DNA from: Marivita sp.
GTDB lineage: Bacteria; Pseudomonadota; Alphaproteobacteria; Rhodobacterales; Rhodobacteraceae
Assembly: GCF_020055675.1 (NCBI RefSeq)
Contig: NZ_JAIPUS010000001.1
Location: forward strand, 248,001 to 312,000
Direction: 5' to 3'
DNA length: 64,000 nucleotides
Part shown: one piece after another, positions 1 through 64,000 of the stretch
Numbering within the stretch: position 1 is the first letter of the stretch
Layout of the letters: every line of letters starts with the position of its first letter
Notes under the pieces: generated by a model
Told to the model about the DNA's origin: nothing
What the model saw: the letters and a program-made list of their open reading frames with translations, nothing else
The model's database searches: none
Translations under genes and position numbers: made by a program

Positions 1-11
1 GGCGGGGCCTG

Positions 12-647
12 ATGATGGACGCGGCCGAGGTTGAGCGGTTTTTCACGCGATCTGACGGGACGTATCTTTTTGCCCGCTGGGGGCGACCGATCGCCCCCGT
101 CGTGTTCGGCGTCGACACCGCGACGCTTGATATCGTGAAGGGCGCGTTCGAGGCAGTGTGCCAGATGGCCGGCCACCAGATGGCCGAGACTGATCCGGAG
201 CTTGGCGCCAATGTGATGGTGTTTTTCATCCGCGCCTGGGACGAGCTTTTGGAGGTGCCGGACCTGGACCGGTTGATCGACGGGCTGGTGCCCCTTGTCG
301 ACAGGCTGTGCGAGGCCGAAGCGAACCAGTACAGGGTGTTTCGCTTTGACGCCTCCGGGGCAATCAAGGCGTGTTTCGTGTTCCTGCGCATGGATGACGT
401 GATGTCGGCCCAGCCCGCCGACGCCCTTGCGCTGGGCCAGGTGGTTCAGTCGATCGTGCTTTGGTCCGACCTGGCATTCACGGAGCGTGCGCCGCTGGGA
501 GACCTTGGCGACGGGCGCATTGTGCTCAGGCCCGAGATCGGGGCGCTGGTGCGCGCGGGGTACGATCCGGTGATGCCGGCGGTGGCGCGCGACCCGGCGC
601 ATGCGCTGCGTTTGGCGGCGCGGATGCAGATGGCGCAGGGGAATTAG
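12..647 (+). CDS. Conserved hypothetical protein upstream of ybgC
   Basis: This is a 211-residue soluble protein with no signal peptide or membrane segment. It is acidic and alanine/leucine rich and I do not recognise a domain. The ATG at 12 overlaps a TGA at 10-12 that probably ends the gene lost at the left edge, which suggests translational coupling; a second ATG follows at 15 and could be the true start. It ends 3 nt before ybgC, so it is very likely the first visible member of the ybgC-tol transcription unit. In related bacteria ruvB commonly lies upstream of ybgC, but that cannot be seen here. Existence is well supported by codon structure and tight spacing; function is unknown. Confidence 0.75.
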   Translation: MMDAAEVERFFTRSDGTYLFARWGRPIAPVVFGVDTATLDIVKGAFEAVCQMAGHQMAETDPELGANVMVFFIRAWDELLEVPDLDRLIDGLVPLVDRLCEAEANQYRVFRFDASGAIKACFVFLRMDDVMSAQPADALALGQVVQSIVLWSDLAFTERAPLGDLGDGRIVLRPEIGALVRAGYDPVMPAVARDPAHALRLAARMQMAQGN

Positions 648-650
648 GGA

Positions 651-1064
651 ATGGTTCACAGGTTTCCGGTACGGGTCTACTACGAGGACACCGACATGGG
701 AGGGATCGTTTATTACGCGAACTACCTGCGCTTCATCGAACGCGCGCGATCGGATTGGGTTCGGTCGCTGGGGATCGACCAAAACGCCATGCGGGACGAG
801 GACGGGATCGTGTTCGCGGTTCGGCGTGTCGAGGCGGATTACCTGTTGCCGGCGAAATTCGACGACGACCTTTTGGTGCGCACCAGGCTGATCACCGTCA
901 CGGGGGCGCGTCTGATCATGGCGCAAGAGGTTCTGCGCGACGATGCGCTGCTCTTTCAGGCCGAGGTGACGGTCGTATGTGTGGGCGAGGGCGGTGCGCC
1001 GGCACGGCTTCCGGCGAATATCCGCCGTCAGCTTCACGAACTTCGGGGAATTAGCGCGTTCTGA
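651..1064 (+). CDS. ybgC: Tol-Pal-associated acyl-CoA thioesterase YbgC
   Basis: A 137-residue hot-dog-fold thioesterase of the 4HBT family. The N-terminal motif YYEDTDMGGIVYYANYL, starting near residue 10, carries the family Asp (D15) expected to act in hydrolysis of acyl-CoA thioesters; the usual VYHANY is VYYANY here. Length fits the family. YbgC proteins hydrolyse short or medium acyl-CoA and are almost always encoded at the head of the tol-pal cluster, exactly as here. It starts 3 nt after the preceding gene. A weak hairpin (ACGCCA/TGGCGT, 1064-1081) sits just after its stop before tolQ and might attenuate or separate the two units. Confidence 0.93.
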   Translation: MVHRFPVRVYYEDTDMGGIVYYANYLRFIERARSDWVRSLGIDQNAMRDEDGIVFAVRRVEADYLLPAKFDDDLLVRTRLITVTGARLIMAQEVLRDDALLFQAEVTVVCVGEGGAPARLPANIRRQLHELRGISAF

Positions 1065-1157
1065 CGCCATTGTGTTGGCGTTTCCCCTGCAACTGCGGTA
1101 TTGATGCTGGTAATCAGAGCCCGGCAAATTGGGGCCAATCGGCTAAAGAGCAGGCAG

Positions 1158-1853
1158 ATGGAAGCAGAAACACTCGCGTTGGCGCAGGAGATTGATTTCT
1201 CCATGTGGGGGCTGTTCGCACGCGCGACGCTGACCGTGAAACTTGTCATGGTGTTGTTGATTGTCGCGTCCTTCTGGGCGTGGGCGATCATCTTTGAAAA
1301 GCTGATCGCGTATCGCAAGGCGCGCACCGAGGCGGCAGAGTTCGACCGGGCCTTCTGGTCGGGCGAGCCTCTGGACGAATTGTTCGACCAGATCGGACCG
1401 GACCCGGATGGGCGCGCCCAACGGGTGTTTGCCGCCGGCATGACCGAATGGCGCCGGTCGCATCGGAGCGATGGCGGGTTGATCGCCGGGGCACATGCCC
1501 GGATCGACCGGTCGATGGACGTGGCGATCCAGAAAGAGGCAGACGCGCTGCAACGCAACCTTGGGGTTTTGGCCACGGTGGGGTCGGTGGCGCCCTTCGT
1601 CGGGCTTTTCGGCACGGTGTGGGGGATCATGCACGCCTTTGTCGAGATCGCGCAGCAGCAGAACACGTCGCTTGTGGTCGTTGCGCCGGGCATTGCGGAG
1701 GCGCTTCTGGCGACGGGGCTTGGCCTGCTGGCTGCGATCCCGGCGGTGGTGTTCTACAACAAGCTCTCGGCAGACAGCGACCGGATCCTGGCGCGCTACG
1801 AATCCTTTGCCGACGAGTTCTCGACCATCCTCAGCCGCCAGTTGGACAGCTGA
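1158..1853 (+). CDS. tolQ: Tol-Pal system inner-membrane proton channel subunit TolQ
   Basis: MotA/TolQ/ExbB-family protein of 231 residues, the usual length. Three membrane segments are visible: about residues 17-43, 130-157 and 172-200, with the conserved small-residue stretch GSVAPFVGLFGTVWGI in the second. With TolR it forms the proton-motive-force motor that drives TolA and couples inner-membrane energy to outer-membrane constriction at division. An in-frame ATG at 1101 would add 19 residues, but the homologous start is the ATG at 1158 (MEAETLAL). tolR begins 3 nt after its stop. Confidence 0.95.
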   Translation: MEAETLALAQEIDFSMWGLFARATLTVKLVMVLLIVASFWAWAIIFEKLIAYRKARTEAAEFDRAFWSGEPLDELFDQIGPDPDGRAQRVFAAGMTEWRRSHRSDGGLIAGAHARIDRSMDVAIQKEADALQRNLGVLATVGSVAPFVGLFGTVWGIMHAFVEIAQQQNTSLVVVAPGIAEALLATGLGLLAAIPAVVFYNKLSADSDRILARYESFADEFSTILSRQLDS

Positions 1854-1856
1854 GAC

Positions 1857-2327
1857 ATGGCGGGTGGCGTTGTCAGAACCGGAGGCGGCGGCGGGCGCAG
1901 GCGCCGCAAGAGCCGCGCCATGCCGATGTCGGAAATCAACGTGACGCCGTTTGTCGACGTGATGATGGTGCTCTTGATCATTTTCATGGTGGCGGCGCCG
2001 CTGCTCACGGTCGGCGTCCCGGTGGAGCTGCCGAAAACGGCGGCGACAGCGCTGCCGTCGGAAACCGAGGAGCCGTTGGCGGTGACAATCTCGGCGGATG
2101 GCACCGTGTCCATCCAGGATACCGAAGTGGCGCGGTCCGATCTTGTGCCGCAACTGCGGGCGATTGCCGCGGAACGATCGGACGACCGCGTGTTCCTGCG
2201 CGCAGACGGCACGGTGACCTATGACGTGGTGGCGCAGATCATGGGCGCGCTGAACGCGGGCGGGTTCAGCTCTATCGGTCTTGTGACGGATATCGGGGGT
2301 CCGGCGCTTGACGGATCGGATGGCTGA
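1857..2327 (+). CDS. tolR: Tol-Pal system protein TolR
   Basis: ExbD/TolR-family protein of 156 residues: a short glycine/arginine-rich cytoplasmic tail, a single membrane helix (about residues 29-52) and a periplasmic domain. The conserved proton-path aspartate is D34 in the motif NVTPFVDVMMVLL. It partners TolQ in the motor and contacts peptidoglycan through its periplasmic domain. It lies 3 nt downstream of tolQ and 8 nt upstream of tolA, fully consistent with one operon. Confidence 0.95.
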   Translation: MAGGVVRTGGGGGRRRRKSRAMPMSEINVTPFVDVMMVLLIIFMVAAPLLTVGVPVELPKTAATALPSETEEPLAVTISADGTVSIQDTEVARSDLVPQLRAIAAERSDDRVFLRADGTVTYDVVAQIMGALNAGGFSSIGLVTDIGGPALDGSDG

Positions 2328-2335
2328 GGCGGGAC

Positions 2336-3421
2336 GTGCATACGGGCCATTATATCTCTGGCGGGGCGCATGGAGTCCTCATTCTCTGGGCGCTGTTCGG
2401 CGGCATCTTCGGCAGCGATCCTCCGGACGTGGAGGTGGCTGAGGTGTCGGTTGTGTCCGAGGCGGAATTCACCGCGATGATGGCGCCGCAACCCGACACG
2501 TCGGCGGCCGAGGAACCGGCGGCGCTGACACCGCCCGAGACGCCGGCTCAGGAGGAGGCGCCAACGGCGCCCCCCGAGCCGGATGTGGCCGAGCCCGATC
2601 CTGCGCCGCAGCCGGCTGTGCCAGAGCCGGCGCCCGAGACCACGGAAGACCTGGCACCGCCCCCAGCGCCGGCGCCCGAGGTGGAGGCGCCCGACGTGGC
2701 GCAGCGCCCGGTGCCACGTCCCGCGCCGCGCGTTGCGCCTGAAGCCGTGCCGGACCCCGCGCCGGAGGCGGATGTCGCGCCCGAGGTGCAGGAGACCGTT
2801 GAAGAGTCCGACACCGCCGAGACATCCGACGCCGAGGAACAGCAGGCGACGGCCCCCGAGGCGGCGACAACCGAGATCATCACCGAGGCGGAAGAGCCCG
2901 CCCGTGCGCCCACGGCGTCGGTGCGGCCGCAAACCCGTCCGAACCGGCCGGCACCGGCGACGGAGCCAAGGGAAACGGAGCAAACCGAGACGGCACCGGA
3001 GCCTGCGGCGCAGGAGGATGTTGAAGAGGACACCGCGTCGGCGATCGCCGGTGCGCTGGAAGAGGCGCTTGCCGAGCCGGCCGAAAGCCCGACCGAAGGG
3101 CCGCCGCTGACACGAAGCGAAACCGATGGCTTTCGTATCGCGGTTCAGGATTGCTGGGTCGTGGACGTGGGATCGCAGGCGGCCAACGTGACCGTGACCG
3201 TGGCTTTTGATATGGATCGCTCAGGGCAGGTGGTTGCCTCGACGTTGCGGATGTCCTCCGCGTCCGGGGGCGATGCCTCGGCGACGGAGACGGCCTTTCA
3301 GGCGGCGCGGCGGGCCATTCTGCGATGCCAGGGCGACGGATACACTCTGCCCCCAGAGAAGTTTGACCAGTGGAAAAGCGTTGAAATGACGTTCAACCCA
3401 GAGAGTATGAGGATCCGATGA
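2336..3421 (+). CDS. tolA: Energy transducer TolA
   Basis: A 361-residue protein with one N-terminal membrane segment (about residues 5-24), a long Pro/Glu/Ala-rich periplasmic stalk (about 45-255) and a C-terminal TolA/TonB-like domain (about 265-361). This last domain has two cysteines, in DCWVVD and LRCQGD, placed to form a disulfide. It transmits TolQR energy to TolB and Pal. The start is GTG at 2336, just after a GAGGCGGG ribosome-binding stretch; the nearby ATG at 2320 is out of frame. The stop overlaps the tolB start by 4 nt. The stalk is low complexity, so alignment there is unreliable. Confidence 0.9.
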
Positions 3422-4743
3422 AACAGTTCGTCGCGACGTGTCTGACCACCCTTTTGCTTGCCGTGATGGGTCCGCTGATGGCGCTGGCACAGAATGGGCC
3501 CTTGCGGATCGAGATCACCGAAGGGGTTGTGGAACCCTTGCCTTATGCAGTGCCGGATTTCGTTGCGGAATCAGCGGGCGCACAGGAGCTTGCGCAGCAG
3601 ATCGCGCGGGTCGTGGCCGATGATCTGACGGGCACGGGCCTGTTCCGCGAAGTCCCGCGCGAGGCGCATATCAGCCGGATCACCAGCTTTGGAAGCCCCG
3701 TGCAATTTGCCGATTGGAAAGCGATCAACGCGCAGGCGCTGGTCAGCGGTGCGGTGAGTTCCGAAGGCGGGCGCGTTGTCGTCAAGTTCCGAGTCTGGGA
3801 CGTGTTCGCCGGGACCGAGCTGGGAGAGGGCATGCAATTCGCTGGCAGCCCCGATGGATGGCGCCGGATGGCGCACAAGGTGGCGGACCAGGTCTATAGC
3901 AGGATCACCGGCGAGAGCGGGTATTTCGACAGCCGCGTGGTTTTTGTCTCCGAAAGCGGACCCAAGGATCAGCGGGCGAAGCGTTTGGCTGTCATGGACT
4001 ACGACGGGGCCAACGTGCAGTATCTGACCAGCGGCGATGCACTGGTTCTGGCGCCGCGTTTTTCCAACGATGGGGAGCGGGTGCTCTATACCAGTTATGA
4101 AACCGGCTTGCCGCGTGTGCATGTGCTTGAAGTCGGCACGGTGCAGAGCCGAATCCTGCCGGGTCAGGACGGCGTGATGAGTTTTGCACCGCGCTTCGCG
4201 CCCGATGGCCAGACGGTGGTTTACTCGATCACCCAAGGGGCGAACACCGATATCTGGGCGATGGACATCGCAAGCGGTGGCACGCGGCAACTCACCAGCG
4301 CCCCGTCGATCGAAACCGCGCCCAGCTATTCGCCCGATGGCAGCCAGATCGTTTTCGAGAGTGACCGCTCCGGGACGCAACAGCTTTATGTCATGCCCGC
4401 CTCCGGCGGTGAGGCGCGGCGGATCAGCTCTGGCCAGGGGCGCTATTCCACGCCGGTCTGGTCGCCGCGCGGCGACATGATTGCCTTTACCAAGCAGAAC
4501 GCGGGCCGGTTCCATATTGGCGTGATGCGGACCGACGGGTCCGAAGAACGCTTGCTCACGGCCTCGTTCCTCGATGAAGGTCCGACCTGGTCCCCGAATG
4601 GCCGTGTCATCATGTTCGCACGGGAAACGCAGGGGGCTCAGGGGGCCTCGTCGCTTTATTCCGTCGACATCTCTGGCCGCAACCTGAAGCGTGTGCGCAC
4701 ACCGGATGGTGCATCCGATCCAAGTTGGGGGCCGCTCCAGTGA
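3418..4743 (+). CDS. tolB: Tol-Pal system periplasmic beta-propeller protein TolB
   Basis: A 441-residue periplasmic protein with a Sec signal peptide (hydrophobic core about 8-22, probable cleavage after LMALA). An N-terminal alpha/beta domain follows (about 25-165), then a C-terminal six-bladed WD40-like propeller with repeated SPDG/SNDG and FxSDRSG blade motifs. TolB shuttles between Pal and TolA, and its free N-terminal segment normally binds TolA. Coupled to tolA by an ATGA overlap. It is followed by a 109-nt gap before pal, where an additional pal promoter could lie. Confidence 0.95.
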
Positions 4744-4852
4744 CCGCGCATGTGATCGGGACGCCGGGGTCCGGCCCCACCGATTCCAGACCCTAGGCGC
4801 GGCACCTCGGCTGTGGTAAATTTCAATAAACGATAAAAGAGCAGGATATCTC

Positions 4853-5371
4853 ATGCGACTTTCCTCGAAACTCACGATGCTGATGGCCGGCCTTGCCGTG
4901 TCGGCCTGTACCAATGGCAACCGTTTTGACAACGACGCGGTGGATCTGAACCAGGCCACGGGCCAGGCCGGGGGTGTCGTGCCCGGTAGCGCCAGCGACC
5001 CGGCCTCTCCGGCTTATTTCCAGCAGACGGTGGGCGACCGTGTGCTCTTCGCGGTGGATCAGTCCGCGCTTGGCCCCGAGGCGCGCGCCACGCTGGACGG
5101 GCAGGTGCAATGGCTGCGCACCAATTCCGACTATAACGCGGTGATCGAAGGTCACGCGGATGAACAGGGCACCCGCGCCTACAACCTCGCGCTTGGCGGG
5201 CGGCGGGCCAATTCGGTGATGGAATACCTGGTGTCGCAAGGTATCCCGGCCAGCCGCTTGCGGTTCGTCAGCTACGGCAAGGAGCGCCCGATTGAAATCT
5301 GTTCGGACGAATCGTGCTATGCCAAGAACCGGCGCGCGGTCACCATCATTTCCGCCGGACCCACAAGCTGA
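4853..5371 (+). CDS. pal: Peptidoglycan-associated lipoprotein Pal
   Basis: A 172-residue outer-membrane lipoprotein. The signal peptide ends in the lipobox LAVSAC with the lipidated cysteine at residue 19. An OmpA-like peptidoglycan-binding domain occupies about residues 60-170, with the typical GHADEQGTRAYN and ALGGRRANSV motifs for diaminopimelate binding. Pal tethers the outer membrane to the cell wall and is the terminal partner of the Tol machine. The AAAAGAGCAGGA stretch before the ATG serves as ribosome-binding site. cpoB follows after 11 nt. Confidence 0.96.
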   Translation: MRLSSKLTMLMAGLAVSACTNGNRFDNDAVDLNQATGQAGGVVPGSASDPASPAYFQQTVGDRVLFAVDQSALGPEARATLDGQVQWLRTNSDYNAVIEGHADEQGTRAYNLALGGRRANSVMEYLVSQGIPASRLRFVSYGKERPIEICSDESCYAKNRRAVTIISAGPTS

Positions 5372-5382
5372 CGGAGACCGCG

Positions 5383-6198
5383 ATGCGTCTGAGGGCAGTC
5401 ATACTGAGTTGCGTGGTCGCCTTTGCCCCTGTCGCCGGACAGGCGCAGGAAACCCTGGCGGATATCCGGCAGGACATGTCGGTGCTGTTTGTCGAGTTGC
5501 AAAAGCTCAAGCGCGAATTGTCGACCACAGGCGGCAGTTCGGTGTCTTTGCCGTCAGGTGCGCTTGAGCGGGTCAACGCGATTGAATCCGAGCTGACGCG
5601 GCTGATCTCCAAGACCGAGGAGCTGGAGTTCCGCGTCAGCCGCGTCGCCGAGGACGGGGCCAATCGGCTTGGCGATCTGGAATTCCGGCTGTGCGAGTTG
5701 GACGACGCGTGCGACATCGGTTCACTGGGTCAGACCCCGACGCTTGGCGGAGAAGACGTGGCGCCGCCGGCGCCGGCCCCGCAACCTGACCCGCAGGGCG
5801 GCACGGAATTGGCCGTTGGGGAAGAAGCCGACTTTCGGCGCGCCGAGGCGGCGCTGTCGGAGGGTGACTTTCGATCCGCCGCGGACCAGTTCGCGGCCTT
5901 TCGCCAGACCTATCCGGGCGGTCCGCTGGAGGCGCAGGCTCTGGTGGGCGAGGGCCGCGCGCTCGAAGGGTTGGGGAACACGCGCGATGCGGCGCGGCGC
6001 TACCTGGATGCCTATGCCGGGTATCCCGACGATGCGGCAGGGCCCGAGGCCTTGTGGCGGCTGGGGGCCGCGCTGGGCACGCTTGGCAACGTTTCGGCGG
6101 CCTGTGTCACTCTGAAAGAAGTGGCCGGGCGCTATCCTGGCGCAAGCGACGCGCAGAGCGAGGCGACCGCAGCCAAAGCCCGGCTGAACTGCCAGTGA
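5383..6198 (+). CDS. cpoB: Tol-Pal system protein CpoB/YbgF (coiled coil plus TPR)
   Basis: A 271-residue periplasmic protein: signal peptide (residues 1-20, cleavage after VAGQA), an N-terminal coiled-coil trimerisation segment (about 25-95), a short Pro-rich linker and a C-terminal TPR domain (about 150-270) with helices such as DFRSAADQFAAF. Family members coordinate peptidoglycan synthesis with Tol-driven outer-membrane constriction. I chose ATG 5383 over the longer in-frame start at 5314, which would overlap pal and hide the signal peptide. The stop overlaps the tilS GTG start by 4 nt. Confidence 0.9.
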   Translation: MRLRAVILSCVVAFAPVAGQAQETLADIRQDMSVLFVELQKLKRELSTTGGSSVSLPSGALERVNAIESELTRLISKTEELEFRVSRVAEDGANRLGDLEFRLCELDDACDIGSLGQTPTLGGEDVAPPAPAPQPDPQGGTELAVGEEADFRRAEAALSEGDFRSAADQFAAFRQTYPGGPLEAQALVGEGRALEGLGNTRDAARRYLDAYAGYPDDAAGPEALWRLGAALGTLGNVSAACVTLKEVAGRYPGASDAQSEATAAKARLNCQ

Positions 6199-7544
6199 CC
6201 GAGACGCCGCTGGACCAGCGGTTCGCCGACGCGATGGGCCAGCTTCTCGGGCCAGGGTTTCCGTCCGACATCGGCTTGGCGGTCTCGGGTGGCGGCGACA
6301 GCATGGCGATGCTGTACCTCGCGCATAACTGGACTCGCGTATACGGTGTGCGCTTGTGGGTGGTCACTGTCGATCACGGATTGCGGCCCGAAAGCGGTGA
6401 CGAGGCTGCGATGGTGGCCGAGGAATGCCATGTGCTGGGCTGGCCGCACGCGGTCCTGCGCTGGAATTGGGATCGGACCGGCAACATGCAGGATGCCGCG
6501 CGCCGGGGGCGGCTGGCACTGATCGATCGCTGGCGCGGTGATCTGCGGCACGTTCTTTTCGCCCACACGATGGACGACCAGGCGGAAACCGTTCTGATGC
6601 GCCTTGCGCGTGGGTCGGGGGTGGATGGGTTGTCCGGCATGCGCCCTGCCCGAGACGTTGTCCCGCATGCTTTGGAGGTGCCGCCGCTGCAAGCCGGGCA
6701 TTGGACGGGCGATTTGCCGCCGCGACGCGGGCAACAGCCGGGGTTTCAGATCCTGCGCCCTTGTCTTGGGATGGAGCGCGACGCTTTGCGGCATTACGCG
6801 CGGTGTCTCAAGGGGCGGTGGGTCGAGGATCCCAGCAACGAGGACCGCGGCTATGACCGGGTGCGCGTTCGTCATTTGTTAAGAAAACTGGGCGATGAAG
6901 GCATCACGACCCGTGGTCTGGCCGACACTGCGGATCGCCTGGCGCGCGCACGGGACGGGCTTCGGGCGCGATTGGCAGAGGCTGTCGGCAACGTCTGCGC
7001 GGACGCACCTTTGGGCCAGGTGCGGATCCTGCGCGACGGCTTTGCAGGGCTGGACCGCGAAACGCAGCTGCGGATGCTGACAGCGGCCCTGTGCTATGTG
7101 TCCGGGGCCAAATATCGGCCGCGTGCCACGGCAAGCGAAAATCTGCTGGCGCAGGTGCTGTCCGGCGGGGGCGGCACATTGCACGGGGCGGAAGTGCTGG
7201 TCGAAAAGACCCATATGCGTGTCCTGCGCGAATACGCAGCGGTGCGCCGGGCAGACAGCGCGCCGGGCGCGCTCTGGGATGACCAGTGGATCGTGTCAGG
7301 CCTGGCTGGCGCGCTCGCGCAAGGCGCGCGGATTCGCGCGCTGGGTGAGGCAGGCTGGCAGCAGATCCCGCCCCGGTCCGATCCTGGCGTGCCGTATCGC
7401 GCGGCCCTGGCGCTGCCGGCGGTGTGGTCGGCAGAGCGTGTGCTGGCGTGTCCGGGGCTTGGTTTCGGGGCCGAAGCGGATGTCCGCCGCTACGTGCTCG
7501 GGCAGTGTGACGCAGGTTTCAAGCGATTTTGTCTTTCGCATTGA
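6195..7544 (+). CDS. tilS: tRNA(Ile)-lysidine synthase TilS
   Basis: A 449-residue N-type ATP pyrophosphatase that converts C34 of tRNA-Ile(CAU) to lysidine so that it reads AUA. The PP-loop SGGGDS is at residues 31-36, followed by VDHGLR and the HTMDDQAETVLMRLARGSG signature of TilS. The start is GTG at 6195, overlapping the cpoB stop (GTGA); the longer in-frame ORF beginning at 6054 runs antiparallel to the reading of cpoB and is rejected. Encoded between cpoB and ftsH, as in many alphaproteobacteria. Confidence 0.92.
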   Translation: MTETPLDQRFADAMGQLLGPGFPSDIGLAVSGGGDSMAMLYLAHNWTRVYGVRLWVVTVDHGLRPESGDEAAMVAEECHVLGWPHAVLRWNWDRTGNMQDAARRGRLALIDRWRGDLRHVLFAHTMDDQAETVLMRLARGSGVDGLSGMRPARDVVPHALEVPPLQAGHWTGDLPPRRGQQPGFQILRPCLGMERDALRHYARCLKGRWVEDPSNEDRGYDRVRVRHLLRKLGDEGITTRGLADTADRLARARDGLRARLAEAVGNVCADAPLGQVRILRDGFAGLDRETQLRMLTAALCYVSGAKYRPRATASENLLAQVLSGGGGTLHGAEVLVEKTHMRVLREYAAVRRADSAPGALWDDQWIVSGLAGALAQGARIRALGEAGWQQIPPRSDPGVPYRAALALPAVWSAERVLACPGLGFGAEADVRRYVLGQCDAGFKRFCLSH

Positions 7545-7621
7545 ACACGGGCGATGCATGTCTATGTTAGTTGTCAAGCGGCGCGGGCGTTCCAGCCCCG
7601 TCGAAACAAGGAGAAATTTCA

Positions 7622-9541
7622 TTGGGCAACGCACGAAATATCGCCTTTTGGGTCGTTCTGTTCCTGTTGATCCTTGCGCTATTCAACATTTTTTCGGGCG
7701 GCGGCAACACGCTGCAAAGCCGCGAACTCAGTTATTCCGAATTCGTTTCGGCGGTTGAAGACAACACGGTCAGCTCCGTGACGCTCGACGGCGAACAAAT
7801 TCGGTTCCGCAGCACCGATGGCCAGGATTACGTGACCATCAAGCCCGAGGATGCAACGGTAACCGATCTGTTGGTCAGCAATGATATCCCGATCCGTGCC
7901 GAGGAACAGCAGCAATCAGGCTTCCAGTCCTTCCTCCTCAGTCTGCTGCCCTTCCTGCTTTTGATCGGTGTCTGGATCTACTTCATGAACCGCATGCAAG
8001 GGGGCGGTCGCGGCGGCGCGATGGGCTTTGGCAAATCCAAGGCCAAGCTGCTGACCGAAAAACATGGCCGCGTCACCTTTGACGATGTGGCCGGCATCGA
8101 CGAAGCCAAGGAAGAGCTTGAAGAAATCGTGGAGTTCCTGCGCAATCCGCAGCGGTTCTCGCGGCTTGGCGGCAAGATCCCGAAAGGCGCGCTTCTGGTG
8201 GGGCCTCCGGGCACCGGTAAGACCCTGCTGGCGCGCGCCATCGCAGGCGAGGCCGGGGTGCCGTTCTTTACCATTTCCGGGTCCGATTTCGTCGAGATGT
8301 TCGTCGGCGTTGGTGCATCGCGCGTCCGTGACATGTTCGAGCAGGCGAAGAAGAATGCACCATGCATCGTGTTCATCGACGAGATCGACGCCGTGGGCCG
8401 CGCGCGTGGCGCCGGTCACGGCGGCGGCAATGACGAACGCGAACAGACGCTGAACCAGCTTCTTGTCGAAATGGACGGTTTCGAGACCAACGAGGGTGTG
8501 ATCATCGTGGCGGCGACGAACCGCAAGGATGTTCTTGACCCGGCCCTGCTGCGGCCTGGGCGCTTTGATCGTCAGGTCACGGTTCCCAATCCCGACATCA
8601 AGGGCCGGGAAAAGATCCTTGGCGTCCATGCACGCAAGACGCCGCTCGGGCCAGATGTGGACCTGCGCATCATCGCACGGGGTACGCCGGGCTTTTCGGG
8701 GGCCGATCTTGCCAACCTGGTCAACGAGGCGGCGCTTATGGCGGCGCGGGTTGGACGGCGCTTTGTGACGATGGAGGATTTCGAACACGCCAAGGACAAG
8801 GTGATGATGGGGTCGGAACGCCGCTCGATGGTGCTGACGCCGGAGCAGAAGGAAAAGACCGCCTATCACGAGGCGGGACACGCCATCGTCGGTATGGAGC
8901 TTCCGCAATGTGACCCTGTCTACAAGGCGACGATCATCCCGCGCGGCGGGGCGCTTGGCATGGTCGTGTCGCTGCCCGAGATTGACCGTCTGAACTGGCA
9001 CAAATCCGAGTGCGAGGAAAAGCTGGCCATGACAATGGCAGGCAAGGCGGCCGAGATCATCAAGTACGGTGCCGACAACGTGTCCAACGGACCGGCGGGC
9101 GATATCCAGCAAGCGTCGGCGCTGGCGCGGGCGATGGTCCTGCAATGGGGCATGTCCGACAAGGTGGGCAATATCGACTACCGGGAAGCGGCCGAAGGAT
9201 ACAGCGGCAATGCCGCCGGGTTGTCTGTCTCGGCTGAAACCAAGGCCTTGATCGAGGACGAGGTGAAGCGTCTGATCAGCGAAGCCTACGACCGGGCGCA
9301 TCAAATCCTTTCCGACAAAAGCGTGGAATGGGAGCGTCTTGCGGAAGGTCTGCTGGAATTCGAAACGCTGACAGGTGAAGAGATCGGGCGGGTGATCAAG
9401 GGCGAGCCGCCCAATTCGGGAGATGATGACACCCCGAGCGCCGCGCCGGACAAGCCGAGCATTGCCTCTATCCCGAAGACCAAGCCGAAGCCCAAGCAAA
9501 ACCCGGATGGTGGCGACCTGGAGCCCGAACCCAGCGCCTGA
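7622..9541 (+). CDS. ftsH: ATP-dependent zinc metalloprotease FtsH
   Basis: A 639-residue membrane AAA+ protease that degrades unassembled membrane and short-lived regulatory proteins. Two N-terminal membrane helices (about residues 6-25 and 100-121) flank a periplasmic domain; then come Walker A GPPGTGKT, Walker [13 protein letters not shown], the SRH region with [11 protein letters not shown], and the zinc site HEAGH. The start is a TTG at 7622 preceded by an excellent AAGGAG (7608-7613) at 8 nt spacing; an ATG-like extension to 7571 lacks such a site. The C-terminal tail is Pro/Lys rich. A terminator follows directly. Confidence 0.94.
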
Positions 9542-9563
9542 TCTGGAAGATGCACGAAAAGCA

Positions 9564-9600
9564 ACCCCGGTGCCCGAAAAGGCGCCGGGGTATTTTTATT
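9564..9600 (+). terminator. Rho-independent terminator after ftsH
   Basis: An 11-bp stem, ACCCCGGTGCC (9564-9574) pairing with GGCGCCGGGGT (9581-9591) with one G-U pair, has a 6-nt loop and is followed by the T-rich ATTTTTATT. It lies 23 nt after the ftsH stop and cleanly ends the tol-pal-ftsH unit. Confidence 0.85.
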
Positions 9601-9677
9601 GTGCGAGACGTCGGGTTTCGGGTTGCCCTTCGGCCCGCATCGGGCTTGGTTGCCGTCATGCAGGAGGAACGCCGAAG

Positions 9678-10274
9678 ATGCCCGCGTTGAAACCCACCGA
9701 CTTTTTTGCCCAAGTGGCCTGGATCGGATGCGTAACCGGTGAGGGACAAGGGATTCCGTCAGCCCTGGTCGATGTATTGGAGGTGGGCTTTGATGGGCCG
9801 GTTGGCGAACGCCATGGCGGTCGGACGCGACCCTCGTGCAGCCGGGTGACATCGCAACACCCGCGTGGCACGCCGATTGCCAATGTGCGGCAATTGTCCG
9901 TCCTGTCCTCTGAAGACCTGGAATCGATTGCCGCCGCGATGGGCCTGGCGGAGATTGATCCGGCCTGGTTGGGGGCAACGCTGGTGGTGTCGGGCCTGCC
10001 GGATTTCACCTGTGTTCCGCCGTCTTCGCGGCTCCAGGGGCCGGACGGGGTAACGTTGATCATCGACATGGAAAACCGTCCCTGCCATCTGCCCGCCCGG
10101 GAAATCGAGGCGCGGTTTCCGGGCAAGGGAAAATACTTCAAGGCCGCGGCGAAGGGCAGGCGCGGAGTGACCGCCTGGGTCGAACGGCCGGGTCGCTTGA
10201 CGCCGGGCGATCGGCTGCGATTGCATGTGCCTGACCAGCCGGTTTGGCCACATCTGGAGGCCGCGCGTGGTTAG
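9678..10274 (+). CDS. MOSC domain-containing protein
   Basis: A 198-residue protein matching the MOSC (molybdenum-cofactor sulfurase C-terminal) fold. It has a beta-rich core with the family signature running from GPVGERHGGRT through NVRQLSVLS to the C-terminal GRRGVTAWVERPG and LTPGDRLRLHVP. MOSC proteins carry sulfur or molybdenum cofactor and some reduce N-hydroxylated compounds. The conserved MOSC cysteine may be in SRVTS or CHLP; I cannot assign it. The start at ATG 9678 is supported by AGGAGG just upstream. Stands alone between the ftsH terminator and fhs. Confidence 0.75.
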   Translation: MPALKPTDFFAQVAWIGCVTGEGQGIPSALVDVLEVGFDGPVGERHGGRTRPSCSRVTSQHPRGTPIANVRQLSVLSSEDLESIAAAMGLAEIDPAWLGATLVVSGLPDFTCVPPSSRLQGPDGVTLIIDMENRPCHLPAREIEARFPGKGKYFKAAAKGRRGVTAWVERPGRLTPGDRLRLHVPDQPVWPHLEAARG

Positions 10275-10409
10275 CAGGTTTCCGATGGGCGACGCGGCGG
10301 CGTCGATCGCGCCGCGGATTGGCGCGGAAGTGTCGGTTTCACGGCGACACGCCTCTGGCGCGCGGCTGTATGGCTCTGACAAACAAGGTGCGAACAGGGG
10401 ACCCCAATC

Positions 10410-12086
10410 ATGTCGTATAAATCGGATATAGAGATCGCGCGGGCGGCGCAAAAACGCCCCATCCAGGAGATCGGCAAGAAGATCGGGATCGGGTCTGACG
10501 ACCTTTTGCCCTATGGCCATGACAAGGCGAAGGTCAGCCAATCTTTCATCAATTCGGTTCAGGATCGCCCGAATGGCAAGTTGATCCTTGTCACCGCGAT
10601 CAATCCGACCCCGGCGGGCGAGGGCAAGACGACCACAACCGTCGGTCTTGGGGACGGGTTGAACCATATCGGCAGACAGGCGATGATCTGCATCCGCGAG
10701 GCGTCGCTCGGGCCGAATTTCGGCATGAAGGGCGGCGCAGCCGGAGGCGGCCATGCGCAGGTGGTGCCGATGGAGGACATGAACCTGCATTTCACGGGGG
10801 ATTTCCACGCGATCACCAGCGCCCACAGCTTGCTGTCGGCGATGCTCGACAACCATATCTACTGGGGCAATGAGCAGGAAATCGACATCCGTCGCGTGCA
10901 ATGGAAGCGGGTGGTCGACATGAATGACCGGGCCCTGCGGCAGATCACCTGTTCGCTGGGCGGTGTGGCCAACGGGTTCCCGCGCGAAGCCGGGTTCGAC
11001 ATCACCGTGGCGTCCGAAGTGATGGCAATTCTCTGCCTCGCAACGAATCTCAAGGATCTGGAAACCCGTCTGGGGGCGATGATCGTGGCCTACCGCCGTG
11101 ACCGCACCCCGGTTTATTGCCGCGACATCAAGGCCGAGGGCGCGATGACGGTGCTCTTGAAGGATGCGATGCAGCCGAACCTCGTGCAGACGCTCGAGAA
11201 CAACCCGGCCTTCGTGCATGGTGGCCCGTTCGCCAATATCGCGCATGGCTGCAATTCGGTGATCGCGACGTCCACGGCGCTCAAGCTCACGGATTTCGTT
11301 GTCACCGAAGCCGGGTTCGGAGCGGATCTCGGGGCCGAGAAATTCATGAACATCAAGTGCCGCAAGGCCGGGCTGGCACCATCTGTCGTGGTCTGTGTTG
11401 CGACAGTACGCGCGATGAAAATGAATGGCGGGGTGGCGAAATCCGACCTGGGTGCAGAAAACGTGGATGCGGTGAAGGCTGGGTGTCCGAACCTTGGCCG
11501 TCATATCGAGAACCTCAAGTCGTTTGGCGTGCCGGTTGTCGTGGCGATCAACCATTTCGTGACGGACACCGAGGCAGAGGTTGACGCGATCAGGAGCTAC
11601 GTCAAGGAACATGGGGCCGAGGCTGTTCTGTCGCGGCACTGGGAACTCGGGTCCGAAGGGTCTGCCGATCTGGCCCGCAAGGTGGCCGAGGTGGCGGATG
11701 CCGGCCAGGCCAACTTTGCGCCGATCTACAACGACGAGATGCCGCTGGCCGAGAAGATCCAGACCATCGCCAAGCGCATCTATCGCGCGGACGGGGCGTT
11801 GATGGATCAGAAAATCCGGGACCAGCTGAAGCTTTGGGAAGACCAGGGGTATGGCAACCTGCCGGTCTGCATGGCAAAGACGCAATATTCGTTCTCGACC
11901 GACCCGACCCTGCGCGGCGCGCCGACGGGCCATTCGGTTCCTGTGCGCGAGGTGCGCCTGTCTGCGGGGGCCGGCTTTGTCGTGGTGGTCTGCGGTGAGA
12001 TCATGACCATGCCGGGCCTGCCGCGTCACCCGTCGGCCGAGAGTATCCACCTCAACGAGGCGGGCGAGATCGAAGGCTTGTTCTAG
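10410..12086 (+). CDS. fhs: Formate--tetrahydrofolate ligase
   Basis: A 558-residue protein of the expected length that makes 10-formyl-THF from formate, THF and ATP. The nucleotide loop [11 protein letters not shown] lies near residues 64-74; the family stretches [20 protein letters not shown] and [10 protein letters not shown] are present. With folD downstream it forms the THF branch of one-carbon metabolism, typical of roseobacters that use methylated compounds and serine/glycine. The 135-nt upstream gap carries no obvious riboswitch. A GC-rich inverted repeat (about 12093-12142) without a T-tract separates it from folD. Confidence 0.96.
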
Positions 12087-12220
12087 CCTTGAAAGGACGG
12101 GTGGGCGCTCGGGCGTTGCCCATCGCCCCACCCGCCCTCCCGTTGGCGCTTGACTGTCCAGGGGGCCGCGGGATGGCGCGGGACGGGCCTGCATATTTGG
12201 AAAGAGAAGAAGGACGCATC

Positions 12221-13123
12221 ATGGGTGCTCAGATCATCGACGGAAAAGCCTTTGCCGCGGAGATGCGCGGGCAGGTTGCCCGACACGTCGCACGGATCAA
12301 GGCCGATCACGGCATCACGCCGGGCTTGGCCGTCGTGCTGGTTGGTGAGGACCCCGCAAGCCAGGTCTATGTCCGCTCCAAGGGCAAGATGACCGCCGAG
12401 GTCGGGATGAACTCGTTCGAGCACAAGCTCGACGCGGAGACATCCGAAGTGGATTTGCTTGCGCTGATCGCGCGTCTGAACGCGGATGCGGCAGTGCATG
12501 GGATCCTGGTGCAATTGCCGCTGCCGGATCATCTGGATGAAGACCTCGTGATCAATTCGATCGATCCCGCCAAGGATGTCGATGGCTTTCACATCTCGAA
12601 TGTCGGCCTGTTAAGCACCGGGCAGAAATCCATGGTGCCCTGCACGCCGCTGGGCTGTTTGATGATGCTGCGCAAACATCATGGCAGCCTGTCGGGCATG
12701 AACGCGGTGGTGATCGGACGGTCGAATATCGTCGGCAAGCCGATGGCGCAATTGTTGCTCGGCGACAGCTGCACCGTGACGATTGCCCATTCGCGGACCC
12801 GGGATCTGCCCGATGTTGTGCGCCGCGCCGATATTGTCGTTGCCGCGGTGGGCCGCTCCGAAATGGTGCCGGGAGATTGGATCAAGCCGGGGGCGACGGT
12901 GATCGATGTCGGCATCAACCGGATTGACGCGCCGGAAAAGGGCGCCGGCAAGACACGGCTCGTGGGCGATTGCGAGTTCGACAGTTGCGCCGAGGTCGCG
13001 GGTGCGATCACGCCCGTGCCCGGCGGGGTCGGACCGATGACGATCGCCTGCCTGCTTGCCAATTCGGTCACGGCGTGTTGCCGGGCGAACGGGATTGCGG
13101 AGCCTGATGGGCTGACTGCGTGA
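12221..13123 (+). CDS. folD: Bifunctional methylene-THF dehydrogenase / methenyl-THF cyclohydrolase FolD
   Basis: A 300-residue cytosolic enzyme interconverting 5,10-methylene-, 5,10-methenyl- and 10-formyl-THF with NADP. It shows the catalytic region around [14 protein letters not shown], the nucleotide-binding [15 protein letters not shown] and the C-terminal signature [13 protein letters not shown] 12221 follows an AGAAGAAGGA ribosome-binding stretch; the longer in-frame ORF from 12089 would run through the fhs-folD spacer and is rejected. Co-oriented with fhs, with 134 nt between them. Confidence 0.95.
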
Positions 13124-13266
13124 CACCGGGGCTGCGGGGCCGGGTTGGCGGGTCAGCCCTGTTGTCGCACGCGGGCGGCGCGCCCGATGCCACGCAAGAT
13201 GCCCCTGTTCGGGCTACGCGGTGTATGTGACCGCGTGGTCGCGCGTGCTGGCGGGTCCGGCCGCGC

Positions 13267-15069
13267 CTACCCGTCCATCTTGAGCGCCGAGATGAAGGCT
13301 TCCTGTGGAATTTCCACCTTGCCGAACTGGCGCATCTTCTTCTTGCCGGCTTTCTGCTTTTCCAGCAGCTTTTTCTTGCGGCTGGCGTCGCCGCCGTAGC
13401 ATTTCGCGGTGACGTCCTTGCGCAGGGCCGGAAGCGTTTCGCGGGCAATCACCTTGCCGCCGATCGCCGCCTGGATCGGGATCTTGAACATGTGGCGCGG
13501 GATCAGGTCCTTGAGCTTTTCGCACATCGCCCGGCCGCGCATTTCGGCGCGGTCGCGGTGCACCATCGTTGAAAGCGCATCGACCGGTTCGTCGTTCACG
13601 AGGACCTGCATTTTCACCAGTTGGTCTTCGCGGTAGCCGATCATCTGGTAATCGAAGCTGGCATAGCCTTTGGTCACGGATTTCAGCCGGTCGTAGAAAT
13701 CGAAGACCACTTCGTTCAGCGGGAGATCATAGACCACCATCGCCCGGTTGCCGACATAGGTCAGGTCGAGCTGAAGGCCGCGCCGGTCCTGGCAGAGCTT
13801 GAGCACATCACCCAGGTATTCGTCGGGTACGAGGATCGACGCCTTGATCCGAGGTTCCTCGATATGGTCGACGGTGGATGGATCGGGCATGTCGGCTGGA
13901 TTGTGCAGCTCCTGCATCTCGCCGTCCTTGGTGTAGATATGATAGATCACCGACGGCGCGGTGGTGATCAGGTTGATGCCGTATTCCCGCTCCAGCCGGT
14001 CGCGCACCACTTCGAGGTGCAGCAGACCCAGGAACCCGCAGCGGAAGCCGAAGCCGAGCGCGGCGGAGGTTTCCATCTCGGAGGTGAAGGACGCGTCGTT
14101 CAGGGCGAGCTTTTCGATCGCGCCGCGCATATCCTCGAAGTCGTTGGCATCGACGGGGAAGAGACCGCAGAACACGACGGGGATCGACGGTTTGAAGCCG
14201 GGAAGTGGCGCTTCGCAGCCCTTCTTTTCGGTCGTGATCGTATCGCCGACGCGGGTGTCGCTTACCTGTTTGATCTGCGCCGTCATGTAGCCGATCTCGC
14301 CGGGGCCCAGTTCGTCCACCGCAAGCATTGCCGGGCGATAGACGCCGACGCGGTCGATGTCGTAGGTGCCGCCGGATTTCATCATCTTGATGCGCTGGCC
14401 CTTTTTCAGGACCCCATCGATGATCCGCACGATCACCACGACGCCCAGGTAGGGGTCGTATTTGCTGTCGACCAGCATCGCCTTGAGGGGCGCGTCGCGG
14501 GTGCCACCATGCGGGGGCGGCAGCCGGTTCACGATCGCCTCGAGCACGGAGGGGATCCCGAGCCCGGATTTGGCCGAGATTTCGAGCGCGTCGGAGGCAT
14601 CGATCCCGATGACATCCTCGATCTGTTCCCTGACCCGGTCCGGTTCGGAGGCGGGCAGGTCGATCTTGTTGAGCACCGGAACGATTTCGTGATCCGCGTC
14701 GATCGCGGTGTAGACATTGGCCAGCGTCTGCGCCTCGACGCCCTGGGTCGCATCCACCACGAGAAGCGAGCCTTCGACGGCGCGCATCGAGCGGGACACC
14801 TCGTAGGCGAAATCCACGTGCCCGGGCGTGTCGATCAGGTTGAGGACATAGACCTCGCCATTCTCGGCCTTGTATTCGATCCGGACGGTGTTGGCCTTGA
14901 TCGTGATGCCGCGTTCGCGCTCGATATCCATCGAGTCGAGAAGCTGCTCCTTCATCTCCCGTTCGGTGACCGTGTTCGTGGACTGGATCAGCCGGTCGGC
15001 CAGGGTTGATTTCCCGTGGTCGATATGGGCAACGATGGAGAAATTGCGGATGTGCGAAAGCTCTGTCAT
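13267..15069 (-). CDS. lepA: Elongation factor 4 (LepA)
   Basis: A 600-residue translational GTPase that back-translocates or remodels ribosomes under stress. It has G1 AHIDHGKST near residue 13, G3 DTPGHVDF, G4 NKID, EF-G-like domains III and V, and the LepA-specific lysine-rich C-terminal domain ending in [14 protein letters not shown]. The start at 15069 (MTELSHIRN) is the homologous one; 54 extra in-frame codons upstream are unsupported. Transcribed convergently with folD; the 143-nt spacer has no clear T-tailed terminator. Confidence 0.95.
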
Positions 15070-15246
15070 GCGCGGGATATGAAGCGGTTTCACGGTGCGG
15101 TCAAGGTGGCGCGACAGCCGCGGGCAGCCGCGCAAAAGGTGATTTGAAAAGAGCCGGGCATTCGGGCATGATCCTTCGAGGCAGCCGCGCGCCACACCGG
15201 GCAAAAGATCCAGGTCGCGCGGCACGGGCAATGGTGAGCAGGCGAC

Positions 15247-15594
15247 ATGAAATTATTGGCAGCAGTTTTGGTCACGGCACTTGTTGCCGGATGTGGCGGC
15301 GGCAACCGGTTCGACAGGTCGGACAGCGGTGTCATGCGGTTTTCCTCGGGACCGATCAGCCGCGCCTGCCTGTCTTCTGATCGCAAGGCGCGCAATTCGC
15401 GGCTTTGCGGCTGTATCCAGACGGTGGCCAACCGATCCCTGTCGGGGCGGGACCAGCGCAAGGCATCCCGGTTCTTCAAGGACCCGCAACGCGCGCATGA
15501 TGTCTGGATGTCGAAGACGCCGGCGGATGATGCCTTCTGGGAGCAGTACAAGGCGTTTGCCGCCCGGTCGGAGCAGAGCTGTCGCGGTTACTGA
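15247..15594 (+). CDS. Small cysteine-containing lipoprotein
   Basis: A 115-residue exported protein: signal peptide with lipobox LVAGC (cysteine at residue 16), then a short Gly/Asp-rich linker. A compact domain with Cys residues in SRACLSS, LCGCIQ and the C-terminal SCRGY follows, suggesting disulfides or metal binding. Proteins like this are common in Rhodobacteraceae and often carry the uninformative label arginine transporter; nothing in the sequence supports transport. Divergent from lepA and converging on the esterase gene, ending 1 nt before that gene's stop. Confidence 0.8.
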
Positions 15595-15595
15595 T

Positions 15596-16360
15596 CTACT
15601 GATCCTGGTCGAGAAACGCGCGTACAGAGGCTTCGAACGCGCGCGGACTTTCGGCGTGAAGCCAGTGGCCTGCACCGGGCAGTTTGGCGAAACGCGCTTT
15701 TGGGAACAACGCTTTGATCGCGGGGCGGTGATCCGGGGTGACGTAATCGGACTCGGCCCCCGACAGAAACAGTGTCGGGTTTTCGAAACTGCCGGTCATA
15801 TCCGGGAATCCGAGGATTTTCGGCATTTCGGTTGCCAGCGCATCGAGGTTGAGCGTCCAGCGTTTGCCTTTCACGTCCAGTGACTGGGTGAAAAACGCCT
15901 GCAGGCTGGGATCCTGCACATGCGCTGCCAATTGCGCGGCTGCGTCCGAGCGTTTTTCGATCCTGGACAGATCGACGCTGCGCATGGCGTCGATGAACTG
16001 GATTTGCGAATGACCATAGGCGATCGGCGCGATATCTGCCACGACGAGGCGATTGATCAGATCGGGCCGCGTCAGCGCAAGCACCATTGCCGCCTTGCCC
16101 CCCATTGAATGGCCAATCACGTCCATCGACGTGCCATGCGCCTCGATCACCTCGGCCAGGTCGGCGGCCATGTCGGGATATCCGTGGCTGTCGGACCAGA
16201 AGCTGTCACCGTGATTGCGCAGGTCCACGGCAACGATTTTCCCGCGGTCCGACAAGCGCTTGGCGATCACACCCCAATTGCGGCCGGACCCGTAGAGCCC
16301 GTGGATGATCAGGATCGGCTTGGCAGAGCCGGTGGAGTCGAAGATCAGGGTATTCAGCAT
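15596..16360 (-). CDS. Alpha/beta-fold hydrolase (YbfF-like esterase)
   Basis: A 254-residue serine hydrolase. The nucleophile elbow GHSMGG places the catalytic serine at residue 85; the oxyanion region is IHGLYGSGRNW, and the C-terminal histidine lies in GAGHWLHAESP, with an acid in the DYVTPDHR loop. Closest in architecture to YbfF-type esterases acting on short acyl or thioester substrates; the physiological substrate is unknown. Monocistronic on the reverse strand. Confidence 0.85.
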   Translation of the reverse strand: MLNTLIFDSTGSAKPILIIHGLYGSGRNWGVIAKRLSDRGKIVAVDLRNHGDSFWSDSHGYPDMAADLAEVIEAHGTSMDVIGHSMGGKAAMVLALTRPDLINRLVVADIAPIAYGHSQIQFIDAMRSVDLSRIEKRSDAAAQLAAHVQDPSLQAFFTQSLDVKGKRWTLNLDALATEMPKILGFPDMTGSFENPTLFLSGAESDYVTPDHRPAIKALFPKARFAKLPGAGHWLHAESPRAFEASVRAFLDQDQ

Positions 16361-16423
16361 GAGGGCTTCTTACGGTGTGCGACCCGACTTGAGCAAGAGC
16401 GCGTGTCGGCGTAAATCGGGAGG

Positions 16424-16798
16424 ATGGAGCAGGCCGAACACATCAGATCACATGCCGAGACGTTGCGCCGGCTTATGGCCAGGCAGCTGGGGCTGCGGAA
16501 GGGGCGGTTGTCGCGCCGGCTGGCCAAGGCCGGGCGGCGGTTGCCAACCGGAGTGCGCAAGGACATCGCGTTGGTGGCGGAGGCCGAGGAGATGGCCCGC
16601 AATCCGCGCCTTGCGCTGCGGCTTGATACGACGACGATCGACCCCGCCTTCGACCGTGCGGCGGCGCATCTGCGCGCCATCGACGTGGCGGACCGGCGCA
16701 AGGGTCTTTTCCTGTCGATCCTTGGCAGCGTGGCGTTCAACATCCTTGCGGTGATCGTGCTCTTGATCGTGGTGCTGCGCTGGCGCGGTCTGGCCTGA
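16424..16798 (+). CDS. Small C-terminally anchored membrane protein
   Basis: A 124-residue protein of unrecognised family. The first 95 residues are highly basic and helical (RLMARQLGLRKGRLSRRL), followed by a single hydrophobic helix at about residues 99-119 and a short RWRGLA tail, so it looks tail-anchored in the inner membrane with a positively charged cytoplasmic domain. GGGAGG precedes the ATG at unusually short spacing, so a slightly later start is possible. Located 41 nt upstream of the SDR gene and probably cotranscribed with it. Confidence 0.6.
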   Translation: MEQAEHIRSHAETLRRLMARQLGLRKGRLSRRLAKAGRRLPTGVRKDIALVAEAEEMARNPRLALRLDTTTIDPAFDRAAAHLRAIDVADRRKGLFLSILGSVAFNILAVIVLLIVVLRWRGLA

Positions 16799-16839
16799 GA
16801 TCGTTGACCGCCGGGGTGGGCACGCTAGCTAACCGCAGC

Positions 16840-17505
16840 ATGAAAAATGCACTTATCATCGGGTCGAGCGGCGGGCTTGGAACCGCCATGTCGGACGCGC
16901 TCGCGGCGCGCGGGGTTGCCGTGACCGGCTTGTCGCGCAGTGGCGACGGGCTGGACGTGACGGACGAGGCCAGCGTGGCGGCGGCGCTTGGCGCGCTCGA
17001 CGGGCCGTTCGATTTGATTTTCGTCGCCACGGGTGCGCTCGAAATCAATGGCGTCACGCCGGAAAAGACACTGCGCCATGTCACGGCGGAGGCAATGATC
17101 GATCAATTCAAGTTGAACACTGTCGGCCCGTCTCTGGTTCTCAAACATGCGATGCGGCTTTTGCCGCGCCACGAACGGGCCGTTTTTGCGGCCTTGTCGG
17201 CCCGCGTCGGGTCGATCGGCGACAACCGTCTTGGCGGCTGGTACAGCTATCGCACGTCAAAGGCGGCGCTGAACCAGATGTTGCACGGCGCGTCCGTTGA
17301 ACTGGGCCGCACCCACAAGGGCCTTATCTGCGTGGCCTTGCATCCCGGCACGGTCGAGACGCCGTTCACCGAGAAATATGTCGGCCATAACCCGTCCGTC
17401 CCGGCCAGCAAAGCGGCGGAAAACCTGCTGTCGGTGCTGGATCGTCTGGCGGTCGAGGACAGCGGAAAATTCTACGACTGGCAGGGCACAGAGGTGCCGT
17501 GGTGA
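16840..17505 (+). CDS. Short-chain dehydrogenase/reductase (SDR family)
   Basis: A 221-residue Rossmann-fold oxidoreductase with nucleotide motif GSSGGLGTAM near residue 8 and catalytic Tyr and Lys in YSYRTSKAALN (YxxxK spacing). It is a short member with C-factor-like architecture. Substrate not assignable. The ATG at 16840 is the homologous start; a TTG at 16804 in frame would add 12 residues. Its stop overlaps the photolyase/cryptochrome start, so the two are translationally coupled. This pairing of an SDR with an FeS-cryptochrome recurs, to my knowledge, in related bacteria. Confidence 0.85.
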   Translation: MKNALIIGSSGGLGTAMSDALAARGVAVTGLSRSGDGLDVTDEASVAAALGALDGPFDLIFVATGALEINGVTPEKTLRHVTAEAMIDQFKLNTVGPSLVLKHAMRLLPRHERAVFAALSARVGSIGDNRLGGWYSYRTSKAALNQMLHGASVELGRTHKGLICVALHPGTVETPFTEKYVGHNPSVPASKAAENLLSVLDRLAVEDSGKFYDWQGTEVPW

Positions 17506-19016
17506 GCCGCCTTGTTCTCGTTCTCGGGGATCAACTGAGCGAGGGCTTGTCGGCATTGGCGGCGGCGGAAAAGGGATCGGACGTGGTGGTCATGGCCGAA
17601 GTGTCGGAGGAAGCCACCTACGTTCAGCATCACCCCAAGAAGATCGCCTTCATCTTTTCCGCCATGCGCAAATTCGCGGCCCGTCTGCGCGATGACGGGT
17701 GGGATGTGCGCTATACCCGGCTGGACGATGCCGAGAACGCAGGCTCCATCCACGGCGAATTGCTACGGCGGGCCGAGGAAACCGGCGCATTCGAAGTGAT
17801 CGCGACCCAGCCCGGCGAATGGCGTTTGATCGAGGCGCTTGAGGACATGCCGCTCAGGCTGACCATGAAACCCGACACGCGGTTCGTCAGCACGCAAGAC
17901 GAATTCGACACTTGGGCCGAGGGCCGCAAGGCGTTGCGGATGGAGTATTTCTACCGCGACATGCGCCGCAAGACCGGGCTTTTGATGGATGGCGACGACC
18001 CCGTCGGTGGCCAATGGAATTACGACGCCGAGAACCGCAAGCCGGCGCCGGACGATATCGCGTTCAGCGGGCCGATGCAGTTCACACCGGACGAGACCGT
18101 GCAAGAGGTGCTGGACCTCGTCGAGGCGCGCTTCGGCAATTCTTTTGGATCGCTGCGCCCGTTCTGGTTTGCCACCGATCAGGCACAGGCCCGGCGGGCG
18201 CTGAGCCATTTCATCACCTACGCGTTGCCGCGTTTCGGCGATTTTCAGGACGCGATGATGAACGACAATCGCTTCCTCTATCATGCGCTGGTTTCGCCCT
18301 ACATGAATGTCGGGCTGCTCGACCCGATGGAGGTGTGCCGCGCCGCCGAGGACGCCTACACGGATGGGCACGCGCCGCTCAACGCGGTCGAAGGCTTCAT
18401 CCGCCAGATCATCGGCTGGCGCGAATATGTCCGCCGCATCTACTTCCGCGAAGGCCCGGATTACACCCGCCGCAACGCGCTCGATCACCAGCGCAGGCTT
18501 CCCGACTTCTATTGGACCGGCGAGACGGATATGAACTGCCTGTCCAAGGCGATCACCCAGACGGCGGACGAAGCCTACGCCCACCATATCCAGCGCCTGA
18601 TGGTGACGGGCAATTTCGCGCTGCTGGCCGGGGTGGACCCGCACGAGGTGCACGAGTGGTATCTGCGGGTGTATATCGACGCCTTCGAATGGGTTGAGGC
18701 GCCCAACGTTGTGGGCATGAGCCAGTTCGCGGATGGCGGCATCATTGCGTCGAAACCCTATGTGTCGTCAGGATCCTACATCAATCGCATGTCGGATTAC
18801 TGCAAATCCTGCCGCTATCGTGTCCAGGACAAGACCGGAAAGGATGCCTGTCCGTTCAACCTGCTCTATTGGCATTTCCTCGACCGCCATTCCGAAACCT
18901 TTGCCGGGAACCCGCGGATGAACCAGATTTACGCCAATTGGCGGCGCATGGACGACGGTCGCAAACAGACAATCCTGTCCGAAGCAGAGGCATTTCTCGA
19001 AACGCTGGGCGCGTAA
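17502..19016 (+). CDS. FeS-BCP family cryptochrome / (6-4) photolyase-related protein
   Basis: A 504-residue flavoprotein of the prokaryotic iron-sulfur cryptochrome/(6-4) photolyase class (PhrB/CryB). The N-terminal antenna domain starts with LVLVLGDQLS; the C-terminal FAD domain contains GWREYVRRIYF and the region around GVDPHEVHEWYLRVYIDAFEWVEAPNV. Cysteines in MNCLSKA, YCKSCRYR and DACPFN match the four ligands of the [4Fe-4S] cluster. It either repairs (6-4) photoproducts or senses blue light. The start is GTG: 17502 overlaps the SDR stop as GTGA, with another GTG at 17499. Confidence 0.9.
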   Translation: MSRLVLVLGDQLSEGLSALAAAEKGSDVVVMAEVSEEATYVQHHPKKIAFIFSAMRKFAARLRDDGWDVRYTRLDDAENAGSIHGELLRRAEETGAFEVIATQPGEWRLIEALEDMPLRLTMKPDTRFVSTQDEFDTWAEGRKALRMEYFYRDMRRKTGLLMDGDDPVGGQWNYDAENRKPAPDDIAFSGPMQFTPDETVQEVLDLVEARFGNSFGSLRPFWFATDQAQARRALSHFITYALPRFGDFQDAMMNDNRFLYHALVSPYMNVGLLDPMEVCRAAEDAYTDGHAPLNAVEGFIRQIIGWREYVRRIYFREGPDYTRRNALDHQRRLPDFYWTGETDMNCLSKAITQTADEAYAHHIQRLMVTGNFALLAGVDPHEVHEWYLRVYIDAFEWVEAPNVVGMSQFADGGIIASKPYVSSGSYINRMSDYCKSCRYRVQDKTGKDACPFNLLYWHFLDRHSETFAGNPRMNQIYANWRRMDDGRKQTILSEAEAFLETLGA

Positions 19017-19279
19017 ACGGGCGCGTAAACAGAGGCGGGTTTGCAGCGGCGTTTCCGGTTCAATGAAAAGGCTTGCTGTCCGGCGGGGCGCAATCGGCAC
19101 CCGCGCCGTGATCCGAAGCGGGCAGAACTTCAGGATTGGAGACCGGACCATCGAGCCTGCCGGCAGCTCCGGGTCATGCGCCGCAAGACATCCACGCAAA
19201 GCGCGATCGTGGCATGTTGCACGACCGCCGGGAGCACTCTCCGGGCCGCTGGTCGCATGTGCGGGATTTCATGGAAGAC

Positions 19280-19355
19280 TGGTGCCCCCAGAGAGACTCG
19301 AACTCCCGACCTACTGATTACAAATCAGTTGCTCTACCAGCTGAGCTATAGGGGC
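19280..19355 (-). tRNA. tRNA-Thr (anticodon UGU)
   Basis: A 76-nt cloverleaf on the reverse strand including an encoded CCA end. The acceptor stem GCCCCTA/TGGGGGC has one G-U pair; the D-arm is GCTCAGCTGGTAGAGC. The anticodon stem ACTGA/TCAGT has loop TTTGTAA, giving anticodon TGT for ACA threonine codons. The T-arm carries TTCGAGT. No T-rich terminator is obvious downstream. Confidence 0.95.
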
Positions 19356-19500
19356 AATTGCGGCGTGATTAATGAGTGTTTCGCGGCTGTGCAAGGGGCA
19401 ATCTGGCGATTTCTCTTAAATTGCCGTCCCTTGCCGTTGGTGGTTTTCAACAGAATTCTGACGGGTATAACGACTGCGGAATGCGGGACACATACTTACA

Positions 19501-20382
19501 ATGCAGGTAGCCCTTCACGCAGGTGTACATCAGTCGGGCGCGGACAGGCTGGTCAAGACCTTGCTGCGCAACCGGGATGGGTTGCGCGGTGAGGGGATCG
19601 CGATCCCGGGTCCGGGGAAGTACCGGAAACTGATTTCGGAGATGCTCAACGCGCTTGACGGGGCGGCGCCTGCGCCGGGCGCGCGCGAAGTGTTGCTGGA
19701 CAGTATTCTTGATGCAGACACTGGCCATGTCGATCGGCTTGTCCTGTCGCATGAGAACCTGTTTTCCGTGCCCAAGATCGCCTTTCAGGGGGGCGTCATT
19801 TACCGGAAGGCCGAACACCGGCTGCGCACCCTGCGCGAGGTTTTCGACGGCGATGCATTCGAGGTCTTCATCGCCCTGCGCAATCCGGCGAGTTTGCTGC
19901 CAGCGCTTCTGGCGGCGACACCGCATGAGGATATCGACCAGCTTTTGAAGGGGCTGGATCCGGCGCAAATCCGGTGGTCGGACCTGATAACGCGGATCAC
20001 GGATGCCCTGCCGGGGGTGCCGGTGACCGTCTGGAGCGACGAGGACAGCCCCCTGATCTGGGGCGAGATCGTCAGCGAACTGGCCGGGGTCGAGCTTGGG
20101 TTTCCCATTATCGGCGCCTATTCCCGGATGGCAAGCATCATGTCCGGGGAGGGCATGACGCGATTCCGCGCCTATGTCGCGGATCATCCGGATCTGACGC
20201 AGGTCCAGGTGCGGCGCGCGATGGTGGCGTTTCTCGACAAATACGCCGATCCGTCCAAGCTTGAGGATGAGCTGGACATTCCTGGCTGGGATGATGCCCT
20301 GATCGCGGATCTGACAGAGCAATACGAGGAAGATTTGTTCGAGCTGCGGCGGATATCGGGGGTGACGCTGATCGAACCGTGA
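19501..20382 (+). CDS. Conserved hypothetical protein
   Basis: A 293-residue soluble protein beginning MQVALHAGVHQSGADRLVKTLLRN. The opening beta strand plus HxGxHxTxxxxL pattern recalls the start of nucleotide or sulfotransferase-like folds, where a loop at that position binds phosphosulfate, but no full signature can be confirmed and I leave it unassigned. The C-terminal half is acidic and helical. No clear Shine-Dalgarno precedes the ATG. Flanked by tRNA-Thr and converging on the DUF4010 gene, with 36 nt between stops. Confidence 0.75.
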   Translation: MQVALHAGVHQSGADRLVKTLLRNRDGLRGEGIAIPGPGKYRKLISEMLNALDGAAPAPGAREVLLDSILDADTGHVDRLVLSHENLFSVPKIAFQGGVIYRKAEHRLRTLREVFDGDAFEVFIALRNPASLLPALLAATPHEDIDQLLKGLDPAQIRWSDLITRITDALPGVPVTVWSDEDSPLIWGEIVSELAGVELGFPIIGAYSRMASIMSGEGMTRFRAYVADHPDLTQVQVRRAMVAFLDKYADPSKLEDELDIPGWDDALIADLTEQYEEDLFELRRISGVTLIEP

Positions 20383-20418
20383 GGGTGTCGAAACCCTGCA
20401 CGCACCCCGATCATGTCC

Positions 20419-21687
20419 TCAGCTCCAACCGGTGGTGACCCACAGGGCCGCAACACCAGCCGTGAGAACCACGGCATAGACGGATCCGACGCGAAGCCCC
20501 ATGGATGGGACCCCCATGCCGATGGCGATGCCGGCCTTGACGGCTGTGTTGACCGCTGCCGCAATGAAAATGGCCGTGGCGGCTGATTGGACTGCGATAT
20601 CATCGCCGGCCAGCCGCGCCACCGAGATGGTGATCGCATCGACATCGGTGACGCCGGACAGGGCGGCCGCGATATGGATGCCGGCATCTCCGAACCATGT
20701 CTCGAGGTAATGCAGCGCCAGCAGCACGAAGGCCAGAAGCGCGCCGAAGGACAGCGCCGCCCCGAAGTTGAGCGGGTTTGCAACGGCGTCGAGATCCGTC
20801 GCGGTGCCGTCACCCCGGTTGCGGAGCGTCAGGGCGGCCGCACCCAAGAGGCCAAACGCCGCCATGACCCCCATCGGCACGGCAAGCGGCGCAATCAGGG
20901 GGGGCTGGAAGATCGCGGCGAGAGCAAGAACACGCAGGAAGGTCACAGACCCCGCGACAATTGCCCCCGACGCCGCGACAGGGGCAAGCCCGGTCTGTGT
21001 CTTGGCAAGGCGGGCAAGCGCCACGGTTGTCGATGTCGACGAGGCGAGGCCGCCAAACAGACCGGTCAGCAACACGCCCAGGTCCGCGCCGCCAAGCCGG
21101 ATCGCGCCATAGCCGACAAAAGACAGCCCGGCCACGATGACCACCGCCCACCAGATCTCGTATGGATTGAGCGCCGCGCCGGGTCCGTAGCCCTGATCCG
21201 GCAGAAACGGCAGCACCACGACCGAAATCAGCGCGAGCTTGAGCAGCGCCTCCAGTTCAAGCCGGCCGATCCGTGCCATCCAGCGGTGCAAGCGCTGTTT
21301 CATCTTCAACAGCAGTGCTGCGACCACTGCAACGGCGGCCGGCATCGCAATGTCGCCCAGTACCGAAGCAGCCCCCAGCGTGAAAGTCAGCAACAGCGCA
21401 ACTTCGGTCGTCAGGCCGAGATCGTCGTTTTCTTCCAGTCGCACCCGGTAACTCAGGGCGAGCAGACCCGAGAGGCCGAGAAAGGCAACGGCAAGCACCA
21501 CCGCCCCCGTCAGGGACGCCAGCCATCCGCTGATCCCGCCGAGCAAGCCGGTCAGGGCGAAGGTCCGCAGTCCCGCGACACGCGCCCCCTCGGGTTCGTT
21601 GCGGTCGTGCCACCCCCGCTCAAGGCCCAGCAGCGCCCCGATGGCCAGCGCGACACCGAGCCGGAGAAAGAGGTCAAGGTCATCCAT
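20419..21687 (-). CDS. MgtC/SapB-family membrane protein with DUF4010 domain
   Basis: A 422-residue polytopic protein with about 12 hydrophobic helices. The N-terminal MgtC-like module carries LAIGALLGLERGWHDR and GLRTFALTGLLGGI (residues about 10-55), and the C-terminal module fits DUF4010. MgtC proteins are linked to Mg limitation and membrane-potential or ATP synthase control; the role of the long DUF4010 fusion is unknown. A short, unfused MgtC paralogue is encoded at 61118-61594. Confidence 0.85.
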   Translation of the reverse strand: MDDLDLFLRLGVALAIGALLGLERGWHDRNEPEGARVAGLRTFALTGLLGGISGWLASLTGAVVLAVAFLGLSGLLALSYRVRLEENDDLGLTTEVALLLTFTLGAASVLGDIAMPAAVAVVAALLLKMKQRLHRWMARIGRLELEALLKLALISVVVLPFLPDQGYGPGAALNPYEIWWAVVIVAGLSFVGYGAIRLGGADLGVLLTGLFGGLASSTSTTVALARLAKTQTGLAPVAASGAIVAGSVTFLRVLALAAIFQPPLIAPLAVPMGVMAAFGLLGAAALTLRNRGDGTATDLDAVANPLNFGAALSFGALLAFVLLALHYLETWFGDAGIHIAAALSGVTDVDAITISVARLAGDDIAVQSAATAIFIAAAVNTAVKAGIAIGMGVPSMGLRVGSVYAVVLTAGVAALWVTTGWS

Positions 21688-21728
21688 TTCCGAACGAGCC
21701 TGTCCCGGGGTCCTGTGCAGACCGGGCG

Positions 21729-23141
21729 TCAGTCGAGCGCGTCATGGCCGATCGCCTTGCAGTCGGAGAGATCCGACCCGCCCGCGGCTGCCACAGTCTT
21801 GGCGAGGTCCCGCAGCGCGCTGCGCAGCCCTTCTTCGAGCACGGGGTGGTAGAATGGCATCGCCAGCATGTCGGCCACGGTCAAGCTCTGCTCCACCGCC
21901 AGTGCGAGAAGATGGACGAGATGTTCGGCGCCGGGCACGCACATCTCGGCTGCCAGCAGGCGGCCGGTCTCGCGTTCGGCATGGATGCGGAGAATGCCGG
22001 CGGCTGTCTGCGCCATGCGCGCCCGAGGCTGCCCCGAGAAATCCGCGCTCCCGGTTGCGATCTCCGTGTCACCCAACTCGGACAGGGGCGGGCCGACCCG
22101 CGCGACCTGTGGCGACGAGAACACGATGGATAAAGATGTGCGACGACACAGCCCGCTGCTCTGCGCGTCGGGCGCGGCCATGCGACCGGCGATGTGGCCC
22201 TCGTCCGCAGCCTCGTGTAGCAGCGGGCGGTAACCGTTTGCATCACCGGCCAAAAACACGGGCAGATCGCCGATGCGCAAGCTGGAGGGATCGATCTCTG
22301 GCTGCCCATCGTCGTCCAGTGTCACGCCGAGCGTGTCCAGCCCCAGATCTTCTATGTTCGGTCTGCGCCCCATCGCGGCCAACACCGCGTCGGCCTCGAA
22401 AGACCCTTGCGCGCCGGTCACCCGGATCGCGGTCCCCGCGTCCTCAAGCTCTGCCGGCGCACCGAGATGCAGCGGGACCTCGGCCTCGAATAACGGGCGG
22501 AACGCCGCCAGCACCTCAGCGTCATCGATGCCCGCCAGCGCCTCGACGGCGTCGAATCCAGTCACCTCAAGCCCCAGCCGGGCCAGCGCCTGCGCGATCT
22601 CGACCCCGATCGCGCCCATGCCAATCACGGCGATGCGGCACGGCAAGTCGGTCTGTTCGAACAGCGTGTCCGTGGTCAGGATGCGGTCGCCGAAATCGCG
22701 CCACGGCCCGGGCACGACAGGGCTGCTGCCCGGCGCCAGGATGATCGCGCGCGCCGTGACCGTCTTCCCGTTCACGTCAAGCCGCCCCGGGCCAAGCAGC
22801 CGCGCGCGGCCCGAGATGGCACGATCGCCCAGCTTGTCCGGAACCGCCTCCGGCCCTTTCACGAAACCGTCCCGCATCCGGCGCACACGGGCGAGAATGT
22901 CCGGGATGTCCGCGCGCAGCCCCTCCGCACCCCGGATGCCGAACTCCCCGAACGTGTCGCGCCGGTGGAAGGCGTTCGCCGCCTCGATCAGTGCCTTGGA
23001 CGGCATGCAGCCGACGGCGGCGCAGGTGGTGCCCCAATGGCCGTCGTTCACCAGCAGGAAATCTTCGGTGTAGCGGCGCACCTCTCGCAGGGCCGAAAGC
23101 CCCGCGCTGCCTGCGCCCACGATGACAGTATCAACCTTCAT
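21729..23141 (-). CDS. Dihydrolipoamide-dehydrogenase-like FAD/NAD(P) disulfide oxidoreductase
   Basis: A 470-residue class I pyridine nucleotide-disulfide oxidoreductase: FAD motif GAGSAGLSALRE at the N-terminus, redox-active CxxxxC in TCAAVGCMPSK, NAD motif GMGAIGVEIAQALARLG, second FAD site FLAGDANG and C-terminal dimer domain with YHPVLEEG supplying the His-Glu pair. No lipoyl-dependent complex genes adjoin, so the substrate may be lipoamide of another complex or a different disulfide or metal. The start at 23141 is 4 nt after the stop of the small gene upstream, and its own Shine-Dalgarno is weak, implying coupling. Confidence 0.88.
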   Translation of the reverse strand: MKVDTVIVGAGSAGLSALREVRRYTEDFLLVNDGHWGTTCAAVGCMPSKALIEAANAFHRRDTFGEFGIRGAEGLRADIPDILARVRRMRDGFVKGPEAVPDKLGDRAISGRARLLGPGRLDVNGKTVTARAIILAPGSSPVVPGPWRDFGDRILTTDTLFEQTDLPCRIAVIGMGAIGVEIAQALARLGLEVTGFDAVEALAGIDDAEVLAAFRPLFEAEVPLHLGAPAELEDAGTAIRVTGAQGSFEADAVLAAMGRRPNIEDLGLDTLGVTLDDDGQPEIDPSSLRIGDLPVFLAGDANGYRPLLHEAADEGHIAGRMAAPDAQSSGLCRRTSLSIVFSSPQVARVGPPLSELGDTEIATGSADFSGQPRARMAQTAAGILRIHAERETGRLLAAEMCVPGAEHLVHLLALAVEQSLTVADMLAMPFYHPVLEEGLRSALRDLAKTVAAAGGSDLSDCKAIGHDALD

Positions 23142-23145
23142 CGAT

Positions 23146-23280
23146 TCATCCGCCCGCATTGGCTTGCGCCGCGGTGGCATCCGCTGGTGGATTGCAGGCG
23201 GTAAAGCGTTTCAGAATCCCCGACCTAGTATGGCGGACGCGGGGTACGCCGGGCAAGGTGAGGGGTTCGGTCTCGGACAT
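23146..23280 (-). CDS. Predicted 44-residue small protein upstream of the flavoprotein gene
   Basis: A 44-codon reading frame starting at 23280 and ending at 23146 (product MSETEPLTLPGVPRVRHTRS and onward to ACNPPADATAAQANAGG). It is preceded on the reverse strand by a perfect AAGGAGG at 6 nt spacing (23287-23293), a stronger ribosome-binding site than most genes nearby. It ends 4 nt before the start of the FAD oxidoreductase, so it is either a small protein or a translated leader coupled to that gene. No recognisable domain; contains one cysteine. Confidence 0.55.
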   Translation of the reverse strand: MSETEPLTLPGVPRVRHTRSGILKRFTACNPPADATAAQANAGG

Positions 23281-23408
23281 GTCAGGCCTCCTTGGTTCAA
23301 CGTAAACATCAAACGCCCAAATTATCGCACTCTTTCCAGGTTCGTCACAATGTCCTATCCATGAAACCCTCTATGCATGTTCAATCTTCTGAGTGGAAGG
23401 ATTCCCAA

Positions 23409-23696
23409 ATGACCGACAAGACCGCGTATGTCGAAACAGCCGAGGCGCAGATCGATCAGTGGAATGCCGAAATCGACAAGATGAAGGCAAAGCTCGCCGA
23501 GGCCGAAGCCGATTCGAAGATCGCGTATCAGGAGCAACTTGACGAGGCGCGCAAGCAGCGTGACGAGGCCGAGGTGACGCTGAAGGAAATTCGCGAGGCC
23601 AGTGATGACGCATGGGACGACATGAAATCGGGCTTCGACCAGGCCTGGGACAGCCTGTCTGACGCGTTCACCAAGGCTATGTCCCGTTTCAAGTAG
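23409..23696 (+). CDS. Coiled-coil protein, sll1863-like stress protein family
   Basis: A 95-residue highly charged protein that is almost entirely helical. A heptad coiled coil (IDQWNAEIDKMKAKLAEAEAD) is followed by an amphipathic tail with repeated W/F (DDMKSGFDQAWDSLSDAF), as in sll1863-type stress proteins. No signal or membrane segment. Start ATG 23409 is chosen because the long N-terminal extension to 23292 is not coiled coil and lacks a good ribosome site. No EcfG-type promoter is visible upstream. Role unknown. Confidence 0.75.
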   Translation: MTDKTAYVETAEAQIDQWNAEIDKMKAKLAEAEADSKIAYQEQLDEARKQRDEAEVTLKEIREASDDAWDDMKSGFDQAWDSLSDAFTKAMSRFK

Positions 23697-23880
23697 CGCT
23701 AAGGAAATACCAGCGTTCAGCGATCTCCGAGGCTTGGCGTGGCGCGATGTGAAGACCGGCGTTTCCGACGCGCGGGGCGCATTTGCCACAGTGTGGAGCG
23801 TGACAGACCAAGACGCCTCGACCACTTGATCGGCTGACCGCCGCCGCACCCCAGGCCCATCGCATTTCTGTAGGAGTACC

Positions 23881-24624
23881 ATGGATACCGCCCTCTGTAT
23901 CGTTGTCGCAGCCGCCCTTCTTACGGCAATCATGACCGGCGTTGGCGCGCTGCCCTTCCTGTTCGTCAAGAAGATCGGCGACCGGACGATGGGCTGGTCG
24001 AACGCCGCGGCCGCAGGGCTTATGCTGGCCGCAAGCCACAGCCTGATCGACGAAGGCGTTTCCATCGACATCACGCTGACACTGGTGGGCGTGCTTGTGG
24101 GGCTCGGCGCGATCGTGGTGGCGGACCGGCTGCTTTCGGGCGCGGGTGACGTGGAGGTGGCCGACCTGCAAGGCGCGGGCGCGGCCAAGGCGCTGCTGAT
24201 CCTCGGGATCATGACAGCGCATTCCTTTGCCGAAGGCGTGGGGGTCGGCGTGTCCTTCGCCGGGTCCGAGGGACTGGGCGCCTATATCACCACGGCCATC
24301 GCCTTCCACAACGTGCCTGAAGGTCTGGCCATCGCGCTGGTGCTGGTGCCGCGCGGATCGCCCGTCTGGAAGGCTGCGCTCTGGGCGGTCTTCACCAGCT
24401 TGCCGCAGCCGATCATGGCCGCGCCCGCCTATCTCTTTGTCGAGACCTTCCGACCCTTCCTGCCCGTTGGCCTTGGCCTTGCCGCGGGGGCGATGATCTG
24501 GATGGTGTTTTCAGAGCTTTACCCGGACGCATTGGAAAAGGTCCGCCACGGATCGGCCGCGACCGCCGTGACACTGGCTTTCTCGGCCATGATGGCGTTC
24601 CAGATGCTCGTGCTGGCCCATTGA
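23881..24624 (+). CDS. ZIP-family metal transporter
   Basis: A 247-residue inner-membrane protein with eight predicted helices. Transport-site motifs HSFAEG (helix IV) and HNVPEG (helix V) are intact, characteristic of ZIP divalent-metal (Zn, Fe, Mn) importers of the GufA/ZupT type. A short acidic cytoplasmic loop (about 85-100) replaces the usual His-rich loop, so metal choice cannot be predicted. TAGGAG precedes the ATG. Monocistronic; the degraded GGDEF fragment follows. Confidence 0.85.
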   Translation: MDTALCIVVAAALLTAIMTGVGALPFLFVKKIGDRTMGWSNAAAAGLMLAASHSLIDEGVSIDITLTLVGVLVGLGAIVVADRLLSGAGDVEVADLQGAGAAKALLILGIMTAHSFAEGVGVGVSFAGSEGLGAYITTAIAFHNVPEGLAIALVLVPRGSPVWKAALWAVFTSLPQPIMAAPAYLFVETFRPFLPVGLGLAAGAMIWMVFSELYPDALEKVRHGSAATAVTLAFSAMMAFQMLVLAH

Positions 24625-24639
24625 GACATTGATGTGACC

Positions 24640-24866
24640 GAGGCGTTTGCCATCTCTTCCGGCGGCTCCGCTTTCTTGAGCGGCGCATGGGAGGTCTGCG
24701 CCGAAACGCCCCCGAAACGCAGACCTGCCGCGTCTGGTGCTCGGTCGGTCAACCCGGCGAAAGTGCCGATGCCTTGATCCGTTGCGCTGGCGACGCGATC
24801 TGCGCCGCCAAGGACGCCGACCGCGACCGGATCCTGCGTGCGCGACGGCTCGGCCCCAGGCGGGGA
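24640..24866 (+). pseudogene. Decayed fragment of a GGDEF diguanylate cyclase
   Basis: Two out-of-frame pieces read as the end of a GGDEF domain. From 24640 the frame gives EAFAISSGG...GAWEVCAET, resembling the GGEEFAxxLPG...A..VAER stretch. One base out of phase, from about 24687, the frame gives CSVGQPGESADALIRCAGD and then AICAAKDADRDRI, matching the canonical SIGVA...RADxALYxAKxxGRNR end. No start and no complete domain exist, and a frameshift separates the pieces. This fills most of the otherwise empty 340-nt stretch between the ZIP and gapR genes. Identification rests on pattern only. Confidence 0.45.
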
Positions 24867-24920
24867 GGTTTGACGGGATCTCGATGCGCCCCGGCACAAC
24901 ACCGTTTCAGTATCCGCAGT

Positions 24921-24950
24921 AAAAATGATATTTTATTGAGAAATATCGTT
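24921..24950 (-). terminator. Possible terminator after gapR
   Basis: On the reverse strand AACGATATTT (24950-24941) pairs with AAATATCATT (24933-24924) with one G-U pair, followed by TTTTA. It lies 15 nt downstream of the gapR stop. The stem is AT-rich, so strength is uncertain. Confidence 0.4.
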
Positions 24951-24964
24951 TCCTTGCGTCACAT

Positions 24965-25225
24965 TCACCGCATGCCGAGCGCTTCCTTGTACATGTCGAG
25001 CACGGCTTCTTCCTCGGCGATGTCGTCGGGTTCGCGTTTGCGCAGCGCGATCACCTTGCGCATCACCTTTGTGTCGTAACCGCGCCCCTTGGCTTCGGCC
25101 ATGACCTCTTTCTGCTGCTCGGCGAGGTCTTTCTTTTCGGCGTCCAGCCGTTCGATCCGTTCGATGAACTGACGCAGTTCATCTGCGGTGACGCGGTAGT
25201 TGGCTTCGATTGCGCTGTCGTCCAT
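24965..25225 (-). CDS. gapR: GapR-family nucleoid-associated protein (DUF2312)
   Basis: An 86-residue protein, the length of alphaproteobacterial GapR/DUF2312. Family features visible are the early VTADELRQFIERIERLDAEKK helix and the C-terminal stretch from GYDTKVMRKVIALRK to EEEAVLDMYKEAL. GapR clamps overtwisted AT-rich DNA ahead of replication and transcription and stimulates topoisomerases. Start ATG 25225 has AGGAG upstream on the reverse strand. Very confident family assignment. Confidence 0.93.
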   Translation of the reverse strand: MDDSAIEANYRVTADELRQFIERIERLDAEKKDLAEQQKEVMAEAKGRGYDTKVMRKVIALRKREPDDIAEEEAVLDMYKEALGMR

Positions 25226-25347
25226 CGGGCGTGCTCCTGTTCGCTTCGAGCGCTGTCGTAGCGATGGCCGCTGTCGCCTTCAAGGGCTTGCCAGCGCAGG
25301 GGCGATGAATTACCGGCGCATGCACTGGGTCCAAGCTGGAGCGTGTG

Positions 25348-25563
25348 ATGGACATTTTGATCTGGTCGGGAGCGGCCTTGTCCCTGGTGGGATTGTGCGG
25401 GTTGGTCTATTGCATCCTGCGGGTCGGCAAGGCGCGGAAATCCGGGCTGAGCGATGCGGCCTTGCGGGCCGAGGTCAAATCCGTGATGCCGATCAATCTT
25501 GGATCGCTGTTCGTGTCCGTGCTGGGATTGATGCTGGTGATCGTCGGGATTTTCCTCGCCTGA
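25348..25563 (+). CDS. Small two-helix membrane protein
   Basis: A 71-residue protein with two membrane helices (about residues 3-24 and 48-70) separated by a short basic loop (RVGKARKSGLSDAALRAEVKS). Conserved-hypothetical type; no recognised domain. ATG 25348 directly follows a GTG at 25345 that could also be used. Divergent from gapR across 122 nt. Confidence 0.65.
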   Translation: MDILIWSGAALSLVGLCGLVYCILRVGKARKSGLSDAALRAEVKSVMPINLGSLFVSVLGLMLVIVGIFLA

Positions 25564-25697
25564 TCGGCTTTGGATCGTCGAAAGACCCGCCCCGCGTGAC
25601 AGGTGCGGCACGCATGGGTTCCCGGTCGCCTGTGATTTCACCTTTGCCTTGCGCGCGCGCGGCCAATCGGCGCTGCTTTGCAAGACGTGCGGATGCA

Positions 25698-26681
25698 TCA
25701 GCCCCGGCTGTGCATCAGCCTGGCGACATCGATCATGCGAGCGGAAAAGCCCCATTCATTGTCATACCAGCCAAAAATGCGGAGCTGGTCGCCGGTGCCC
25801 ATCGTCTCTTTCGGGGCGATGACAAGCGATTCCGTGCGCCCGCGCAGGTCTACGGACACACAGGGATCCTCGACAAGGCCGATCACCGGGTTCTTGTCCG
25901 CCAGATCGCGCAGCGCGTTTTCCGGGTCGTGCAGCGGGGTCTTGAGACGGACCACCAGATCGACCGCCGAGACACTGATCGCGGGGACGCGCACTGCCGC
26001 GCCGGTGACCCGTCCGGCCAGATCGGGCAAAACCCGGTCGATCAATTTTGCCGCACTGGTCGTGGTGGGCACAATGCTGACCGCACCGGCCCGGTTCCGG
26101 GCCAGGTCGGGGCCGCGCGGCGCGTCAACCATGGGCTGGCTGCCAGTGTAGCAGTGAATGGTGGTCATGTGACCCTGGATCAGGCCAAAGCGCGTGTCCA
26201 GATCACGCAGCAGCGGGGCCAGCGCGTTGGTGGTACAGGATGCGTTCGAGACAATACGCGCCGCGCCGATCCGGTCTTCGTTCGCCCCCTTCACGACGGT
26301 GACATCGGCAATGTCCGACGGTCCGGAGATCAACAACGCGGTCGCGCCCGCAGTCAGCGCATCCTCGGCGGTTGCGCGGTGCTTGGTGGCACCGGTACAA
26401 TCGAGCACCAGGTCCACATCGGTCAGCGGCAGGTCCGACATCTTGACCCCGGTCAGAAGCGGAATAGACCGTTGGCCCGCGTGCAGCCGCCCGTTTTCGG
26501 CAACCGCTCCGCCGGGAAGAGGGCCGAACACGCTGTCGTATTTGAAGAGATAGGCACAGGTCTCGGGTTGGGCGAGATCGTTGACCGCGACCACCTCGAT
26601 ATCGGAATGCTCCGGGGTGATCAGGATTTGTCGCAGGATCATCCGGCCAATCCGTCCGAACCCATGAATGACGATGCGCAT
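25698..26681 (-). CDS. Type I glyceraldehyde-3-phosphate dehydrogenase paralogue
   Basis: A 327-residue GAPDH-fold enzyme: NAD motif GFGRIGR at the N-terminus, active-site SNASCTTN with nucleophile C149 (canonical number), and catalytic-domain WYDNEWGFSARM near the C-terminus. The sequence is shorter and more divergent than housekeeping GAPDH. Its divergent arrangement with an IclR regulator suggests a specialised, inducible role in triose, erythrose or another phosphate aldehyde metabolism. AAAGGA precedes the start. The 808-residue open frame on the opposite strand is a shadow. Confidence 0.85.
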   Translation of the reverse strand: MRIVIHGFGRIGRMILRQILITPEHSDIEVVAVNDLAQPETCAYLFKYDSVFGPLPGGAVAENGRLHAGQRSIPLLTGVKMSDLPLTDVDLVLDCTGATKHRATAEDALTAGATALLISGPSDIADVTVVKGANEDRIGAARIVSNASCTTNALAPLLRDLDTRFGLIQGHMTTIHCYTGSQPMVDAPRGPDLARNRAGAVSIVPTTTSAAKLIDRVLPDLAGRVTGAAVRVPAISVSAVDLVVRLKTPLHDPENALRDLADKNPVIGLVEDPCVSVDLRGRTESLVIAPKETMGTGDQLRIFGWYDNEWGFSARMIDVARLMHSRG

Positions 26682-26739
26682 GGCTGTATTCCTTTGACCG
26701 CGGAGCGTTGCGTTACGGGTTGCATTTCAACGCCTATTT

Positions 26740-26772
26740 TTTCAAATTGTAAAAATGATTTTTGTATTGAAA
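26740..26772. promoter_or_regulatory. Palindromic operator candidate between GAPDH and IclR genes
   Basis: An AT-rich imperfect inverted repeat: outer arms TTTCAA (26740-26745 region) and TTGAAA (to 26772), inner arms AAAAAT-G-ATTTTT centred at 26757. It ends 3 nt before the IclR-gene ATG and lies 59 nt or more upstream of the GAPDH start. Position and symmetry fit an IclR-family autoregulatory operator controlling both divergent genes. Inference only. Confidence 0.45.
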
Positions 26773-26774
26773 CA

Positions 26775-27626
26775 ATGCGACGCGCAGAAGACGCCATGAC
26801 CCTGGGGACTGGACCGGAGCGCCGGGCGCGGGGCCGGCCGCGTGCCTGGGGGGATACCAGCGCTCAAAACAAGATCAAGTCGCTGGACCGCGCCCTGGTC
26901 ATCCTGGAGCGGTTGAGCGAATGGGACGGGGCGAGCCTGACTGACCTGTCCGAAGACCTGGGCCAGTCCCCGGCCACCGTCTATCGTGTGCTGTTCACGT
27001 TCGAGGCGCGCGGCTTGGTCGATTTCGATGCGGCTGCGCAGACATGGCATATCGGGGCCGGGGCGTTTCACATCGGGTCACGCTTCATGCGCCGCACGTC
27101 GCTTCTGGAGCGGGCCCGCCCGTTTTTGCGCAACCTGATGCAAGAAACCGAGGAGACCGCCAATCTGGGTGTGATGCGCGATGGGCGTGTCCTGTTCCTG
27201 AGCCAGGTCGAGACGCATCACACCATCCGGGCGTTTTTCCCGCCGGGCACGATGTCGCCCATGCACGCGTCGGGGATCGGCAAGGCCCTTTTGGCACAGA
27301 TGACCGAGAAAGAGGTGATCGGCATCATTCGCAGGCACAAGCTTGCCGCGTTCACAGCCAACACCCTTGTCACCGCAGAGACGCTGGCCGCCGATCTCGA
27401 AGTGACGCGGCAGCGCGGTTATGCTTTTGACGCAGAAGAGAAAAATGACGGGATGCGCTGCATCGCGGCGGCTGTATTCGACATCTATGGAGAGCCGGTC
27501 GCCGGGGTGTCCATCTCTGGCCCGTCGGCGCGGCTTCCGGATGCGCGGATCGCCGCTCTGGGCGAGTCCGTCCGGTCCATCGCGGCGCAATTGACCTCTG
27601 CGCTAGGTGGCCCAAAGCAGGGCTAG
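26775..27626 (+). CDS. IclR-family transcriptional regulator
   Basis: A 283-residue regulator: winged HTH about residues 38-95 (SLTDLSEDLGQSPATVYRVL) and a C-terminal effector domain (about 110-270) with the typical SPMHASGIGKALLA and a cysteine in DGMRCIAAAVFD. The start is ATG 26775; an ATG at 26796 is a credible alternative (276 residues). Divergent from the GAPDH gene with an AT palindrome between them, so probably a local regulator of it. Confidence 0.88.
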   Translation: MRRAEDAMTLGTGPERRARGRPRAWGDTSAQNKIKSLDRALVILERLSEWDGASLTDLSEDLGQSPATVYRVLFTFEARGLVDFDAAAQTWHIGAGAFHIGSRFMRRTSLLERARPFLRNLMQETEETANLGVMRDGRVLFLSQVETHHTIRAFFPPGTMSPMHASGIGKALLAQMTEKEVIGIIRRHKLAAFTANTLVTAETLAADLEVTRQRGYAFDAEEKNDGMRCIAAAVFDIYGEPVAGVSISGPSARLPDARIAALGESVRSIAAQLTSALGGPKQG

Positions 27627-27698
27627 GCGAGGATCGCGCAAAAGCGGGATCGGGTTTTGTGCGCCCCTTATGTGCGGTATCAATCGGTCCAGCCCCAT

Positions 27699-28565
27699 CT
27701 AGGCAACGTTGCGCAGATCGATATTCGGGGTCACGCCAAGGGCGTGGCAGACATCCCGTGTCAGCTCCGGGCGGTTGAGCGTGTAAAAATGCAGGCTGTC
27801 CACACCGCCATCGATCAGGTCAGAGCAAAGTTCCGCGCAGATCGCGGTGGCCAGCAAATCCTCGCGCCCGTCGCGTTCCGCCTTTTCGAACGCATCGGTG
27901 ACCCATGCGGGGATATGCGTGCCGCATTTCCTGGCAAAGCGCGCAGCGCCCTTCCAGTTTTCGATCGGCAGGATGCCCGGAACGATGGGGCGGTCGATCC
28001 CGGCCTTTTCGCAGGCATCGCGAAAGCGGAAAAAGGTATCGGCCTCGAAGAAGAATTGCGTCAAGGCTTCGGATGCACCCGCATCGAATTTGCGCTTTAG
28101 ATAGGTCACATCGGCCTGGGTGTCCGCCGCCTCGGGGTGCTTGTCGGGATAGGCCCCGACGCGGATCGTGAAATCGCCGGCGTCGTTCAGAGCCTCGATC
28201 AGTTCGACGCTGGAGGCAAAGCCATCGGGATGGGGGTGGAACCCGTCGCTGCCCTTGGGCGGGTCCCCGCGCAGGGCAACGATGTCGGTCACACCGGCGT
28301 CTGCGAAATCCCGTGCGATTGCCAGGGTTTCGGCGCGCGTGGCGTCGACACAGGTCAGGTGCGCGGCCACAGCAAGGCCGGAGGATTTGTGCAGGGTCGC
28401 CACCGCTTCGCGTGTCAGGTCGCGCGTCGTGCCGCCCGCGCCATAGGTTACCGACACAAAGCGTGGCTGAAGCGGGGCCAGCACCTGAACCGTGTCCCAG
28501 AGCCGGAACGACGCCTCCAGAGATTGCGGCGGGAAGAATTCGAATGAAACGGACGGAAGGGGCAT
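27699..28565 (-). CDS. metF: 5,10-methylenetetrahydrofolate reductase MetF
   Basis: A 288-residue FAD-dependent TIM-barrel enzyme reducing methylene-THF to 5-methyl-THF for methionine synthesis. Characteristic SFEFFPPQ at the N-terminus and SVTYGAGG, LRGDPP and the substrate region TQFFFEADTFFRF are intact. Start ATG 28565 has AAGGA upstream; the longer frame to 28646 would cross the regulatory region. Divergent from a MetR-type LysR regulator, the classic arrangement. Confidence 0.94.
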   Translation of the reverse strand: MPLPSVSFEFFPPQSLEASFRLWDTVQVLAPLQPRFVSVTYGAGGTTRDLTREAVATLHKSSGLAVAAHLTCVDATRAETLAIARDFADAGVTDIVALRGDPPKGSDGFHPHPDGFASSVELIEALNDAGDFTIRVGAYPDKHPEAADTQADVTYLKRKFDAGASEALTQFFFEADTFFRFRDACEKAGIDRPIVPGILPIENWKGAARFARKCGTHIPAWVTDAFEKAERDGREDLLATAICAELCSDLIDGGVDSLHFYTLNRPELTRDVCHALGVTPNIDLRNVA

Positions 28566-28614
28566 TTGCAGGGTCCTTGCTGGCGATAGGAGGCTTGTCG
28601 CACATGGTTGGATG

Positions 28615-28656
28615 TGAGACAAATTCATAAATCTAATCTTCAACATGAGACAAATT
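28615..28656. promoter_or_regulatory. Direct repeat in the metF-metR control region
   Basis: The 11-mer TGAGACAAATT occurs at 28615-28625 and again at 28646-28656, 31 bp apart (three helical turns), filling most of the 95-bp spacer between metF and the LysR gene. Repeated, same-face half sites suit cooperative binding by a LysR-type regulator; they do not match the enterobacterial MetR box closely. Confidence 0.45.
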
Positions 28657-28660
28657 GATA

Positions 28661-29608
28661 ATGCATATCGAGTTTCGCCATCTGCGCACCATCAAGGCGA
28701 TCCATGATTACGGTGGTGTTGCCAAGGCGGCTGACCAGTTGAACATCACGCAATCGGCTTTGAGCCATCAGATCAAGGCATTGGAGGAGCAGGCGGGAGT
28801 GGAGCTGTTCGTGCGGCGGTCCAAGCCGATGCGACTGTCGTCTGCGGGGATGCGCCTGTTGCGGCTGGCGCATCACGTGTTGCCGCAGGTCGAGGCGCTG
28901 GCGGCAGAGTTCGACGGGCTGCGCGACGGATCGTCGGGGCGGATGCACATCGCGATCGAGTGCCACGCCTGTTTCGAATGGCTGTTCCCGGTGCTGGAAG
29001 CGTTTCGCAAGAGCTGGCCGGATGTTGATGTGGATATTCGCCCCGGCCTCGCCTTTGACGCGCTGCCCGCATTGCAAAAGGAAGATGTCGATCTTGTCGT
29101 ATCCTCTGATCCAGAGGATATTCCGGGGGTCACATTCACGGAACTTTTTGACTACAACGCAGTATTCGTCGCCTCCGTGCAGCACCCCCTGGCCGGGAAA
29201 CCCTTTGTCGAGGCCGAGGATTTTCGCGGCCAAACGCTGATCACCTACCCGGTGGAGCGATCGCGGCTGGACGTGTTCAGCCAGCTTCTGATCCCGCACA
29301 AGGTTGAGCCTGCCTCGGTCCGGCAGGTGGAATTGACAGCGGTGATCCTGCTGCTTGTTGCCTCGAACCGGGGGGTGTCGGTGCTGCCCGACTGGGTGGT
29401 GCGCGAGGTGAAATACAACTCGGATTATGTCACGCGACCATTGACCAGGACCGGCATCACGAAGCGGCTCTATGCGGCGACGCGCACGGCGGATACCGAC
29501 AAGCCCTATGTCGCAGAGTTGATCCGGCTTGCCCGCCAAGAGGCGCAGCGGCTCCAGATGCTCGGCGCTCCGGATGAGCGATATTCGCCGCCCGCCGTGG
29601 GGGAGTGA
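28661..29608 (+). CDS. metR: LysR-family regulator, MetR type
   Basis: A 315-residue LTTR: HTH in the first 60 residues (GGVAKAADQLNITQSALSHQIKALEE) and an effector domain with the MetR-like ECHACFEWLFPVLEAFR stretch. MetR uses homocysteine as co-activator to control methionine genes; adjacency to metF supports the name. Start is ATG 28661; a TTG two codons upstream is less likely. No good Shine-Dalgarno, and the second repeat of the operator ends only 4 nt before the ATG. Confidence 0.88.
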   Translation: MHIEFRHLRTIKAIHDYGGVAKAADQLNITQSALSHQIKALEEQAGVELFVRRSKPMRLSSAGMRLLRLAHHVLPQVEALAAEFDGLRDGSSGRMHIAIECHACFEWLFPVLEAFRKSWPDVDVDIRPGLAFDALPALQKEDVDLVVSSDPEDIPGVTFTELFDYNAVFVASVQHPLAGKPFVEAEDFRGQTLITYPVERSRLDVFSQLLIPHKVEPASVRQVELTAVILLLVASNRGVSVLPDWVVREVKYNSDYVTRPLTRTGITKRLYAATRTADTDKPYVAELIRLARQEAQRLQMLGAPDERYSPPAVGE

Positions 29609-29822
29609 AGCCATAGACCATGATGGTCTTGAACCATTTCGCGGCACGGTTCGGCATGATCCCGCGTGTCCTTCTGGCGTCACGTCTGATCCGGTCGGGA
29701 TTGCCAATTCCGAATGCCCGCCACGGGGGACACAGGTGATCGCGTTGACCCGAACGCAGGTTTTGGATGTATATCGTGATGTCGCGCCGGGATGCGCGGC
29801 TTCAATGAAAGGGAAGGCTGGC

Positions 29823-30137
29823 ATGGTTCTGTATGGTCTGAAAAATTGTGACACCTGCCGCAAGGCATTGAAAGCACTTCCAAACGCGGAGTTTGTTGAT
29901 GTGTCAGGCGGGCCGGTGCCGGAGCCTGTCATGGACCGCGCGTTGCAGGCGTTTGGCGACACGGTCCTGAACACGCGCTCCACGACATGGCGCGGGTTGA
30001 CCGCGTCGGAGCGTGCGCAAGAGCCGAAAGACCTGCTGCAAGCCCATCCCAAACTCATGAAGCGTCCGTTGATCGTCGACGGGACCGACCTGTACCTCGG
30101 CTGGACCCGGGACACGCAGGCGGCGCTGCTGGGCTAG
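29823..30137 (+). CDS. ArsC/Spx-family thioredoxin-fold protein
   Basis: A 104-residue protein of the ArsC/Spx/YffB family. It has an N-terminal VLYGLKNCDTCRKALKAL with CxxC, a C-terminal arginine region from RSTTWRGL and the KRPLIVDG cis-Pro motif. Family members are glutaredoxin-coupled reductases or RNA-polymerase-binding regulators; no ars genes adjoin, so arsenate reduction is not implied. AAGGGAAGG precedes ATG 29823. The 214-nt gap upstream holds no gene I can support. It ends overlapping the 3' end of the convergent ABC gene by 4 nt. Confidence 0.82.
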   Translation: MVLYGLKNCDTCRKALKALPNAEFVDVSGGPVPEPVMDRALQAFGDTVLNTRSTTWRGLTASERAQEPKDLLQAHPKLMKRPLIVDGTDLYLGWTRDTQAALLG

Positions 30138-31879
30138 TCGTGGGTCTGCATCTGGTGCAGGGCGGCATAAGTGCCCGATTGCGCCAGCAGATCGCCATGC
30201 GATCCCTGTTCGACAACCCGGCCCCGGTCCATGACCACGATCTTGTGCGCGCTGCGGACGGTGGACAGGCGATGTGCGATCACGAGCGTGGTGCGTCCCT
30301 TGGACAGCGCGTCGAGCGCGGCTTGCACCTTGGCCTCGGACTCGGTGTCGAGCGCAGAGGTCGCCTCGTCCAGCAGAAGGATTGGACGATCTCTCAGCAG
30401 GGCACGGGCGATGGCCACGCGCTGCCGCTGGCCGCCTGACAGGGCTGACCCACGTGGGCCGACCGGCGTGTTCAAGCCGTCCGAAAGACGTGGCAGGAAA
30501 TCGGTCACATGCGCCGCATCCAGGGCCCGCTGAAGATCGGCCTCGGCCACGTCCGTTTGGCCCAGAAGAATGTTTTCCAGGACCGTGTCATCGAACAACA
30601 GCGCTTCTTGGGACACGACAGAGAAGAGCCCGCGCAGGGCTTCAAGCGCCATGTCGGACACCGGTATGCCGCCAATGGTGACATGTCCATCCGATGGATC
30701 AACAAGGCGGGTCAGCACGTTGAAAATCGTTGATTTCCCGGCGCCCGAGGGGCCGACAAGCGCGGTGGTCCTGCCAGCCTCGGCGATGAAGCTGCATTTG
30801 CTCAGAACATTTGTGTCGCCGTATCTTAGCGAAACACCTTCAAGTTTTACCTCGGGAAGCTGTTCAGGTGCGGGGTGGGGCCGTGCCGGGCTGCGCAAGG
30901 TCGGGTCGGTGTCGAGAATTTGCCGGATGCGTTCGATGCCCGCGGCTGCCACCTGCCAGACGCCAGCGACATTCCCCAGCCGCCTGAGCGGTTCGAACGC
31001 GAGACCGATTGCGGTAAAGAAGGCCATGAAATCGCCGACGGTTTTTTCGCCCGACAGGATCTCGTTGCCGCCATAGAAGAGCACGCCCATGAAGCCCAGA
31101 CCGGCCATGATGTCGATCAGGCCGGGGATCGTGGCTTGTCCCAGGGCGCTGCTGGTTTCCACGGACACGCGTTCCTCGGTCAGGCTGCGGTACCGGTCGG
31201 ATTGATAGCCTTCGAGAGAATTGAGTTTGACCGGGGTAATGCCGTGAAACGCTTCGTTCAGGCGGACCGACAGTTTCGCCGCGACATCGCGGGCGCGGCG
31301 GGCCTTCTTGCGCACGTAGCGTTGCAGGATCATCGACGGGGCAACGAGGAGCGGCGCGCCCAGAAGGGCCACGAGCGTCCAGCGCCAATCGACCGATATG
31401 GCGACGGCAAAGAGCGAGACCAGCGCGATCACGTCGCGCCCCGCGCCGGTTATGATGGTGCGCCAGACCTTGGCGATGGACTCCACATCGCCTTCGACCC
31501 GTTGCATCAGGTACCCGGGAGAGTGGGTCTGGTGATAGGCGGTGTCCATCACCAGAAGATGCGCCAGCAAATCCTGACGGATATCTGCCACGGAAAGCTG
31601 GGAAATCCGGGTGAGCAACACCTTCTGGATGATGCTGGCCAGGGCGCGGGTCACGAAGATGGCGAGAAACAACAGGCCGACCCAGACGATGGCATCGCCG
31701 TCCCCGCCGACGAAAACACGATCGAACATCGGCTTCATCATATAGGACAGCGCGCCGAACATGCCGCCTTCGAGCGACATGAACACCATCGCCACCAGCA
31801 GCAATCTCCAATGCCGCGCGAGGTAGCCGCGCCAGACCCAGAGCAGGAGACCCCGCGGATTTACCGCGGCATCGGTCAT
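30134..31879 (-). CDS. ABC exporter (fused permease and ATPase, MsbA/LmrA-like)
   Basis: A 581-residue half-transporter: six membrane helices in the first 310 residues, then an ATPase domain with Walker A GPSGAGKST, signature LSGGQRQRVAIARALL, Walker B ILLLDEATSALD and H-loop VIAHRLST. Likely exports a lipid or hydrophobic compound; substrate not predictable. The start at 31879 overlaps the stop of the upstream phosphatase gene by 4 nt (ATGA), so the two are cotranslated. 32 additional in-frame codons upstream lie inside the phosphatase gene and are rejected. Confidence 0.92.
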   Translation of the reverse strand: MTDAAVNPRGLLLWVWRGYLARHWRLLLVAMVFMSLEGGMFGALSYMMKPMFDRVFVGGDGDAIVWVGLLFLAIFVTRALASIIQKVLLTRISQLSVADIRQDLLAHLLVMDTAYHQTHSPGYLMQRVEGDVESIAKVWRTIITGAGRDVIALVSLFAVAISVDWRWTLVALLGAPLLVAPSMILQRYVRKKARRARDVAAKLSVRLNEAFHGITPVKLNSLEGYQSDRYRSLTEERVSVETSSALGQATIPGLIDIMAGLGFMGVLFYGGNEILSGEKTVGDFMAFFTAIGLAFEPLRRLGNVAGVWQVAAAGIERIRQILDTDPTLRSPARPHPAPEQLPEVKLEGVSLRYGDTNVLSKCSFIAEAGRTTALVGPSGAGKSTIFNVLTRLVDPSDGHVTIGGIPVSDMALEALRGLFSVVSQEALLFDDTVLENILLGQTDVAEADLQRALDAAHVTDFLPRLSDGLNTPVGPRGSALSGGQRQRVAIARALLRDRPILLLDEATSALDTESEAKVQAALDALSKGRTTLVIAHRLSTVRSAHKIVVMDRGRVVEQGSHGDLLAQSGTYAALHQMQTHD

Positions 31880-32592
31880 GTGACGAGGGCTGCCGGCAGA
31901 CTGAGTTGGTCCGCCGGCGTTTTTCCGTCGAACCCTTCCTGGATCGCGGTGGCGTTGTATTCGGTGCGAATCCACGCCTCGAATCCGATTGGCGCCCGCG
32001 CGGTGCGGGCCGCATAGACATCGAGGATATAGTCCTGCACGCCTGTCGCGGTGAAATCCAGATGCAGGTATTTCAGCGACAATTGCTTGCGCGCCACCTC
32101 GACCGGCTGATCTTCGAAGATCATCAGATACATGGCCGCGACGAAACCGGCGCGGTCGGCGCCGGACTTACAGTGGAACACAAACGGCTTTTGCGCGATC
32201 CGCAACGTGTCGATGACGTGTTCGATCCGGTGGCGGCTGGCGGCGTTGCGGGCCCAAAGCTTGGCGTTGAGCAGGGTCAGCCCGAGCGCCTTGCAGGTTT
32301 CCTCTTCGAAAAGGTAATGCGCGTGCTTGTCGGCACCGCGCAGGTTGACGACGGTCTTGATGCCCATCTCGCTGTATTTCGCGAACCGCGTATGGGTGGG
32401 CTGGTTCGACCGGTACACCCCCGGCGCGATTTCAAAGAAATTGGTCCAGAAGCTGCGCAGGAACGCGTGGTCGAAAAAATGGTAGTGGAACGCCGACCAG
32501 CGCCGCGCGCGGGGATCGGTGATGTCCTTGCCGAACGAACGTCGCAGCCTGCGTTCGCTGTCTTCCAGTCTTTTCCAAAGCCGTCCCAGCAT
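31876..32592 (-). CDS. Tyrosine/dual-specificity phosphatase-like protein
   Basis: A 238-residue cytosolic protein with the Cx5R phosphatase loop HCKSGADRAG (nucleophile C141, arginine R147) and an upstream region from GVYRSNQP to GIKTVVNLRG typical of bacterial and plant-like DSP phosphatases. The general-acid Asp is not evident. Coupled by overlap to an ABC exporter, suggesting a shared function such as handling a phosphorylated lipid or polysaccharide intermediate. AAAGGGA precedes the ATG. Confidence 0.85.
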   Translation of the reverse strand: MLGRLWKRLEDSERRLRRSFGKDITDPRARRWSAFHYHFFDHAFLRSFWTNFFEIAPGVYRSNQPTHTRFAKYSEMGIKTVVNLRGADKHAHYLFEEETCKALGLTLLNAKLWARNAASRHRIEHVIDTLRIAQKPFVFHCKSGADRAGFVAAMYLMIFEDQPVEVARKQLSLKYLHLDFTATGVQDYILDVYAARTARAPIGFEAWIRTEYNATAIQEGFDGKTPADQLSLPAALVT

Positions 32593-32744
32593 CCGGTCCC
32601 TTTCGCGTCAGACGCGGATGTAGAGACTGCGGTCGGTGCTGGCAAGCGCCGAGCGTTATTGACGGCGCGGCGCAGCGGGGTAGGTTGCGGCCAAACCTGT
32701 TCATTCGGCAGGTGGCTCCCACACCTACAGTCTTGAGGTCCTTC

Positions 32745-33941
32745 ATGTCGCTTGCCAATGGTCGCACATATCTTGCCATTCCCGGTCCCTCCGTCGTGCC
32801 CGACGCGGTGCAGCGGGCAATGCACCGCGCGTCTCCGAATATTTATGAAGGCGAATTGCCCGACATGATGCCGGAGCTGACGCGCGATCTGAAGCGGGTG
32901 GCGCGCACCGAGGGGGATGTCGCGATCTATATCTGCAATGGCCATGGCGCCTGGGAAGCCGCCTTGGCCAACACGGTCGCGCCGGGAGAAAAGGTGCTGG
33001 TGCTGGCCACGGGCTTTTTTGCGCTGGGCTGGAGCCGGGTTGCCGAGGGACGTGGGATCGACGTCGACATCCTTGATTTCGGCAATGGCGGGCAGATTGA
33101 TCCGGACCGCGTCGCGGAGATGCTGCGCGCGGATGAGGGTCACGCGTACAAGGCGGTGCTGGCGGTGCATGTCGACACGTCAAGTTCCAACCGCAATGCC
33201 TTTGCGCCGTTGCGCAAGCTGCTGGATGATGTGGGACATCCGGCGCTTTTGATGGCTGATTGCATCGCCGCGATGGGCTGTGACCGGTTCGAGATGGATG
33301 CCGATGGTGTCGATGTGGCGGTGACCGGCTCGCAAAAGGGGTTGATGTGCCCGCCGGGGCTGGGATTCGTGTTTTTCAACGAAAAGGCGGCCGAGGCGCG
33401 CCGGCGCATGACACGGGTCAGCACCTATTGGGACTGGACCCAGCGGGCGGAACCCGAGGCGTTTTACCAGTATTTTGGCGGGACGGCGCCGACGCATCAC
33501 CTGTACGGGCTGCGCACCGCGCTCGACATGCTTCACGACGAAGGCATCGAGGCAGTGTGGACTCGGCACGCCAAGCTGGCCCAGGCCATCTGGGCTGCAT
33601 GTGAGCATTGGGGGCAGGAGGGCGCGCTGCGCCTCAACGTGGCGGACCGCGCGCGGCGGAGCCATGCGGTGACCGCGCTGTCGGTTGGCAAGCCCGATGG
33701 CACGCGCCTGCGCCGCTGGTGCAGCGATACCGCGGGCGTGACGCTGGGGATCGGGCTGGGGATGGCGAATGACGACGATCCGCAGAGCGACGGGTATTTC
33801 CGATTCGGCCATATGGGCCATGTCAACGCGCATATGATCCTTGGACTTTTGGGGGTGGTCGAAGCCGGGCTGGGCGCTCTGGATATCCCGCACACGCCGG
33901 GCGGCGTGACCGCCGCAGCACAGGTGGTGTCAGGCGTCTGA
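32745..33941 (+). CDS. Class V PLP aminotransferase (serine/alanine--glyoxylate type)
   Basis: A 398-residue fold-type I PLP enzyme. Hallmarks are the N-terminal IPGPSVVPDAVQRAM, the PLP-phosphate region CNGHGAWEAAL and the Schiff-base lysine in TGSQKGLMCPPGLGF. Closest to serine-glyoxylate or alanine-glyoxylate aminotransferases, which in these bacteria serve C1/serine or photorespiratory glyoxylate metabolism. Start ATG 32745 removes a 20-residue unsupported extension. Its end overlaps by 12 nt the small convergent membrane gene. Confidence 0.88.
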   Translation: MSLANGRTYLAIPGPSVVPDAVQRAMHRASPNIYEGELPDMMPELTRDLKRVARTEGDVAIYICNGHGAWEAALANTVAPGEKVLVLATGFFALGWSRVAEGRGIDVDILDFGNGGQIDPDRVAEMLRADEGHAYKAVLAVHVDTSSSNRNAFAPLRKLLDDVGHPALLMADCIAAMGCDRFEMDADGVDVAVTGSQKGLMCPPGLGFVFFNEKAAEARRRMTRVSTYWDWTQRAEPEAFYQYFGGTAPTHHLYGLRTALDMLHDEGIEAVWTRHAKLAQAIWAACEHWGQEGALRLNVADRARRSHAVTALSVGKPDGTRLRRWCSDTAGVTLGIGLGMANDDDPQSDGYFRFGHMGHVNAHMILGLLGVVEAGLGALDIPHTPGGVTAAAQVVSGV

Positions 33942-34139
33942 CGGCCACCGGATTTCACGGCTGGCGCGGTATCGTGCCAGCCGGGTGATCGCGTGGTTGA
34001 GCGCCCATCCCGCAAGGACCACGGCGGCAAGGCCGAAATTTGCCCAGATCACGCCGAATATCCACAGCAGGTTGACGAAAATCAGGACGAGGTTGGCGGT
34101 CGTGTAATCTTCGACCCGCTGGGGGTGGCGCTGTTCCAT
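33930..34139 (-). CDS. Small two-helix membrane protein
   Basis: A 69-residue protein with two closely spaced hydrophobic helices (about residues 14-34 and 36-52) and a basic C-terminal tail. No recognised domain; small proteins of this type are common in roseobacters. GGAGG precedes its ATG on the reverse strand. Overlaps convergently with the aminotransferase gene. Confidence 0.65.
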   Translation of the reverse strand: MEQRHPQRVEDYTTANLVLIFVNLLWIFGVIWANFGLAAVVLAGWALNHAITRLARYRASREIRWPSDA

Positions 34140-34255
34140 CTGTGCCTCCGCTGTCGATTGCCCGGCGTCGCGGGGCAGGATAGCGCAGAAGTCGGGATCG
34201 TCAGGGGCAAATTGCGCGATTCGTCGGAAATGTTCGTGGCACAGGGTGTCGGCGC

Positions 34256-35362
34256 CTATTTCCGCGCCGCGTCGAGCGCCTTTGGCAGAGCCTCTTCCAG
34301 CACATCGAGATCGCTTGGCCGGCCGGCGCTGATACGGATCGCGCGGTCGCCGGGGGAGACAAACGGCATCCGGGCAAAGACACCTTCATCGATCAGCCCG
34401 GCCAACACGGCCTTGGCGAAGGCCGCATCCTCTCCGCAATCGACCGTGACGAAATTTGTCGCCGAGGGCAGCGGCGTGAGCCCGTTGGCCCGCGCGATCA
34501 TGGCGATCCTGTCGCGTGCGTCTTTGACAAGGTCGATGACTTCGGCCAGCCATGCGTCGTCTTCAAACGCGGCAAGCGCCCCGGCCTGCGAGATTCGCGA
34601 CATGCCGAAATGGTTGCGCACCTTGTCGAAGCTGCTGATCAGTTCGGGCGCACCGATGCCATAACCGACGCGGGCACCGGCCATGCCGAAGGCCTTGGAA
34701 AAGGTTCGGGTGCGGAACACACGCGGGTCGTCTGCGGCGATCCGGGGCGCGGTGCCGTCGGGGGCAAACTCGATATATGCCTCGTCCAGCAAAAGCAGGG
34801 TCCCTTCGGGCAATGCATCGAGCGCCTTTTCGATGCGTTCGGCGGTGTGCCAGCTGCCCATCGGATTGTCGGGATTGGACAGGTACACCAGTTTGGCCTG
34901 CACCGCGCGCGCCGTGTCGATCAGCGCGTCGATATCTTCGTGATCGTCCTTGAACGGAACTTTGTGCAGTATTCCGCCGTAGCCGGTCACATGGTAGTTG
35001 AAGGTCGGGTAGGCCCCGTCGGAGGTCACAACCGGATCGCCGGGCGCAACCATCAGGCGGACAATGTAGCCCAGAAGACCGTCGATTCCCTCGCCGATGA
35101 TGATATTGTCCGGCCGGATATCCAAACGGGTCGAGATCGCGCGGAGCAGCTCGAAATTCGTGGCATCGGCATATTGCCAGCACTGGCCCGCCGCGTCCTG
35201 CATGGCGGCGACCGCGAAGGGGGAGGGGCCAAAGACGCTTTCATTGGCGCCAAGCCGCGCCTTGAACGGCGCTCCGCGTTGGCGTTCCTGCACCTCGGGT
35301 CCCACGAAGGGGACTGTGGCGGGAAGGTTGGCGATCAGGTCGGGATATCTTGGTCCAGTCAT
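34256..35362 (-). CDS. Histidinol-phosphate-type PLP aminotransferase
   Basis: A 368-residue class I/II aminotransferase of the HisC family: substrate and PLP regions LGANESVFGPSP, the YLSNPDNPMGSW loop, LLLLDEAYIEF (PLP Asp) and the Schiff-base lysine in RTFSKAFGMAGARVGY. It could act in histidine synthesis or as an aromatic or other aminotransferase; no his genes adjoin except a HisN-type phosphatase 20 kb away. Start ATG 35362 chosen; eight extra in-frame codons exist. A perfect inverted repeat lies 39 nt upstream. Confidence 0.85.
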   Translation of the reverse strand: MTGPRYPDLIANLPATVPFVGPEVQERQRGAPFKARLGANESVFGPSPFAVAAMQDAAGQCWQYADATNFELLRAISTRLDIRPDNIIIGEGIDGLLGYIVRLMVAPGDPVVTSDGAYPTFNYHVTGYGGILHKVPFKDDHEDIDALIDTARAVQAKLVYLSNPDNPMGSWHTAERIEKALDALPEGTLLLLDEAYIEFAPDGTAPRIAADDPRVFRTRTFSKAFGMAGARVGYGIGAPELISSFDKVRNHFGMSRISQAGALAAFEDDAWLAEVIDLVKDARDRIAMIARANGLTPLPSATNFVTVDCGEDAAFAKAVLAGLIDEGVFARMPFVSPGDRAIRISAGRPSDLDVLEEALPKALDAARK

Positions 35363-35400
35363 TTCGCGTCTATGCCAAGCGGGCAAGGATTGGACAAGCA

Positions 35401-35430
35401 GTGAAGAAATGTCCTGCGAAATTTCTTCAC
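35401..35430. repeat. Perfect 10-bp inverted repeat upstream of the hisC-like gene
   Basis: GTGAAGAAAT (35401-35410) and ATTTCTTCAC (35421-35430) are perfect inverted copies around a 10-nt spacer. It sits 39 nt upstream of the hisC-like start and 195 nt upstream of lolC, with no T-tract on either side, so an operator is more likely than a terminator. Confidence 0.6.
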
Positions 35431-35624
35431 GCCGACGTCGTTCATACGAGACATCTGGAACCGCCGGGGTCTTGCGTCCAACGCCATGGAACTGTTGCAG
35501 GGGCTGGCCGTCTGGCCCCCTGGTTCCTGGGCAAACACGCGGCGCACCCCGGACCTCGTCCAGATGGCTTGACCCGCGCGAGCCAAGCGGCCACTTATCA
35601 CCCCCAGAGCAGCAAGAGACCCTG

Positions 35625-36911
35625 ATGGCCCAGACCCCACCCCCCTTTGCCCCGTTCGAATGGATGATCGCGTGGCGTTACCTGCGGGCGCGCCGTGCCG
35701 AGGGCGGGGTGAGCGTGATGACATGGATCAGCTTGATCGGCATCACGCTGGCGGTTTTCGCCCTGATCGCCACGCTTGCCGTGCGGTCCGGTTTCCGCGC
35801 GGAATTCGTCGATACGATCCTGGGCTCGAATGCCCATGTGACCGTCTATTACACCGCGCAGACAGATGCGTCGGGGCGCAATTCCCGCAGTATCGCGGAC
35901 TATGCCGCGCTGGCCGATCGCGTGGCCGATGTGCCCGGGGTGACCCGCGCGGCGCCATTGGTCAAAGGCCAGGTGATGGCAAGTGCCAACAGCCGCAATG
36001 CCGGGGTCGAGGTGTTCGGGATCTCGGAGGAGGACCTCGCGACGATCCCGCGCATTGCCGATCCAGACACCGCGCGGGGCGATCTGGCCCGGTTCTCCTA
36101 CGGGATCGCCATCGGATCGGGTGTCGCGCGCGAGTTGGGAGTCGCACTGGGCGACACCGTCAAGCTGATCTCGCCTGACGGGGTGCGCACCGCTTTTGGC
36201 ACCAGTCCGCGGGTCAAATCCTACGAGGTGGTCTATGTCTTCACCGCCGGGCGCTATGACATCGACCGAACCCGTGTCTACATGCCGTTTGCCGAGGCGC
36301 AGCTCTATTTCAACCGTGAGGGTGTGGCCGACGAGATCGAGGTGATGGTGGCGGACCCGGACAAGATCGGGGACATCACTCCGCCCATCCTTCAGGCCGC
36401 AGGAGAGCGTGCGCTGATCTGGACGTGGCAGGACGCCTCGGGCGGGTTCCTGCGCGCGCTCGAGATCGAGGACAACGTGATGTTCATCATCCTGTCGATC
36501 CTCGTTCTGATCGCGGCGATGAATATCGTCTCGGGGCTGATCATGTTGGTCAAGAACAAGGGCCGCGATATCGGCATCCTGCGCACGATGGGCCTGACCG
36601 AAGGCGCGGTCCTGCGGATTTTCTTTATCTGCGGGGCGTTCACCGGCATCATCGGAACTGTCGCCGGTGTGCTGTTGGGCTGCCTCTTTGCGCTCTATAT
36701 CGACCCCATCTTTTCCTTCGTGAATTATGTCGCGGGGGGCGGGGTCTGGGATCCGGCGGTGCGGGGGATCTACCAGCTCCCGGCGCAGCTTCGGCTGCCG
36801 GATGTCCTGAGCGCGGTTGTGCTGTCGCTTGGACTGAGCTTTATCGTGACGATCTTTCCGGCCCGGCGCGCGGCACGGATGAACCCGGTCGAGGCGCTGC
36901 GCTATGAATGA
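35625..36911 (+). CDS. lolC: Lipoprotein-releasing ABC transporter permease LolC/LolE
   Basis: A 428-residue inner-membrane protein with the LolCE layout: one helix near residues 25-48, a large periplasmic domain (about 50-270), then three helices at the C-terminus and the FtsX-like ending PARRAARMNPVEALRYE. With LolD it extracts outer-membrane lipoproteins from the inner membrane and hands them to LolA; the Pal and other lipoproteins in this window would be clients. Start ATG 35625 chosen; the open frame extends far upstream without support. Overlaps lolD by 8 nt. Confidence 0.92.
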   Translation: MAQTPPPFAPFEWMIAWRYLRARRAEGGVSVMTWISLIGITLAVFALIATLAVRSGFRAEFVDTILGSNAHVTVYYTAQTDASGRNSRSIADYAALADRVADVPGVTRAAPLVKGQVMASANSRNAGVEVFGISEEDLATIPRIADPDTARGDLARFSYGIAIGSGVARELGVALGDTVKLISPDGVRTAFGTSPRVKSYEVVYVFTAGRYDIDRTRVYMPFAEAQLYFNREGVADEIEVMVADPDKIGDITPPILQAAGERALIWTWQDASGGFLRALEIEDNVMFIILSILVLIAAMNIVSGLIMLVKNKGRDIGILRTMGLTEGAVLRIFFICGAFTGIIGTVAGVLLGCLFALYIDPIFSFVNYVAGGGVWDPAVRGIYQLPAQLRLPDVLSAVVLSLGLSFIVTIFPARRAARMNPVEALRYE

Positions 36912-37587
36912 TGTGACATTGCGGCTCAGCGGGATCACCAAATCCTACAACACGGGAACCAGCGCTGCAGTGCATGTGTTGCGCGGCGTCGAGATGACGC
37001 TTGCGGAGGGCGAGATTGTGGCGCTCGTCGCGCCCTCCGGTGCGGGCAAATCGACATTGCTCCATATCGCGGGGCTGCTGGACACGCCCGACAGCGGCAA
37101 GATCGAGATCGCGGGCGAGGACCTGACAGGGGCATCGGATCGCACACGCACCGGCGTGCGGCGTGACAGGGTCGGTTTTGTTTACCAATTTCACCACCTT
37201 CTGCCCGAATTCAGCGCGCAAGAAAATATCGCCCTGCCGCAACGCGCCGCCGGTGTGCCAAGGCGGGCTGCCGAAGCGCGCGCGATGGAATTGCTGGAGA
37301 TCGTCGATATCGCCTCACGCGCCCATCACCGCCCTGCAGCTTTGTCCGGGGGCGAACAGCAGCGGGTGGCGTTTTGCCGGGCGCTGGCGAACCGGCCGTC
37401 GATCCTCCTAGCGGATGAACCGACGGGCAACCTTGACCCTTCGACCTCTGAAACAGTTTTCGCGGCCCTGATGAGCCTTGTGCGGGACACCGGCCTGTCG
37501 GCGTTGATCGCCACGCACAACATGGCATTGGCGGCGCGGATGGACCGCCAATTGCGCATGGACGAGGGCCAGTTGACGCCTGTGTAA
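36904..37587 (+). CDS. lolD: Lipoprotein-releasing ABC transporter ATPase LolD
   Basis: A 227-residue ATPase with Walker A APSGAGKST, Q-loop FVYQFHHLLPEFSA with the LolD-type HHLLPEF, signature LSGGEQQRVAFCRAL and Walker B SILLADEPTGNLDP. It powers LolC/E. Overlaps the end of lolC by 8 nt, guaranteeing coupled synthesis. Confidence 0.94.
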   Translation: MNDVTLRLSGITKSYNTGTSAAVHVLRGVEMTLAEGEIVALVAPSGAGKSTLLHIAGLLDTPDSGKIEIAGEDLTGASDRTRTGVRRDRVGFVYQFHHLLPEFSAQENIALPQRAAGVPRRAAEARAMELLEIVDIASRAHHRPAALSGGEQQRVAFCRALANRPSILLADEPTGNLDPSTSETVFAALMSLVRDTGLSALIATHNMALAARMDRQLRMDEGQLTPV

Positions 37588-37673
37588 GCCCCGCAGATGA
37601 CACGGCCTTCACGCGAACGTTTGATGCGGTGAACGGGGCAAGCCTGCTAGGCAACCGGGCAAAGGAGACCGCC

Positions 37674-38315
37674 ATGTACCGTACACTCGTTGCCATCGTT
37701 TTGTCCTGCGTCGCGCTGCCAGCCATGGCGGCACCCGTGTCCTTCGACGAAAGTTGGGAAACACAGAGATTCTCGCTCTTTTCCTCGAACACCTACGGGT
37801 TCAACGCCACTTCGGTGAGCGTTGCCTCCGATGCGTCTGTGTCGCTCGCCTACAGGGAGTTGCCCGAAAGCTATTGGGATGCGACGCAGGCCAGTTGGTC
37901 CTGGGCAGTGCAAGAGGGCGTTCCGGCGACCGATTTGCGCCAAAAGGGCGGCGATGACCGCAATCTGGCGCTCTATTTCGTGTTCCTGCCCGAGGGACAG
38001 GCACAGGCGTTGCAAGGGTCGAGCGTGCGCAAGCTTTTGACAAATGACGCAGCGCGCGTGCTGGTTTATGTCTGGGGCGGTGCGCATGACCGGGGCGCTG
38101 TCCTCAACAGCCCGTACCTTGGAAACCGCGGCCAGACCATCGTGCTGCGCAGCGCGGGCACGGGGCAGGCGCGCGAAACCGTGAACCTTGAGCGTGATTA
38201 TGAAAATGCGTTTGGCGGCGGCGGCGCGGCGCTGGTCGGGTTGGCGTTGTCCGGCGACAGTGACGACACCGACAGCCGTATTCGCGCATCGGTCAGCGGC
38301 TTGAGCGTGGAGTGA
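37674..38315 (+). CDS. Exported DUF3047-domain protein
   Basis: A 213-residue protein: Sec signal peptide (residues 1-20, cleavage after AMA) and a domain matching DUF3047, with RNLALYFVFLP, VLVYVWGG and the C-terminal ALSGDSDDTDSRIRASVSGL. Such proteins are periplasmic with unknown function. AAAGGAG precedes ATG 37674. Follows lolD after 86 nt; a lolD-associated role in envelope biology is possible but unproven. Confidence 0.8.
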   Translation: MYRTLVAIVLSCVALPAMAAPVSFDESWETQRFSLFSSNTYGFNATSVSVASDASVSLAYRELPESYWDATQASWSWAVQEGVPATDLRQKGGDDRNLALYFVFLPEGQAQALQGSSVRKLLTNDAARVLVYVWGGAHDRGAVLNSPYLGNRGQTIVLRSAGTGQARETVNLERDYENAFGGGGAALVGLALSGDSDDTDSRIRASVSGLSVE

Positions 38316-38498
38316 CAGCGCGGCTGGGATCAGCCACCCCAGCAGACCGTGGAACATTGCGTTCCCGGCGCCGGGATGCGGCGGACTATGGAGAGCCAGA
38401 GCACGTGGATCGCTATCAGACGCCCGGTGGCACACCCGTCTGCTTGCGCAGGCTGCGAAAGACAGGCACTCTGAGCATCACCGTGCTAGGAGACCGCA

Positions 38499-38921
38499 AT
38501 GCGTGCACCCCAGTTGAGCCTGATTTTCGCAAGTGTTTCCGCCCTCTTGGTGGCAGCTTGCGCAAATGAAGAAATGCCGCAGGCCAGTGATGGTCAAGCC
38601 CTGTTCATGCAGAATTGCGCAGTGTGCCATGGCGGCGATGCGAAGGGGGCTGGACCCATGGCAGGGGCGATGTCGACACCCCCGCCGGACCTGACCCTTA
38701 TCGCAGTGCGCAACAATGGCGCGTTTCCGAAAGCCCAAGTCCTGTCGTCGATCGACGGCTATGCCAAGTCCGACATGACCGGGCCGAATATGCCCGAATT
38801 CGGTGCTCTTCTGGAGGGGGACCTGGTGCCCTATGACAGTGGCGACGGCATTCTGACGCCGACGCCACGCAAGCTGGTGGCGCTGTCGCAATATCTGGAG
38901 AGCATTCAGGCAGCGCGATGA
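38499..38921 (+). CDS. Cytochrome c lipoprotein
   Basis: A 140-residue exported protein with lipobox LLVAAC (lipid cysteine near residue 21), one heme site CAVCH at about residue 40 and a candidate axial Met in GPNMPEF. A single-heme class I cytochrome c tethered to a membrane; partner oxidoreductase unknown and not encoded nearby. A GC-rich hairpin follows its stop. The 183-nt gap before it holds no gene I can support. Confidence 0.88.
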   Translation: MRAPQLSLIFASVSALLVAACANEEMPQASDGQALFMQNCAVCHGGDAKGAGPMAGAMSTPPPDLTLIAVRNNGAFPKAQVLSSIDGYAKSDMTGPNMPEFGALLEGDLVPYDSGDGILTPTPRKLVALSQYLESIQAAR

Positions 38922-38932
38922 TCCGCGGGTAA

Positions 38933-38952
38933 GGCCCCGTTTGGGCGGGGCC
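38933..38952. terminator. GC hairpin between convergent genes
   Basis: GGCCCCG (38933-38939) and CGGGGCC (38946-38952) form a 7-bp stem with a 6-nt loop between the cytochrome c and PLDc_N genes, which converge. T-tracts are short on both sides, so it is probably a weak bidirectional terminator. Confidence 0.4.
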
Positions 38953-38960
38953 ACGTCCGG

Positions 38961-39155
38961 TCAGACGCTGGCTTTGGTAGAGCGCGGGCCGGCAAGTAGC
39001 CAGATAATGAACCCGAGCAACGGCAAAAGCAGGACCAGCAGACACCAGATCACCTTGGATCCGGTTGAATTGGTCGATCCGATGATCGAAACGAGGGCCC
39101 AGACATTCAGAACGAGGAGGATCAGCCCTCCGAGTCCGGTGATTTCAATATTCAT
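38961..39155 (-). CDS. PLDc_N-domain small membrane protein
   Basis: A 64-residue protein with two membrane helices. It matches the phospholipase-D N-terminal (PLDc_N) module: about residues 8-28, then STNSTGSKVIWCLLVLLLPLLGFIIWLLAGP. Such stand-alone modules are of unknown, probably membrane-stress, function. Preceded on the reverse strand by a perfect AAGGAGGT. The 280-nt region beyond (39156-39435) contains no gene I can support. Confidence 0.8.
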   Translation of the reverse strand: MNIEITGLGGLILLVLNVWALVSIIGSTNSTGSKVIWCLLVLLLPLLGFIIWLLAGPRSTKASV

Positions 39156-39435
39156 TGCGACCTCCTTGCGCCGATTCATGCGGCCAGCATTTTTGGGCGA
39201 TATCGCTTATTCGCGTGCTTGGGCCAGCACGGGCGCTGTTCAAACCCAGATTTTTCCGGCTCCCCCGTTGCGACGGGCTGTGACACGCTCTGACCTGGGC
39301 GGTTCCCAACGCCAGACAACTCCGGGCTTGGGCGCGCGATCAGACGGATCATCACTCGTCCAGTCGTCGCAAGATGGTAGCCTGTCGCCCTTGAGGGCCG
39401 GGGATTGACCGGGGGACCGTGATCTTCGGTGATGA

Positions 39436-39624
39436 TCACTCATCCACCACTGTGCTGGCTGCGCCGTCCTCTTCGGCCGTGCCGGGTTCGTTCCCTTGCA
39501 CGGCAAGGTTGGCGAGGTAGGCAAAGTACAGCACCGCCACGAAGACGGCGGCGATGGCAAAACCGAGCAGAACCGGACGATGGCGTTTCTTCTGTTTTTC
39601 AACATTCGTTTCGGGAGCGGACAT
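39436..39624 (-). CDS. Small single-helix membrane protein, EcfG-controlled
   Basis: A 62-residue protein: a basic cytoplasmic N-terminus (KQKKRHRP), one membrane helix (about residues 17-38) and an acidic C-terminal tail. No recognised family. Start 39624 has AAGGA upstream; the longer frame to 39858 overlaps the divergent promoters. A GGAAC-N16-CGTT promoter (39683-39659, reverse) places the start 35 nt downstream of its -10, making it a likely general-stress gene. Confidence 0.7.
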   Translation of the reverse strand: MSAPETNVEKQKKRHRPVLLGFAIAAVFVAVLYFAYLANLAVQGNEPGTAEEDGAASTVVDE

Positions 39625-39658
39625 GTCATTCCTTCTCTTGCATTCGCATTTGAGGGGT

Positions 39659-39683
39659 AACGCGGCTCTGGTCCGAAAGTTCC
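39659..39683 (-). promoter_or_regulatory. EcfG-type promoter, small membrane protein gene
   Basis: Reverse-strand GGAAC (39683-39679), 16-nt spacer, CGTT (39662-39659), 35 nt upstream of the ATG at 39624. This is the alphaproteobacterial general-stress sigma consensus. Its -35 lies back to back with that of the promoter at 39692. Confidence 0.7.
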
Positions 39684-39691
39684 AGTCGTCT

Positions 39692-39716
39692 GGAACCGGG
39701 CCACCGGTTGCGCGTT
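39692..39716 (+). promoter_or_regulatory. EcfG-type promoter, MATE transporter gene
   Basis: Forward-strand GGAAC (39692-39696), 16-nt spacer, CGTT (39713-39716), 65 nt upstream of the MATE ATG at 39782. The two divergent -35 elements form the inverted repeat GTTCCAG-N4-CTGGAAC (39679-39696). Confidence 0.7.
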
Positions 39717-39781
39717 GCGCCTCACAAGGTGACGCCATGTCGCCGCTGCCCCCAAAGAGATTGATGCGACAAGGAGCCCAC

Positions 39782-41164
39782 ATGGCGCAAGCCGACCTGA
39801 CCCGGGGACCTGTCTGGAAAGCCCTCGCCTGGGTGTCCGCGCCGATGACACTCGGCATCGTTGCGGTGCTGAGCGTCGGTTTGGCGGATGCCTATTTCCT
39901 TGGACAATTGGGACAGGCCCCGTTGGCGGCGGTGGGCTTCATCTATCCCGTGACAACGGCGCTGACCTCGATGTCGATTGGCCTTTCGGCCGGCGCGAAT
40001 GCAGTGGTGTCGCAGGCCATTGGACGTCATCGCGCTGACGCGGATGCGCCGATCCGGCTGGCGCTGCATTCACTTGCGATGGGCCTGGCGATGGCCTTTG
40101 TCGTCGCGGCCGCGTTTTTCATCTGCGCACCGACCCTTTTCCGCTGGATGGGCGCGCAGGACGCGGCTCTGGCGGAAACGCGGCTCTACGTCCCGTGGTG
40201 GTCGGTGTCCTTTATCTTCCTGGTGGTGATGATGGTCACCAATTCGGTATTCCGGGCGCATGGCGACGGCTTGACCTCGGCGGCATTCATGGTGCTGGCG
40301 GCCGCGGTCAATATCGCGATCAATCCGGTGTTGATCTTTGGCTGGGGGCCGATCCCGCAGCTGGGCACCGAGGGCGCTGCACTGGCCACGGCGATTGGAC
40401 GGGCCGTCGGCGCGGTTGCGGCCGCATGCTACGCGTGGCGCCGCGGTTTCCTGACGGTTTGCGGCAAGCCTTTCAAGAATTTCTGGTCATCGGCCCGGCA
40501 AATTGTTGCAGTTGGCGTGCCGGCTGCGGGATCGAATGCGATCAACCCGGCGGGCATGGCGCTTGTCACGGCGGCGGTGGCGACATTGGGCGAGGCGGCG
40601 GTGGCCGGATTCGGAGCCGCGACGCGCGTTCAATCCGTGGCATTGGTGGCCCTGTTCGCGCTGTCCGCGGGGATCGGGCCGGTGGTCGGGCAGAATTTCG
40701 GCGCCGAGCGCCGCGACCGCGCCGGCCTCGCGCTCAAACAGGCGTGGATGTTCAGCGTGTTCTATGGGCTGCTGCTTGCGGCAGGTGTGACGCTGTTCGC
40801 CGACCAGATCGCGGGGCTTTTTTCCGAAGGGTCTGGAGCGCGGGCTTATACCGCGCAATATCTGCGGGTCGTGAGCTGGAGCATCATGGGCTACGGCATT
40901 CTTGTTATCACCAATGCGGCCATGAACGCCCGGTCAAAGGCGGCCTATTCCCTGGGGCTGAGCCTTGCGCGCATCTTTGCCGTTTACGTGCCGCTGGCCT
41001 GGGTCGGAATGTGGCTCTTCGAATATTGGGGGATCCTGTTCGCCGCCGTCGCGGCAAATGTCTTTGCCATCGCGGGTGGGCTGTTCTGCGCGCGCGCCAC
41101 CGGCTTGATGGATGATCTGAACGGGCATCCGGTTCCCAGAGTCCTGCCCCAGGCGAACGGGTAG
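39782..41164 (+). CDS. MATE-family multidrug/metabolite efflux protein
   Basis: A 460-residue, 12-helix inner-membrane antiporter of the NorM/DinF-like MATE family: two six-helix halves with LADAYFLGQLGQAPLAAVGF in the first and GIGPVVGQNFGAERRDRA in the second. It exports cationic or other organic compounds with Na or H antiport. AAGGAG precedes ATG 39782; upstream in-frame codons are unsupported. A forward EcfG promoter lies 65 nt upstream. It converges on the amidotransferase/amidoligase operon, with 5 nt between stops. Confidence 0.92.
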   Translation: MAQADLTRGPVWKALAWVSAPMTLGIVAVLSVGLADAYFLGQLGQAPLAAVGFIYPVTTALTSMSIGLSAGANAVVSQAIGRHRADADAPIRLALHSLAMGLAMAFVVAAAFFICAPTLFRWMGAQDAALAETRLYVPWWSVSFIFLVVMMVTNSVFRAHGDGLTSAAFMVLAAAVNIAINPVLIFGWGPIPQLGTEGAALATAIGRAVGAVAAACYAWRRGFLTVCGKPFKNFWSSARQIVAVGVPAAGSNAINPAGMALVTAAVATLGEAAVAGFGAATRVQSVALVALFALSAGIGPVVGQNFGAERRDRAGLALKQAWMFSVFYGLLLAAGVTLFADQIAGLFSEGSGARAYTAQYLRVVSWSIMGYGILVITNAAMNARSKAAYSLGLSLARIFAVYVPLAWVGMWLFEYWGILFAAVAANVFAIAGGLFCARATGLMDDLNGHPVPRVLPQANG

Positions 41165-41169
41165 CCCCG

Positions 41170-41883
41170 TCAGGCCGAGCTTTCGTGCATCGCGTCTGTC
41201 TGAACCCGATCCTGGCGATAGGCGTCGGCGGCGCGAACAAGCGCCCGAAAGAGCGCACGCTGGCGGTGGGCGTAAAACAGATGTTCCGGGTGCCATTGGA
41301 CGCCAAGCGCAAACGGATCTTTTACCCGTTCGATCGCTTGGACCATGCCATGCGTGTCATCCGCACAGATGCGCAGACCACGGCCCAGTCGGTCCACCGC
41401 TTGCGTGTGCAGGGCATTGACCTTCATCGGTTGCGGACCGCTGACCAGCGACAGGTGCGTGTCCGGTCGGATCCGCACGTCGCGTTTGGGCAGGATGGTC
41501 TTGATCATGCGCTCGCGCCCATAGGTTCCCCAGGCGTCCTGATCCAGTGTGCCACCAAGCGCGACGTTGAGCATCTGCGAGCCGCGACAGATACCAAGCA
41601 CGGGGATGTTCTGGTCCAGCGCTGCTTCGGCCAGCGATCGCTCGAGCTGATCTCGTTCGGGGTCGATCCGGGCGGAAATGCCCAGCTTGCCACCGTAGAG
41701 ATCCGGACCGATATCGTCGCCCCCGCCGATGATCAGCCCGTCCACATCGGCCAGATCTGCGATGCGTCCGACACCCCAACGAACCCCACGGCCGCCGGTG
41801 ATCCAGAGGTTGAGATTGACCAGCGGAAATACCCGCCAGCCCGACCGCGATGACGTGGTCACGGCGATCAGCGGCCGGCTCAT
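41170..41883 (-). CDS. Class I glutamine amidotransferase-like gamma-glutamyl hydrolase (PuuD/peptidase C26 type)
   Basis: A 237-residue enzyme with nucleophile C99 in VLGICRGSQMLN, and catalytic His198/Glu200 in QWHPEHLF: a complete triad. The fold matches gamma-glutamyl-GABA hydrolase PuuD, which releases glutamate from gamma-glutamyl amides. The ATG at 41883 overlaps the amidoligase stop (ATGA), so the two act together: one is expected to form an amide bond and the other to cleave or transfer at gamma-glutamyl groups. No putrescine-utilisation genes are present. Confidence 0.88.
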   Translation of the reverse strand: MSRPLIAVTTSSRSGWRVFPLVNLNLWITGGRGVRWGVGRIADLADVDGLIIGGGDDIGPDLYGGKLGISARIDPERDQLERSLAEAALDQNIPVLGICRGSQMLNVALGGTLDQDAWGTYGRERMIKTILPKRDVRIRPDTHLSLVSGPQPMKVNALHTQAVDRLGRGLRICADDTHGMVQAIERVKDPFALGVQWHPEHLFYAHRQRALFRALVRAADAYRQDRVQTDAMHESSA

Positions 41884-42851
41884 GTGTCAACCTTCGCGGC
41901 GTGCTCGTCGAGCAATCGGTCAACGGTGTCGATCCATTCGGATCCGCGCGAAAACCACGCCGCATCATGTGTCGCCCATGCGGCGCGCAGCGCATCGAGA
42001 AGGTCCGCGTTGGCCGCGACACATTCGACCTGACGCCACAATTGCCAGGCTTGAAGCAGCGACCAACCCGCCTCGTCGATACGGCTGTCGGGCAGGCGGA
42101 AGTGAAAGGTGGGCCGGGGCGATGTCTTGTCTTCGATGTCAAATATCTCGTCGAACAGATCGGGTTCGGCGTGTTTGAACAGCGGCAGCAGATCAAGGCT
42201 CTGACTGCGGCTGGCAACATGCTGTGCCGCGACATGCATCACGTCCGCCAAGCTGTCGAAACTGCCTCCGGCGAGGGCAGAGACGAACCCTTTGGGCCAT
42301 GTTTCGACAAAGGGCATTACGCGTCGGGTTGCGTCGATTTCTTCTTTCATACGCAGCCATGGTTCGAGCATCGCATACGCGATGATCGTGTCGAGCGTGA
42401 AACGGTCGTCGGGAGCGACAACCTCGGGGTTCAGATGGACGCCGAAGCCAAGCAACACGCCACTGCGCGATCCCATCGCGCCGGCCCCGGACAGGGCAGG
42501 GCACAACGTGTCGAACTGCTCGATCTGCGCGCGGGACAATGGCGGGGTGACGATCTCCACCGGGATCACGCCGCGAAAGGCATCAAGTCCCTCTTTCACG
42601 AAAGGCAGATCATTACGTTTGCGCAGCGTGATATCGAGCTCCACATGAATGTCGCCGAAGGCAGTGTCGCTGATTGTCACGCAATGCTGACCATCGTCCG
42701 TGGCGGTGCCGCCGAACAACTGCGCGATCAGCTCACCGGTTTGGGCTTCGGTTGCACCGGCGAATTCGACCTCGACCCCTGTCAGGCGTTCTTTTCCCTC
42801 AGCTGTTTTCTCGCGTGGCAGTGGCGGAAAAGAATTTGGTGTGTCTGTCAT
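41880..42851 (-). CDS. GS-fold amidoligase (Amidoligase_2 family)
   Basis: A 323-residue protein matching the glutamine-synthetase-fold COOH-NH2 ligase family. Acidic metal-site strands are GVEVEF (E27, E29) and DIHVELD (E71, D73), followed by EIVTPPL, the GVHLNPEV loop and a C-terminal RLPDSRIDEAGW with candidate ATP/substrate arginines. Such enzymes join carboxylates to amines using ATP, making peptide-like metabolites or modifying proteins. First gene of a two-gene operon with the amidotransferase. Start 42851 (MTDTPNSF); 70 upstream codons are rejected. Confidence 0.85.
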   Translation of the reverse strand: MTDTPNSFPPLPREKTAEGKERLTGVEVEFAGATEAQTGELIAQLFGGTATDDGQHCVTISDTAFGDIHVELDITLRKRNDLPFVKEGLDAFRGVIPVEIVTPPLSRAQIEQFDTLCPALSGAGAMGSRSGVLLGFGVHLNPEVVAPDDRFTLDTIIAYAMLEPWLRMKEEIDATRRVMPFVETWPKGFVSALAGGSFDSLADVMHVAAQHVASRSQSLDLLPLFKHAEPDLFDEIFDIEDKTSPRPTFHFRLPDSRIDEAGWSLLQAWQLWRQVECVAANADLLDALRAAWATHDAAWFSRGSEWIDTVDRLLDEHAAKVDT

Positions 42852-43093
42852 GTTATCCCTATGCGCGGCCCCCCCGTCGCCTGAAAGACTTTGTTGAAAT
42901 CCGCAGGATGTGCAAGAGCGGCGACGCCGCAACGTTGCGATTGGAAATCGCTTGTTCCGCATACGCGCGCGTCGGGGAACCCGGGTCGGGGCAGCCGACA
43001 TGGGCATGACGCCACTGCACCAAGTGAGGCCATAGAGCCATCCGCGAAAGGCCCACGGCACAGGTGTGACGCTCGGTCCGTGACAATTTGGCT

Positions 43094-43861
43094 TTAGCGA
43101 ACGGTGTTCTTGCCGTCCGTGAATTCGGACCGCGCCGCTTCGATGCCGCTATCGACGGCGGCCTTGCCCTGATCCTCGAGCTTGGACAATTCGGCCTGTA
43201 GCGCGGCTTCGGCATCGCGCATCAGCTGGTCCCGCGTCGCACCCATCATGTCGTCCTCTGTCCGGGTTGTCGGCAGAAGCGCGCCCACCAAAGCACCGAC
43301 GCCCGCGACCATCGCACCAGTCAGCAACGGCTGGCTGTAATGCGTCTTGCGCGCCTTTTCGGAGGCGCGGCGGGCGCGGCGTTCGATATCTTCTTGGGCA
43401 TCGATAACCTTGAGCCGGGCCTCGGTCACTCGGGCCCGCGCTTCGGGTGACAGCTTGTCCAACCCCTTGTCCAGCGATTTGCGCAGGGTAGACGCAGACG
43501 CCGGCCCGGCGAACCGACCGGTCATGACCTGGTCGCGGGCCTTGTTCCTGGCATCGGCGCTGGCGATCCTGTCGTCCTGGCCCCGTGTCTCATTGGAGGG
43601 CAGCGACGGTTGAGTGCTCTGTCTTTGCGAGCTGAGCGCGATCATGGCAGCCCCCACGCCCAGTATTGCAAGCCCTGAGGGATTTTGTTTCGCGCCCTTC
43701 ATGAGCGTGTGGATCAAGGTCTGACCCAAATCGGCGGATTTGCCAACGGCGCGCTGTGCGCTGGCCTCGGGCTGGGCATTGGACGCAAGCCTGTTCAACC
43801 GCTTGGTCAACTGGGCGCGATGGGTTTCCGCGGTCTGTTCGAGTTCTTGCGTGCTAGGCAC
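43094..43861 (-). CDS. DUF3618-domain membrane-associated protein
   Basis: A 255-residue protein. The first 60 residues fit DUF3618 (ELEQTAETHRAQLTKRLNRL), with a hydrophobic stretch at about 62-78; the middle is disordered and charged, and a glycine-rich membrane helix follows (LLTGAMVAGVGALVGALLP, about 177-195) with a helical tail. Starts with GTG at 43861 behind a perfect AAGGAGGT; overlaps the preceding gene by 8 nt. Third gene of a stress-type operon with a holin-like and a DUF883-like protein. Confidence 0.82.
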   Translation of the reverse strand: MPSTQELEQTAETHRAQLTKRLNRLASNAQPEASAQRAVGKSADLGQTLIHTLMKGAKQNPSGLAILGVGAAMIALSSQRQSTQPSLPSNETRGQDDRIASADARNKARDQVMTGRFAGPASASTLRKSLDKGLDKLSPEARARVTEARLKVIDAQEDIERRARRASEKARKTHYSQPLLTGAMVAGVGALVGALLPTTRTEDDMMGATRDQLMRDAEAALQAELSKLEDQGKAAVDSGIEAARSEFTDGKNTVR

Positions 43862-44255
43862 GGGTCACCTCCTTCACGGCGTGAATATCGGATTTGAACT
43901 GGTGCAGCGTTCTTTTCGGTGCCAGCGACGCTGCAGACAGGCGGGATTTCCCGATGAGCGCAAAGATCAGCGCCACGGCCAGAAACCCGATCGCCACGAC
44001 TAGCGCGGCCCATGGCAAGGCCAGGCCCAGTGCCGCGACCCCTAACACGGCCGCAACGGCCAAGGCGCCAAGTCCGACAAAGGCAATGAGTGCCGCCAGA
44101 CCGAACAGGACAAGACCACCGCCGGCCCGTGAGGCGTTGTCCGATATCTCCTGCCTGGCAAGCTGCAATTCGGTGCGGAACAGAGCGCGTGCTTCGTCGA
44201 GGACGGCGCCGATCAAGGTGCGCCAGCCGGACGGGTCTTCGGTTTCGTGTTTCAC
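43854..44255 (-). CDS. Phage-holin-family (DUF1469/Holin-X) membrane protein
   Basis: A 133-residue protein with two long membrane helices (about residues 45-72 and 78-103) and amphipathic ends, matching the chromosomal holin-superfamily III proteins often found with DUF883 and DUF3618 genes. There is no lysis module, so a phage role is unlikely. The start is GTG at 44255 with GGGAGG upstream, overlapping the previous stop as GTGA. Confidence 0.82.
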   Translation of the reverse strand: MKHETEDPSGWRTLIGAVLDEARALFRTELQLARQEISDNASRAGGGLVLFGLAALIAFVGLGALAVAAVLGVAALGLALPWAALVVAIGFLAVALIFALIGKSRLSAASLAPKRTLHQFKSDIHAVKEVTRA

Positions 44256-44704
44256 TGGCGGCCTCCCCTGTCTTGTGCGGAACCGGTCCAAGGATCGTAA
44301 TCAGGCGCGTGATGCTCCTCGGGATCGGCGTCATCGGATTTCAGAAAGCGCATCGTCGCGAACCCGGCCAAGGCCGCGCCCCCCAGAAACAGAAGCGGAT
44401 TGCGGCGCGCGAAGGCGCCAACATCGTCAAGCATTTCATCTACCGGCTTTTCCCGGAGACGGTTCGTGACGTTGCTGATCTGCGTTTCGATCTGCCTCAG
44501 TGCTTTTGCCTCGAAGGAACCGGGCTCGAATTCACCGCGCGCCGCCCGGGTCGCATTGACAACGTCATCCGCGCTATCGACAGCGTCGTCACGCGCGGCC
44601 TCCGCCGTTTCCTCGGCACTGGCCGCAGCATAATCCTTGGCGGTCCCGGCCATCTCGGATGCGCGTTTCCTGGCGGTGTCGATTGTGCTGTCCGCGTTGG
44701 TCAT
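44252..44704 (-). CDS. DUF883-like ribosome/membrane stress protein
   Basis: A 150-residue helical protein: an Ala/Asp/Glu-rich coiled region, then PVDEMLDDVGAFARRNPLLFLGGAALAGFATMRFLKS. This is the C-terminal single helix and RxNP..FLGGA signature shared with YqjD/DUF883 proteins that bind stalled ribosomes at the membrane. First gene of a three-gene overlapping operon. Start 44704 chosen; METTM at 44716 is an alternative. An EcfG promoter lies at 44889-44865 with a 160-nt leader. Confidence 0.8.
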   Translation of the reverse strand: MTNADSTIDTARKRASEMAGTAKDYAAASAEETAEAARDDAVDSADDVVNATRAARGEFEPGSFEAKALRQIETQISNVTNRLREKPVDEMLDDVGAFARRNPLLFLGGAALAGFATMRFLKSDDADPEEHHAPDYDPWTGSAQDRGGRQ

Positions 44705-44864
44705 TGTGGTCTCCATCTGTAACGACGCTGCCATCGACGGTTTCGCCCGGCCCCGGTCCAGTCCGGTCCAGGCCTGTCGCCGACAGCCCCTTCGGCCTTG
44801 CCGATCGCTGTGGCCGACATTCTTTTGTGCGCAATATTCTTGGCACGGTGTCTGTTGCGGTTCG

Positions 44865-44889
44865 AACGCGCCAAAAGAGCAGAAGTTCC
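44865..44889 (-). promoter_or_regulatory. EcfG-type promoter, DUF883/holin/DUF3618 operon
   Basis: Reverse-strand GGAAC (44889-44885), 16-nt spacer, CGTT (44868-44865), 160 nt upstream of the operon start. It is the only feature I can support in the 358-nt stretch 44705-45062; the rest shows no convincing reading frame or hairpin. Confidence 0.65.
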
Positions 44890-45062
44890 TTTTCAAAGCC
44901 GGGGTGAGCCACCGATTGTCTGGCGCGGGGCCGAAGTGGCCTCTGACGTGTCGGACAGGGCGCCGTCGCGCGCCTGTTTTCCGGAAGGTTAGTCGTGGCC
45001 CGGCAGGTTCCCTCCCCGCGTCACCGGTCAATTCCGATTCCCGGCCAGCAAAGTCTACGCTC

Positions 45063-45791
45063 CTATATCAATGGCCGTTTCAACAGCCGCTCGCCGACCG
45101 AATGTGCCCGCTGGGCAAGCTGATCCGGATTGTGCACATCCAGAACGCCATCGGCCCAAGACGCGATGCTGTCTTGACGCAGCTTCGCCAGCGTCTTGTT
45201 GGTGTGAACCAGCGACAGTCCCATGGCATCAGCAAGGTCTTGCTGGCGGTACGGCAGGGTGACGCGGTCATTGTGGTTCAAATCCAGAGCGGTGAGCCGT
45301 TTGTAAAAACGGTTCAGCACCCAGGATACCTTGGCCATGCCGTCCAATTGCCCGACAGCAGAGAGCATTTCACCCAAAAGGCTTTCTTCGATGGCGGATG
45401 CATGGGTCAAATCGAAAGCGCGTCTTGGCTGGGTCTTGAACAGGTCCCACAGCGAAGAGCGGTTGAACACGCATAGTGTCATGTAGGTCGAGGCTTCAAC
45501 GGAATGCTGCATCTCCTCCATGACGCCACTTTGCAGGCCTATGAAATCGCCGGGAAGAATGAAACCGACGACCTGGCGTCGTCCATCCTCCAGGGTCTTG
45601 TAGCGAAGGCCCATGCCCTTGAGCGCGGTGTAGAGGTGCGCGGACGCGCGTCCCTCTGTCAAAATCTGGGTTCCGGGCTGCGCGTTCAATTCGCCCGTCT
45701 TGAAGCGCAACATGAATTGTTCTTCCTCTTTCGAGATGTCATCGAACAATTCAAGCGGTCTGAGCGGGCAGTTTTCACAGTTGATCGTCAT
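45063..45791 (-). CDS. Crp/Fnr-family transcriptional regulator
   Basis: A 242-residue regulator: cyclic-nucleotide-binding-like beta roll (about 30-140, FILPGDFIGLQSG) and a C-terminal winged HTH (about 165-235, TLPYRQQDLADAMGLSLVHTNKTLAKL). The N-terminus has C5 and C8 (NCENCPL), reminiscent of FNR-type cluster or thiol sensing, but there are not four aligned cysteines, so oxygen sensing is unproven. Start 45791 chosen over GTG 45809. Divergent from the receiver-like gene and inside the stress block. Confidence 0.88.
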   Translation of the reverse strand: MTINCENCPLRPLELFDDISKEEEQFMLRFKTGELNAQPGTQILTEGRASAHLYTALKGMGLRYKTLEDGRRQVVGFILPGDFIGLQSGVMEEMQHSVEASTYMTLCVFNRSSLWDLFKTQPRRAFDLTHASAIEESLLGEMLSAVGQLDGMAKVSWVLNRFYKRLTALDLNHNDRVTLPYRQQDLADAMGLSLVHTNKTLAKLRQDSIASWADGVLDVHNPDQLAQRAHSVGERLLKRPLI

Positions 45792-45871
45792 AAGGCTCCA
45801 CGTTGTCACAGTTTAATGCGGAGGGAGAATCGCGGTGTCATACGAGGGGGGATCGAGAGAGGTTGAAGCAC

Positions 45872-46240
45872 ATGTCCAGTTGCACCCGATTGGCGCCCAG
45901 AACGTTGCTTGTAACGGAAAACATGGTCGAGGCGGAGGACCTGATTGAGACCTTGACCCTTCAGGGGATGGGTCCGGTTCTGCATGTCAGGCATCTGGAC
46001 GAGGCCAAACACGCCTTGGACGAGGACAACCGCCATCTCGAGATGATTATCTTTGGCTTGTCCCAGCAGGTTCCGGGGACAGAGGCATTCATTCAAGCCA
46101 TAGACACGCTGTCAGTGCCGCTTCTTTGGATCGACGGAAGCGCGGACGTCGCTGCCAGGCACCGGTCGGCAGCCGTGTTGCGCCCGTTTTCGACAAAAGA
46201 GATTTCCAACGCTCTGACCCAGTTGGGTGTGACACGTTAA
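45872..46240 (+). CDS. Receiver-like protein lacking the phospho-acceptor Asp
   Basis: A 122-residue stand-alone domain with CheY-like periodicity (TLLVTENMVEAEDLIETLTLQG ... VPLLWIDGS ... AVLRPFSTKEI). At the usual acidic pair it has E16-N17, at the phospho-acceptor site F61 (EMIIFGLS) and at the Lys site R104 (RPF), so it cannot be a conventional phosphorylated receiver. It may be a decoy or adaptor in the stress signalling block. ATG 45872 has AGAGAGG upstream. Its stop overlaps the convergent DUF883-like gene. Confidence 0.72.
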   Translation: MSSCTRLAPRTLLVTENMVEAEDLIETLTLQGMGPVLHVRHLDEAKHALDEDNRHLEMIIFGLSQQVPGTEAFIQAIDTLSVPLLWIDGSADVAARHRSAAVLRPFSTKEISNALTQLGVTR

Positions 46241-46527
46241 TTCCGTTTCTGCATCACCACTCCGATCGCGACACCGACACCCAAGGCCCCGAGAACAGCG
46301 AGCGTCGGATTGCGACGGACTGCGCTGTCAAACTCGCCTTGAAAGGTCTGCACTTGCTCGCTGCTCCGCTCGATGGCGTCTTCGGCCTTTGTCTGAGCGG
46401 TGTTGGCGACGTCGCGCAATTCGTGTTTGGCGGACGAGATGGAGTCGCGCACCTTGTCCGTGTGTGACGTCTCGTTGGTGTCATGCTGGATGTGTTCAGC
46501 TTCGGTATTGCCGGTTGAATGCGCCAT
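46237..46527 (-). CDS. DUF883/YqjD-like tail-anchored stress protein
   Basis: A 96-residue helical protein with a polar N-terminus, a coiled region (DVANTAQTKAEDAIERSSEQ) and a C-terminal membrane helix preceded by RRNPTLAVLGALGVGVAIGVV, the YqjD/ElaB-like anchor. Such proteins tether ribosomes or stabilise membranes in stationary phase. AAAGGAG precedes the ATG; a reverse EcfG promoter begins 50 nt upstream, so it is probably a direct stress-regulon member. Confidence 0.82.
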   Translation of the reverse strand: MAHSTGNTEAEHIQHDTNETSHTDKVRDSISSAKHELRDVANTAQTKAEDAIERSSEQVQTFQGEFDSAVRRNPTLAVLGALGVGVAIGVVMQKRN

Positions 46528-46552
46528 GATGTGTCTCCTTTGTTACGAGGAA

Positions 46553-46577
46553 AACGCCGCGAGGGCGGCAAAGTTCC
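46553..46577 (-). promoter_or_regulatory. EcfG-type promoter, DUF883-like gene
   Basis: Reverse-strand GGAAC (46577-46573), 16-nt spacer, CGTT (46556-46553), 26 nt upstream of the ATG at 46527. Confidence 0.72.
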
Positions 46578-46660
46578 CGGACCTTACCCGAAGGTGCGTC
46601 GGCAAAAGGTTGGGCGGGGTCATGTGAAGGCAGATGACCGTGACATGTGCGCGTGCAAGC

Positions 46661-46684
46661 AACCGGAGCCTGTCGGCTCCGGTT
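46661..46684 (-). terminator. Hairpin terminator after phyR
   Basis: AACCGGAGCC (46661-46670) and GGCTCCGGTT (46675-46684) form a perfect 10-bp stem with a 4-nt TGTC loop, 26 nt beyond the phyR stop. T-tract is short, but position and stability fit a terminator that isolates phyR from the downstream DUF883 promoter. Confidence 0.6.
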
Positions 46685-46710
46685 TCCTGTGTCTGGACCC
46701 CGATGGGGTT

Positions 46711-47520
46711 TTACGCCTTGAGCGTTTCCGTGGAAGAAAAGAACATGGCTTGGCTGACGGCAGATCTGACCTGGTCTTCTGTATAAGGCTTGGCGATCAG
46801 GAAGGCCGGCTCCGGCCCCTCGCCGGTCAGAAGGCGTTCGGGGAAGGCGGTGATGAAAATCACGGGCACCTCGGGGTTGTCGGCAACGATACTGTTGACC
46901 GCGTCGATGCCGCTGGACCCATCGGCCAGTTGAATGTCCGACATGATCAGATGCGGCTTTTCCTGCGCGAAAAGATGCCGCGCCGCGTAGGCCGTTCTGG
47001 CAATGCCTGTCACCTTGTGACCCATATCGGCGACAATCGCTTCGAGATCCATCGCGATGATCGCCTCATCCTCGATGATCATGATCCGCCCGGCAAGAGA
47101 CTTTGCCATCTCGCCATAAGCGATATCGACAAGTTTGGCGGCTTCTTCCGGGCTGATGTCGAGGGTGGTCGCGATATCGTCGAAAGACAATTCTTCAATC
47201 GTGTGAAGCAAAAGCGCCTCGCGCGTGCTCGATGTCAGCATCGCGAGATGTTCCTGAGCCTTGGCCACCGGGCCGGTTTCCTCGGTGTTGAATGTCGCAC
47301 CTGACGACGACCAGATAGAATGGAACACCTTGAAAAGCGCCACCTTGTCCGACGCGTCATGATCAAACAGCGAAGAATCGCTCAAAATGGCTTCAAGCGT
47401 GGCTGCGGCGTATTTGTCCCCCTCGCTCTGCGATCCGGTCAGCGCCCTTGCATAGCGGCGCAAATAGGGCAGCTCCTCGCCGATTTTCGAGGTAAGACCC
47501 TTGGGCTGTTCGGTTGACAT
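46711..47520 (-). CDS. phyR: General stress response regulator PhyR
   Basis: A 269-residue protein with the diagnostic PhyR layout: N-terminal sigma-factor-like domain (about 1-140, ELPYLRRYARALTGSQ ... LSFDDIATTLDIS) fused to a C-terminal receiver (about 145-265). D195 in LIMSDIQLADG is the phospho-acceptor and K244 lies in IAKPY; FITAF marks the FAT-type receiver. When phosphorylated it sequesters NepR and releases EcfG. Divergent from nepR-ecfG with overlapping EcfG promoters between. No cognate HWE/HisKA2 kinase is encoded in this window. Confidence 0.96.
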   Translation of the reverse strand: MSTEQPKGLTSKIGEELPYLRRYARALTGSQSEGDKYAAATLEAILSDSSLFDHDASDKVALFKVFHSIWSSSGATFNTEETGPVAKAQEHLAMLTSSTREALLLHTIEELSFDDIATTLDISPEEAAKLVDIAYGEMAKSLAGRIMIIEDEAIIAMDLEAIVADMGHKVTGIARTAYAARHLFAQEKPHLIMSDIQLADGSSGIDAVNSIVADNPEVPVIFITAFPERLLTGEGPEPAFLIAKPYTEDQVRSAVSQAMFFSSTETLKA

Positions 47521-47550
47521 GGAGAAACGCTCCCACTTTTTTCAATTATG

Positions 47551-47575
47551 GGAACAAAACGCATAAAATCACGTT
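47551..47575 (+). promoter_or_regulatory. EcfG-type promoter, nepR-ecfG
   Basis: Forward-strand GGAAC (47551-47555), 16-nt spacer, CGTT (47572-47575), 47 nt upstream of the nepR ATG. Implies positive autoregulation of the sigma factor. Confidence 0.8.
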
Positions 47576-47582
47576 AGGTTCC
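47558..47582 (-). promoter_or_regulatory. EcfG-type promoter, phyR
   Basis: Reverse-strand GGAAC (47582-47578), 16-nt spacer, CGTT (47561-47558), 37 nt upstream of the phyR ATG. It overlaps the nepR promoter almost completely on the opposite strand. Confidence 0.8.
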
Positions 47583-47622
47583 AGATCAGCCGCATGAAAC
47601 GGTGAATTGTTTGAAGGGCTAC

Positions 47623-47796
47623 ATGACACAGGATCGAAGAAATTCAAACCTCGAGGAGGCAATCGAGGCAAACCTGAAGCGGGTCTACGAGGACGTCGCC
47701 AATCAGGATGTGCCGGATCGGTTCAAGGACCTGCTCAACAAGTTGCGCGAATCCGAACAGACCGAAAAAACGGAACCGGAAAACAACGATGGCTGA
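47623..47796 (+). CDS. nepR: Anti-sigma factor NepR
   Basis: A 57-residue NepR-family protein with the conserved helix alpha1 (LEEAIEANLKRVYEDVANQDVPDRF) and alpha2 (DLLNKLRESE). It holds EcfG inactive until phospho-PhyR binds it. ATG 47623 follows GAAGGGC; a GTG at 47602 would add seven residues. Overlaps the ecfG start by 8 nt, the standard arrangement. Confidence 0.9.
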   Translation: MTQDRRNSNLEEAIEANLKRVYEDVANQDVPDRFKDLLNKLRESEQTEKTEPENNDG

Positions 47797-48346
47797 ACAT
47801 AGTGATCCAAGAGACGAGGTTGTCGAGCATCTGAGCGCAATGCGCGCCTTTGCCATGAGCTTGACGCGCAATTCCGCTCTTGCGGACGACATGGTTCAGG
47901 ATGCGCTTGTCAAGGCGTGGTCCAAGATCGATTCCTACCAGCCCGGCACCAACATGCGGGCCTGGTTGTTCACGATCCTGCGCAATACCTATTATTCCCA
48001 CCACCGGAAGGCCCGGCGCGAAGTGGCCGATGTGGATGGTGAAATGGCGGCAGCCCTGTCGCAAAAGCCAGATCATGACGGGCGTTTGCAGATGCGCGAC
48101 TTCAATCACGCGTTCGAACAGCTCAAGGACGAGCAGCGTGAAGCGCTGATCCTGGTCGGGGCTGGTGGGTTCTCTTACGAAGAGGCGGCGCAAACCTGCG
48201 GCGTGGCCATCGGGACAATCAAAAGCCGGGTGAACCGCGCGCGCAAGCAACTGGTCGAGTTGTTGCAGATGAGTGATGACGAAGTGCTGGAAGCCACCGA
48301 TGTCGTCACGACCACCATCGTTTCCGACAACAAGAACGTCGCCTGA
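47789..48346 (+). CDS. ecfG: General stress ECF sigma factor EcfG
   Basis: A 185-residue group-EcfG sigma factor. Region 2 (about 15-80) shows NSALADDMVQDALVKAWSKIDSY and NMRAWLFTILRNTYYS; region 4 (about 110-165) has LKDEQREALILVGAGGFSYEEAAQTCGVAIGTIKSRVNRAR. It directs RNA polymerase to GGAAC-N16/17-CGTT promoters, several of which are in this window. Start ATG 47789 lies inside the end of nepR. Confidence 0.95.
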   Translation: MAEHSDPRDEVVEHLSAMRAFAMSLTRNSALADDMVQDALVKAWSKIDSYQPGTNMRAWLFTILRNTYYSHHRKARREVADVDGEMAAALSQKPDHDGRLQMRDFNHAFEQLKDEQREALILVGAGGFSYEEAAQTCGVAIGTIKSRVNRARKQLVELLQMSDDEVLEATDVVTTTIVSDNKNVA

Positions 48347-48569
48347 CCCTTCGCTCTTGACCGGAAACGCCGTCTTGCGCGGGTGACAGTCGGGTTGGGT
48401 CCGAAAATTACGGGCATGGGGGAACCTGATGTTCGATCCATGGCTCCACGATCCTGGCACCAGGCTCGACATCGAACAGGATTTGCCGGGCGTCACTGAA
48501 AATATTGTCTAACCGACGGGTCTCGCGCAGTATGCGGTCGCCCGGCCGGTCCGGACACAGGAGATTTCT

Positions 48570-49538
48570 ATGAGTCGTGGACGCTTAGCCGACAGACCGA
48601 TGCAGATCCCGCTGAAAGGCGGTTTCGATGTCGCGATGCGGATGTGGAACCAGCAATCCTCCAAGAACCTCGGCCTGATCGCTGCGGGGATTGCCTTTTA
48701 CGGCCTGCTTTCCCTGTTTCCGGGCATCACGGCCGCCATGGCTTTTGCCGGCACGTTCCTGCAACCCGAAATGCTGGTGGAGAACAGCCCCAAGATTACC
48801 GCGATGCTGCCGGAAGCGGCGGAAAAAATCGTCATGGGGCAGTTGCGCGATGTTGCAGAGGCCGATTCCTCGCGCCTGAGCTTTGCCGCGCTGCTGGGTG
48901 TCGGCATCGCGCTTTACTCTGCGTCAAAGGCGGTGGCCAACTTCATCGCGGGGTTGAACATGATCTACGACGAAGAGGAAACGCGCAATTTCTTCAAGGT
49001 CAAAGCGCTGACCATCTTCCTGACCTTTGTATTGATCACCGGCCTGATCGTCGCGATCGTGATCGTGGCCGCGATTCCGGTCGTTGCGTCCCTCTTTGCC
49101 AGTGCCGGCTATCTGGACGACATTGTCATGTTCCTGCGTTGGCCGGTGCTTTTCCTCATGGGGGTGTTGGGCATTTCCATTCTGTACCGGCTCGGCCCGT
49201 GCCGCCGCTCTGCCAAGTGGCGCTGGCTTACGCCGGGCGCTGCAACCGCCTGCGTCCTTTGGGTCGCGGGCAGCTATGGCTTCAGCCTGTATGTCCAATC
49301 GTTCGGGTCCTACAATGAAACCTTCGGCGCGCTGGGCGGGGTGATCATCTTGCTGACATGGCTTTGGCTGTCGACCTTCATCGTGCTTCTGGGTGCGCTG
49401 CTGGACGCCGAGCTCGAGGCGCAGACGCGCATCGACAGCACGGTCGGACAGGACCGGCCGATGGGCGAGCGGGGGGCGGTCAAGGCCGACAATATCGGCG
49501 CGGCCCGCGGAGAAGAATTGACGGAACCCACAAGCTGA
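48570..49538 (+). CDS. YihY/BrkB-family inner-membrane protein
   Basis: A 322-residue polytopic protein with six membrane helices and the family motifs IAFYGLLSLFPGITA, LYSASKAVANFIAGLNMIYDEEE and a C-terminal TWLWLSTFIVLLGALLDAELE. The annotation ribonuclease BN seen for homologues is historical and unsupported. CAGGAG precedes the ATG. It lies 223 nt after ecfG; no EcfG box is visible directly upstream, so it may be read from the ecfG promoter. The next EcfG promoter overlaps its 3' end. Confidence 0.88.
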   Translation: MSRGRLADRPMQIPLKGGFDVAMRMWNQQSSKNLGLIAAGIAFYGLLSLFPGITAAMAFAGTFLQPEMLVENSPKITAMLPEAAEKIVMGQLRDVAEADSSRLSFAALLGVGIALYSASKAVANFIAGLNMIYDEEETRNFFKVKALTIFLTFVLITGLIVAIVIVAAIPVVASLFASAGYLDDIVMFLRWPVLFLMGVLGISILYRLGPCRRSAKWRWLTPGAATACVLWVAGSYGFSLYVQSFGSYNETFGALGGVIILLTWLWLSTFIVLLGALLDAELEAQTRIDSTVGQDRPMGERGAVKADNIGAARGEELTEPTS

Positions 49539-49548
49539 CCGCAACGTT
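49523..49548 (+). promoter_or_regulatory. EcfG-type promoter with 17-nt spacer
   Basis: GGAAC (49523-49527), 17-nt spacer, CGTT (49545-49548), embedded in the last codons of the YihY gene and just upstream of the Pmp3 remnant, DUF4112, small-protein and host-attachment genes, which overlap each other. Confidence 0.65.
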
Positions 49549-49585
49549 ACCCATTTGAATGCAGGCCCGTATCCATGAAGATCTC

Positions 49586-49738
49586 ATGGAGATTGTCCGC
49601 ATCACCATCGCCGTCCTGGTGCCCCCTGCGGGAGTGATCCCGGAGGTTGGAAACAGGAAACATGTCTGGGTCAACATTCCGCTTGCGGTGTTGGGGTATC
49701 GTCCGGGGATCGTCCATGCGCTCTACACCATTGCCCGC
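49586..49738 (+). pseudogene. Pmp3/YqaE-like membrane peptide without its own stop
   Basis: A 51-codon stretch reading MEIVRITIAVLVPPAGV, then INIP-like NIPLAVLGYRPGIVHALY, is a clear Pmp3/YqaE stress-peptide pattern (family consensus PPLGV ... LLGYIPGxIHA). At the place where the family normally ends there is no stop: the frame runs on to 50005 through the DUF4112 gene in another frame. Two membrane-helix positions carry Pro and Arg instead of hydrophobic residues. Either it has been eroded and overprinted, or it is made as a 140-residue extended protein. No strong ribosome site. Confidence 0.5.
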
Positions 49739-50132
49739 TGCCGATGTTGCGCAAAGGCTGGCGCGTATCGAACGGGTCGCCGGGCTGCTCGATACGCGGT
49801 TCCGCATCCCGCTTTTGGGCATCCCCATTGGCTGGGATTCGCTCTTGGGGCTTGTGCCGGGTCTCGGGGACGCGGTGACAACTGTGCCCGCCGGCTGGAT
49901 GATATGGCATGGCCACCAGATGGGTGCACGCAAACGCACACTCGCGCGAATGGGTGTGAACGCGGGGATCGACCTCGTGATCGGGGCAATCCCGCTTGTC
50001 GGTGATCTCTTCGACATCGCCTTCAAGTCCCACATCAAGAACCTCGCGCTGCTGCAATCCGAAATGCGGCGCGACCTGTCCCACGCTGAACTCGAGGAGG
50101 TACAGAATGCCGAAACGTCACAGATCAAATGA
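49716..50132 (+). CDS. DUF4112-domain membrane protein
   Basis: A 138-residue protein matching DUF4112. The core runs from RLARIERVAGLLDTRFRIP through GWDSLLGLVPGLGDAVTTVPAGWMIW (membrane-embedded) to the second GIDLVIGAIPLVGDLFDIAFKSH hairpin. Function unknown. Start ATG 49716 lies inside the Pmp3-like frame; a longer start at 49647 is possible. It overlaps the next small gene by 26 nt. Confidence 0.78.
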   Translation: MRSTPLPAADVAQRLARIERVAGLLDTRFRIPLLGIPIGWDSLLGLVPGLGDAVTTVPAGWMIWHGHQMGARKRTLARMGVNAGIDLVIGAIPLVGDLFDIAFKSHIKNLALLQSEMRRDLSHAELEEVQNAETSQIK

Positions 50133-50319
50133 TGGTCGCCGGGAAACCGAGGAAGTGTTGGGTGACCGGACACAGGTCAGCCAGCAAGGCCGCGACGGAG
50201 GACGTCTGTCCCGGGTCGTCGGCACGAAAGACGAAGAAAAGCGGAGCAAAGAGCGCCCTGCAGGCGCAACCCGCGTTGTCAAAAGCATAGAAGACGAAGG
50301 GAGCGGCAATGACGCGTAA
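50107..50319 (+). CDS. Small basic hydrophilic protein, translationally coupled
   Basis: A 70-residue highly charged, probably disordered protein (RRETEEVLGDRTQVSQQGRD ... ATRVVKSIEDEG). The ATG at 50107 has GAGGAGGT at 5 nt spacing inside the end of the DUF4112 gene, and its stop overlaps the host-attachment ATG by 11 nt. Double overlap and a perfect ribosome site support real translation. No known family. Confidence 0.6.
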   Translation: MPKRHRSNDGRRETEEVLGDRTQVSQQGRDGGRLSRVVGTKDEEKRSKERPAGATRVVKSIEDEGSGNDA

Positions 50320-50773
50320 ATCGGGGCTGCCACAAGGCACATGGGTTGTCATCCTGGATGGCGAGAAGGTTTTGTACCTTGTCAACCAAGGCGACGATAT
50401 CGACATGAACCTGGTCGTGCGCGGCAAGGAGGAACAGAACAATCCTCAGGCGCAGGACTGGGCGGCGAACCGTCCGGGACGGTTCAACGACGGGCCATCC
50501 GTTCAGCGGTCGTCCGTGCAGGACACTGACTGGCATGAGCTTGAAAAAGAGCGGTTTGCCAAGGATGTGGCCGACCAACTTTACCAGGATGCGCACAAGG
50601 GCCGGTTTGACAAACTGGTCATCATCGCCAGCCGCCCGGCGCTGAGCGAGCTGCGCAAGGAATTGCATCCCGAAGTGGCGAGCCGCGTGATCCTCGACGT
50701 GCCAAAGGTTTTGACAAACCACCCGATCGACGAGATCGAAACGCTGCTCAGCCATGACATGGAGCAGAGCTAG
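50309..50773 (+). CDS. Host-attachment family protein (Host_attach)
   Basis: A 154-residue protein of the family named protein required for attachment to host cells. It has TWVVILDGEKVLYLVNQGD at the N-terminus, the HELEKERFAKDVADQLYQDA helix and KLVIIASRPALSELRKELHPEV. The fold resembles archaeal eRF1/peptide-release accessory domains; a direct role in attachment is unproven. Last gene of the putative EcfG-driven operon. The following 257 nt hold no gene I can support. Confidence 0.82.
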   Translation: MTRKSGLPQGTWVVILDGEKVLYLVNQGDDIDMNLVVRGKEEQNNPQAQDWAANRPGRFNDGPSVQRSSVQDTDWHELEKERFAKDVADQLYQDAHKGRFDKLVIIASRPALSELRKELHPEVASRVILDVPKVLTNHPIDEIETLLSHDMEQS

Positions 50774-51034
50774 GAAAAGGCGGCACCCTCGAGACGGGCA
50801 TCACGCCGGGGGCGTGGTGCCCGAGCCGGGATTTCATCCGGGCGGCTGTGCTGGATGACGCTTCGGACACCGACTAACGTGCCTGCCTGGCCCGGATTGT
50901 CCCAAGCTGCCCACCCAGGACATCACGTCTGGACGATCGCACAGCGCCCGGTTTGAGAGGATCTTGCAGCCGACATGTGTGACGGCGGCCAGTCAACGCG
51001 CCTGCAAATAGCGTCACCGATAGTCGGATATGAA

Positions 51035-51060
51035 AAAGGCCGGTCGTTTGACCGGCCTTT
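51035..51060 (-). terminator. Rho-independent terminator after the Bax-inhibitor gene
   Basis: A perfect 11-bp stem AAAGGCCGGTC (51035-51045) / GACCGGCCTTT (51050-51060), GTTT loop. On the reverse strand it is followed by TTTTTCA, so it terminates the 51084-51866 gene; A-runs on the other side make it potentially bidirectional for the host-attachment operon. Confidence 0.9.
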
Positions 51061-51083
51061 GTTACGTGATGTTCAGCGCGCGA

Positions 51084-51866
51084 TTATTCGCGGTTTCCAA
51101 GCAATTGCAGCAGGAACATGAACATGTTGATGAAGTCGAGGTAGAGCCTCAAAGCTCCCATGATCGCCGACTTGCCCATCCATTCCGAGTCGCCATGCTG
51201 CGCATGCTGCAGATACTCGGTCTTGATCGATTGCGTGTCGTAAGCGGTCAGGCCAGCAAAGATCAGCACACCCAGGATCGAGATTGCAAAGGCGAGGGCC
51301 GGCATCGGCCAGAAGATGTTCACGATCGACGCCACGATGAGACCGATGACACCCATGATCAGGAAAGACCCCCAACCAGAGATATCTTTCTTCGTCGTGT
51401 AGCCCCAGAGCGACAGACCCGCGAAGGCGATCGAGGTTATCAGGAACACCTGGATGATGGAGTAGCCCGTAAACACCAGGAAGATCGAGCTGATCGAGAC
51501 ACCCATGACCGCGGCAAAGACGTAGAAGACCGTTTGTGCCGTGGCTGCGGACATCCGGTTGATCCCGGCCGAGAAGCCGAAGACGAAGATCAGCGGGGCA
51601 AACATGACCAGCCATTTCAACGGCGACATGTAAAGTGCCTGACCCAGTGATGTCAGGTATTTGTCGGTTCCGATCTGCGCCACGGCCTGTGACGGATCGG
51701 CTGTCACGGCCAGGCCGGATATGGCCCAGGCCGCAGCAAATGTGATCAGCATACCTACGGACATGGTGCCGTAGACCTTGTTCATGTGCGCGCGCAGACC
51801 TTCATCAACCTGGGCGGTCCGGGCGCCAGCAACGCCGGTCGACCGGATTGTGTTGTACTCAGCCAT
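51084..51866 (-). CDS. Bax inhibitor-1/YccA-family membrane protein
   Basis: A 260-residue protein with seven membrane helices, the BI-1 signature region SAATAQTVFYVFAAVMGVSISSIFLVFTG and a C-terminal ADYD-like Ca/proton latch variant FAGLTAYDTQSIKTEY ending in LYLDFINMFMFLLQLLGNRE. Family members are pH-sensitive Ca leak channels or FtsH modulators (YccA). GGAGGG precedes the ATG. FtsH is also encoded in this window, though distant. Confidence 0.93.
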   Translation of the reverse strand: MAEYNTIRSTGVAGARTAQVDEGLRAHMNKVYGTMSVGMLITFAAAWAISGLAVTADPSQAVAQIGTDKYLTSLGQALYMSPLKWLVMFAPLIFVFGFSAGINRMSAATAQTVFYVFAAVMGVSISSIFLVFTGYSIIQVFLITSIAFAGLSLWGYTTKKDISGWGSFLIMGVIGLIVASIVNIFWPMPALAFAISILGVLIFAGLTAYDTQSIKTEYLQHAQHGDSEWMGKSAIMGALRLYLDFINMFMFLLQLLGNRE

Positions 51867-52030
51867 TTATCCCTCCGAAATGAACTCAGGCATCCCGCAC
51901 CAGCGTGGGGATGTGTAGTTGAAATATCGGGCCTTCGCACGAACATTTCAAGCGCGCTTGTATAAAGGTTCCGTTAAAAAATGAATCCTTTTTACATTTT
52001 TCGGAGGCCGGGGGCCTCAAACTGCTCAAT

Positions 52031-52066
52031 TTCAGCGCATCACGCCTGTTCAGCGCATCACGCCTG
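52031..52066. repeat. 18-bp perfect tandem duplication spanning the DUF1127 stop
   Basis: TTCAGCGCATCACGCCTG occurs at 52031-52048 and again, adjacent, at 52049-52066. The right-hand copy encodes the last residues and stop (52050-52052) of the DUF1127 gene; the left-hand copy is its non-coding duplicate. Confidence 0.9.
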
Positions 52067-52271
52067 CCGGAGCGTCCCAGATCGGGCGCGCAGCCTCTTT
52101 GTCAGCGGTTCCGCGGTCGATCCCGATATCCTGCAGCATGTGCGGCTCCAGTTCCGCCAGCCGCGCGCGGCTGCGGTAGAGTGCCATGGCGGCATGAAAC
52201 CGGTCGATCAATCGGCCGCGTGAGGGCATGTGGTGCGGCCGGTCAACGACTGTGTCCATCAGGCTTTGCAT
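52050..52271 (-). CDS. DUF1127 (YjiS-like) small protein
   Basis: A 73-residue protein with the DUF1127 signature in its middle: ALYRSRARLAELEPHMLQDIGIDRG, followed by an A/P-rich tail. Arginine-rich DUF1127 proteins bind RNA or modulate small-RNA, phosphate or stress responses in alphaproteobacteria. AGGAGC precedes the ATG at 52271. Divergent from a LysR regulator, a frequent arrangement. Its 3' end is duplicated in tandem. Confidence 0.85.
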   Translation of the reverse strand: MQSLMDTVVDRPHHMPSRGRLIDRFHAAMALYRSRARLAELEPHMLQDIGIDRGTADKEAARPIWDAPAGVMR

Positions 52272-52397
52272 TGTCTTGCTCCTAGTGTCTTTGTGATGGT
52301 TCGGGTGGAACCCATCGTGTTGCCTGATGCATATGGGCCTGCTACGGTAATTTGTGAAACGAATGTTATTGAAGTGACGCATCACAGGATTTGATAT

Positions 52398-53276
52398 ATG
52401 CGCAATCTCGACATCACGACCCTGCGATCCTTTATCGCCGTGGCCGACTCCGGTGGCGTCACGCGGGCGGCCTCTTTCCTGAACCTGACGCAATCGGCGG
52501 TGTCGATGCAGATCAAACGGCTCGAGGACAGCCTTGGCCTGACGTTGCTGGACCGCCAGGGACGCGGTGTCGTGCTGACCTCGGCGGGTGAACAGCTTTT
52601 GACCTATGCCCGGCGGATGGTGGACATGAATGACGAGGTGTATGGCAAGCTCACCAACACGGTCTGGGAAGGTGAAATCACCCTCGGCGTGCCGCATGAC
52701 ATCATATACCCCGCGATTCCCAACGTGATGAAAGCGATGCAACGCGATTTTCCCCGCGTGAAGGTGCAGCTTTACAGTTCCTACTCAAGTGATCTGAAAG
52801 ACCGGTTCGCGCGCGGTGAGTTGGACATCATCCTGACCACGGAAACCCGCCCCGATGGCGCGGCGGAGGTGCTGATGAAAGTCCCGCTGCGCTGGTACGG
52901 TGCGCCGGGGGGGCAGGCGTGGAAGACGCGCCCCATCCCGGTGGCGTTCTGCAATCATTGTTCGTTCCGGCCCGTCGCGCTGGGCACGCTGGAGCGTGTG
53001 GGCGCGGATTGGGACCTTGTCCTGGCCTCCGACAGCGACCGCGCGATCGACGTGGCCGTCAGCGCGGACCTGGCGATCACCTCGGTTCTCGAAGGGCACG
53101 AGCCGGCGCAATTCGAGGCGATCCCGATGACGAGCGATCTGCCCGACCTGGGGCATCAATCGGTCGCTCTCTACCGCGGGACAGCGCGGTCGCAGATCAT
53201 CGAACCCCTCTGCGACCTGTTGCGCCGCGAATTCGCGGCAATCTCCGGCGTGGACATGCGTGCAGCGGCGGAATAA
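52398..53276 (+). CDS. LysR-family transcriptional regulator
   Basis: A 292-residue LTTR: HTH in the first 60 residues (GGVTRAASFLNLTQSAVSMQIKRLED) and a periplasmic-binding-protein-like effector domain (about 90-290). The effector is not predictable. Divergent from the DUF1127 gene across 126 nt, which probably contains its operator; I could not identify a convincing T-N11-A box. AGGA lies ahead of the ATG. Confidence 0.88.
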   Translation: MRNLDITTLRSFIAVADSGGVTRAASFLNLTQSAVSMQIKRLEDSLGLTLLDRQGRGVVLTSAGEQLLTYARRMVDMNDEVYGKLTNTVWEGEITLGVPHDIIYPAIPNVMKAMQRDFPRVKVQLYSSYSSDLKDRFARGELDIILTTETRPDGAAEVLMKVPLRWYGAPGGQAWKTRPIPVAFCNHCSFRPVALGTLERVGADWDLVLASDSDRAIDVAVSADLAITSVLEGHEPAQFEAIPMTSDLPDLGHQSVALYRGTARSQIIEPLCDLLRREFAAISGVDMRAAAE

Positions 53277-53305
53277 CCGGCAGGGCTCTTCGCCCCATGC
53301 CCGGA

Positions 53306-54271
53306 TCAGGACGCGATCTCGACCACGACCTTCCCGGTGGATTTGCGGCTGCGCAAAAGCGCCAGCCCGTCCGCCACCGTGTCGAGGTCGAAGCGGTGGC
53401 TGACATGCGGTTTGAGCCATCCGCGTCTGTACCAGCCCAGAAGCGTGGCAAGGCTTTGCGTCACGACCTCGGGACGGAACTTCAGATAACCGCCCCAATA
53501 GACACCCAGCACCGACAGGTTCTTGACCAGAAGGTGGTTTGCCTTGATCTGCGGCACCTCCCCGCTGGCAAAGCCGATGGGCAGAATGCGCGCCTCCGGC
53601 TTGCAGGACCGGAATGCCGCTTCGAATTGCGCCCCGCCAACCGGGTCATAGACAACGTCCGCCCCGCCCAGCGCCTTCATCTCGGTCCGGATATCCTGTG
53701 TTTCGGCATCGATCAGGTGATCGGCCCCGGCCGAGATGGCGGCGTCGAGCTTGGCTTTGCCGCGCGCGCAGGCGATCACCGTGGCGCCCATGAGCTTGCC
53801 GATCTCCACCGCCGTCAGGCCGACACCGCCCGCCGCTCCGAGAACAAGCAGCGTTTCGCCCGCTTGCATCCGTGCGCGGTGGGCAAGGGCAAGGTGGCTT
53901 GTGCCGTAGGCGACCTGGAACGCGGCTGCGTCGACCATCGACATGTCTTCGGGCAAGCGCACGGCGCGTCGGGCCTCGAAACAGCCAAACTCGGCCAGTC
54001 CACCATGCCCGCCAAAGACCGCAACCCTGTCGCCGACAGCAAGCTCCGACACGTCCTCTCCCAGCGCGTCGATGATTCCCGAAACCTCCATTCCAAGGGT
54101 AAAGGGCAGGTCCGGCACGTCCTGATACGTGCCCTTCACCATCAGCAAATCGGCAAAATTCAGTCCGCAGGCGTGAATTTTGATTCGAATTTCGCCTGCG
54201 GCAGGTTCTGGTTTCTTCACATCAACCAATGCCGGTGCGACATCATGGGTGTGGACCTGAAACGCCTTCAT
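53306..54271 (-). CDS. Quinone oxidoreductase / zinc-independent MDR-family dehydrogenase
   Basis: A 321-residue medium-chain reductase of the QOR/zeta-crystallin type: GroES-like N-domain (ACGLNFADLLMVKGTY, PFTLGMEVSGII), Rossmann NADPH motif LGAAGGVGLTAVEIGKLMGA and no catalytic zinc cysteines. It probably reduces quinones or enals. GAGG precedes ATG 54271. Converges with the LysR gene. The 296-nt stretch between it and the XRE gene contains TTAACCAA, a possible but unconvincing CtrA half-site. Confidence 0.88.
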   Translation of the reverse strand: MKAFQVHTHDVAPALVDVKKPEPAAGEIRIKIHACGLNFADLLMVKGTYQDVPDLPFTLGMEVSGIIDALGEDVSELAVGDRVAVFGGHGGLAEFGCFEARRAVRLPEDMSMVDAAAFQVAYGTSHLALAHRARMQAGETLLVLGAAGGVGLTAVEIGKLMGATVIACARGKAKLDAAISAGADHLIDAETQDIRTEMKALGGADVVYDPVGGAQFEAAFRSCKPEARILPIGFASGEVPQIKANHLLVKNLSVLGVYWGGYLKFRPEVVTQSLATLLGWYRRGWLKPHVSHRFDLDTVADGLALLRSRKSTGKVVVEIAS

Positions 54272-54567
54272 ATTGACCTCGTTTTTCAAATTATCATAGC
54301 TTTACAGCGCCTTGTTCAGAACGCGAAACGCGTGCACCCGCCGGTCTCACATCCCGAAGCGGATCGCGGTGCCTGACCTCTGGTTGTACTTTGTTAACCA
54401 ATTTCTGTTTAGTGCCCCCAAAATTCTTGCCCTGATACCTGTCATGCTATAGCTTCCCTGCATCAACAATCGGATAGGTTGTTCCCGTTATGCGTCGGTT
54501 CGCCGAGGCGGCTACGGGCCTATCCAGTAACCATAAAGACGAAATTGCGTCTGGCGAAAGGAGCATG

Positions 54568-54948
54568 ATGGCACATCCTGTTGACGTACATGTTGGAAAG
54601 CGGGTCCGGCATCGCCGCTGGCTGGTGGGAATGACCCAGCAGCAATTGGCCGAGAAAGTCGGGATCAAGTTTCAGCAAATCCAGAAATATGAAACCGGCG
54701 CCAACCGGGTCAGCGCATCGCGGCTTTGGGATATTGCCGACGCGCTGGACGTGCCGGTGGCCTTCTTTTTCGAAGGAATAGAAGATTCCCAGAAGGTTGA
54801 TGCAACACAGACCCCTGCCGATGCGGTGCCCGCCGATCTGTTGGGTGACAAGGAAGCGCTCGATCTTGTCCGGTCGTACTATGCGATCCCGGAAAACCAG
54901 CGTCGCCGCCTTTTCGAACTGGCCCGCGTCCTGTCCGACGTGGCTTGA
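54568..54948 (+). CDS. XRE-family transcriptional regulator
   Basis: A 126-residue regulator with an N-terminal HTH_3 (about 8-62: RRWLVGMTQQQLAEKVGIKFQQIQKYETGANRVSASRLWDIADAL) and a helical C-terminal extension (LVRSYYAIPENQRRRLFELARVL) seen in a conserved alphaproteobacterial family. AAGGAG is 4 nt from ATG 54568 and 1 nt from ATG 54565, favouring 54568. Target genes unknown; hisN-like gene follows after 53 nt. Confidence 0.87.
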   Translation: MAHPVDVHVGKRVRHRRWLVGMTQQQLAEKVGIKFQQIQKYETGANRVSASRLWDIADALDVPVAFFFEGIEDSQKVDATQTPADAVPADLLGDKEALDLVRSYYAIPENQRRRLFELARVLSDVA

Positions 54949-55001
54949 GCCGCTCGCCCGCCTGAGGTAGCCCTGACAGGGCTGCTTGCAGGAGGCGCTC
55001 C

Positions 55002-55802
55002 ATGACCGATTTTACCTCGTCTCAGGCCACTGACATTTGGTCAGTGGCCGATCGCATGGCGGATGCCGCCGGTGCAGCGATCCTGCCGCATTTTCGCTCT
55101 GTCACGCTCGATGCGGAAAACAAGCTCGAGGGCGGGTTCGATCCGGTGACCATCGCCGACCGCGCCGCCGAGACCGTGATGCGCGAGGTGCTGGCTGATC
55201 TGCGCCCGGATGATTCGATCCTCGGCGAAGAGTATGGACCCAAGGACGGCACCAGTGGCCTGACCTGGGTGCTCGACCCGATTGACGGGACACGCTCGTT
55301 TATCAGCGGCACGCCGACATGGGGCGTGCTGATCGCCCTGTCCGACAGGTCTGGTCCCGTGATGGGCATGATCGCACAGCCCTATACCGGCGAGCGGTTC
55401 ATGGGCGGTCTTGGACGGGCCTCTTGGACCGGGCCGGGGCGCGAGGCGGCATTGAAATGCAGGGACACGCGGGTCCTGCGCGAGGCGACGTTGTTTTCCA
55501 CCTTCCCCGAAATCGGCACGGCCAGCCAGTGTGCCGCGTTTCAGCGTGTGGCCAGAGAGGCCAGGCTGACCCGATATGGCTGCGATTGTTATGCCTATGC
55601 ACTTCTGGCGGCGGGGCAGATCGACCTTGTGATCGAAGCCGGGCTGAACGCCTATGACGTGCAGGCGCCCATCGCGGTGATCGAAGCGGCGGGCGGCGTC
55701 GTGACCCAATGGGACGGCACCCCGGCGCATCACGGCGGCACAACGCTGGCGGCCGCCACGCCCGAGCTTCATGCGGCGGCATTGGCGCGGCTGAACGGCT
55801 GA
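55002..55802 (+). CDS. hisN: Inositol-monophosphatase-family histidinol-phosphatase
   Basis: A 266-residue Mg-dependent phosphatase: metal sites GEEYG and WVLDPIDGTRSFISGTPTWGVLIAL (about residues 88-112), C-terminal AYDVQAPIAVIEAAGGVVTQW. Features fit the HisN branch that dephosphorylates histidinol phosphate, completing histidine synthesis with a HisC-type aminotransferase. AGGAGG precedes the ATG. Substrate assignment is from family resemblance. Confidence 0.85.
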   Translation: MTDFTSSQATDIWSVADRMADAAGAAILPHFRSVTLDAENKLEGGFDPVTIADRAAETVMREVLADLRPDDSILGEEYGPKDGTSGLTWVLDPIDGTRSFISGTPTWGVLIALSDRSGPVMGMIAQPYTGERFMGGLGRASWTGPGREAALKCRDTRVLREATLFSTFPEIGTASQCAAFQRVAREARLTRYGCDCYAYALLAAGQIDLVIEAGLNAYDVQAPIAVIEAAGGVVTQWDGTPAHHGGTTLAAATPELHAAALARLNG

Positions 55803-55919
55803 CAGGCGCGCGCATATGCGCTACCAGAGGCCGGCCCGGGCGAGTCCTTCCGCTCCTTTTCTGTCGCCCCGGCAGGAGACCTGCACCGAAAAGGACGCGA
55901 TATGTGTGGAGGGATCGAC

Positions 55920-57251
55920 ATGACCACCCTTGTCCAAAATGCGAAACTTGTCCTCACGATGGATGCCGGGCTGTCCGAACTGAAGGAAGCGGATATCCTG
56001 ATCGAAGACGGGGTGATCACCGGGATCGGCAGCGGTCTGTCTGGCGCAGATGAGGTGATCGATGCGCGCGGCTGCCTGGTGACACCGGGCTTGGTGAACA
56101 CGCATCACCATCTGTACCAAACCCTGACCCGCGCCGTTCCGGGCGGGCAGGATGCTCTGCTCTTTGGCTGGTTGCAGACGCTCTACCCGATATGGGCGCG
56201 GTTCGGCCCGGAAGAGATGTTTGTTTCGGCGCAGATCGGACTGGCGGAACTGGCGCTGTCGGGGTGCACGCTAAGCTCGGACCACCTGTACCTTTATCCG
56301 GGTGGTGCGCGCCTGGACGACACGATTGCCGCGGCGCAGGAGATTGGCCTGCGGTTTCACCCGACACGCGGCGCGATGAGCATCGGAGAGAGCGATGGCG
56401 GCTTGCCGCCCGATACGCTGGTCGAGCGCGAGGCAGCGATACTTGAGGATTGCATCCGCGTGATCGACGCGCATCACGATCCACGCGAAGGCGCCATGGT
56501 GCGTGTCGGTGTGGCGCCCTGTTCGCCGTTTTCGGTCAGCCGCGATCTGATGCGCGACGCGGCGCGACTGGCGCGGGACAAAGGTGTGATGTTGCACACC
56601 CATCTGGCCGAGAATGACCAGGATGTCGCCTATAGCCTTGAAAAATTCGGGTGTCGTCCGGGCCAATATGCCGAGGACTTGGGCTGGACCGGTCCGGATG
56701 TATGGCACGCGCATTGCGTAAAGCTTGACCGGCAGGAGATTGATCTTTTCGCCAGGACCCGCACGGGCGTGTCGCATTGCCCCTGCTCGAACTGTCGGCT
56801 CGGCTCGGGCATCGCCCCGGTACGCGCGATGCGGGATGCGCAGGTGCCGGTTGGCCTCGGGGTTGACGGGTCGGCCAGCAATGACAGCGGATCCCTGAGC
56901 GCCGAGGCGCGGCAGGCCATGCTCTTGCAGCGGGTCGCGGGCGGGGCCGATGCGATGAGCGCGCGCGAAGCGCTTTTCATCGCGACGCGGGGTGGGGCCG
57001 AGGTTCTGGGCCGCCCGGATTGCGGCCAGATCGCCATTGGCAAACGGGCCGATATCGCGCTTTGGAATGTGACCGGGATCGAAAGCGCCGGAAGCTGGGA
57101 TCCGGCCGCGCTCCTGCTTGCCGGGCCAACGCGGGTGCAGACCTTGCTGGTGGAGGGGCGGCAGGTTGTGCGCGACGGGCAGATCGTGACCATTGACTTG
57201 CCAAGAGTGATCGAGCGGCAAAACGCGCTGGCGCGCGCCTTGGCCGGGTAA
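55920..57251 (+). CDS. 8-oxoguanine deaminase (amidohydrolase)
   Basis: A 443-residue zinc amidohydrolase: metal site TPGLVNTHHHLYQTLTRA, second site HTHLAENDQDVAYSLEKFG, DVWHAHCVKL and GLGVDGSASNDSG. The pattern fits the 8-oxoguanine deaminase branch of the atrazine/TRZ family, which converts 8-oxoguanine to uric acid, salvaging oxidised purine. GGAGGG supports ATG 55920; ATG 55902 would add six residues. No purine-catabolism operon is visible, though a CoxL-type hydroxylase begins at 63520. Confidence 0.88.
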   Translation: MTTLVQNAKLVLTMDAGLSELKEADILIEDGVITGIGSGLSGADEVIDARGCLVTPGLVNTHHHLYQTLTRAVPGGQDALLFGWLQTLYPIWARFGPEEMFVSAQIGLAELALSGCTLSSDHLYLYPGGARLDDTIAAAQEIGLRFHPTRGAMSIGESDGGLPPDTLVEREAAILEDCIRVIDAHHDPREGAMVRVGVAPCSPFSVSRDLMRDAARLARDKGVMLHTHLAENDQDVAYSLEKFGCRPGQYAEDLGWTGPDVWHAHCVKLDRQEIDLFARTRTGVSHCPCSNCRLGSGIAPVRAMRDAQVPVGLGVDGSASNDSGSLSAEARQAMLLQRVAGGADAMSAREALFIATRGGAEVLGRPDCGQIAIGKRADIALWNVTGIESAGSWDPAALLLAGPTRVQTLLVEGRQVVRDGQIVTIDLPRVIERQNALARALAG

Positions 57252-57346
57252 CAGCCAGCCTGCGCTGCGCAAAAGCGGCGATCGGTCCCGCGTCCGCGCG
57301 ACAGTGCCTTGTTTGCAGCAACGCGCGTTTTCGCGTCCCGTGTCGG

Positions 57347-57748
57347 TCAGACCCCGACATCCGGCCCGTGGCAGACCATCGGTTCGTCTTTCTGCTGCGC
57401 TTCGTAAAGCGTGGTCGCGTTCGGATCGTTCTGGAAAATCGCTCGCAGCCCGGAGGATTCCTTGAAAAAGGTCCAGCATTGCGGTGTCGGCGTGTCCTCG
57501 TAGACGAAACAGATCATCCCGTCCTCTTCGTACCAGACACCGTCCTTGCATTGACCGTCCAGAAAGGACCACCGCACGCGCCGATCCTCGAGGTATTCCT
57601 CGACGCCGTAGGCCGTTCCGTTCTGACCGAAATGCAACGTCTTGCCGGTCACGTAGGATTCGAATTGCGCCCCGGTCATTGGCTCGGCGCCCGGCAGCGG
57701 GCTCGCAAGACAGGCGGCCAGAATGGCGTATCCAAGGTAACGTCTCAT
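57347..57748 (-). CDS. Exported hypothetical protein with cysteines
   Basis: A 133-residue protein: signal peptide about 1-22 (LGYAILAACLASPLPGAEP), then a compact domain with Cys in GQCKDGVWYEEDGMICFVYE, PQCWTFF and MVCHGP, probably disulfide-bonded. The YxEDGxxCFxY pattern recurs in small periplasmic proteins of roseobacters; function unknown. Start at ATG 57748; 12 upstream codons beginning with TTG are less likely. Confidence 0.75.
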   Translation of the reverse strand: MRRYLGYAILAACLASPLPGAEPMTGAQFESYVTGKTLHFGQNGTAYGVEEYLEDRRVRWSFLDGQCKDGVWYEEDGMICFVYEDTPTPQCWTFFKESSGLRAIFQNDPNATTLYEAQQKDEPMVCHGPDVGV

Positions 57749-57937
57749 GGCGCTTACCCTACCGAAGCGCCGGTCTTTGCACAAATGACATCGGCATGAG
57801 TTTTCCGAAAATCGTCATTTCGACGCCATCGGCGACAGGGCATCGGCGCAGCGGCGGCGTGTAAGGTCGTTTTCAGGCTCGTACAGGGGGACCCGCTGTG
57901 CCACCCTCGGACCAGATGCAGGCGGAGGACATACCAA

Positions 57938-59623
57938 ATGGCATTGGATGAGCGCAAAGGTGTGTGGAAATCCGGGCGCGGCAAGGGTCGTGTGACTCCG
58001 AAGGGCCGTCAATACATCGACGAAGCGCTGGCAGAGGTGCGCAGCCTGCTGGGCGACCGGCCGCGCCGCCGCGACTGCCTCATTGAATTCCTGCACCTGG
58101 TCCAGGACGCATACGGCCATCTGAGCGCCGACCATCTGCGCGCACTGGCCGAAGAGATGCGCCTGAGCATGGCCGAGGTGTACGAAGTCGCCACCTTCTA
58201 TGCCCATTTCGACGTGGTCAAGGAAGACGAAACCCCGCCGCCCGCGCTGACCATCCGGGTGTGCGATTCGCTCTCTTGCGAGCTGGCGGGCGCGCAGGGG
58301 CTGCAACAGGCGCTGGAAGACGGGCTCGACCCGTCGCAGGTGCGCGTGCTGCGGGCGCCCTGCATGGGCCGCTGCGATACCGCGCCGGTGCTTGAGCTGG
58401 GCCACAACCACATCGACCATGCCACGCCCGAAAAGGTCCAGGCGGCCATCGCGGCGGGCGACACCCATGCGCATATACCCGACTACCAGGAGCTGAACGC
58501 CTATCTGAAAACCGGCGGCTATTCGGCGCTTCTCGACCTGCGTGCAAATGGCGACTGGGCGCAGGTGCAGGACACAGTCCTGTCATCCGGCCTGCGCGGC
58601 CTTGGCGGGGCCGGGTTCCCGTCGGGCCGCAAATGGGGCTTCGTGCGCGCCAATCCCGGCCCGCGCTATCTGGCCGTCAACGGCGACGAAGGCGAGCCGG
58701 GCACCTTCAAGGACCGCTATTATCTGGAACGCGTGCCGCATCTTTTCCTTGAAGGCATGCTGATCGCCGCCTGGGCGGTCGAGGCCGACACCTGCTTCAT
58801 CTACATGCGCGACGAATACCCCGCCGTGCTGGACATCCTGCGCCGCGAGATCGCGGCGCTCGAAGCCGCCGGCATGGTCGCGCCAGGCTACATCGATCTG
58901 CGGCGCGGGGCGGGGGCCTATATCTGCGGCGAAGAATCCGCGATGATCGAATCCATCGAAGGCAAGCGCGGCATCCCGCGCCACCGCCCGCCCTACGTGG
59001 CGCAGGTGGGTGTCTTCGGCCGGCCGACGCTGGTGCACAATGTCGAGACCCTGCACTGGATCACCCGCATCTGCCGCGAGGGGCCGGAGGTCCTGAACAC
59101 CACCGAACGCAACGGCCGCAAGGGGTTGCGGTCCTATTCCGTGTCGGGGCGTGTCGCCCAACCGGGCGTGTACCTGCTGCCCGCGGGCAGCACGATCACC
59201 GACATCATCGACGCGGCTGGCGGCATGGCCGATGGGCATGTGTTCAAGGCGTATCAACCGGGTGGCCCGTCCTCCGGCATCCTGCCCGCCTCCTTGGACG
59301 ATGTGCCGCTCGATTTCGACACGCTCCAGCCGCATGGCTCGTTCATCGGCTCCGCTGCGGTGGTCATTCTGTCGGACAAGGACCGCGCCCGCGACGCCGC
59401 GCTCAACATGCTGCGCTTTTTCGAGGATGAATCCTGCGGCCAGTGCACACCCTGCCGGGTCGGCTGCGAAAAGGCCGTCAAGCTGATGCAGGCCGAGCAT
59501 TGGAACAAGCCGCTTCTGGAAGAGGTGTGTCAGGCGATGGCCGATGCCTCGATCTGCGGCCTGGGGCAGGCCGCGCCGAACCCCATCCGTCTGACGATGG
59601 CGCATTTCCCGGACGAGGTCTGA
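57938..59623 (+). CDS. NuoE-NuoF fusion, NAD-dependent formate-dehydrogenase beta-type subunit
   Basis: A 561-residue flavo-iron-sulfur protein. The N-terminal thioredoxin-like domain carries a [2Fe-2S] site C109, C114, C142, C146; the C-terminal NuoF-like domain has NADH/FMN motifs GLRGLGGAGFPSGRKW, GDEGEPGTFKDRYYLE and CGEESAMIESIEG plus the [4Fe-4S] motif CGQCTPCRVGC. The fused layout is that of FdsGB-like diaphorase units. The partner molybdenum or hydrogenase subunit is not within 5 kb on either side: ftsY follows at once. GGAGGA precedes the ATG. Confidence 0.88.
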   Translation: MALDERKGVWKSGRGKGRVTPKGRQYIDEALAEVRSLLGDRPRRRDCLIEFLHLVQDAYGHLSADHLRALAEEMRLSMAEVYEVATFYAHFDVVKEDETPPPALTIRVCDSLSCELAGAQGLQQALEDGLDPSQVRVLRAPCMGRCDTAPVLELGHNHIDHATPEKVQAAIAAGDTHAHIPDYQELNAYLKTGGYSALLDLRANGDWAQVQDTVLSSGLRGLGGAGFPSGRKWGFVRANPGPRYLAVNGDEGEPGTFKDRYYLERVPHLFLEGMLIAAWAVEADTCFIYMRDEYPAVLDILRREIAALEAAGMVAPGYIDLRRGAGAYICGEESAMIESIEGKRGIPRHRPPYVAQVGVFGRPTLVHNVETLHWITRICREGPEVLNTTERNGRKGLRSYSVSGRVAQPGVYLLPAGSTITDIIDAAGGMADGHVFKAYQPGGPSSGILPASLDDVPLDFDTLQPHGSFIGSAAVVILSDKDRARDAALNMLRFFEDESCGQCTPCRVGCEKAVKLMQAEHWNKPLLEEVCQAMADASICGLGQAAPNPIRLTMAHFPDEV

Positions 59624-59687
59624 GCCTTTCATCCTGGCCGGATAAGGACTAGATGAGAGGGAGAGATACTCCAACCAACGGTCCGCA

Positions 59688-61121
59688 ATGTCCTTTTTCG
59701 GCAAGCTGAAATCAAAGCTCTTCAAGTCCTCGTCCAAGCTGGACGAAGGTCTGGACGCCATCGTCTCCGACGGCGGCGAGGAAACCCCCTCACCAGATCC
59801 CGAAACACTGCCGCCCAACGACCCGCCCCCCGACACCCCCCCGTTGGAGCCGGAACCGGACAGCCCCCCGCCGGATGTGCCGGCGCCCGAAACCCCAGAA
59901 GAGGTGCCAGAGCCGGACCTGCCCGCGCCCGAGCAACCCGGTCCCGAGGCCCCGGAAGAGGTGCCGCACCCCGACCTGCCCCGACCCGATCCCCCGCAAG
60001 AGGTGCCGCAGCCCGATCTGCCGGGGCAGGACAGGCCGCCGTCTCCGGGTCCGGACATGCCGCCGCCCGCCTCGACACCGGTCAGCCCGCCGGACCCACC
60101 CAAAGGCGCGCCGCAACCCGGCGACCCGATGGCGACACCCCCGCGTGAAACGCAACCCGACACGCCCCGGGAAATCCCGGTGCAATCGGTGGGGCTTGCC
60201 GATGTCGCCCCGTCCGCCGAAGCAGAGGTCAGCAAACCCGGTCTCCTGGGTCGCCTGCTCGGTCGCAAGTCCGCCCCCTCCGAGGTCCGCCGCGAGCTTG
60301 ACGACGACATGCTGGAGCAGCTTGAAGACCTGCTGATCCAGGCTGATATGGGGGTCGATACCGCCCTGCGGGTCACCGCCAATATCGCCGAAGGCCGCTT
60401 TGGCAAGAAACTGAGCGTGCGCGAGATAAAAGGGCTTCTCGCGGGCGAGGTGGCGCGCATCATGGATCCGGTCGCGCGGCCGATGCCGCTCTATTCCAAG
60501 ACACCGCAGGTGGTGCTGGTGGTCGGCGTCAACGGGTCCGGCAAAACCACGACCATCGGGAAACTTGCCAGCCAGTTCCGCAATGCCGGCAAATCGGTTG
60601 TCATCGCCGCAGGCGACACCTTCCGTGCGGCGGCGGTCGAACAGCTTCAGGTCTGGGGCGATCGCGCCGGTGTGCCGGTGCTCACCGCGCCCGAAGGGTC
60701 CGACCCCGCCAGCCTTGCCTTTGACGCCATGACACGGGCGCAGGCCGATGGCGCGGACCTTCTGATGATCGACACGGCCGGCCGCTTGCAAAACCGCCAG
60801 GACCTGATGGAGGAGCTGGCCAAGATCGTCCGCGTCATCCGCAAGAAGGATCCTGACGCACCCCACAACACGCTGCTGGTGCTTGATGCCACCACTGGCC
60901 AGAACGCGCTGAACCAGGTCGAGACCTTTCAGAAACTCGCGGATGTATCGGGCCTCGTGATGACGAAGCTCGATGGTACCGCCAAGGGCGGTGTGCTGGT
61001 GGCGCTGGCCGATCGCTTTGGCCTGCCCATCCACGCCATCGGTGTGGGCGAACAGATCGACGACCTGCAACCCTTCGATCCAGAGGAATTCGCCGCCGCC
61101 CTGACGGGACTGCCCGCCTAG
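59688..61121 (+). CDS. ftsY: Signal recognition particle receptor FtsY
   Basis: A 477-residue SRP GTPase. Residues 1-20 form a basic amphipathic membrane-targeting helix; about 40-180 is an unusually long Pro/Glu/Asp-rich disordered stretch with repeated EEVPxPDLP units. The NG domain follows with P-loop [29 protein letters not shown] and [10 protein letters not shown]. It docks ribosome-SRP complexes at the membrane. The ribosome site is weak. The 3' end overlaps the convergent mgtC gene by 4 nt. Confidence 0.95.
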
Positions 61122-61594
61122 TGCGTGCCCATCAGCTTTTCCAATTGGCGCAACAGCAGCAAGACCACCAGGACGACCAAGGCGGCCATGCCCGCCAGAG
61201 CAAGCTGACCGGCGCCGCAGCCAAGCCCGATGGCCCCGGCCAGCCAGAGCGATGTGCCGGTGGTCACGTTCTGAACCGTGCCGTTGGAGGTGAAGATCAG
61301 CCCGGCGGCCAGAAAGGCGACGCCGGCGGTGACTGCTTCGATCATGCGCAAGGGATCGACCCGTTTGGCGTCGCCGCCGAAATCCAGCGCGGCAAGTTCC
61401 TGTCCCAGGATGACGAACAGGCATGCCGCGACCGACACGAGGATATGCGTGCGCAGGCCGGCGGGTTTTTCGCGGCTTTCCCGCTCCAGCCCGATCAACG
61501 CCGACAGCACGACCGCGCCGAGTATGCGCATGAAGGCGACCCCGACAGGGACTTCCAGAAAACTGGTGGTCAGATCGTCAAGCAGGATTTCCAT
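61118..61594 (-). CDS. MgtC/SapB-family membrane protein
   Basis: A 158-residue protein with four to five membrane helices and the MgtC core RILGAVVLSALIGLERESREKPAGLRTHILVSVAACLF. It lacks the C-terminal ACT-like domain of virulence MgtC, so it is the short SapB type. Convergent with ftsY. See also the DUF4010-fused paralogue at 20419-21687. Confidence 0.87.
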   Translation of the reverse strand: MEILLDDLTTSFLEVPVGVAFMRILGAVVLSALIGLERESREKPAGLRTHILVSVAACLFVILGQELAALDFGGDAKRVDPLRMIEAVTAGVAFLAAGLIFTSNGTVQNVTTGTSLWLAGAIGLGCGAGQLALAGMAALVVLVVLLLLRQLEKLMGTH

Positions 61595-61653
61595 GGATGC
61601 GCCCCTGAGTTGCCTGGGGTCCCAACGACCGCGTCGCAGGCGTTGTTCCGGAG

Positions 61654-62556
61654 ATGAGCGCCTGGCTGATCTCGATCGAGGGCACGGCTGCCGGGCAAAC
61701 GCTTGCCCTGTGGCTGGCGCTTCTGGCGGCGCTGCTGCATGCGATTTTCGGCGCCTTGCAGAAGGGGCGGCACGATCCCTGGATGTCGCGCGGCGCGATC
61801 GATGCCAGTTACGGGCTGATGGCCGCGCCCTTCGCGCTGTTCGTCGTGCCCTGGCCCGAGCCGCATATGTGGCTGATCTTCCTCGGGGCCTTCGTCATTC
61901 ACCTCGGCTACAAGCTCTTGCAGGCGCAGGCCTATACCAAGGGCGCCTATACCGTGGTCTACCCGGTGGTGCGCGGCACCGGGCCGCTGTTTGCGGTGAT
62001 CGGCGCCTACCTGATATTCGGGGAAACCTTCTCGGTCACGCAATGGCTCGGCCTGTCGGTCCTTCTGGCGGGGATATTCGGGCTGGCCATCTACAACCTT
62101 TTCTTTCTCGTGGCCGAACGCGACACGCTGCCGGTTGCCCTGATGCTGGCCATCGCCACCGGCCTGTTCGTGGCGCTCTACACCACCTATGACGCCTACG
62201 GCATCCGCGCCACTGCCGACCCGTTCACCTTCCTCGCGTGGTTCTTCATGATCGACGCCATCCCGATGCCGATCATCGCCGCGCTACGGTACCGCAACAT
62301 GGTCCACAAACCCGAATTGGGCCCGCTCGCTGTCAGAGGTATGATCGGCGGGCTGGTGGCCTTTTTCAGCTTCGGCTCCATCATGCTCGCCACGCGCCTG
62401 GACCAGGTGGGCGAGGCGGCGGTGCTGCGCGAAACCTCGACCGTCTTTGCCGCCATCATCGGTTGGGTGTTCCTGAAGGACACCGTCGGCCCGCGCAGGA
62501 TTGCGCTCATGGCCCTGATCGCGCTAGGGGCTGTCATCGTGGAAATCGGAGGCTGA
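61654..62556 (+). CDS. EamA/DMT-family transporter
   Basis: A 300-residue membrane protein with ten helices in two EamA repeats, such as AYTKGAYTVVYPVVRGTGPLFAVIGAYLIFGE and EAAVLRETSTVFAAIIGWVFLKD. Drug/metabolite transporter family; likely exports or imports a small metabolite. GGAG abuts the ATG, so initiation may be weak or a later start used. yciB begins 3 nt after the stop. Confidence 0.87.
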   Translation: MSAWLISIEGTAAGQTLALWLALLAALLHAIFGALQKGRHDPWMSRGAIDASYGLMAAPFALFVVPWPEPHMWLIFLGAFVIHLGYKLLQAQAYTKGAYTVVYPVVRGTGPLFAVIGAYLIFGETFSVTQWLGLSVLLAGIFGLAIYNLFFLVAERDTLPVALMLAIATGLFVALYTTYDAYGIRATADPFTFLAWFFMIDAIPMPIIAALRYRNMVHKPELGPLAVRGMIGGLVAFFSFGSIMLATRLDQVGEAAVLRETSTVFAAIIGWVFLKDTVGPRRIALMALIALGAVIVEIGG

Positions 62557-62559
62557 GCC

Positions 62560-63159
62560 TTGACACAACATCACGTCCCGCAATGGCTGAAATCGACATT
62601 GGAACTGGGTCCGGTGATCGGCTTTTTCGTCGCCTACCTCTGGCTCAAGGACCGGGTCTTTACCTATAACGGCATCGACTATGACGGGTTCATCGTCGTC
62701 ACGGCAGGCTTCATCCCGGTAATCCTGGCCTCCATGGGCCTGCTCTGGTGGCTCACCGGCCATATCAGCCGCATGCAGATCGTCACCGCGGTGCTGGTTG
62801 TCGTGTTCGGCGGTCTGACCGTGTGGCTCAATGATGACCGCTTCATCAAGATGAAGCCGACAATGGTCTACCTGCTGCTGGGCGGAGTGCTTGCGATCGG
62901 GCTCTTGCGCGGTCAAAGCTATCTTCGCGTGGTGATGGGCGAGTTGCTGCCGATGGAGCAGGAGGGCTGGATGATCCTCACCAGACGCATGACCGCGTTC
63001 TTCCTGTTGCTGGCGGCGTCGAACGAAATCGTCTGGCGCACCCAAAGCACCGAGATCTGGGTCTATTTCGAAACCTTTGTCATCACCGGCGCGACCTTCG
63101 TCTTTTTCATCGCGCAAGCCGGGCTGATCCAGAAATACAGTACCGCCGAGGACGACTAG
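62560..63159 (+). CDS. yciB: Inner-membrane septation-associated protein YciB/IspZ
   Basis: A 199-residue protein with five membrane helices matching YciB (septation protein A): ELGPVIGFFVAYLW, NDDRFIKMKPTMVYLLLGG, TRRMTAFFLLLAASNEIVWR and the final FVFFIAQ. It affects envelope and division-protein balance. The start is TTG at 62560 with GGAGG (62548-62552) 7 nt upstream, 3 nt after the EamA stop; no ATG fits the conserved N-terminus. Confidence 0.9.
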   Translation: MTQHHVPQWLKSTLELGPVIGFFVAYLWLKDRVFTYNGIDYDGFIVVTAGFIPVILASMGLLWWLTGHISRMQIVTAVLVVVFGGLTVWLNDDRFIKMKPTMVYLLLGGVLAIGLLRGQSYLRVVMGELLPMEQEGWMILTRRMTAFFLLLAASNEIVWRTQSTEIWVYFETFVITGATFVFFIAQAGLIQKYSTAEDD

Positions 63160-63161
63160 GC

Positions 63162-63479
63162 GCCACGCAGGCGAAAGGCTGCTTCATCGCCGCGTCCGCC
63201 TATCCCCGCCGGTCGATCTTCGTTGACAGAACTGGCCAGCCCCGCCTGTCGGGTGCCCGGCCCTTCACCATCTTCGGGCCGACCTGCGACAGCCTCGACC
63301 GGGTTCCCGGCATCTGGAACCTGCCGGGCGATATCGCCGAAGACGACCATATCCTGATCACCGGGGCCGGGGCCTACAGCCTTGCGCTGGTGACCGCGTT
63401 CAACGGATATGGCACCGCCGGGCTTCTGGACCTGTCGAACCAGCATGTTCGGGCTGGACAGCAGCCTCTCGAAGTCTAG
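63162..63479 (+). pseudogene. C-terminal remnant of an ornithine-decarboxylase-type (fold III) enzyme
   Basis: An open frame of 105 codons with no start codon at its head, ending in TAG at 63477-63479. It encodes the end of a type III PLP decarboxylase: FTIFGPTCDSLDRVPG carries the GPTCDSLD signature with the catalytic Cys, and the stretch from GDIAEDDHILITGAGAYS to AFNGYG is the domain's final PLP/dimer region. The N-terminal PLP barrel is absent; the frame opens 3 nt after the yciB stop. A deletion apparently joined this end to yciB. Relatives make putrescine or cadaverine. Confidence 0.8.
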
Positions 63480-63519
63480 TGTCGCCCCGGACACAGCAGG
63501 CCCAAGACGCGAGGAACGG

Positions 63520-64000
63520 ATGGAAAAGTTTGGCAAGTCGCAACCCGTAAAGCGGGTCGAGGATATACGATTTCTCAATGGAACGGGCCGCTATGTCGAT
63601 GACATCGCGCCAGCCGGCGCGCTGCGCGGCTATGTCCTCCGATCGTCGGTGGCCCATGCCGATATCGACACGCTGGACGTCACTGAGGCCCGAGATGCGC
63701 CCGGCGTTCATCTCGTCCTGACAGCCGCCGACCTGGCCGAGGCGGGTTACACCGAGGGTCTGTGGGGCACCACTGTCCCCAACCGCGACGGCTCCACGGG
63801 CGCGGCGCCGTTCCGCCCCTTGCTGGCCTCCGGCACAGTCCGCTATGTCGGTGAGGCGGTGGCCTTCATCGTGGCTGACACGCTCGATGCAGCGCGCGAC
63901 GCGGCAGAGCTGATCGAATTCGACTATACCGACAAACCGGTTCATCTGGGCCTTTCGTCCGGCGGGCCGCGACTGCATGACGATGTACCGGAAAACCGGG
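63520..64000 (+). CDS. CoxL-type xanthine dehydrogenase family molybdopterin-binding subunit (partial)
   Basis: The first 160 codons of a gene cut by the window end. MEKFGKSQPVKRVEDIRFLNGTGRYVDDIAPAGALRGYVLRS matches the beginning of aerobic CO-dehydrogenase/xanthine-dehydrogenase large subunits; RYVGEAVAFIVADTLDAARDAAELI is the following ald_Xan_dh_C domain motif. The large subunit would bind molybdopterin cytosine dinucleotide. GAGGAAC precedes ATG 63520. The active-site loop and substrate class lie beyond the edge. Confidence 0.9.
   Translation, partial: MEKFGKSQPVKRVEDIRFLNGTGRYVDDIAPAGALRGYVLRSSVAHADIDTLDVTEARDAPGVHLVLTAADLAEAGYTEGLWGTTVPNRDGSTGAAPFRPLLASGTVRYVGEAVAFIVADTLDAARDAAELIEFDYTDKPVHLGLSSGGPRLHDDVPENR

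Follow-up and report, generated by a model that had tools for sequence, protein, structure and literature searches.

A predicted interleaved divergent EcfG-type promoter between phyR and nepR-ecfG in the general-stress island of a Rhodobacteraceae bacterium

The locus among described systems

The closest described systems are the PhyR-NepR-EcfG general stress responses (GSR) of the Alphaproteobacteria. According to the accessible parts of a 2018 paper on Rhodobacter sphaeroides (PMC5830050), PhyR, not previously analysed in the order Rhodobacterales, matters in membrane stress, and its locus (RSP_1274-1271) carries divergent phyR and nepR-like/ecfG genes, with a Crp-Fnr gene downstream of phyR and a kinase gene adjoining the sigma factor gene. 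For Rubellimicrobium thermophilum, the available portion of the published account (PMC12148442) describes a LOV kinase and a pair of GSR loci, with promoters predicted from the consensus GGAAC-N16-17-C/GGTT. A third comparison is offered by the sigma70 bidirectional promoters of Escherichia coli, in which, as far as the accessible text goes (PMC12825309), pseudo-symmetrical DNA with a shared symmetrical -10 element engages RNA polymerase in either orientation.

The locus analysed here lies in a window of 64,000 nucleotides, this being the whole stretch of DNA under analysis, and it is an EcfG general-stress island of a Rhodobacteraceae bacterium close to Marivita, as the preliminary description had proposed; the genome-wide density of the promoter motif, the Pfam and NCBIfam identities of the three core proteins and conservation in relatives all back that proposal. 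The phyR gene (46711..47520, minus strand) encodes the anti-anti-sigma response regulator, with sigma-like (PF22029, 1e-26) and receiver (PF00072, 1.5e-12) domains and an NF006623 score of 347.8 bits against a cut-off of 240. On the plus strand, nepR (47623..47796) encodes the anti-sigma factor (PF18557, 3e-15) and is overlapped by the ECF sigma factor gene (47789..48346), which matches Sigma70_r2, Sigma70_r4_2 and NF009198 above cut-off; these are general ECF models, and the EcfG subgroup is assigned by context. Sites of the form GGAAC-N16/17-CGTT precede both core units and the putative targets. This marine-type bacterium keeps its general stress switch next to several of the genes that the switch probably turns on.

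Like the alphaproteobacterial GSR, the locus has all three core proteins, an EcfG consensus ahead of each core unit and typical GSR targets, in a genome that also encodes HisKA_2/HWE kinases; it differs in that the phyR and nepR-ecfG promoters interleave in one palindrome and in that it has no kinase gene. The R. sphaeroides locus resembles it in gene order, including a Crp/Fnr-type gene (here at 45063-45791) downstream of phyR, and differs in the position of the kinase gene; an interleaved promoter is not described in the accessible parts of PMC5830050. Rubellimicrobium thermophilum has nearly the same consensus, but differs in its two loci and LOV kinase, and promoter overlap goes unremarked in the available text of PMC12148442.

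Clustering of EcfG-type sites

Seven exact GGAAC-N16/17-CGTT sites had been claimed within the 9.9 kb around phyR-nepR-ecfG, and all were found again with their coordinates and strands. The site at 39659..39683 (minus) precedes the gene for a 62-aa one-TM protein without a Pfam family (39436..39624, minus) and stands back-to-back with that at 39692..39716 (plus), before a MATE transporter gene (39782..41164, plus; PF01554). A run of three minus-strand genes, encoding a 150-aa protein (44252..44704), a Holin-X-like membrane protein (43854..44255) and a 255-aa protein (43094..43861), follows the site at 44865..44889 (minus), and the site at 46553..46577 (minus) faces the gene for a 96-aa one-TM protein (46237..46527, minus). 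Two further sites, beginning at 47551 and 47558, lie between phyR and nepR. The last, at 49523..49548 (plus, N17), precedes a Pmp3-like ORF that lacks the stop codon of its relatives (49586..50005, plus) by 38 bp and the predicted start of a DUF4112 gene (49662..50132, plus) by 167 bp. It overlaps the final 16 bp of the BrkB/YihY membrane protein gene (48570..49538, plus), so that only six of the seven are intergenic. With an outlying eighth site (61624..61649, minus), 29 bp before an MgtC-family gene, the exact matches in the window number 8, where shuffled sequence would yield 1.15.

Five sites lie 25-65 bp from the predicted gene start and that at 44865 lies 160 bp away, distances that rest on a custom gene caller with codon scores from the window, whose start codons may be off. 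A one-mismatch scan added no site 10-250 bp upstream of the 22 listed genes at 38-53 kb. Of the 50 sites outside the island, 18 have the predicted start of a gene 15-100 bp downstream, against an expectation of 1.45; caller settings vary between lists, and one site (L022) with a gene 52 bp downstream in one list was dropped from the regulon list.

That the cluster is an effect of chance or composition was rejected from the genome-wide count and a scan simulation, and we regard it as practically negligible. The 3,604,362 bases (3.60 Mb) of the genome hold 57 exact sites as compared with 130 matches to the reversed control pattern, so the motif is scarce; seven of the 57 fall within the 9.9-kb island, where 0.16 are expected. 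The genome-wide scan proposed in the preliminary description thus gave an island density about 45 times the genome mean, not an equal one. The small chance assigned there to a seven-site cluster also held, since none of 200,000 simulations placed seven sites in 9.9 kb. Two of the sites overlap and two form a close pair, leaving five independent loci, and with both pairs merged (five of 55 sites) 152 of 200,000 simulations reach the cluster, a point in favour of chance. Against it, besides the simulations and the scarce background, stand the promoter-like positioning and a tenfold excess over the control in relatives, whose 78 fetched phyR loci hold 402 motif sites against 40.

The palindrome between phyR and nepR-ecfG

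The sites at 47551 and 47558 form a single 32-bp interleaved palindrome (47551..47582), which the preliminary description had missed. It reads GGAAC-N2-AACG-N10-CGTT-N2-GTTCC, its plus half facing nepR-ecfG and its minus half phyR, so that two opposed promoter sequences occupy one symmetrical stretch. In contrast to the E. coli kind with its shared -10 element, two separate CGTT elements lie 10 bp apart, two distinct -35/-10 sets are interleaved, the sigma factor is of the ECF type and the genes are the sigma factor's own control genes; the palindrome may therefore work like a sigma70 bidirectional promoter, but it is not a member of that kind. No description of an interleaved EcfG promoter was found in the open-licence literature searched, as far as its accessible text extends.

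Conservation was counted over phyR loci with fetched sequence. With at most one mismatch per half, the interleaved geometry is present in 75 of 80 Rhodobacteraceae loci (no such pair in L122, L129, L136, L140 and L152), but in only one of 42 loci outside the family, 21 of which are back-to-back, and in none of 8000 shuffles (Fisher 1e-25 for family against outside, with loci treated as independent and relatedness uncorrected). The loci being related, these counts are not independent events. The outside set began as 60 class loci, of which 44 passed the PhyR length filter and 42 remained after two Rhodobacteraceae loci (L208, L223) were shifted into the family set; L161 (Erythrobacter) was removed from the latter, and L166 and L167 were excluded as not PhyR. 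A second family set gave 27 of 29 loci (no pair in L061 and L074, the latter repeating L136), and after removal of six repeats 22 of 23 new loci were interleaved. Both halves are exact in only 48 of 77 named family loci. An overlap at offset 2, not scored as interleaved, ranks first among the pairs in L188, L231 and L233, all from a single genus outside the family, and occurs as a second pair in L170, L178 and L209.

When 385 genomes of the class were scanned for the exact palindrome, offset 7 gave two matches, the own genome and G323, and offset 6 gave none; in G323 the palindrome lies between gluconolactonase-like and receiver-domain genes rather than phyR and nepR, the ORFs having been judged by eye. 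Only five of the 385 are Rhodobacteraceae (the own genome, G141, G055, G370 and G075), among which the own genome is the sole exact match, and the tolerant comparison at phyR loci was used for this reason. One-mismatch pairs are present in G075 and G370; a PhyR match was found in G055 and no PhyR domain in G141.

In some loci (for example L128) the inverted repeat made by the arms is as long as 11 bp, and a Crp/Fnr homologue occurs in nine of ten Marivita-like loci, so the palindrome might bind a dimeric regulator, such as the Crp/Fnr-type protein, in addition to or instead of polymerase, its resemblance to a promoter being secondary. We consider this very improbable: each arm's motif also occurs singly before unrelated genes genome-wide, only 32 of the 77 named family loci yielded a Crp homologue whereas the palindrome is in nearly all, and Fnr/Crp sites are of the type TTGAT-N4-ATCAA, which does not match.

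A compact arrangement inherited in the family, in which two ordinary autoregulated EcfG promoters share space without regulatory effect, deserves more weight, although on the whole we doubt it. GSR loci usually autoregulate their core, the family has common ancestry, and interleaving saves about 26 bp by arithmetic from the observed geometries. Yet the palindrome centres diverge among the 75 interleaved family loci while the offsets keep to 6-8 bp, and the other exact divergent pairs in these islands, 43 in number, all stand back-to-back, none being interleaved.

The palindrome is best read as an ECF promoter that works in both directions, each probably excluding the other. Gene identities, motif clustering, the geometry and conservation of the palindrome and the promoter-like site before a remote kinase gene were taken from the sequence; that PhyR is phosphorylated, that the promoters are active, and that the two directions exclude each other and thereby affect the ratio of the arms, we infer. 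In stressed cells PhyR would be phosphorylated by a HisKA_2/HWE kinase whose gene lies elsewhere in the genome, and would then remove NepR and free EcfG to initiate at GGAAC-N16/17-CGTT promoters, those of its own operon, phyR, the kinase gene and five target units close by. A polymerase heading for phyR would cover the entire nepR-ecfG promoter, and vice versa, and the two arms would therefore share one exclusive start site; with one mirror-image stretch serving both gene sets, the cell is probably unable to start both simultaneously. Each initiation would yield either the anti-anti-sigma factor or the anti-sigma/sigma pair, which should tie the ratio of the two arms together. This account as a whole, from island and switch to shared exclusive start site, we hold to be likely. 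The stronger proposal, that Rhodobacteraceae possess a single promoter at which each initiation is a choice between arms, hard-wiring their ratio and damping noise, is tentative, and we place it slightly short of an even chance. The locus offers a conserved case where the stoichiometry of a partner-switching stress system could be set by symmetry in the DNA. At E. coli bidirectional promoters basal transcription is too low for competition, according to the accessible part of PMC12825309, and exclusion may accordingly become important only when EcfG is highly active. Steric exclusion may likewise occur between back-to-back promoters elsewhere, a consideration that counts against the exclusive reading.

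Predicted target genes and the remote kinase

The targets had been described as mostly small membrane proteins, pointing to a membrane-protection programme. Among the families named, the holin-like (PF07332 at 43854..44255) and DUF4112 (PF13430 at 49662..50132) assignments were borne out by Pfam. DUF883 was not recovered for the 96-aa protein (46237-46527), which gave only sub-threshold DUF4168 and ApoO, and neither the 255-aa nor the 150-aa protein matched DUF3618 or any other Pfam family; the Pmp3-like label fits the ORF at 49586, but the gene at 38961 is PLDc_N. An EcfG-type site precedes the 62-aa protein in 10 loci and the cluster of the 96-aa protein in 26, the window included in both counts and L161 and L163 excluded.

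All five non-regulatory units of the island include a membrane protein, and mutants of R. sphaeroides PhyR were sensitive to SDS/EDTA and ethanol (accessible parts of PMC5830050), both of which favour a dedicated membrane-protection programme over a general stress regulon. Elsewhere in the genome, however, the predicted regulon is that of an ordinary mixed GSR, with SodC, PfpI, GSDH, PRC-barrel, cupin and pyridoxamine-oxidase-like genes after intergenic sites, together with an acyltransferase gene. Hydrophobic segments are only slightly enriched there, in 11 of 22 first genes as compared with 81 of 218 background genes, the latter drawn from partly overlapping loci with some genes counted twice. 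The membrane-protection claim is thus only partly supported, most of the island targets being membrane proteins, and a dedicated programme is unlikely. The analysis also supplies a predicted regulon for a family of the Rhodobacterales, the order in which, according to the available text of PMC5830050, no earlier analysis of PhyR existed.

In 60 of the 77 loci of named relatives, ecfG has a HisKA_2 kinase gene as its neighbour; here the BrkB/YihY gene occupies that place, and the kinase gene is found elsewhere in the genome. The genome encodes two HWE/HisKA_2 kinases, one of which has an exact EcfG-type site 147 bp before its ORF; judged by its family, this remote kinase may be the one that phosphorylates PhyR. 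The site is exact in 12 of 14 kinases of the genus with 60-100% identity, the own one included. Regulatory wiring here accompanies a gene outside the locus, the putative sensor kinase being encoded away from phyR but preceded by an EcfG-type site that is conserved within the genus.

Core genes and EcfG-type sites of the stress island

The preliminary description of a general-stress island around phyR-nepR-ecfG is borne out by Pfam and NCBIfam, which identify phyR (46711–47520, minus strand), nepR (47623–47796, plus) and ecfG (47789–48346, plus). PhyR aligns over nearly its full length with response-regulator chains of solved structure, among them one that bears the name PhyR, and the putative EcfG is so named from its context and ECF family. 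A motif scan found eight exact GGAAC-N16/17-CGTT sites in the window, including all seven previously placed in the island, with the same coordinates and strands. The eighth (61624–61649, minus) precedes an MgtC-family gene, and the island site at 49523 overlaps the end of a BrkB gene.

The genome-wide comparison of density proposed earlier likewise favours a cluster, with seven sites in 9,890 bases against 0.16 expected; none of 200,000 simulations reproduced it, and 152 of 200,000 did so when each of the two close pairs was counted once. With one mismatch allowed, no extra site appeared 10–250 bp upstream of any of the 22 listed genes between 38 and 53 kb, and the island sites thus stand cleanly apart from background. 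The whole genome (3,604,362 bases, 82 contigs) contains 57 sites versus 130 for the reversed control pattern; the motif is therefore under-represented overall, which suggests either that stray EcfG sites are selected against or that the effect is compositional.

Ten records supply the closest PhyR proteins (80–84% identical); seven carry the label Marivita, the other three being unclassified MAGs, and this would place the genome near Marivita. The 78 PhyR loci L088–L165, one of them from Erythrobacter, contain 402 motif sites versus 40 control sites in 1.54 Mb. A set of 406 sites, drawn from 76 loci and a portion of the window, includes 342 intergenic ones, of which 323 lie ≤300 bp from the downstream gene. 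A PhyR match below 1e-50 was found in 54 of 120 Rhodobacteraceae genomes (three in fragments or partial), so that the system is patchy within the family. A nearly identical consensus has been used to predict general stress response (GSR) promoters of R. thermophilum (PMC12148442), and sphingomonad regulons are reported to show this motif family (PMC7083833, PMC6599016). Record L164 bears the title Nocardioides marinus strain DP1N28-1, the name of an actinobacterium, has a phyR locus with 68% identity to that of the window, and is probably mislabelled or mixed; the Leisingera record L114 (strain DP2N28-1) has such a locus too.

An interleaved palindrome between phyR and nepR-ecfG

The locus is a real GSR island, ordinary in kind. 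The one feature for which no report was found is a predicted bidirectional ECF promoter, conserved in the family, at the centre of the stress switch; the open-licence literature, as far as its accessible text goes, yielded no description of an interleaved EcfG promoter. The two central sites form a single element at 47551–47582, GGAAC-AA-AACG-CATAAAATCA-CGTT-AG-GTTCC, in which the -10 of each promoter lies two bases inside the -35 of the other.

Of 80 phyR loci from Rhodobacteraceae (the window, two genome loci and 77 named ones), 75 show such interleaving (an offset between the opposed sites of 6–8, ≤1 mismatch per half), the central bases having diverged; dinucleotide shuffling of their upstream regions produced it in 0 of 8000 cases. 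Both halves are exact in 48 of the 77 named loci. A second family set of 29 unnamed loci gave 27 interleaved, or 22 of 23 with repeats taken out. Outside the family, the promoters of 21 of 42 phyR loci stand apart and back-to-back, at offset -33 in eight of these; one locus is interleaved (L220), one has a distant pair, 11 have a site on one side only and five have none; in the remaining three, all of one genus (L188, L231, L233), opposed EcfG-like sites with one mismatch each overlap at an offset of 2 bp, which is another kind of overlap. The Fisher value for the contrast between family and outside loci, 1e-25, overstates a strong difference because the loci are related. Family islands contain 43 further divergent pairs of exact sites no more than 150 bp apart, all of them back-to-back and none interleaved.

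The partner switch of PhyR~P, NepR and EcfG, in which PhyR~P removes NepR from EcfG, is the established part of the mechanism. The new part is that phyR and nepR-ecfG would be served by one shared, mutually exclusive start site. The main rival reading is that interleaving is a neutral arrangement that was inherited. At the sigma70 bidirectional promoters of E. coli, basal transcription is reported to have been too low for the two directions to compete (PMC12825309); if the start site is shared, then by analogy competition at the predicted palindrome promoter should show at full EcfG activity, coupling both arms, and the cell may exploit this coupling. In another alphaproteobacterial family (L198, 1501–1532), an EcfG-type palindrome with exact halves and identical geometry adjoins a receiver-domain gene, judged by eye, and not phyR or nepR.

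A candidate sensor kinase encoded elsewhere

A kinase homologue adjoins ecfG in 60 of the 77 named family loci and lies elsewhere in the fetched stretch in seven more. In R. sphaeroides a kinase is likewise reported beside ecfG, and phyR has a Crp-Fnr gene on its downstream side (PMC5830050), whereas no kinase homologue was found in the ten Marivita-like loci, of which the stretches L090 and L162 are short enough for a farther kinase to escape notice, or across the whole 64-kb window. The genome has two HWE/HisKA_2 kinases; one of them, encoded on contig C22 and 586 aa long, is preceded by an exact EcfG-type site 147 bp upstream of its ORF. An exact site is found at the same place in 12 of 14 genus kinases of 60–100% identity (this one included), the other two having one mismatch (L244) or being cut by a contig end (L250); three more distant kinases (31–34% identity) have no EcfG-type site within 450 bp. 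The EcfG link thus goes with the kinase despite the location of its gene, and kinase family and upstream site together make the C22 protein a candidate PhyR kinase.

Predicted targets within and beyond the island

The island sites precede a 62-aa one-TM protein, a MATE transporter, a 96-aa one-TM protein, a run encoding a 150-aa, a holin-like (PF07332) and a 255-aa protein, and a Pmp3-like/DUF4112 pair. The DUF883 and DUF3618 assignments of the preliminary description found no Pfam confirmation. The Pmp3-like ORF (49586–50005, plus) shares just 61% identity with the 52-aa Pmp3 in the relative L088, lacks the stop codon of the latter and reads on into the DUF4112 gene; it is possibly decaying or fused. 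Targets recurring among the 406 sites are DUF1328 (32 loci), the 96-aa cluster (26), CsbD (23), a PLDc_N-like protein (11), the 62-aa protein (10) and a ferritin-like protein (10), together with a 14-locus group that we take, from the appearance of its sequences, to be AI-2E-like.

Outside the island, 26 of 50 sites are intergenic, and 18 of the 50 lie 15–100 bp upstream of a predicted start versus 1.45 expected for random window positions. False sites are surely among those listed, for example one before a gene resembling, by eye, a transposase (L020). First genes after intergenic sites include those for SodC, DJ-1/PfpI, a pyridoxamine-oxidase-like protein, a glucose/sorbosone dehydrogenase, PRC-barrel, a formate/nitrite transporter, an HlyD-type protein, a cupin, an acyltransferase, PLDc_N and MgtC, and the predicted regulon is a mixed general stress regulon. 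The membrane-protection programme suggested earlier describes the island fairly; a purely membrane regulon is unsupported, since a hydrophobic segment is encoded by 15 of the 29 first genes (11 of the 22 beyond the island) versus 81 of 218 background genes. In R. sphaeroides, PhyR is reported to have a role in membrane stress and in UV survival in the dark, and not to be important for oxidative, heat or salt stress (PMC5830050).

Two further island features recur among relatives. A receiver-like 122-aa protein (45872–46240, plus), without Pfam or NCBIfam match, adjoins the Crp/Fnr gene and is present in nine of ten Marivita-like loci; it looks like a pseudo-receiver because, in an alignment read by eye, the usual phosphate-accepting Asp is replaced in the window and in 11 of 12 matches, the L097 homologue retaining it. 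An Amidoligase_2 and Peptidase_C26 pair (41170–42851, minus) has homologues close to phyR in, respectively, 21 and 22 of the 77 relatives, and in eight loci a gene that by eye is amidoligase-like directly follows an EcfG-type site.
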